This document shows positions 1 through 21,005 of a stretch of DNA of 21,005 nucleotides, piece after piece. Numbering within the stretch: the first letter of the stretch is position 1; each line of letters opens with the position of its first letter. The DNA comes from a virus. A program made the position numbers and the translations under genes. The DNA lies in IMG/VR virus record IMGVR_UViG_3300042860_004674, positions 1-21,005 of that record. One strand, written 5' to 3'. The notes beneath the pieces were generated by a model. The model made no database searches. It saw only the letters and a program-made list of their open reading frames with translations, and was not told the DNA's origin.

Positions 1-1171
1 TGCTGTAGCCCGTGACGTTCGCGGCGGCTTCTTTGTAGGACGTTTCCAGGGCGTCGGTCCAATCCGGACGGAACTGGAACGGGGCTCCCCGGCTGGCATC
101 CGATTGGCCAAACGCCAGTGTGCAGGTGCTGGTCGCGAAGTTTCCGATGGCGACGACCTCGTCGTAGGAGGTTGTCACTGACTCGACGATCCGGGCCTGC
201 ACGTCCAGCGCCGTCTCGAAATCGAGCTCGACCGGGTCGGCGTTGCCCGGCAAGATTTTCCCCTCGGGCAGCAGGATGTCATCGGCTCCGAACGAAAACG
301 GCACGATCGTCGCGCGGCCCCGGGGACCCGGCGTTTCCTCGTAGCGGATCGTGTAGCCCAGGCCCCGACGGACGGGGATCGCCTCGTCGAGCAACTGCTT
401 CAGCGTGCGACCGTCGGTGCGAAGCACCGGCTCATACCAGGCCAGTCGGGTGTCGCCGGGCTCACCGTCGAGCACCCAGTCGCAGACCGGTTCGTCGTTG
501 CCATCGACCGGCGGGGTGAGTTTGAGCAACGCCCGGACAATGTCGTCCGCGGTCCATTTGGCCTCGCTGGTGACTGTGCGGCTGAGCCAGTAGGTGAGAT
601 TGGGGTTCCCGAGCTGCGGGTCGGCGGTGCGATTTCCCTGCCGGGTTGCCGTGCGGCGGTGGTACTGGTTGTACTCGGCTCCCTGTTCGAGCACCACGCG
701 CTGTTCCGGGTAGGTCGCGTTTTGACTCGCGTCGACCTCGCAGGACATCACCACAGCCCGCTCGAGCAGCCGGGCCAGTCCGAACGCGGTGAACCGCTGG
801 CGCCCCCGGGGGAGATCGGCGTTGGGTCCAGATCCGTGCGGAACGCTGTCGTCGATCTCGCAGATGCCGTACCAGGTGACGTCTGCGCCGTCGAGCGTGG
901 TTTCCTCCAGCACCACCTTGACGTACGACCCGATCAGCGTCAGGGGCTCGTAGAGCTTGAATGCGGTGCCATCTTCGCGGGCGATCTCGCCGTAAATGTA
1001 CGAGAGGTGGCACTCGTCGACCCCCGGGCAGGCCCGCAGCGCCAGGTCGTCGGCGTAGAGGTAGGGAACTTCCTCCCAATCGGCCCCCAGCGTGTCGGAC
1101 CGGTAGACCCGCGAGCGGACGGCGTCGCGGATCTGAGATTTGGTCGTGTTGATCTGGGTGGCTGCGGGCAT
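1..1171 (-). CDS. tail hub-like structural protein (partial, cut by window edge)
   Basis: The frame is open from the ATG at 1171 to base 1, giving 390 codons with no stop, so the C-terminus lies outside the window. The start overlaps the stop of the preceding gene as TGATG, which indicates translational coupling. The protein begins MPAATQINTTKSQIRDAVRS. Around residues 76-110 it has a beta-rich stretch containing TWYGICEI, and around 122-136 it has GRQRFTAFGLARLLER. This W-x-G followed by F-x-G-LL arrangement recalls tail hub and baseplate-type domains that bind the tail tip. Its place after the tape measure and a small tail protein fits a hub or host-contact protein (lambda L/J region). The family assignment is inference from position and general pattern; that the gene is coding is clear from the long open frame and tight packing. 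Confidence 0.75.
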   Translation of the reverse strand, partial: MPAATQINTTKSQIRDAVRSRVYRSDTLGADWEEVPYLYADDLALRACPGVDECHLSYIYGEIAREDGTAFKLYEPLTLIGSYVKVVLEETTLDGADVTWYGICEIDDSVPHGSGPNADLPRGRQRFTAFGLARLLERAVVMSCEVDASQNATYPEQRVVLEQGAEYNQYHRRTATRQGNRTADPQLGNPNLTYWLSRTVTSEAKWTADDIVRALLKLTPPVDGNDEPVCDWVLDGEPGDTRLAWYEPVLRTDGRTLKQLLDEAIPVRRGLGYTIRYEETPGPRGRATIVPFSFGADDILLPEGKILPGNADPVELDFETALDVQARIVESVTTSYDEVVAIGNFATSTCTLAFGQSDASRGAPFQFRPDWTDALETSYKEAAANVTGYS

Positions 1172-1596
1172 CAAGTGGGTTCCAGCATGGGCTGCAGGGT
1201 CCACACCACCTCGACATAGGCGGTGGATCCCGAGACGGCCCCCCCGGCCCGGGCCAGCAGTCGGGCGGAGCGACTGACCACACAGTCGAGCACGGCGAAC
1301 CGCACGCCGAAGGTGGCCTGATAATCGACGTCCTGCCAGATCACGTTGACCACGGTGCCGATCAATGCCTGATAGGACAAGGTGGCGAGGGGAACCACCG
1401 CCAAGCTGGCGACGTCGACAAAGGCCCGCATGGAGAAGGGGTCAGAGCGTTTGCCGAGCCTGAGCACGGCAGTCCCGTCGACGCCGGGCCGGTTGATCAC
1501 CTCGCACTGCTCGCGCGGCAACAGCGGCCCCCCCCGGGGATCGTCCACCCGGTGCAGCGTGATGAAGCCGTATTGGCCGACGTAGCTGTACCCCAT
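1171..1596 (-). CDS. small tail-tip protein (Dit/lambda M-like by position)
   Basis: This 141-residue protein starts at the ATG at 1596, which overlaps the tape measure stop as TGATG. AAGGAG lies 7 bases upstream, so this ATG is preferred to the GTG one codon earlier. It begins MGYSYVGQYGFITLHRVDD and has alternating hydrophobic stretches (VNVIWQDVDYQATFGVRFAVL at about 84-104), suggesting a beta-rich fold. No catalytic motif is visible. Proteins encoded directly after the tape measure in siphoviruses form the distal tail ring or tail tip, and that is the likely role here. The family is not recognised with certainty. Confidence 0.7.
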   Translation of the reverse strand: MGYSYVGQYGFITLHRVDDPRGGPLLPREQCEVINRPGVDGTAVLRLGKRSDPFSMRAFVDVASLAVVPLATLSYQALIGTVVNVIWQDVDYQATFGVRFAVLDCVVSRSARLLARAGGAVSGSTAYVEVVWTLQPMLEPT

Positions 1597-3167
1597 CACT
1601 CAACTCCTTCGGGGTTGCGGTTCGGGTTGCGGCGGACCTCGCGGGCGATTTCTTCGAGCGCCTCCAGCTGGCGTTGCTGCACGTCGGCAGCCGCGGCACC
1701 GGCGGGGCTGGTCCCCTCCCCTCCCGCGACCATGGCAGCCGCCGCGGGGATCGCAGCCCCGTCCGTCAGGCCCCCCATGGGGACTTCGCCCCGCAGCTCG
1801 AGGATCCGCTGTTGCAGCAGCTCGGGGGGCAGGGTCGCCCCGCTGCGCTGCCACCAGGGGAGCTCCATCTGCGCCGGGTCGGTGTACACCTCGGCAATGT
1901 CCTCCAGGCTGCCCGCCCCCATGGTGTTTCGCAGGGTCGCCCGTTGGCGGCGGAATGTCAGCAGCCATTCGGGGATTCCTGCTTCCCGCTGCAGGCTCTC
2001 GGCGGCGGTGAGCATTTCCTCGAGGTCGGTGTTGCGCGTCAGCATCTGCTGTTCCTGCAGCAGTTGCGCGCGGGTGCGGGCGGCGGCCGGTCCAGCCGCC
2101 CGGACCGCGACGTCTTGTTGAAATCCCGCCTCGTCTCCCTGCAGCGCCAGATATTCCTGCACCTTCGCCCGGTCTCGCAGCAGCCCCGACGCGGCGGCCA
2201 TCGCCTCCTGGCCGAACAGGTCTTTCAGGACTCCGGCCTGCTCGGGTTTCGGGAGATTGTCGAGGGCTTTCGCCAACAGGTCGAGCACCTCCGCGGGCTT
2301 CTCCCCGATCGCGTCGACCTGATCGGCGTTCAGGCCCAGCCGGGCCAGGGCGTCCTCAGACGACTTGGTCCCCGATGCGGTTTGCAGGCGTTCCCAAAAC
2401 AGCTTGAGCGCGGTGGCGGCGACGTCGGGCGTGGCCTTCTCGCGCATAACGGCAAACTGAGCCAACGCTTCCTGCCAGGGGACCGCTTGGCTGACCCCCT
2501 GCACCTTGGGGGCCAGGGCCATCAGGTCCGGAGCCTGCAACGGAGTGCCCTTGAATGTCCGCTGCACGGCACGCGAGACGTCCTCCAGGCTGGCGGTGTC
2601 CTTTTCCTGTCCAGTGCCTGCCAGGAGGGCGGAGTACGACTGGGCGAGGAGCTTGATATCCTCGGGCCGGGCGTTCGTGGCCTGCATCGTCTGCAGCAGC
2701 CGTTCGAGGGCAGTGCCGGTCCCCTGCTCGACGTTAAACCCCTGCGAGACCAGTTCTTCCGCCCCCCGCGCGGCGGTCTGGTAGTCGACCCCGGTCCGCA
2801 GGGCGATCTGGGTGAGACGTTCTTGGGCCTGCTGTCCCTGCAGCGCGGTCAATCCCCCCTGCACCCGCAGCCGGCGGTTGAGTTCGTCGTATTTGAGGAT
2901 CCCCTCATCCGCCCGCCGGTTGATTTCCTGTTGCGACTGCCAGACCTGATTGAGCACGGTCCCCAGACCGAGATAGCCGGCGGCCAACGTCCCCACGCTC
3001 GTGGCCCACTCCTCGACCGCCTGAGCCGCGGCCGTGGTTTCGTCGCGGGTCTTGCGGCTGAGGGCTTTGGTGGCGTTTTCGAGCCGCAGATACTTGGCCT
3101 CAAGACGCGCAATTGCCGCCTCGGCGGATTGTGAGTCGGCGAAAAACGCGGTTGTCACTTGTCCCAC
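1596..3167 (-). CDS. tail tape measure protein
   Basis: This 523-residue protein starts at GTG 3167, with GAGG 8 bases upstream. Residues 12-54 form a long charged amphipathic helix, followed by a hydrophobic stretch at about 56-76 (VGTLAAGYLGLGTVLNQVW). A long Ala/Gln/Leu-rich helical body follows, with phrases such as LLAQSYSALLAG and DVAATALKLFWERLQ that are typical of tape measure proteins. The last 70 residues are Ala/Gly-rich and then strongly helical. Tape measure proteins fill the tail tube lumen and set tail length; at about 0.15 nm per residue this one would suit a tail of roughly 75-80 nm. It is short for the family. Its place after the tail tube and assembly chaperone genes supports the call. 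Confidence 0.85.
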   Translation of the reverse strand: MGQVTTAFFADSQSAEAAIARLEAKYLRLENATKALSRKTRDETTAAAQAVEEWATSVGTLAAGYLGLGTVLNQVWQSQQEINRRADEGILKYDELNRRLRVQGGLTALQGQQAQERLTQIALRTGVDYQTAARGAEELVSQGFNVEQGTGTALERLLQTMQATNARPEDIKLLAQSYSALLAGTGQEKDTASLEDVSRAVQRTFKGTPLQAPDLMALAPKVQGVSQAVPWQEALAQFAVMREKATPDVAATALKLFWERLQTASGTKSSEDALARLGLNADQVDAIGEKPAEVLDLLAKALDNLPKPEQAGVLKDLFGQEAMAAASGLLRDRAKVQEYLALQGDEAGFQQDVAVRAAGPAAARTRAQLLQEQQMLTRNTDLEEMLTAAESLQREAGIPEWLLTFRRQRATLRNTMGAGSLEDIAEVYTDPAQMELPWWQRSGATLPPELLQQRILELRGEVPMGGLTDGAAIPAAAAMVAGGEGTSPAGAAAADVQQRQLEALEEIAREVRRNPNRNPEGVE

Positions 3168-3192
3168 GGCAGGGCCTCAGAGCGGGAGGAAC

Positions 3193-3750
3193 TCAGGCGG
3201 ACCGGCCGAGCAGGTAGACGTCGTAGGTGCAGGCCCCGCCGCTGGCCGTGAACCGCAGCAGGTGGTTGCTTGAGTCGGCGACCGCCCACGCGGGATCATT
3301 GGTCGAGGCGAGCAGCAGGATTCCCGACGGGGGGAGCGTGATCGCGGCGGTGTCGCTGGCGTTAAGGATCGAGTTCCAGGCGGCGGTGGTGTTGTTGTTC
3401 CCGACCAGCAGGTTGCCGGCGGACGTCGACCGGTTGAACACCAGAATCCCGGCGATTTCGGCCACAGTCCACAACTGCCCCAGCGCGTCCCGCCCGGCCC
3501 CGGCTCCGCTGATGTCGAGCGACCCGAGGTCGTAGACGTCCAGGTCCTCGGTCGCGGCGGAGGTCAACGTCCGGCCGGTGCTTTGCCAGAACCGGTCGGC
3601 CTGTCCGGCCCCGGTGCCCGAGGCGCTGAATTGGATCGACTGGGCCGCCCCGTGCGAGGCGCTCGCAGAGACGACACCGTTGTCGGCGGTCGCCCCGACG
3701 GTGGCCCGCAGGATGGCCTGGGCGTTCATGGTCGAGAGTGTGCGGGGCAT
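3193..3750 (-). CDS. Ser/Thr/Ala-rich beta-type tail-region protein, unknown
   Basis: This 185-residue protein starts at ATG 3750 with AAGG 6 bases upstream; a second ATG at codon 8 (MNAQAILRATV) is possible. The sequence is rich in Ala, Ser, Thr, Gly and Asn, with repeated short hydrophobic strands (LGSLDISGAG, AGILVFNRST, AITLPPSGILLLAST). This looks like an extended beta-sandwich or fibre-like fold. No family is recognised. It sits between the tail assembly chaperone and the tape measure, where lambda has no extra gene. A tail-tube decoration or small appendage is possible. The ATG comes one base after the stop of the -1 extension of the upstream gene (TGACATG). Confidence 0.75.
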   Translation of the reverse strand: MPRTLSTMNAQAILRATVGATADNGVVSASASHGAAQSIQFSASGTGAGQADRFWQSTGRTLTSAATEDLDVYDLGSLDISGAGAGRDALGQLWTVAEIAGILVFNRSTSAGNLLVGNNNTTAAWNSILNASDTAAITLPPSGILLLASTNDPAWAVADSSNHLLRFTASGGACTYDVYLLGRSA

Positions 3751-3751
3751 G

Positions 3752-3943
3752 TCAGGCCTTTCGGTGGGGGAGAATCAGGGCCAGCGGCTGGGGATCGCTG
3801 CCGAAGCCGGTCGAAATCAGGTGCAGGTCAGCCCGCGAGGGGCGGTAGTCGGGGAGCAACCCGCGGGCGAACGCCCACAGCTCGCCCACCCGGGGATTCA
3901 GGCGGCCGCCGGGGCCGCCTCGGGAGGGTTTGCCCCCGGGGGG
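3752..3943 (-). other. putative -1 frameshift extension of tail assembly chaperone (GT-like)
   Basis: Near the 3' end of the 251-residue upstream ORF the 0-frame codons read GTC CCC CCG, which presents a C_CCC_CCG slippery heptamer at 3943-3937. A -1 shift there bypasses the stop at 3898-3900. Translation then continues through a Gly-rich linker and NPRVGELWAFARGLLPDYRP to a TGA at 3752, one base before the next gene. The shifted product would be 300 residues. The extension is protein-like and fills an otherwise unexplained 145 bp in a densely packed operon. Lambda G/GT and most siphoviruses use such a shift at this exact place in gene order. That the shift happens is inference. Confidence 0.55.
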
Positions 3944-4653
3944 ACCTCCTCGGGTAGCGACCCGGCCAAGAGTTGCTCGACCAGTGGCCAATCGACGGCG
4001 GATTGGAACACGAGCCGGAAGGAATCGGTGTCCAGCGGGGCCAGCAACTCCAGCTCGGCGTCGTCGACGCGGTAGTTGATCTGCAGGATCTGGCGGCAGA
4101 GGTCGTAGACCTCCTCCCACTCGGCACCCTGGGCCACCGTCAGCAGCTCCCAGACCCGGCCCGACATGTCCCAGACCGGCTCCCACTCCCGCCGCAGCCG
4201 CATCTCCACCCGGCCATTCCGCCGCACGAGCGTCTGCGGCAACGCCGGGCGCAGGCCCCCGCGGCGAATGATCGGCACCCGCCAGACGTGTTCCCCAAGC
4301 GTCACCTCGTGCCCTGGCAGGGCCCCCGGCCGCAGCAGGTCGGCAGGGGTGACCGGCTCGCCGTTGGCGACCCCCATCCAGAGCTGGTCGGTGAGGCGTG
4401 TCCACGCTTGGCTCTCGGGGTGGTGCCCGATCCGCGACGGCAGCCGACCCGTGGGAGGGATCGCCCCCAACAGCAGGCCGTTCATTCCGTCTGGCCCCCG
4501 CCCCACGATGTTGCGCAGGGCCAGCCGGTCCCGCAGCTCGGCCCGTCCGTCCAGGCAGTCGGCCAGGCGATCGCCCAGGCCCACATCCCGCAGCAGGTCG
4601 GCCGACAGATGGTCGGCGGTGAACCCGGGGAGGAAATACAGGGGACAGGCCAT
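3898..4653 (-). CDS. tail assembly chaperone (lambda G-like by position)
   Basis: This 251-residue protein starts at ATG 4653, and its A is shared with the stop of a small upstream ORF (TGATG). It begins MACPLYFLPGFTADHLSADL. The middle carries charged and aromatic stretches (RVEMRLRREWEPVWDMSGRVWELL). The end is Pro/Ala-rich (PPGANPPEAAPAAA), as expected for residues read only when frameshifting fails. It lies between tail tube and tape measure, the slot of lambda G/GT chaperones, which hold the tape measure and recruit tube subunits. No motif proves the family. The call rests on location and the apparent -1 frameshift site at 3943-3937. Confidence 0.6.
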   Translation of the reverse strand: MACPLYFLPGFTADHLSADLLRDVGLGDRLADCLDGRAELRDRLALRNIVGRGPDGMNGLLLGAIPPTGRLPSRIGHHPESQAWTRLTDQLWMGVANGEPVTPADLLRPGALPGHEVTLGEHVWRVPIIRRGGLRPALPQTLVRRNGRVEMRLRREWEPVWDMSGRVWELLTVAQGAEWEEVYDLCRQILQINYRVDDAELELLAPLDTDSFRLVFQSAVDWPLVEQLLAGSLPEEVPPGANPPEAAPAAA

Positions 4654-4802
4654 CAACTCGGTTCCGGAATGGGGGGGGCGGTTGTCTCGGGTGCCGGTGC
4701 CAGCTCGGGATCGGTTGGTCCCAGGATGCGTCCCGGCAGGGGATCGCAACCCGCCACCGCAACCGGATCGACTGTGTCAGGATCGTGGGTGTAGTGCGGC
4801 AT
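4653..4802 (-). CDS. small Pro/Asp-rich ORF, 49 aa, unknown
   Basis: The frame ATG (4802) to TGA (4655-4653) encodes MPHYTHDPDTVDPVAVAGCD followed by a Pro/Glu-rich tail ending PPIPEPS. It starts 7 bases after the tail tube stop and has GTGAG 8 bases upstream. Its stop overlaps the next start as TGATG. Without it there would be an odd 156-bp gap in a tightly packed operon. It is too short and too low in complexity to assign. It could be a genuine small structural peptide, or only a coupling leader for the chaperone gene. Confidence 0.5.
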   Translation of the reverse strand: MPHYTHDPDTVDPVAVAGCDPLPGRILGPTDPELAPAPETTAPPIPEPS

Positions 4803-4809
4803 TTCAAAC

Positions 4810-5727
4810 TCACGTAATGGCGGAGGCAGTCGAGACAGTCAGCGGCAGCACCGAGTCGGTCCCGGCGATCGCGTGGATCCGCAGCGTGTCACTGACCAGG
4901 CTGGAGCGTTGGCCGGTGGTGTTCACCGGGTTGGCGACTCCGTTGAGCACGGTGAATTTGAGGTGCTCGGCAGTCGCGTTGGCGACCCGCGACGCCTTGT
5001 TGGCGTACTTCCGGCCGTAGAACACCAGCCCCGTGGTGCCGTTGAGGGTTGTTCCCCGCAGACCAATCGAGCTCCAGTTGACTTCCTGCAGGAACTGGAT
5101 GGTCACGACGGGGGCCGACGACTCGATGCCGATAAACGTGTCGAACTCCTCCGACTCCCCCCCGGCTTGGATCATGTTGATCCCCGAATCCACCGTGATC
5201 GACTGCACGGCGGGCAACGTGGTCCCGTTGAGCGACACGGGCCCGGCCCCGAAAAAAGTCCCTGCCGACAGCGTCGAGGGGACCGCGACCGACCCCCCGT
5301 AGACGAACGGGTCGTTCGTCCCGTCAAACGCGGCCTGAATGCGGGCGGTGATCTCGGCCTGGCCGTTGTGCGGCAGCCGCAGACTGGTCCAGTACAGGCA
5401 GCTGGAGGCGATGTCGATTTTCTTGTGCGCGGTCGTCGCCCGGGCGGTGTTCCCTGTGACCGTGGCGGCCTTGAGGTACAGGCTGATCGTTCCCGCAGAA
5501 ACTCCTGCCAACGTCACCGCCCCCAGCAGCACATCGAGCTGCGGGGTGGTGAATTCGACCATCGGTTTTTGGGCCTGATTGCCCGTGAACATCGGGCTCA
5601 CGTGCCCCGCCGGACGCTCGGTGAAATTGCTGATCCCCGCGTCGATTGTGGCATTGCTCACCACGTCGATGTCGACGGTCGACGGCAGCCGGATTTTGTC
5701 GAGTTTGAACGGAGCGGTGATGGCCAT
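4810..5727 (-). CDS. major tail tube protein
   Basis: This 305-residue protein starts at ATG 5727 with AGGA 6 bases upstream. It begins MAITAPFKLDKIRLPSTVDI. It is beta-rich, with few charges and many Thr/Ser/Gly/Val residues, and carries strands such as VEFTTPQLDVLLGAVTLAG and TISLYLKAATVTGN. This suits a tail tube (lambda V-like) subunit that polymerises around the tape measure. The position just before the chaperone and tape measure genes is the usual one for this protein. A direct family motif is not identified, so the call combines composition, size and gene order. A two-domain tube protein of about 300 residues is within the normal range. Confidence 0.7.
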   Translation of the reverse strand: MAITAPFKLDKIRLPSTVDIDVVSNATIDAGISNFTERPAGHVSPMFTGNQAQKPMVEFTTPQLDVLLGAVTLAGVSAGTISLYLKAATVTGNTARATTAHKKIDIASSCLYWTSLRLPHNGQAEITARIQAAFDGTNDPFVYGGSVAVPSTLSAGTFFGAGPVSLNGTTLPAVQSITVDSGINMIQAGGESEEFDTFIGIESSAPVVTIQFLQEVNWSSIGLRGTTLNGTTGLVFYGRKYANKASRVANATAEHLKFTVLNGVANPVNTTGQRSSLVSDTLRIHAIAGTDSVLPLTVSTASAIT

Positions 5728-5748
5728 GGTGTTCCTGTGCGGGTCCTG

Positions 5749-6267
5749 TCAGGAGAGGCGGTCGTTGAGTTCCAGGGCGTTCTGCAGCCGGTCCGCCGCA
5801 AACTGCCTGAGGTCGCGGGCATCCTCGGGATCCACGCGGGTGACTTCGTCGGGCTTGTTGGGCTGGCGGGTGATCACCTTCCGTTTGCCAGTCCGGGGAT
5901 CGGTGTACGAGCCGAGTTTCGGGCGGTCGAAGTAGGACGGGGCAGTCATTCGCACCATCGCCCGTTTGCCGGTGCCGGTGATCTGCACCAGGTTGCGCAG
6001 GGCCCGCTGGCTCTGGCCAGTCAGCACGAGCAGCCGAAACCGTCCTTCCCCCGTGCCCGCGGTGGGCTTCACCTTTCGGAGGTAGAACTGGGTGCGGGGT
6101 GTGAGGCTGTATTTGCTCGCGTTCCGGGCGCCGAAGTGCCGGGGAAAAATCTCGCGGTGCCAGTGCTCGGCCGTGCGGCGGACCACCTCGCCGATCAATT
6201 TGGTGTAGGTCTGCTGCAGGCCGACCAAGCGCCGGCGGCCGGTGGTTTTTAGGTCGAGGATGATCAC
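5749..6267 (-). CDS. tail completion / minor tail protein (Z-like candidate)
   Basis: This 172-residue protein starts at GTG 6267 and overlaps the upstream stop as GTGA. It is basic and begins MIILDLKTTGRRRLVGLQQT. A helical N-terminal segment (TYTKLIGEVVRRTAEHWHREIFPRHF, about 20-45) is followed by a basic strand-rich part and the repeated Arg/Lys turn TDPRTGKRKVITRQ near residues 121-134. The C-terminus is helical (DARDLRQFAADRLQNALEL). Small basic proteins in the slot between the FII-like connector and the tail tube act in finishing the head-tail joint or tail top (lambda Z, HK97 gp10 group). This is a position-based proposal. Confidence 0.6.
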   Translation of the reverse strand: MIILDLKTTGRRRLVGLQQTYTKLIGEVVRRTAEHWHREIFPRHFGARNASKYSLTPRTQFYLRKVKPTAGTGEGRFRLLVLTGQSQRALRNLVQITGTGKRAMVRMTAPSYFDRPKLGSYTDPRTGKRKVITRQPNKPDEVTRVDPEDARDLRQFAADRLQNALELNDRLS

Positions 6268-6788
6268 TCGTCACCCCACCGGATTTGCCAGACTGACTCG
6301 AAGTCCATGCCGACCGCCGGTTGATCCTCGACGGGGGGCGGACCGAATTGCAGCAGGTTGCACTCGACGATCGTCAAGAATTCGTCCTGCCCCGCCAGCT
6401 CCATCACGCTCTCGATGACCGCGGCGTGGGCGTCGAGGCCGTAGTGTTCGGCGGCCACGCCGTCCCCCTCGTACTCGGGGGGCGTGGCGGTGTTCAGGAT
6501 CAGCAGCAGCGAGCCGTTGGGCCGCAGGTAGTTTTGCGCACCCCCGGCGACCAGCTTGTACTGCAGGTCTTGGGCGGCCTGAATCGAGGCCCACGGGGCA
6601 GGAACGTCCGCCGGGACCTGTCGCAGAAACACCCCGCTGGGAGCGTCCACCGGCCAATGCACGGCACACCCGGCGGTGAGCGACTGCCACTGGGCCGACG
6701 CGGCCACCATGCGCGACAGCAACGCCGCCGCGTTTCGCGGGGCGCTGAACTGTTCGGGCAGTTGGATGGGGGCGGGGAGGGAGGTCAT
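6264..6788 (-). CDS. tail terminator candidate (lambda U-like by position)
   Basis: This 174-residue protein starts at ATG 6788, overlapping the upstream stop as ATGA; I see no good ribosome-binding site of its own, so it is probably coupled. It contains YLRPNGSLLLILN at about 87-99, a central helix (AAVIESVMELAGQ) and a final VWQIRWGDE. A conserved Trp strand close to the C-terminus and a central beta-strand pair are common in tail terminator proteins, which cap the tail tube and join it to the head. The order relative to the Z-like neighbour is reversed from lambda, so the two roles could be exchanged. Confidence 0.55.
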   Translation of the reverse strand: MTSLPAPIQLPEQFSAPRNAAALLSRMVAASAQWQSLTAGCAVHWPVDAPSGVFLRQVPADVPAPWASIQAAQDLQYKLVAGGAQNYLRPNGSLLLILNTATPPEYEGDGVAAEHYGLDAHAAVIESVMELAGQDEFLTIVECNLLQFGPPPVEDQPAVGMDFESVWQIRWGDE

Positions 6789-7168
6789 CGGGGTCGCTGT
6801 TTGTCACCAGCCCGCACGAGTTCAACACGGCGGAACACCAGGGTCGAAAACCCCTCGGCATTGTGTCGCAGCTCGACGAACGGGTGACGGGTGTCAGGGG
6901 GATCCTCGGCCAGGCGGATCGCGTCCCCGGTCTGCGGGTCGGCGATCCCCGTGGCACTGTCGGAGGCACATTGCACCACCAGAGTCTGGCGGGTCTCGGT
7001 GCGGTACTGTTGAGGTTCGTCGCGTTCCATGCCGCGATCGACGACCGCCGTGACCGTGCGGGGTTTGCCCGGTTCGCTGCGGCGATAGTAGGTGATGTTT
7101 TCCGCAAATTCCGAAGAATTCAGGAAGACCGCGGTCACATCGGCGGTGAGTTCGTCACGGAACGACAT
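6785..7168 (-). CDS. head-tail joining protein (lambda FII-like)
   Basis: This 127-residue protein starts at ATG 7168 (MSFRDELTADVTAVFLNSSE). The segment around residues 14-28 with FLNSSEFAENITYYR matches the pattern of FII-type head closure proteins, where a short helix leads to an F-x-E-x-I-x-Y strand. VDR, QTLVVQCAS and GDAIRLAED then give alternating strands. Proteins of this group bind the portal/connector complex in filled heads and form the surface to which the preformed tail attaches. Its place between capsid genes and tail genes fits. It overlaps the downstream gene by four bases. Confidence 0.65.
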   Translation of the reverse strand: MSFRDELTADVTAVFLNSSEFAENITYYRRSEPGKPRTVTAVVDRGMERDEPQQYRTETRQTLVVQCASDSATGIADPQTGDAIRLAEDPPDTRHPFVELRHNAEGFSTLVFRRVELVRAGDKQRPR

Positions 7169-7185
7169 GGAGACTCACACACAAA

Positions 7186-7248
7186 ATCCGGCGGCGGTGC
7201 CCTGATGCGGGTGACACATCTGAGGAGTGGCGGACACCACCGCCGGAT
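7186..7248 (-). terminator. hairpin with T run, terminator or attenuator
   Basis: The arms at 7186-7199 and 7235-7248 are complementary at 13 of 14 positions around a 35-base loop. On the minus strand the hairpin is followed directly by TTTTGTGTGT. It lies between the accessory gene (stop at 7261) and the FII-like gene (start at 7168). A factor-independent terminator or partial attenuator is plausible; the long loop lowers confidence. Confidence 0.4.
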
Positions 7249-7260
7249 GCGGACAGAAAC

Positions 7261-7938
7261 CTACGAGCCGTAGCTGTAGCGGGACTGCCAGCCAATCTGG
7301 GCAATCGTGATCGCCGGAACGCCGGTGCCCGACGCCTTCTGCAGCTGGACGAACGGCTGGACGTTCTGGCCGGCGGTGATCCCGGTCATCGAAAACGTCT
7401 GGGCCCCGACCGGCTGACCTGCGATGAAAAAGCGAATGTCGCCGAGGCCCTTGCCGAAATCAATCTCGAATTTCTTGTAGGTCGAGCCCAACGTCTGGCC
7501 GGTCGGCTTGTCGTCGTTGTCGGTGACTCCGTCGTCGGTTTCGATCACGACATCCTCGAGATCGACGTTGCCGGCAATCCGGAACCAGGCATTGACGGCA
7601 ACACTGTCGAGCGTGTCATTCTGGGCCGACGCCACGCCCCAGGCAATCTGGGTGGTCGAATCGACTCCGGCCACCTTGCAGATGAACCAGACCCGCTGCA
7701 GCTGGGCCAGATCCAAAGGCAGGACGTCGTTCAAGTACATCGTCACAATCTCGGCTTCGCTGGTGCTGGCCAGCGTCAGGGCCATGGCCCCGCCGTCCTC
7801 GGTGACGCACAGATAGGTCGGGGCGCCCGACGCGCTGGTGTCTTTGACCGTCCAGCCATTAAAGCCGGGCGTGGTGGTCAACGCCTGCGCCCGGTCGAAG
7901 TGATCCACTCTTTCAATCGTTCCCGCAGCAACCGACAT
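7261..7938 (-). CDS. capsid-associated protein, possible decoration protein
   Basis: This 225-residue protein starts at ATG 7938 with GGAG 8 bases upstream; a TTG two codons earlier is less likely. It begins MSVAAGTIERVDHFDRAQAL. It is rich in beta strands with acidic turns (VVIETDDGVTDNDDKPTG) and has KKFEIDFGKGLGDIRFFIAG near residues 157-176. That alternation resembles a jelly-roll or lectin-like sandwich. It directly follows the major capsid gene, a usual slot for decoration or head-fibre proteins that stabilise the shell. Hairpins on both sides (7974-7998 and 7186-7248) suggest separate expression control. No family is recognised with certainty; a tail fibre-like role is the main alternative. 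Confidence 0.55.
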   Translation of the reverse strand: MSVAAGTIERVDHFDRAQALTTTPGFNGWTVKDTSASGAPTYLCVTEDGGAMALTLASTSEAEIVTMYLNDVLPLDLAQLQRVWFICKVAGVDSTTQIAWGVASAQNDTLDSVAVNAWFRIAGNVDLEDVVIETDDGVTDNDDKPTGQTLGSTYKKFEIDFGKGLGDIRFFIAGQPVGAQTFSMTGITAGQNVQPFVQLQKASGTGVPAITIAQIGWQSRYSYGS

Positions 7939-7973
7939 TTTCAAAACTCCGTGGAGTGTGCTGTTTGGAAAAT

Positions 7974-7998
7974 CCCGGGGCGCTCAACACGCCCCGGG
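7974..7998 (-). terminator. perfect 9-bp GC hairpin after capsid gene
   Basis: CCCGGGGCG (7974-7982) and CGCCCCGGG (7990-7998) form a perfect 9-bp stem with a 7-base loop. On the minus strand the stem is followed by ATTTTCC. It lies 45 bases past the capsid gene stop (8043). It probably ends or attenuates late transcription or protects the capsid mRNA 3' end. The short T run makes full termination uncertain. Confidence 0.45.
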
Positions 7999-8042
7999 GA
8001 AATGGTCTCTGTCACGCAACTGTCACGCTCTCAGGGTGACGA

Positions 8043-10670
8043 TCACGCCCCGTTGTTCTTGTACAACCCGCGGTAGTCGATCGCCTTGGCGGCAAAACAT
8101 TGGTAGACCCGGAACGCGATGGCCAGGCGGTCAAACATCGTCTGCCGTTCGAACGCGGGGGTTTCCAGTCCCTGCAGGTAGGCGTACTCGACTGTGTCGA
8201 CCGCCGTGTTGGAAGCGGCGAGGTACCAGGACGTGTCACTGCCACCCGTCGCAGCCGCCGACAACTCCACGTCGATGATCGGCGTGAGACCGTTCGACCA
8301 GATGTTCGTGACGTTGGCGTTCGCGCTGGCGGGGTCGGTGGTGCTGTTGAGCACCTGCAGCACGGTCCCGCGAATCGCCGGAGGAGCCAGCACGTACCGG
8401 GGTTCCACCGCCACAAACACCGACGAGTTGAGGCCCGTTTGTTTGGCCATCAGGTTGTAGGCGACGTTGAGCGCCGCCACGCTGAACACCGTCCCCGTTC
8501 CAGTCAGGTTGTTCCGCCCGGCGGCAAACAAGGCGGTTCCATCCGACAACGCGGCGTTGTCCTTCAGGACTTGGTAGACGATGCGGTTTTGTTTCCGGCG
8601 CATCGCCGCGCCCTGCTTGGCTGGGATGTCCGTCAGCGCCGCCAGCCGGTCATCGACCACGGTCTGCCACCCGATCGAAAACCGTTCGCCCCAGGTGGTC
8701 AGCGAATACGACTCGCGACCATCGACGAGTGCGGTCTCCTCGAAGGTGCCGTTCTCGGGGATCGCCTGCGGATCCGACAACTCACCGGCGATGACCTTGT
8801 GCACCGGCTTGAAGTCCTGCAGGCTTTCGCCCTGCTTGGCCCACGCGGTGAAACTGGTGGCCTGCTCGGTGTACGACCGCCGCAGCATGACATTTGCCGC
8901 ATCGAACAGCAGATTGCTGAACTGGGCCCGGCCGTTGTACGCGGCCCCCTCCGCGCGGAGAAACCCAAAGTCCGCGGGCTCGGCCCCCATCACGAGCCGG
9001 GCCACGTCGGCATTCGCCAGCGTGTTGACGATGCGCGGATCAAAACCGGCGACAATCAACGACTGCCGGGCGAGATTCGGCAGACTCGCCAGATGGTGGT
9101 TCTGCCGACCAGGTCTCCAATCCACGAAGTCCTGCGCTCGCGGCGACCAGATCTGGTTGGGACGGTCCCCACCAAACGCCCGCTGCAGAATCGCATCGCG
9201 GGCCGCCGCTTGGAACCGGTCAACCTCCGCCTCACCCCCCTCAATCCGCAAACCTGCGGTGGGATTGGCGGCGACCGACCGCTGCTGGATCTGCGCGACG
9301 ACTCCCTGGGTGGTCAGCGTGGCAGCCTGACCCGACAGCGACTGGATCACCTCCAGCTGGGCCGCCGCGTCGAGGTTGCTCACCCGCACCATGGCAATCG
9401 CGTCGGTCAACGGGACGGGCGCGGTGGCGCTCGGCTGGCTGGCGGGGGCCGCCACCGGGGCAACCACCGCCGCGACCTGCTGCGGGACGGCGGTCGAGCT
9501 GGTGGCGTAGGCCCGGACAGCGCCGATGGCCTCAACCTGGGCCTCAACCGACGCGGTGAGGTCGCAGTGGGCCAGGGCCAGCATCGTCTGCCGGGCGCTC
9601 TCGGCCTGATCGTGGGTGGCCCCGGCGCTGATCGCACCGGAGCGGATGAGGGCGGTCAGGATCGCGGGATCCATACGAAGACTCTCCAAAAAGGGAATTG
9701 CGGGGCGGGCGGGTGCCCCAGATGCGGTTGGCGAGACCCCACCCGGGGTGCCTGATCCGCCCAACAGTTCGGCCAGCACCTGATCCAGGGTGGCGATGCG
9801 GTCAATCATGCCGGCGGCGAGTGCCTCGCCGGCTGAGAGTGTGCGGCCTTGTCCGAAGTTCGCAGCGATGGCGGTCACGGGAAGGTTTCGCCCCGTCGCC
9901 AGCGCTTGCAGGAAAGTCTGGTGAAGTTCCGCGAGCCGGGCCTGCAGCCGGGCCGCGGCCTCAGCGGACAGCGGTTCGACGGAATTGAGTTCGGCCTTGT
10001 AGGCCACTGACCGGAAAACGGTGGTCTTGATCCCGTTTTGGGTGTCCGCCTGGCTGGTTTCTTGGTGGATCGCAAGCACGCCGACCGAGCCGACTTCCGC
10101 CGAGGGACTCGCGACGATTTCGGTGGCCGACGCGGCGATCCAGTACGCGGCCGACGCGGCCAGGTGGTTGGCCACGGCGATGACTCGCTTCGAGCCCCGC
10201 GCCTCGAGGATCTGGGCCGCCAGCTCGGGAATTCCCGCCACCGCACCGCCGGGGCTGTTGAGGTCCAGGACGATGGTGCCGACGTCGGGGTTGGCCACCG
10301 CCTCGCGGAAGGCCGTCGCGATTGCTTCCGAGGAAACAAACCCGCCCCCGCTGGCGTTCGCCGCGTCGATGCGGCGGGGAACAATCGTCCCCAGAATCGA
10401 CAGCACCGCCACCGAGCCCCCCGCGGCGGTCGACTGCTGGGCCTGCGCGGAACGTGCCGGAAGCACCGCCAGTATCTCGGACGGCAAGACCGCGCGGTCC
10501 CGCAGCCCGTCCAGCCGCGCGGCAATCTCGTCGCCGGTGAACTCCAGCCCCGCCCGGCGCAGCGAGAGCACCTCACAAATCGCGTCGAGTCGGTCGGGGT
10601 CAATCGCCCACAGATTGCCCACCGCCTGGGCGACCAGGCGGCGCATCGCGTGGCGTCGTTCAGCAGGCAT
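8043..10670 (-). CDS. ClpP/S49-like prohead protease - scaffold - major capsid protein fusion
   Basis: This single 875-residue ORF starts at ATG 10670, overlapping the portal stop as TGATG, with GAGAGG just upstream. Residues about 85-300 form a SppA/S49-type serine protease domain. It has NSPGG (138-142) at the oxyanion site, Ser173 in HLAASAAYW as nucleophile, VGSVGVLA (193-200), and Lys225 in SVAYKAE as the likely general base. Residues about 330-480 are Ala/Gln/Val-rich and scaffold-like. Residues about 485-875 form the capsid domain, with TTWGERFSIGWQTVVDD (658-674) and a long helix TDIPAKQGAAMRRKQNRIVY (680-699). Protease/capsid fusions are known in phage annotation. The protease would mature the shell. 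A strong internal start at 9674 may release the scaffold-capsid part separately. Confidence 0.85.
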   Translation of the reverse strand: MPAERRHAMRRLVAQAVGNLWAIDPDRLDAICEVLSLRRAGLEFTGDEIAARLDGLRDRAVLPSEILAVLPARSAQAQQSTAAGGSVAVLSILGTIVPRRIDAANASGGGFVSSEAIATAFREAVANPDVGTIVLDLNSPGGAVAGIPELAAQILEARGSKRVIAVANHLAASAAYWIAASATEIVASPSAEVGSVGVLAIHQETSQADTQNGIKTTVFRSVAYKAELNSVEPLSAEAAARLQARLAELHQTFLQALATGRNLPVTAIAANFGQGRTLSAGEALAAGMIDRIATLDQVLAELLGGSGTPGGVSPTASGAPARPAIPFLESLRMDPAILTALIRSGAISAGATHDQAESARQTMLALAHCDLTASVEAQVEAIGAVRAYATSSTAVPQQVAAVVAPVAAPASQPSATAPVPLTDAIAMVRVSNLDAAAQLEVIQSLSGQAATLTTQGVVAQIQQRSVAANPTAGLRIEGGEAEVDRFQAAARDAILQRAFGGDRPNQIWSPRAQDFVDWRPGRQNHHLASLPNLARQSLIVAGFDPRIVNTLANADVARLVMGAEPADFGFLRAEGAAYNGRAQFSNLLFDAANVMLRRSYTEQATSFTAWAKQGESLQDFKPVHKVIAGELSDPQAIPENGTFEETALVDGRESYSLTTWGERFSIGWQTVVDDRLAALTDIPAKQGAAMRRKQNRIVYQVLKDNAALSDGTALFAAGRNNLTGTGTVFSVAALNVAYNLMAKQTGLNSSVFVAVEPRYVLAPPAIRGTVLQVLNSTTDPASANANVTNIWSNGLTPIIDVELSAAATGGSDTSWYLAASNTAVDTVEYAYLQGLETPAFERQTMFDRLAIAFRVYQCFAAKAIDYRGLYKNNGA
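9672..9688 (-). promoter_or_regulatory. internal ribosome-binding site and ATG inside the protease-capsid ORF
   Basis: GGAGAG (9687-9682) lies 7 bases before an in-frame ATG (9674-9672) at codon 333. Initiation here would give a 543-residue scaffold-capsid protein without the protease. The spacing and strength are as good as those of true gene starts in the window. It mirrors lambda C/Nu3, where the scaffold is made from an internal start in the protease gene. Actual use is inferred. Confidence 0.6.
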
Positions 10671-12322
10671 CAGTCCTCTCCTGGGGCGTCGTCGGGGGGA
10701 TCAATCCCCGGCTGCCCGGCCGGGTCGTCGTTGGGGTTCGCGTCGTCGTCCTGCATGGCGATTCCTGCCATGTCGGCCGGGTCCCCGGCGGGGCCAAACA
10801 GCTCGAGTTCCAGGTCTCGCTGCCGCAGCACTTCCTCCCAGTCGGCACCCCGCGCGGCAATGATCTCCTCGCGCGTGATCGTTCCGTCCTGCAGCATGAT
10901 CCGGTTGGCCTGGGCATCGTCCAGCGGGTTGACCGACGGCCACCCGGGGAACCTCCACCGCACATCCAGGAATTGATCCGGGTCCGCCAGGTACTGCTGG
11001 GCCGAGGGGAATCCCGGCCGACCGACCACGACCGCGCCCCGCACCCACAGTTCCCAGACCCGGTTCAGGATCTGGGTCACCATCCATTCCTGCAGGAATC
11101 GATAGGTCTGCCGGTCGCGGTTGGCAGCAGCTCTCGCGCTGCTGAAATTGACCCGGCTGTAATCGCGCGAGAGTTCGATCGCCGACAGGTCGACCCCCTG
11201 GGCGATCGATTGTTCAATCAACTGGATCCACGGCACGCTGTCCCCCTGCGGAACATTCGGGCCAATGGCTTGGATCTTGTCGCCCGGGCGGCCGTAGTAG
11301 ACCGACCCCGGCGACAGCCGTTCCAGGCGGTTGCCGTCGGAATCGACCACAGCTGCCCCGTCGTCTTCCGCGAGAGTCGACACGATGTCGGGGGCATCCT
11401 CGCCGGAATTGACCATGTAGGCCCACTGGGCCTTCATGGAACTGGCGATCAACTCGGAGTCGAGGTACGACCCGAGGCGCTGGGTGGACAGCACAATCGG
11501 AGCCAGCAGGCTGATCCCGCGAACCTGGCCCCGCAGGGTCAACAGCGTGACGTACCGAGCCCGTCGGGCATCGATCCGGATGGGCGTCCCCTCCTCGCCG
11601 CCGACGTCGTTGACTTGCTGGGGCTTGATCCAGTACGCGACGTGCCGTTTTGTCCGGCGGTCAAGTTCCACACCCCGGACAATCGGGTTACCTGTTTTGG
11701 GAGCCACCCACGCCCCGCTGGTCCAAGTGTCCTGCTCGTCGGCGATCCGTTCCTCGGGGACGATCTCGATGGCCAGCGGATGTCGGCGGCCGTCGCCCAG
11801 CGACTCCTCGTTGAAAACGACTAGGCAACCGCCGCCGACAATCACCTCGCGGAGGATCTGGACCTGCAGCCCGTACAGGGTTTCCCGCTGGGCCAGATCG
11901 CAGTGGAAATCACTGCCCGGGACCACCCCGGCCCAGTGCTCCCATTCGTCCTCCCAGTCGCTGCGGAGCTGCGCGTCGTCGATCTGGGGCTTGGGGGTGA
12001 TGCCATTGGCGACCACGTTCCGGAGGAACGCATTGATCGCCGAGACCGCCTTGGGGTTGTTGCGTTCCAGGTCGCGCACCCGCTCGCGAATCGTGCGGGC
12101 GTTGAGTTGGTGCAGGCGGTTGGGTCCAATTGTCCCCGGGTGCCAGTCCCCCGTCAGGCGACTTTGTCCGGCGGCATCGTAGCCCCCGCCGAACCAGCCT
12201 GGCTCCTCCCATGGCGTCGACGCGGTGGCGGCGACCTGCGCAGCCCGATCCGCCAAACGGTGTCGGCGTTCGAGGGCTCGCAGGAATCGGCGCGTCTGCG
12301 CCTCAGTGTCAGGACCGGGCAT
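10670..12322 (-). CDS. portal protein (lambda GpB family)
   Basis: This 550-residue protein starts at ATG 12322. The family hallmark LSRDYSRVNFSSAR is at 384-397. QVRGISLLAPIV is at 266-277, and RFPGWPSVNPLDDAQA at 457-472 matches the pattern of a Trp/Pro block before the C-terminal helix. The N-terminal part contains the helical segment RTIRERVRDLERNNPKAVSA (77-96), usual for this family. The last 30 residues are Asp/Pro-rich. The portal forms the dodecameric ring through which terminase pumps DNA. It sits between the gpW-like gene and the protease/capsid gene, as lambda B does. There is only a weak ribosome-binding site, and the gap to the upstream gene is 7 bases. Confidence 0.92.
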   Translation of the reverse strand: MPGPDTEAQTRRFLRALERRHRLADRAAQVAATASTPWEEPGWFGGGYDAAGQSRLTGDWHPGTIGPNRLHQLNARTIRERVRDLERNNPKAVSAINAFLRNVVANGITPKPQIDDAQLRSDWEDEWEHWAGVVPGSDFHCDLAQRETLYGLQVQILREVIVGGGCLVVFNEESLGDGRRHPLAIEIVPEERIADEQDTWTSGAWVAPKTGNPIVRGVELDRRTKRHVAYWIKPQQVNDVGGEEGTPIRIDARRARYVTLLTLRGQVRGISLLAPIVLSTQRLGSYLDSELIASSMKAQWAYMVNSGEDAPDIVSTLAEDDGAAVVDSDGNRLERLSPGSVYYGRPGDKIQAIGPNVPQGDSVPWIQLIEQSIAQGVDLSAIELSRDYSRVNFSSARAAANRDRQTYRFLQEWMVTQILNRVWELWVRGAVVVGRPGFPSAQQYLADPDQFLDVRWRFPGWPSVNPLDDAQANRIMLQDGTITREEIIAARGADWEEVLRQRDLELELFGPAGDPADMAGIAMQDDDANPNDDPAGQPGIDPPDDAPGED

Positions 12323-12329
12323 TGTGGGA

Positions 12330-12584
12330 TCAGCGGGCGGGAATCACGCGGACAGTGACGGTCTGGCGAACGGTCTGGCCGGGAGCCAGGCGGACGACCC
12401 GGGGGGCCTGGGCGGACGCCGGGCAGTTGGTGCAGGCCGGGGCCTGCTGCACGGGGACCAACACCTGCTGGCACTGTCCATTCCGGCAGACGGTGGTTTG
12501 CCGATAAACCACACCCGCGTGGGCAGGAATGACTGCGACGCACAACGCCACCACCAACGCCAAAGCAAACAGGGGGAAACGCAT
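12330..12584 (-). CDS. small secreted cysteine-containing protein, unknown
   Basis: This 84-residue protein starts at ATG 12584, with CAGGAG about 8 bases upstream. Residues 1-23 are a clear Sec signal peptide: MRF, a hydrophobic core (LFALALVVALCVAVI), then PAHA before a predicted cut at Gly24. The mature 61 residues hold four cysteines in two close pairs (C33/C38 in VCRNGQC, and C51/C54 in CTNC), plus Gln/Val-rich strands. It would be exported and possibly disulfide-bonded. Small secreted proteins with an N-G-Q-C motif are familiar from planctomycete genomes. A secreted protein inside the head-gene block is odd: it may be a moron acting on the cell envelope or blocking superinfection. That function is speculative. 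Confidence 0.75.
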   Translation of the reverse strand: MRFPLFALALVVALCVAVIPAHAGVVYRQTTVCRNGQCQQVLVPVQQAPACTNCPASAQAPRVVRLAPGQTVRQTVTVRVIPAR

Positions 12585-12603
12585 CAACAAGCTCCTGGGA
12601 GGA

Positions 12604-12840
12604 TCATTTCCGGACAATGTGGCCGAGCCGCACCCGCCCGCCCCGCTGTTGCAGTGCAACCTCGCGATTGAGCACCGAGCGCAGCCGCTGCAGGGCGTCC
12701 AGAGTCGTCGCAAACTCGGCCCGCCGGACCCGGCGCCCGTCGGGGAGCTGGTATTCCTGGCAGTTCGTGTTGGCGAGCGACTCCAGCAGGCCCGCAATTG
12801 CGGCGTTCGTCGAGTCGAGCAGTTGGGAGGGGGTGGCCAT
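12604..12840 (-). CDS. gpW-like head-tail joining protein
   Basis: This 78-residue protein starts at ATG 12840; an ATG 13 codons upstream (12879) is possible but adds an odd MGFFPPSVQYGSC leader. The N-terminal helix (SQLLDSTNAAIAGLLESLAN, 5-24) leads to YQLPDGRRVRRAEFATTLDALQR (30-52). A beta hairpin followed by a helix is the gpW layout. Lambda W is of similar size (68 residues), and it too lies between terminase and portal genes. It would add to the portal after packaging and provide the site for the FII-type protein. It is the first minus-strand gene after the plus-strand island, so it may need its own promoter; none is clear. Confidence 0.6.
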   Translation of the reverse strand: MATPSQLLDSTNAAIAGLLESLANTNCQEYQLPDGRRVRRAEFATTLDALQRLRSVLNREVALQQRGGRVRLGHIVRK

Positions 12841-12904
12841 GCAGGATCCATACTGTACGGATGGCGGAAAAAAGCCCATCGCGGCCTACCAAACGCCAGT
12901 CAAT

Positions 12905-13007
12905 CACGGAATTCCGGGAAAAATCTGGATCCACGGAACTGGTGACCGGCAAGGACTTCCGTGGAATCACGGGGCGACACACGGACAAAACGCGGGGAAT
13001 TTCCGTG
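12905..13007. repeat. CACGGAA/TTCCGTG motif cluster, possible operators
   Basis: CACGGAA occurs at 12905-12911 and 12932-12938. Its complement TTCCGTG occurs at 12957-12963 and 13001-13007. The middle two form an inverted repeat (TCCACGGAA with TTCCGTGGA, 18 bases between). The first copy overlaps a palindrome CGGAATTCCG (12907-12916). The last copy ends 8 bases before the -35 box of the plus-strand promoter. Another CACGGAA lies at 13460-13466 ahead of the second promoter. These could bind a regulator such as the helix-turn-helix protein encoded at 15039-15254. Confidence 0.45.
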
Positions 13008-13015
13008 TTTGTGCC

Positions 13016-13043
13016 TTGTCAAACAGACGATATCGCTTATTAT
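13016..13043 (+). promoter_or_regulatory. promoter P1 of plus-strand island
   Basis: TTGTCA (13016-13021) and TATTAT (13038-13043) are separated by 16 bases and resemble -35 and -10 boxes. The -35 context GCCTTGTCAAAC is repeated exactly at promoter P2 (13512-13523). The predicted transcription start falls at about 13050, on the A of a leader ATG. The promoter faces the small plus-strand genes. Confidence 0.6.
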
Positions 13044-13049
13044 TCAACC

Positions 13050-13073
13050 ATGTCAGACGCACAACGCGGATGA
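13050..13073 (+). CDS. possible leader peptide MSDAQRG
   Basis: ATG 13050 opens a seven-codon frame MSDAQRG ending in TGA at 13071-13073. The first 20 bases from 13049 are identical to the leader of the second promoter (13550-13569). The ATG sits 7 bases after the -10 box, so the message could start on it. Either the peptide or only the RNA sequence may matter. Confidence 0.3.
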   Translation: MSDAQRG

Positions 13074-13095
13074 CGCCAACCCGAGGAGATGAGTG

Positions 13096-13377
13096 ATGGA
13101 CAAGTACACGACGAACGCGGTTTTCACCCCTGCCGATAACAAGCCCGTGGTTGTCCAGATCCAAGGGCCTGAATGCGTGGGACAGGCGGGACGGAATGAC
13201 GACTACGTTTACCGCTACTTCGTGTGGATGGAGAACGAGGACGGAAACGAAGTGGGCCGGATTTACGAGTGCAGCAGCTACGGGGCCGCCCAGTCGCTCG
13301 GCAACAAGATTGCCGCTGACCGAGGGCTGGAAATCAATGACGAGTCGCAGCCGATGACTCGACGCGGGTACTATTAA
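13096..13377 (+). CDS. small hypothetical protein, first island gene
   Basis: This 93-residue acidic protein starts at ATG 13096 with GAGGAG 7 bases upstream; a GTG one codon earlier is also possible. It begins MDKYTTNAVFTPADNKPVVV. Residues about 36-60 read VYRYFVWMENEDGNEVGRIYE, a strand pair with an acidic turn. A helical part follows (YGAAQSLGNKIAADRGL), then a tyrosine-ending tail. No family is recognised. It is transcribed from P1, and a 44-bp hairpin unit follows its stop. Its small size, acidic charge and place in an independently promoted cassette are typical of phage accessory proteins. Confidence 0.75.
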   Translation: MDKYTTNAVFTPADNKPVVVQIQGPECVGQAGRNDDYVYRYFVWMENEDGNEVGRIYECSSYGAAQSLGNKIAADRGLEINDESQPMTRRGYY

Positions 13378-13382
13378 CACAA

Positions 13383-13426
13383 CCCCCACACGCCCCCGGG
13401 ACTGGCTCGGGGGCCAATTATCCGGC
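13383..13426 (+). repeat. type A intergenic hairpin unit, copy 1
   Basis: This 44-bp unit contains GCCCCCG (13392-13398) and CGGGGGC (13408-13414), a 7-bp stem with a 9-base loop. It matches 14579-14622 at 41 of 44 positions. It follows the stop of the first island gene by 5 bases. It lacks a T run, so it may be a transcript-end or processing element rather than a standard terminator. Confidence 0.7.
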
Positions 13427-13514
13427 AATAATGAACACCTCCAGTCTATTCGATTCTTCCACGGAAGGCCCGTTTCGGAGTCCAAAAAATCCCCGGTTTT
13501 TTGTGGTTTCCGCC

Positions 13515-13544
13515 TTGTCAAACGATCGATACCGATCGTATAGT
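13515..13544 (+). promoter_or_regulatory. promoter P2 of plus-strand island
   Basis: TTGTCA (13515-13520) and TATAGT (13539-13544) are separated by 18 bases. The -10 box aligns with that of P1 at the same distance from the conserved leader, while the -35 is 2 bases farther away. The predicted start is at about 13551, again on the leader ATG. CACGGAA at 13460-13466 lies upstream. Confidence 0.6.
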
Positions 13545-13550
13545 TAGAGC

Positions 13551-13601
13551 ATGTCAGACGCACAACGCGAACGACGCCAACCCCGCGAGATGATGACATG
13601 A
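13551..13601 (+). CDS. possible leader peptide MSDAQRERRQPREMMT
   Basis: ATG 13551 opens a 16-codon frame that shares MSDAQR with the first leader. It ends in a TGA (13599-13601) overlapping the ATG of the next gene as ATGA, so ribosomes reading it would be delivered to that start. The peptide is short and basic. It may exist only for translational coupling. Confidence 0.35.
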   Translation: MSDAQRERRQPREMMT

Positions 13602-13834
13602 GCCGATTGATTGCCAGCCGCACGCTGACCGGAACACCCCGCTTTATTGGAAAGCCGATGACCTACACGGTTGAGGTCTTTGACAACCCGCACGAAAAGA
13701 ATCCCGGATGCCGTTTTTCTGTGCATATCAATGGGGTTGCCCGTCGCTGGGTTGCGTCCGAAAGAAGTGCAATTATCCAAATGAATCGTGCTGCAATTGA
13801 GCCGTGGGGCTGTCAGCTCTGCTTCTATCGGTAA
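13598..13834 (+). CDS. small hypothetical protein, second island gene
   Basis: This 78-residue basic protein starts at ATG 13598, coupled by ATGA to the leader frame. GCGAGATGATGAC precedes it but is a weak ribosome site. It begins MSRLIASRTLTGTPRFIGKP. The pattern YTVEVFDNPHEKNPGCRFSV looks like two beta strands around a charged turn; a helix (ASERSAIIQMNRAAIEP) and a CQLCFYR end follow. C72 and C75 form a CxxC pair. No family is recognised. It is driven by P2 and is followed by the 55-bp type B unit. Confidence 0.7.
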   Translation: MSRLIASRTLTGTPRFIGKPMTYTVEVFDNPHEKNPGCRFSVHINGVARRWVASERSAIIQMNRAAIEPWGCQLCFYR

Positions 13835-13848
13835 CCACCCCCACCACC

Positions 13849-13903
13849 CGCCCCCGGCACACCGCCGGGGGCTTCCTCAAGCTGATGGAGATGATGACAG
13901 ATG
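13849..13903 (+). repeat. type B intergenic hairpin/RBS unit, copy 1
   Basis: This 55-bp unit has a perfect 9-bp stem, GCCCCCGGC (13850-13858) with GCCGGGGGC (13864-13872) around a 5-base loop. TTCCTC follows, then a purine-rich ribosome site with GGAG (13887-13890) 10 bases before the ATG of the next gene. It equals 14131-14185 at 53 of 55 positions. Confidence 0.8.
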
Positions 13904-14122
13904 GATTCCACGTACGAGATTGGCGGACTCACCATCAAGATGACACCTGCAGCGGCTGCACGCTGGAATGCAGGCATGGCGACCCTAAATGATCTGCGCA
14001 GTTCGCGGGTGCATTTGCCCAGCGAGGACCGAGAAATCACCCTTCGGCGTGCGGTGTCGGACAGACTGCAACCGGAAGTTGCCAATCAGATGTTTGGAAT
14101 GCCTGCAAACGCGATTGAGTAG
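13901..14122 (+). CDS. small hypothetical protein, third island gene
   Basis: This 73-residue protein starts at ATG 13901, with GGAG 10 bases upstream inside the type B repeat. It begins MDSTYEIGGLTIKMTPAAAA, a strand then a helix. The rest is mainly helical (RWNAGMATLNDLRSSRV, EITLRRAVSDRLQPEVANQM). Size and helical content would suit a small DNA- or protein-binding factor, but no motif is recognised. It shares its upstream unit with the next gene, so the two were probably placed here with the same expression module. Confidence 0.7.
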   Translation: MDSTYEIGGLTIKMTPAAAARWNAGMATLNDLRSSRVHLPSEDREITLRRAVSDRLQPEVANQMFGMPANAIE

Positions 14123-14130
14123 TTGCCTAC

Positions 14131-14185
14131 CGCCCCCGGCACATCGCCGGGGGCTTCCTCTAGCTGATGGAGATGATGACAGATG
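14131..14185 (+). repeat. type B intergenic hairpin/RBS unit, copy 2
   Basis: This is the second copy of the 55-bp unit, with stem 14132-14140/14146-14154 and loop ACATC. It differs from copy 1 at one loop base and one base after the stem. It again ends in the ATG of the following gene and supplies its ribosome site. Confidence 0.8.
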
Positions 14186-14572
14186 TCGACGACCAAAACG
14201 ATTGCTGCTTTCAAAAGCGGCCGAAGTTCATGCGTCCCCGGCGTGAAATACGATGCCCGCCGATTGCGTCTGTATTACTGGATTGACGCGTCGAACAATC
14301 CCGTGGATGTGTCGGCCAATCGTCATTTTCTGCAGTATTTTACGAAAGACGGCGTCTTCATGGGTCCAGACGGAGATGGTATCCAACCTGTGTTTCGTAA
14401 TGACCACCTAGAGGTACAGAACGCTACGTGGGGCTGGTTGTTCGATTTCCGCGACGACGACTACATCGGTCGGCCCGCTACCAGAGAGGAGCGCGAGGCG
14501 AGCTTGCTGGCTGGTCCTCGTGGTCCGATTCGTGTTGACGGACGATTAGCGTACGTTCGGGACTATCACTAG
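14183..14572 (+). CDS. hypothetical protein, fourth island gene
   Basis: This 129-residue protein starts at ATG 14183 using the type B ribosome site. It begins MSTTKTIAAFKSGRSSCVPG. RRLRLYYWIDASNNPVDVSA and HFLQYFTKDGVFMGPDGDGI (about 26-66) look like strand-turn-strand pairs rich in aromatic residues; a central WGWLFDFRDDDYIG is acidic and aromatic. No enzyme motif is seen. Two rows within the gene count to 48-50% GC (14281-14400), far below the capsid gene, which suggests a different origin. A type A hairpin unit follows its stop by 6 bases. Confidence 0.75.
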   Translation: MSTTKTIAAFKSGRSSCVPGVKYDARRLRLYYWIDASNNPVDVSANRHFLQYFTKDGVFMGPDGDGIQPVFRNDHLEVQNATWGWLFDFRDDDYIGRPATREEREASLLAGPRGPIRVDGRLAYVRDYH

Positions 14573-14578
14573 TTCCCA

Positions 14579-14622
14579 CCCCCACACGCCCCCGGGATTG
14601 GCTCGGGGGCCAACCATCCGGC
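14579..14622 (+). repeat. type A intergenic hairpin unit, copy 2
   Basis: This is the second copy of the 44-bp unit found at 13383-13426, with three base differences (one in the loop, two after the stem). The stem arms GCCCCCG/CGGGGGC are preserved. It follows the fourth island gene and precedes the fifth by 34 bases. Confidence 0.7.
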
Positions 14623-14656
14623 CATTCCGGATAGTTCACCAAACCACAAGGATTGA

Positions 14657-15019
14657 ATGCCCGTGAAAATTGGATTTCAGGAGGTCGTCGACAGCGAACA
14701 TGGGCCTGTCACGCTCCCATGGAGACTGCGACTCCTTGTCGATGTCGAATTGGACGTGGAGCTTGCAGGAAAAGACGTGCTTTTGAAGTGTTGGCAACCG
14801 GACGACCCCAGGGGGGTGCCGCAGGAATTTGATGAGCTTTCTGCCAAAAAGGCTGAAATCAAGACGTGGCATCCAACGATCAGCCATGAACAAGTTGCAC
14901 AGTTTTTGCGAACAGCTCAGCAAAAACTCGACTTGCTGATTTCTTCCGGGCCAATTTGTTCTTGTGCCGACTGCACACCCTGCCGCAATGCCCACTCGCG
15001 TCGCACTACCTCGAAATAG
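14657..15019 (+). CDS. hypothetical protein with C-terminal cysteine cluster, fifth island gene
   Basis: This 120-residue protein starts at ATG 14657 with AAGG 5 bases upstream. Residues 20-46 are strand-rich (LPWRLRLLVDVELDVELAGK), and 75-97 form a helix (SHEQVAQFLRTAQQKLDLLI). The C-terminus holds C101, C103, C106 and C109 in CSCADCTPC, followed by a basic tail (RNAHSRRTTSK). The cysteine cluster could bind zinc or a metal-sulfur site. No family is recognised. A helix-turn-helix gene follows after 19 bases, so the two are likely on one transcript. Confidence 0.7.
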   Translation: MPVKIGFQEVVDSEHGPVTLPWRLRLLVDVELDVELAGKDVLLKCWQPDDPRGVPQEFDELSAKKAEIKTWHPTISHEQVAQFLRTAQQKLDLLISSGPICSCADCTPCRNAHSRRTTSK

Positions 15020-15038
15020 TCACCCCGACCACCACACC

Positions 15039-15254
15039 ATGCCCAAACGCCCAACCAAACCGACTCCCCCCTACACCTCGGCGGAGGTCGCCACGATGCT
15101 CGAACTGTCCGCCCCATCGATCCGCCGCCTGGCCAAGTCCCTGCAGGTCGGCACCCGCAAGGGCCACGACTGGTTTTTCACGGACGCTGACGTAGCGACC
15201 CTGCGGACACGCCCCGGGTGGGGTGGCTCTCGGCGGAAGGTGGCCACCCCATGA
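15039..15254 (+). CDS. small helix-turn-helix DNA-binding protein (excisionase/MerR-type fold)
   Basis: This 71-residue protein starts at ATG 15039. The frame is open upstream, but the earlier ATGs at 14964 and 14988 would overlap the preceding gene. Residues 11-33 (PYTSAEVATMLELSAPSIRRLAK) form a helix-turn-helix, and GHDWFFTDADVATLRTRPG (42-60) is the wing and helix usual in excisionase-type regulators. The ends are basic. There is no ribosome site at the start. Its stop overlaps the ASCH gene as ATGA. Being the only regulator in the island, it is the natural candidate to bind the CACGGAA repeats at P1. An excisionase role is the alternative. Confidence 0.8.
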   Translation: MPKRPTKPTPPYTSAEVATMLELSAPSIRRLAKSLQVGTRKGHDWFFTDADVATLRTRPGWGGSRRKVATP

Positions 15255-15739
15255 AAGCCCTCACGATTAGAGAACCGTGGGCCAGCCTGATCGCTGACGG
15301 CGGCAAACTGATCGAGAACCGCAGCTGGTTCACGCGGTACCGGGGGCCCCTGGCGATCCACGCGGGATGCGGGTGGGAACGTCGCGCGGGGGAATTGATG
15401 TCGGTCGCTCTGGGGGCCACCGTCCCGCAGCCAATCCGCCACCACCACACCGCCGGGCGCGTGCTGGCCATCGTCGAGTTGGTCGACTGTGTGCCGCTCG
15501 ACGAGCTGGCTGACCGCTACCCGATGCACGCGGCGACTAACCGACAGCATCTGTTCGGTCCGTGGTGCTGGGTGCTCGACCAGGTGCAGCCGGTCGACAC
15601 ACGCTATTCAGTCCCGGGCCGCCTCGGGCTCTGGGATTGGTCTCCGACACAGGCCCCGGTCCCCATGGGCTGTCCCTCGACAGTGGTCGACCTGGCTCGC
15701 CTGCAGTCCGGTTTTCGCGCGTTCGCGTCGCCAGGTTGA
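15251..15739 (+). CDS. ASCH domain protein
   Basis: This 162-residue protein starts at ATG 15251, coupled by ATGA to the helix-turn-helix gene, with GGAAGG about 10 bases upstream. The start MKALTIREPWASLIADGGKL, then IENRSWFTRYRGPLAIHAG (21-39), is the typical phage ASCH opening. VLAIVELVDCVPL (71-83), LFGPWCWVLDQVQP (101-114) and GRLGLWDW (123-130) complete the fold. ASCH domains resemble PUA and bind RNA or modified bases; a few are nucleases or amidohydrolases. In phages their role is mostly unknown. The last 32 residues after GLWDW are low in structure and run into the convergent junction with the minus-strand block. Confidence 0.85.
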   Translation: MKALTIREPWASLIADGGKLIENRSWFTRYRGPLAIHAGCGWERRAGELMSVALGATVPQPIRHHHTAGRVLAIVELVDCVPLDELADRYPMHAATNRQHLFGPWCWVLDQVQPVDTRYSVPGRLGLWDWSPTQAPVPMGCPSTVVDLARLQSGFRAFASPG

Positions 15740-15824
15740 ACTCCTCGGCAAGCACGTCGCGCGGGTCTTCGCGGTGCAGGCCCAGACTGCGAGTGAGCTG
15801 GGCCACCTGTTCCGCGGGCGTCAT
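15537..15824 (-). CDS. doubtful ORF starting by ATGA overlap, perhaps truncated gene remnant
   Basis: ATG 15824 overlaps the zinc-ribbon gene stop as ATGA. The first 38 residues (MTPAEQVAQLTRSLGLHRED and onward) look like a genuine small helical phage protein. After about residue 39 the frame turns Pro/Arg/Gly-rich and runs antisense to the ASCH gene, as a shadow frame would. It may be the start of a former late gene cut off by arrival of the plus-strand island. It has no ribosome site of its own. Confidence 0.25.
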   Translation of the reverse strand: MTPAEQVAQLTRSLGLHREDPRDVLAEEFNLATRTRENRTAGEPGRPLSRDSPWGPGPVSETNPRARGGPGLNSVCRPAAPGRAPSTTDRTDAVG

Positions 15825-16228
15825 GCCGCCGGAGTGACGTCAAGTTCCGCGCGGTCCGCCTCGCTGGCAAGGTTGCGCAGTTGCGTGGCGATTTTGCGGA
15901 CGCTGTTGACGTCCAGGACGACCACCTGGCGCGTGCCCACCGTCGAGCAATTGCGGGCCTCCTTTTCCAACGTTTCGGCCAATTCCTCGGCCCACTCGCT
16001 GGCCCGGCTGTATTTGGCGCCGGTCTGCTTCCAGGTCTTGCCGCAGTCGTCACACACGCAATGCCGGACGCGTCCGGCCGTCTTGTAAACCCGGGTCCGG
16101 CCGTGCTCGGGATTGACCGGACACACCGCCCGCCGCATTCGCCCGTTGAGCCCGGTGGCGCTGTCGGTCGCCTCGGTGGCTGCTTCCTGCACGGGCTGCT
16201 CTGGCAACAATTCACGTTGTTTGGCCAT
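15821..16228 (-). CDS. zinc-ribbon protein following terminase
   Basis: This 135-residue protein starts at ATG 16228, one base after the terminase stop, with GGAG 7 bases upstream. Residues 36-69 hold CPVNPEHGRTRVYKT and HCVCDDCGKTWKQ; C36, C57, C59, C62 and nearby His residues can form a zinc ribbon of the kind found in DNA-binding and transcription proteins. A helix (YSRASEWAEELAETLEKEAR) and a C-terminal helix (SVRKIATQLRNLASEADRA) follow. Its tie to the terminase gene suggests a role in packaging or in late transcription. The exact function is unknown. Confidence 0.7.
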   Translation of the reverse strand: MAKQRELLPEQPVQEAATEATDSATGLNGRMRRAVCPVNPEHGRTRVYKTAGRVRHCVCDDCGKTWKQTGAKYSRASEWAEELAETLEKEARNCSTVGTRQVVVLDVNSVRKIATQLRNLASEADRAELDVTPAA

Positions 16229-16229
16229 G

Positions 16230-18170
16230 TCACAACTCCACGATCCGGAGGTTTCCAGCCCCGGTCGTCGGGTCCGATTGTAGCACGGGCCGGGCTTTCA
16301 GGGCAGCACCCTGGGTGAGCAACTTGAGCGCGGCAAACGCGTACCGACAGGCGTCTCGAAAATCGTTCGGGACATGCGGGTCGAGCCGTTCCCACCGCTC
16401 GCGATAGTTGCCGTCCGGCCCCACCGTCCCCACGGGTCCATCGTTGAGCAGCTGCTCGAGGAAATCTTGGTGCTGGGCCAGCGACCCCGCGTACAGACTG
16501 CACCCGGTCTGCTGGGTGTCGTGCGCCGCGATCGCCGAGTCCATCCAGTCCTGGGTCGAGTTGGTGTCGACCAGGACGATCCGCTGGCCCGGGCTGCTGG
16601 TGTTCTCTCCCAACTGCCGGCGCTGCACGTAGGTTCCCAGCGACGTCGTTGAGCCCCTCGCCGCGTAGATCCGCCGCCGCCGCCGGGGCGACCGACAATA
16701 CTTGTACACCAACGACGTGCGATACCCGCTGTCCATCAACGCCAACCGCACCTTGACCGACCCCACCGTCTCCAGGGGAATCACCCGGTCGAGTACCGCG
16801 GCATCGACCTGGGCCAGCTCCCGGCAGGTGCCGTAGCTCAGCACGTGGGCCCGCTCGGTGTGGTCCCAGGCGATCACCACGTACACGTAGTGCTCGAGCT
16901 GCTTGTCGATTCCGGCTGTCACGAGCACAGTCCGCTGCGGTGCGGTCCCCTCGGGAAATTTGGAGTCGATCCACCGCTGCCCCACCTTCTCCCAGGTCTC
17001 CCGCCGTTCCGACGCCTCCCAAGTCTGCGCCTTCCACTGGTTGACGAACGCCCGCAGGCTCTGCGGCCGCGCCTTGACCGCCAGAAACTTTCGCGCGAAG
17101 TCACCCCACCCGGGAATCGCCTGCGCGTACCAGCTCGGCAGGTGGTAGCTGGCGATCTCGCTGGCCCGGGCCGGTGTGCCGGTCACCCACGGGGCCTCGG
17201 GCCATCCGCGCCACTCGGGCCGGGTTTCGGCAACCGACAGCTCGAGGGCGGCCGCGTCGTCGACCTGGCACCCCTCGGGCACCCACACCCCCCGCCGCAG
17301 CATCCAGGGCCGGTCTTCACTCGGCAGGCTGGCGTGGCAGTGCTCGCACACGTAGACGGCGGTGGCCGCAGCGACCTCGGGATCGCTCCGCCCGTCGGGT
17401 CCCGTCTGCCATTTGATTCCGTGGCGACCTTTCTCGTCGCCCAGGATCAGCACCTGATAGCGCTGGCAGGCCCGGCAGGGCACGAACAACTGGCAGTTGC
17501 TCCCCTGCAACCGCAGCCGCTCGACTCGGGACCGGTGTTTGACCGAGGGAGTTCCCTCGACCACTACCTTCCGCGACGGGAGGAAGTCGTTGAACCGGTC
17601 GAAAAACAAATCGAGGGGGTCCCCTTCCGTGCTGGTTCCCACCTGTTCCCATTTGTCGACCTCGTTGGCGTGTCCGACTCTGCAGTTTTTGTCCGCGAGA
17701 CTCGACGGGCTGCGCGACCAGGCGACGTAGCACCGGGCGGACTCGAATTCGATCAGATCCCGCTTCTGCAGGTGCTCGGGATGCACCAACAGATCCGAGA
17801 GTGGTCCTTTCCGGAGCATTTCGTAGAGCCGGGCGGTCACATCGATCGACAATTTCTCCCGCGAGCTGGCCAGCATCATCGGACTGGGCGACTGGTGAGC
17901 CGCATTGAGCAGGCAACACGACCCGAAGAACGTTTTGCCGAGTCGAACACCCCACTGAAGAACGATCACCCGCACCCGATGATCGTCCCACGCATCCCCC
18001 GGGCCGCCCAAAGCTCCGATTTGTGGATAGAACAGACCGTCATAGGGCTTTCCCGTGTCAGTCACCACGTATTTTGCGGCCCAATCCACGAATTTCAGCG
18101 GTTTTCGGGGTTCAAACTCCCCCCAGCAGTCGGCGAAATCGACGGTGCAACCCAATCCTGCAGTGTTCAT
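16230..18170 (-). CDS. terminase large subunit (GpA family)
   Basis: This 646-residue protein starts at ATG 18170, overlapping the small subunit stop as ATGA, with GGAGG 8 bases upstream; an in-frame start 35 codons earlier is less likely. The ATPase domain has a Walker A variant GVRLGKT (74-80), a coupling ASSR (101-104) and a Walker B region VGHANEVDKW (165-174). CRAC (232-235) and CEHC (275-278) form the zinc-binding pair usual in GpA. The nuclease domain has Asp422 in TAGIDKQ, Asp480 in LALMDSGYR, and HVPNDFRDACRYAFAALK near the end. The protein cuts concatemers and drives DNA into the head through the portal. The length matches lambda gpA (641). Confidence 0.95.
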   Translation of the reverse strand: MNTAGLGCTVDFADCWGEFEPRKPLKFVDWAAKYVVTDTGKPYDGLFYPQIGALGGPGDAWDDHRVRVIVLQWGVRLGKTFFGSCCLLNAAHQSPSPMMLASSREKLSIDVTARLYEMLRKGPLSDLLVHPEHLQKRDLIEFESARCYVAWSRSPSSLADKNCRVGHANEVDKWEQVGTSTEGDPLDLFFDRFNDFLPSRKVVVEGTPSVKHRSRVERLRLQGSNCQLFVPCRACQRYQVLILGDEKGRHGIKWQTGPDGRSDPEVAAATAVYVCEHCHASLPSEDRPWMLRRGVWVPEGCQVDDAAALELSVAETRPEWRGWPEAPWVTGTPARASEIASYHLPSWYAQAIPGWGDFARKFLAVKARPQSLRAFVNQWKAQTWEASERRETWEKVGQRWIDSKFPEGTAPQRTVLVTAGIDKQLEHYVYVVIAWDHTERAHVLSYGTCRELAQVDAAVLDRVIPLETVGSVKVRLALMDSGYRTSLVYKYCRSPRRRRRIYAARGSTTSLGTYVQRRQLGENTSSPGQRIVLVDTNSTQDWMDSAIAAHDTQQTGCSLYAGSLAQHQDFLEQLLNDGPVGTVGPDGNYRERWERLDPHVPNDFRDACRYAFAALKLLTQGAALKARPVLQSDPTTGAGNLRIVEL

Positions 18171-18763
18171 CCCGCGTCCTCCGGGTCGGCGGCATCGTTC
18201 TCCGCTCCTGAAACGTCCCTTTCGAATCGCCAGTTGGCCAGCTGCGACAGGAAGATGCGGACCCGCTCGACGCAATCTCGCCGGAAATCAGTCCGCACCT
18301 CACTCGGGACCAACGGGGCCAGCGCGTCGGGCAACTGCTCAATCTGGGCTTTCAGTCGGCTGAACATCCCGCGGATGGAGGCTTTGGCCGCCGCTCGGGT
18401 CACCAGTTCCCCCGCCTCCTGCTGCAGTTTGAGGCTGGCCCGGGCGTTGGCCAGGCGAAGCGACTCCTCCTCCAGCGACTGCTTGGCGGTGGTGTCAGCC
18501 CCACGGTTGCCGCGAGCCATCCGCCATCGGGCGATGGCCTGCACGTCGTAGGCTCCCTCCTGGCCGGGGCACCCCGTCGGACCGACACGCCACTGCTTGA
18601 CGGTTTGGAGCTCCAACCCAAACCACTCGGCGACCTCCCCCAAGGTCCGCACCACGGTCCCGCCATTGCCTCCCCCAGAGTCAATCAGCCGTTGGAGTTG
18701 CAGCAGCTGGTCCGGGGAGGCCTGTTGCAACCAGTCGGCCAAGGAGATTGGCGCGGATGGCAT
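18167..18763 (-). CDS. terminase small subunit (Nu1-like)
   Basis: I place the start at ATG 18763 (198 residues, MPSAPISLADWLQQ), because AAGG lies 6 bases upstream. An ATG at 18850 would add 29 basic residues, has no ribosome site and would overlap the upstream gene by 170 bases. Residues 39-81 (RTLGEVAEWFGLELQTVKQW to IARWR) form the winged helix-turn-helix that recognises the cos/pac site. A helical oligomerisation part follows (LRLANARASLKLQQEAGELV, then MFSRLKAQIEQLPDALAPLV), typical of Nu1-type subunits. The end is acidic. The gene overlaps both neighbours, so its translation is coupled to them. Confidence 0.85.
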   Translation of the reverse strand: MPSAPISLADWLQQASPDQLLQLQRLIDSGGGNGGTVVRTLGEVAEWFGLELQTVKQWRVGPTGCPGQEGAYDVQAIARWRMARGNRGADTTAKQSLEEESLRLANARASLKLQQEAGELVTRAAAKASIRGMFSRLKAQIEQLPDALAPLVPSEVRTDFRRDCVERVRIFLSQLANWRFERDVSGAENDAADPEDAG

Positions 18764-19013
18764 CGACGCCTTCGGCCGAGACCTCGAGCCGGATGGCCGG
18801 TTGCGGCGGCGCGGGCTTCGCGGTGCGACCGATTCGGAGGTTTTGCTCATTCATCTGCACCAACGCCAAGGCGGCGGCGATCCGGTCCTTGGGGGCCTGC
18901 AGTTTGTCGGCCGCCATCTGGGCCAGCACCGCCGGCAGGATCCGCCGCGCGTTGGGGCCGATCTCCCAGGGGCCCGCCTCGGTCGGTGGTGGGGATGTGG
19001 TCGCCTCATCCAT
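18681..19013 (-). CDS. small protein upstream of terminase, unknown
   Basis: This 110-residue protein starts at ATG 19013 and overlaps the preceding gene by 8 bases. Its core (GPNARRILPAVLAQMAADKL then DRIAAALALVQMNEQNLRIG, about 19-62) is two helices, typical of small phage proteins coded ahead of terminase. The C-terminal third is Ala/Pro-rich. It overlaps the start of the small terminase gene by 83 bases, which is unusual. No function is known. It might be a terminase accessory factor or a DNA-binding regulator. Confidence 0.65.
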   Translation of the reverse strand: MDEATTSPPPTEAGPWEIGPNARRILPAVLAQMAADKLQAPKDRIAAALALVQMNEQNLRIGRTAKPAPPQPAIRLEVSAEGVDAIRANLLGRLVATGLPGPAAATPTAD

Positions 19014-20301
19014 GTCTGACCCTGTAGGTGAAGGGATCTAATCGTCCCCCATTCCCCAACCGTTCTACCCGGCTTGATGTGCCGGCGCGTTGCCACCACT
19101 TGTGGAAGGTCGCGAACGAAACCCCAAGAATCTGGCAATACCGTTCCGCTGTGCGGTTGGGAAACTGATCAATCACGCCCGTGAAATCCACATCGCGCAC
19201 GCGTTGCCCGACCCCTGGGGAAACCTCGGGCCCGACGTAGGCAAAGCTGGCACTGAGCCGACCGAACGACTCGGTTTTCCGGAACTTTCCTTTTTGCTTC
19301 GGGCACGACAGGGCAGAGATCGACCCACACAGCCGCCAGCTCTTCGAACGGGTCCGGTGGTGGATCATGGCGGGATGTCCGGACCGGCTGTAGAAGGTGA
19401 ATCCCAGGCCGGTGTAGATCGCAGCGATGGCCTCGCTCACCGCACTGCCGAGCCCCACCCCCTGAAAATCCGGCAGGCAGACGATGCGGTGTTCACGCCG
19501 GCAATCCTCGTTCTGGCCACGATGGTTGATCACCGCCGCGAACACCGCCGGGCGCTGCTCGACGGTGGCCAGCCAGCATTCCGCGGCGTGGCTGAGATCG
19601 GCACTTAGATAGTGATGGTGTGCGAACATTCGCCAAGCCGCTGCAGAGCACCGGTAGATTTCGACCTGAATGGCGGGTCGTCGCTGAAGAGACCTCCATC
19701 GGAACTCGCCGGTGTGAGGCTCGTAGGTCCAGTCCGGCTGCAGCCATTCGATGATGTCATCGTGACAGGCGACGGCCACAAATTTTTTTGTGGGTAACCC
19801 CCGCACCGTCTTGGCGACGGCGGCCGAGCCGATGCGGGCGACGGTGCGATCGACCACCGACGTAAACTCGTCAATGACCACCAGGTCTTGCGGGTCCGCC
19901 AAGGCCCGGGCCACCGTGGTGCGAAACTGCTCGCCATTCGACAAACACTGGAACGGCCGCAGCCAAGCCGGAGGGCTCGAAAACCCGACGCTGGAGAGCA
20001 GCCCGGTGATTTGTTTGATCGACATGTTCTCCGGGAATCCGTCGACCACCGCCGCAGTCGGCGACCACTCGTAACCGCCGACCAGGTGGGGGCCAAACAA
20101 CTCCCTGGCAATGGTGGATTTGCCGCATCCCGAGGGGCCATGGATCAGCCCAATCCGCCACGGTTTTTCAAAGGTTGGCAGCGAGACCTGCCAGCTGACC
20201 CGGGACTGTTTGGTGGGGGCCAGGTCAAACATTCCCTCGAGTTGTTTGACGCGGGCCGATCGCTCGACCCGCACCTGATTTACGACACGACGGCGCGACA
20301 C
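19006..20301 (-). CDS. ABC-type ATPase fused to GNAT acetyltransferase domain (COG2401-like)
   Basis: This 431-residue protein starts at GTG 20301 after a G-rich ribosome site and overlaps the ParB-type gene by 22 bases. The ATPase half has Walker A GPSGCGKST (55-63), signature LSNGEQ (120-125), Walker B DLVVIDEF (139-146) and a switch His180. The second half is a GNAT fold whose acetyl-CoA loop is QGVGLGSA (280-287), after HRIVCLPDF. The C-terminus (TAERYCQILGVSFATFHKWW, 384-403) looks like a helix-turn-helix. No membrane segment is present, so it is not a transporter. ABC ATPases joined to acetyltransferase domains are a known, poorly characterised family. Next to ParB and terminase it may act on DNA or on a phage or host protein. 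Confidence 0.85.
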   Translation of the reverse strand: MSRRRVVNQVRVERSARVKQLEGMFDLAPTKQSRVSWQVSLPTFEKPWRIGLIHGPSGCGKSTIARELFGPHLVGGYEWSPTAAVVDGFPENMSIKQITGLLSSVGFSSPPAWLRPFQCLSNGEQFRTTVARALADPQDLVVIDEFTSVVDRTVARIGSAAVAKTVRGLPTKKFVAVACHDDIIEWLQPDWTYEPHTGEFRWRSLQRRPAIQVEIYRCSAAAWRMFAHHHYLSADLSHAAECWLATVEQRPAVFAAVINHRGQNEDCRREHRIVCLPDFQGVGLGSAVSEAIAAIYTGLGFTFYSRSGHPAMIHHRTRSKSWRLCGSISALSCPKQKGKFRKTESFGRLSASFAYVGPEVSPGVGQRVRDVDFTGVIDQFPNRTAERYCQILGVSFATFHKWWQRAGTSSRVERLGNGGRLDPFTYRVRHG

Positions 20302-20945
20302 TCCACCCCCCTGTTCTCCAGCTCCTCCAGCAGGATTCGCTGGTGCGTTTCGTCGGTGCAGGTGATCAGAATCTGAAACCGTTCTGGCACCTCCCCGACG
20401 TTCCCCTCTGGCTCCTCCAGCTCGTCATCCGCGACGATCAAATCCAGCTCCTCCGCCAGCTCAGAAAACATCGACTGCAGGGCCTCGTCGCCCACTGCCA
20501 CCTCCCGCAACTGGCGTTCAAGGGCCGCTTTGTCCCAACCCGACATGTCTGTCAACCGGTTGTCGGCGATCGCATACGCCGTGCCGGTGGCGTTGTCCCA
20601 TTGGACCACCACAGCCGCCATCTGAGCCCACCGGTGGTCCCCCTCCGCGTACAGTCGACGGGCAGCCTCCAGCCGCCCATGCCCGGCCCGCAACAGGTTG
20701 GTCCCCGCCTGCACCACCAACGGGATGGTTTGCCCAAACTGCCGCAGGCTCCCCATCAGCGCGGTCAACTGGTGGTCGTCATGCAGCCGGGCGTTGGACT
20801 GGTCTGGCACCATCTCGGCAATGGGCATCGCAAGCACCCTGAGGCCCTCCGCAATGTGCGAGAGATCCGGCGGTCCCGGTGGCTCGGACGCGGCAGCCGC
20901 GTTCCTCGTGCGTTTCCCTGCGGTTTTGGCTGCTGTTTTGGCCAT
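20280..20945 (-). CDS. ParB/Srx-type N-terminal domain protein
   Basis: I prefer ATG 20945 (221 residues, MAKTAAKTAGKRTR); an in-frame TTG lies at 20966, and the frame is open to the window edge, so a longer form cannot be excluded. Residues 40-95 form a ParB N-domain: MPIAEMVPDQSNARLHDD, then LMGSLRQFGQTIPLVV and the nucleotide-binding box GHGRLEAA (88-95). The middle helices (YAIADNRLTDMSGWDKAALE) match phage members. The end PERFQILITCTDETHQRILL (187-206) is a separate small alpha-beta part. The chromosomal ParB DNA-binding helix-turn-helix is not evident. Such phage proteins bind CTP or nick DNA and often lie ahead of terminase; the exact role here is unknown. Confidence 0.85.
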   Translation of the reverse strand: MAKTAAKTAGKRTRNAAAASEPPGPPDLSHIAEGLRVLAMPIAEMVPDQSNARLHDDHQLTALMGSLRQFGQTIPLVVQAGTNLLRAGHGRLEAARRLYAEGDHRWAQMAAVVVQWDNATGTAYAIADNRLTDMSGWDKAALERQLREVAVGDEALQSMFSELAEELDLIVADDELEEPEGNVGEVPERFQILITCTDETHQRILLEELENRGVECRAVVS

Positions 20946-21005
20946 GGTAGTAGTATGCGACCTCAAAAAACCTTGGAAAGCGAAAAAGGCGCGAGCCGTG
21001 CGACC

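Follow-up and report, generated by a model that had tools for sequence, protein, structure and literature searches.

The window considered here is the whole 21,005-nt stretch of IMGVR_UViG_3300042860_004674, which comes from a temperate, uncultivated phage. Its packaging and structural genes run on the minus strand and are interrupted, between the portal and terminase genes, by seven plus-strand ORFs (13096-15739) bounded by minus-strand genes on both sides. These coordinates bear out the plus-strand island that the initial annotation placed within the late operon. No profile hit confirms the gpW-like and zinc-ribbon labels that it attached to the two flanking genes. An integrase is present in the 39.5-kb version of the genome and matches phage integrase families. 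The features of the locus are as follows.

12604..12840, minus strand, left flank gene (initially called gpW-like), kept in relatives
13016..13043, plus strand, predicted promoter P1, TTGTCA-16-TATTAT, 6 nt upstream of the leader ATG
13050..13095, plus strand, leader 1 (AUGUCAGACGCACAACGCGGAUGACG...), 5' hairpin at 13052-13074, with covariation; cmsearch 43 bits
13096..13377, plus strand, ORF1, 93 aa, protein 96% identical in the unrelated phage L038
13382..13429, plus strand, GC hairpin linker type B, copy 1, stem-loop at 13392-13414
13515..13544, plus strand, predicted promoter P2, TTGTCA-18-TATAGT
13551..13597, plus strand, leader 2, 5' hairpin at 13553-13575 with one A-C mismatch, with covariation; cmsearch 40 bits
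13598..13834, plus strand, ORF2, 78 aa, match only in the same phage (L002)
13848..13900, plus strand, hairpin and Shine-Dalgarno linker, copy 1, stem-loop at 13850-13872
13901..14122, plus strand, ORF3, 73 aa, homologue in the group-C phage L036 (E 6e-32)
14130..14182, plus strand, hairpin and Shine-Dalgarno linker, copy 2, stem-loop at 14132-14154, 96% identical to copy 1
14183..14572, plus strand, ORF4, 129 aa, two-part protein
14578..14625, plus strand, GC hairpin linker type B, copy 2, stem-loop at 14588-14610
14657..15019, plus strand, ORF5, 120 aa, C-terminus rich in Cys (CSCADCTPC), full-length relatives confined to the same phage
15039..15254, plus strand, MerR/excisionase-like winged helix-turn-helix (HTH) protein, weak Pfam/PHROGs match
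15251..15739, plus strand, ASCH-domain protein, Pfam 9.5e-5, phrog_3193 1e-36
15821..16228, minus strand, right flank gene next to terL (initially called a zinc ribbon), adjoining the left flank gene in L005

The GC content of ORFs 1-5 is 53-58%, compared with 66-68% in the flanking genes, and the GC profile dips to 0.55-0.57 between about 12.75 and 15.0 kb. The low-GC block stops at about 15.0 kb because the HTH and ASCH genes, at 67-68%, are not GC-poor, so low GC applies to the five small ORFs of the island but not to its last two genes. The contrast initially drawn between rows of 57, 48 and 50% and a capsid-gene row of 73% is real but overstated, the capsid gene averaging 67%.

Both predicted promoters are sigma-70-like, with 10 of 12 positions matched. 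A search of both strands found three promoter-like sites compared with 0.9 (sd 1.0) in shuffles, so the site count by itself is weak evidence. P1 and P2 share one leader, and promoter and leader recur in relatives and in unrelated phages, in agreement with the suggestion that the island has promoters of its own; wherever the leader is full, in groups A-D, 6 nt separate the -10 element from the ATG. The inverted repeats noted at the promoter are also present, as palindromic stretches in the spacers (CGATATCG; CGATCGATACCGATCG) whose core varies between lineages.

The RNA 5' end of leader 1 is predicted to lie at 13050. In the leader hairpin, 97% of cells are paired and compensatory changes on both sides occur at three of the seven pairs, while a control in which the partners were slid gave no pair with both-side changes. 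The leader was found in 13 IMG/VR stretches and the linker in six, and in the 39.5-kb version of the genome both are confined to the array locus. Rfam returned no match in the window or in five related loci. With regard to the host, there was no usable tRNA signal, and genome scans with the array elements gave no carrier, leader and linker being absent from all 84,980 bacterial and archaeal genomes scanned. A conserved leader peptide was also considered. In many copies, the ORF that opens with the leader AUG encodes MSDAQR(G/E) and then stops, and elsewhere it runs for 15-20 codons overlapping gene 1; it is too variable between copies to be called coding.

The intergenic repeats are far above chance, with 56-nt copies 96% identical, 48-nt copies 92% and 55-nt copies 82%. 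The linker sequence reads GATGGAGATGATGACAGATG. The linker hairpins are not called canonical intrinsic terminators because they have no T run and a terminator scan of the plus strand found none.

Searches of Pfam and PHROGs gave nothing credible for ORFs 1-5, and no match to Acr, defence or other known families was obtained for these window ORFs in Pfam, PHROGs, NCBIfam or PADLOC. ORF4 is composite. Its residues 20-78 have matches in L006 (group A) and L034 (group B), where the matching protein stands alone, and in the N-terminus of an L026 protein (group B). For residues 86-126, the match is to a family of 116-aa proteins, at their C-terminus, found in L003 and L007 (group A) and L036 (group C). 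Among 50,697 named phages, no relatives of ORF4 or ORF5 were detected. The ORF4 model (mean pLDDT 73), the only one searched by fold, had no convincing match, and the ORF1 model (pLDDT 57) was too poor for use. By eye, the tail of the last small ORF of L004 resembles the Cys-rich tail of ORF5.

The profile matches of the last two genes uphold their initial naming as HTH and ASCH proteins. The HTH stop overlaps the ASCH start (ATGA), and the ASCH gene is conserved 3' of the HTH gene in the window family. Homologues of the HTH gene close the cassette row in 14 arrays; five further HTH loci include one with the leader (L064) and three with linker copies (L060, L064 and L065). The L025 array has no HTH gene within 2 kb downstream of its leader. 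A PDB sequence search with the HTH protein returned RacA, MerR-type and BldC-like matches only, solved Aca structures not being among them. It is plausible that the protein represses its own array promoters.

The initial annotation had suggested comparing related phages for the presence of the block, and the relatives with the same backbone indeed differ. The near-identical L002 is the only one that carries the same five ORFs. In L003, whose flanks are 92-95% identical, the promoter and leader, the linkers and the HTH and ASCH genes are kept around five different small ORFs. In L005 the array is absent and the two flank genes adjoin. Neither result that the initial annotation had named as refuting its reading was obtained, since the relatives do not all carry the same seven genes and structural-protein hits are absent. 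The group A tree places L005 beside the window clade, so L005 may have lost the array, but support with an outgroup is no higher than 0.77 with FastTree and 87 with IQ-TREE.

Moreover, the leader, linkers and HTH family also occur in phages with unrelated backbones, the terminase being phrog_15 in group A and phrog_38 in group B (L028 contig). In several carriers, the array DNA is the sole DNA in common with the window. Between the window and L038, 93.4% DNA identity extends over ORF1, beginning at its Shine-Dalgarno site and stopping shortly after the stop codon; the ends of this segment near the linkers do not prove a crossover inside them because the linkers next to the ORF are those typical of the local array. 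Each of the seven segments compared across lineages contains a single complete ORF. None of their 14 ends lies inside an ORF, and the probability of all falling between ORFs is about 2e-7 under random placement, a coincidence that is partly expected if similarity persists in coding DNA alone. As judged from these comparisons, single genes have moved between phages with unrelated backbones. The array is not the only DNA to be exchanged, since a stretch outside it (L015 8211-9490) also moved between groups A and B. This sharing of regulatory elements and single genes with unrelated phages is the main point of the analysis and was beyond the reach of the initial annotation, whose observation is confirmed and whose interpretation is partly supported. 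An independent, hypervariable, moron-like block is borne out, while the likeness to anti-CRISPR loci extends to layout alone.

Taken together, the locus is probably a hypervariable accessory array that is driven from its promoters and leaders, is run independently of the late genes and owes its diversity to recombination within or adjacent to shared linkers. This explanation draws on the array architecture, the cargo turnover, the cross-backbone sharing, the single-ORF transfer units and the leader covariation, all of them apparent in the sequences compared. A sigma-70-like promoter would start each array, and the RNA would begin at AUGUC... and fold immediately into the conserved 5' hairpin. 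The small ORFs would come next, many of them split by a standard linker consisting of a GC-rich stem-loop and a ready-made Shine-Dalgarno site, and the MerR/excisionase-like HTH gene would close the row, followed in the window's phage family by the ASCH gene. Co-infecting phages would trade single ORFs through recombination in or beside the shared linkers, and the platform would remain constant while the cargo changes because single ORFs are swapped there. Expression would be early or from the prophage; promoter activity, start site and timing are predictions. Much of the cargo may serve counter-defence, host takeover or superinfection control, anti-defence cargo being plausible. The locus has the look of a plug-in system that phages share for accessory genes, possibly with anti-defence roles. 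If so, the leader and linker sequences would be a search handle for such genes in uncultivated phages even where protein homology is absent, and arrays, and hence new families of small genes, would be retrieved with either a 26-nt pattern or the leader's covariance model. It would also show directly, at the sequence level, that single genes pass between unrelated phages via a shared regulatory scaffold. The scaffold of leader hairpin, linker hairpins and HTH could then be tested as a common regulon. A bolder version appears unlikely: leader hairpin and linkers would form a portable standard expression platform, which unrelated phages infecting a single group of hosts would share as a gene-exchange market and which the HTH protein would regulate in all of them. 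The leader would then act in cis as an RNA signal, for example in antitermination or mRNA protection, for the passage of RNA polymerase through the linker hairpins.

In the T4-type promoter early stem-loops, or PeSLs (Arbiol 2010; Comeau 2014), a promoter and a stem-loop are likewise joined between exchangeable accessory genes and, according to a citing paper (PMC4503421), are held to mediate shuffling. The array promoters are only putatively early. The PeSLs are described there for T4-like phages, whereas the array spans unrelated backbones and has a leader hairpin, linkers bearing Shine-Dalgarno sites and a constant HTH gene. No T4-type genes were recognised among the genes profiled (the terminases being phrog_15 and phrog_38), on contigs that are perhaps partial.

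A true anti-CRISPR or anti-defence (acr-aca) locus, in which ORFs 1-5 block host immunity and the HTH protein is a repressing Aca, is a possible reading but not the expected one. AcaFinder defines a short operon by genes on the same strand, gaps below 250 bp and proteins below 200 aa (PMC9765179), and the array has this layout. As in acr-aca operons, short same-strand ORFs precede an HTH gene that closes the cassettes, and a fast-changing cargo is combined with a recurring regulator gene. The early genes of SIRV2 similarly share a common regulatory sequence and an Aca-type regulator, Aca8 (PMC11065993); both systems consist of many small, fast-changing accessory genes with one conserved regulatory sequence and a small winged-HTH regulator gene. 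However, the SIRV2 regulon consists mostly of single genes, while the array is polycistronic with hairpin/Shine-Dalgarno linkers and has a bacterial-type sigma-70 promoter and a structured RNA leader. Any kinship between the HTH proteins would be hypothetical, and the role of the array is putative. In addition, the window ORFs gave zero matches to Acr or defence-related families in Pfam, PHROGs, NCBIfam or PADLOC, the MerR/excisionase-like HTH protein matched no solved Aca in the PDB sequence search, and some other arrays carry enzymes of other kinds (amidoligase, class-II GATase and PAPS-reductase/DUF3440). Neither repeated intergenic linkers nor a covarying leader, both present in the array, belong to the acr-aca definition.

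Lying between portal and terminase genes, the seven ORFs might be late-expressed accessory genes for the virion or for packaging that are encoded on the opposite strand, but this seems scarcely credible: they have their own predicted promoters, none has a structural profile match, and the array is missing or replaced in relatives with the same structural genes. It is very improbable that the locus is an integron-like or other site-specific cassette system that recombines at the linker hairpins. Hairpins at gene boundaries and single-gene transfer units would suit it, and integron-type cassette sites are reported in phages (PMC9892861), but the GTTRRRY core of attC is absent from 13001-15260, the array contains no recombinase, and the integrase of the 39.5-kb version matches phage integrase families. 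Furthermore, the linkers also hold a conserved Shine-Dalgarno sequence, and covariation of the leader hairpin points to RNA. It is rather doubtful that the locus is an ordinary early or host-takeover ORFan region with repeated regulatory sequences, placed among late genes by chance. The SAS/ESAS elements of cluster K mycobacteriophages offer the model, a conserved sequence at the start codons of small unknown genes with upstream inverted repeats in about half (PMC3203893), and in an unrelated 44.7-kb contig the array adjoins other small plus-strand genes. The array, too, has a conserved sequence beside the start codons of small genes, but its linker (GATGGAGATGATGACAGATG) differs from the SAS/ESAS consensus, GGGATAGGAGCCC (PMC12699233). 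Moreover, SAS/ESAS are spread genome-wide in the one cluster from which they were described, whereas the array elements occupy one locus of the 39.5-kb genome and cross, together with single genes, between unrelated backbones. The difference between an early ORFan region and an accessory array is mostly one of emphasis.

The 21,005-bp window constitutes a whole IMG/VR record and is extended by a 39.5-kb record (L002), the two being 99.9% identical across the shared part. Its minus strand encodes the terminase large subunit (phrog_15), the portal, and the head protease/capsid genes. The initial annotation described seven plus-strand ORFs interrupting these packaging and structural genes, and the interruption is present at the position claimed. 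The GC content is 53-58% in ORFs 1-5, while the HTH and ASCH genes are at backbone GC. Profile searches of Pfam, PHROGs, NCBIfam, and PADLOC returned no credible match for ORFs 1-5. The 39.5-kb version encodes an integrase, which suggests that the phage is temperate. Elsewhere in the genome, three further features were observed:

8043-10670, minus strand, 875-aa protein, apparently a fusion of protease and capsid, since head protease and major-head families match throughout its length
19006-20301, minus strand, ABC-type/P-loop ATPase part joined to a GNAT-like part (phrog_11143, a family annotated as of unknown function, E 3e-99), with a ParB-like gene (20280-20966) and the gene for the small terminase next to it
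L015 14316-14388 (39.5-kb version), minus strand, tRNA-like call, weak and lacking a complete anticodon

The block is punctuated by three kinds of repeat, none of which was found elsewhere in the 39.5-kb genome:

13007-13092 and 13506-13593, promoter-plus-leader unit
13848-13903 and 14130-14185, hairpin plus Shine-Dalgarno linker (copies 96% identical)
13382-13429 and 14578-14625, second hairpin linker (copies 92% identical)

The Shine-Dalgarno linker forms a hairpin whose GC stem is 9 bp long and whose loop has 5 nt (z -2.8 and -3.5). It was rejected as a textbook terminator because no T run follows the stem. Among the full leader copies listed, 6 nt separate the -10 box from ATGTC regardless of the -35/-10 spacing (16-18 nt), and because this gap is fixed, the array RNA should start at the leader AUG. 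The first 26 nt of the leader correspond to a hairpin in which 97% of cells are paired and three of seven pairs have changed on both sides. This covariation vanishes when the pairing partners are slid. The evidence for an RNA hairpin is good, although the alignment comprises only 11 distinct rows and the shuffle control ignores relatedness. Short ORFs begin at the predicted 5'-terminal AUG of P1 (13050-13073, MSDAQRG-stop) and P2 (13551-13601, 16 codons, overlapping the ORF2 start), and comparable ones occur in other leader copies.

Contigs with backbones 71-95% identical to the window (group A) were recovered via terminase and leader searches. The block varies among related phages: L005 has ~110 bp at this site, and other relatives carry different small ORFs. 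In L003, whose flanks are 92-95% identical to the window, all five small ORFs differ while leader and linkers are retained; there, the 3' half of a leader, lacking the promoter, comes after one linker and looks like a scar left by recombination. Two small ORFs, differing from the window set, are present in L004, and L006, L007, L030, and L037 have further distinct sets and between one and three leaders. Both HTH and ASCH are kept in L003, L004, L006, and L007. Because the terminase tree places L005 beside the window clade, with modest support, loss of the block in L005 is likelier than primary absence.

A DNA-pattern search of IMG/VR recovered the linker in six stretches and the leader in 13, whereas a scan of 84,980 genomes of bacteria and archaea contained neither pattern. 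For several of these contigs, array DNA is the only DNA in common with the window. All-against-all comparison defined backbone groups B (L026, L028, L034, L038, L039, and probably L029), C (L025, L035, L036), and possibly D (L033). The terminase of the 44.7-kb group-B contig belongs to a family (phrog_38) different from that of the window. Complete arrays in B, C, and D share one order, starting with the promoter and its leader, continuing with variable small ORFs and linkers, and closing with the HTH gene. L067 has a C-like backbone, but the end of its array matches a B phage at 91% identity. A second stretch of the window phage (L015 8211-9490, phrog_2045 gene region) is up to 88% identical to L042/L040 from the 44.7-kb contig, so exchange was not restricted to the array.

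The HTH protein, similar to MerR/excisionase-type DNA-binding proteins, is homologous across groups and is last of the cassette row in 14 arrays. No HTH gene was seen within 2 kb after the leader in L025, and the L035 and L039 arrays are truncated. A search with the HTH alignment gave five additional loci, with a leader in one (L064) and linker copies in three (L060, L064, L065).

Exchange appears to involve single genes. Window 13085-13413 is 93.4% identical to group-B L038 over 331 bp, from Shine-Dalgarno site through stop codon, with at least 119 consecutive identical bases, and the promoter and linker on either side are local in type. A homologue of ORF3 is present in group C, and ORF4 is a composite whose parts occur apart from one another in further arrays from groups A, B, and C. 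Seven cross-lineage segments in the arrays of four group-A contigs each comprise exactly one whole ORF, with none of 14 ends inside an ORF. Random placement would put all ends between ORFs with a probability of ~2e-7, a figure that makes the case look too strong, because similarity persists longer in coding DNA than in spacers and because a single gene family in one group-C contig accounts for three of the seven segments. A solo cassette in L036 (943-1343, minus strand) consists of its own leader (29 bits) and one 116-aa gene on the opposite strand, a homologue of the gene that comes first in the L003 array.

While the sequences themselves show the architecture, the ORF turnover, the sharing across lineages, and the leader structure, we infer that the array would be expressed independently, with its own timing, and that the HTH protein would regulate it, putatively as a repressor. 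The ORFs would be swapped through recombination in or beside the standard linkers, with crossovers possibly inside them. The closest published ideas are an anti-defence regulon of archaeal viruses whose definition rests on a conserved early promoter together with Aca8 (PMC11065993), acr-aca operons (PMC9765179), T4 PeSLs, as described through PMC4503421, and cluster K SAS/ESAS (PMC3203893; PMC12699233). The combination of covarying leader, Shine-Dalgarno-bearing hairpin linkers, and constant HTH gene across unrelated backbones was not found in literature searches of open-access papers.

An anti-defence function may apply to part of the cargo. Other cargo carried by these arrays argues for mixed accessory functions, as opposed to anti-CRISPR activity alone:

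L047 13520-15088, plus strand, tandem amidoligase (PF12224) and class-II glutamine amidotransferase, profiled, in a window-family array
L046 5809-7380, plus strand, putatively the same pair in a window-family array, the profiles having been run on L047
L044 14273-16569, minus strand, DUF3440/PAPS-reductase gene and two neighbours in a group-B phage array

The L044 gene with its neighbours is reminiscent of IbrA/IbrB pairs.
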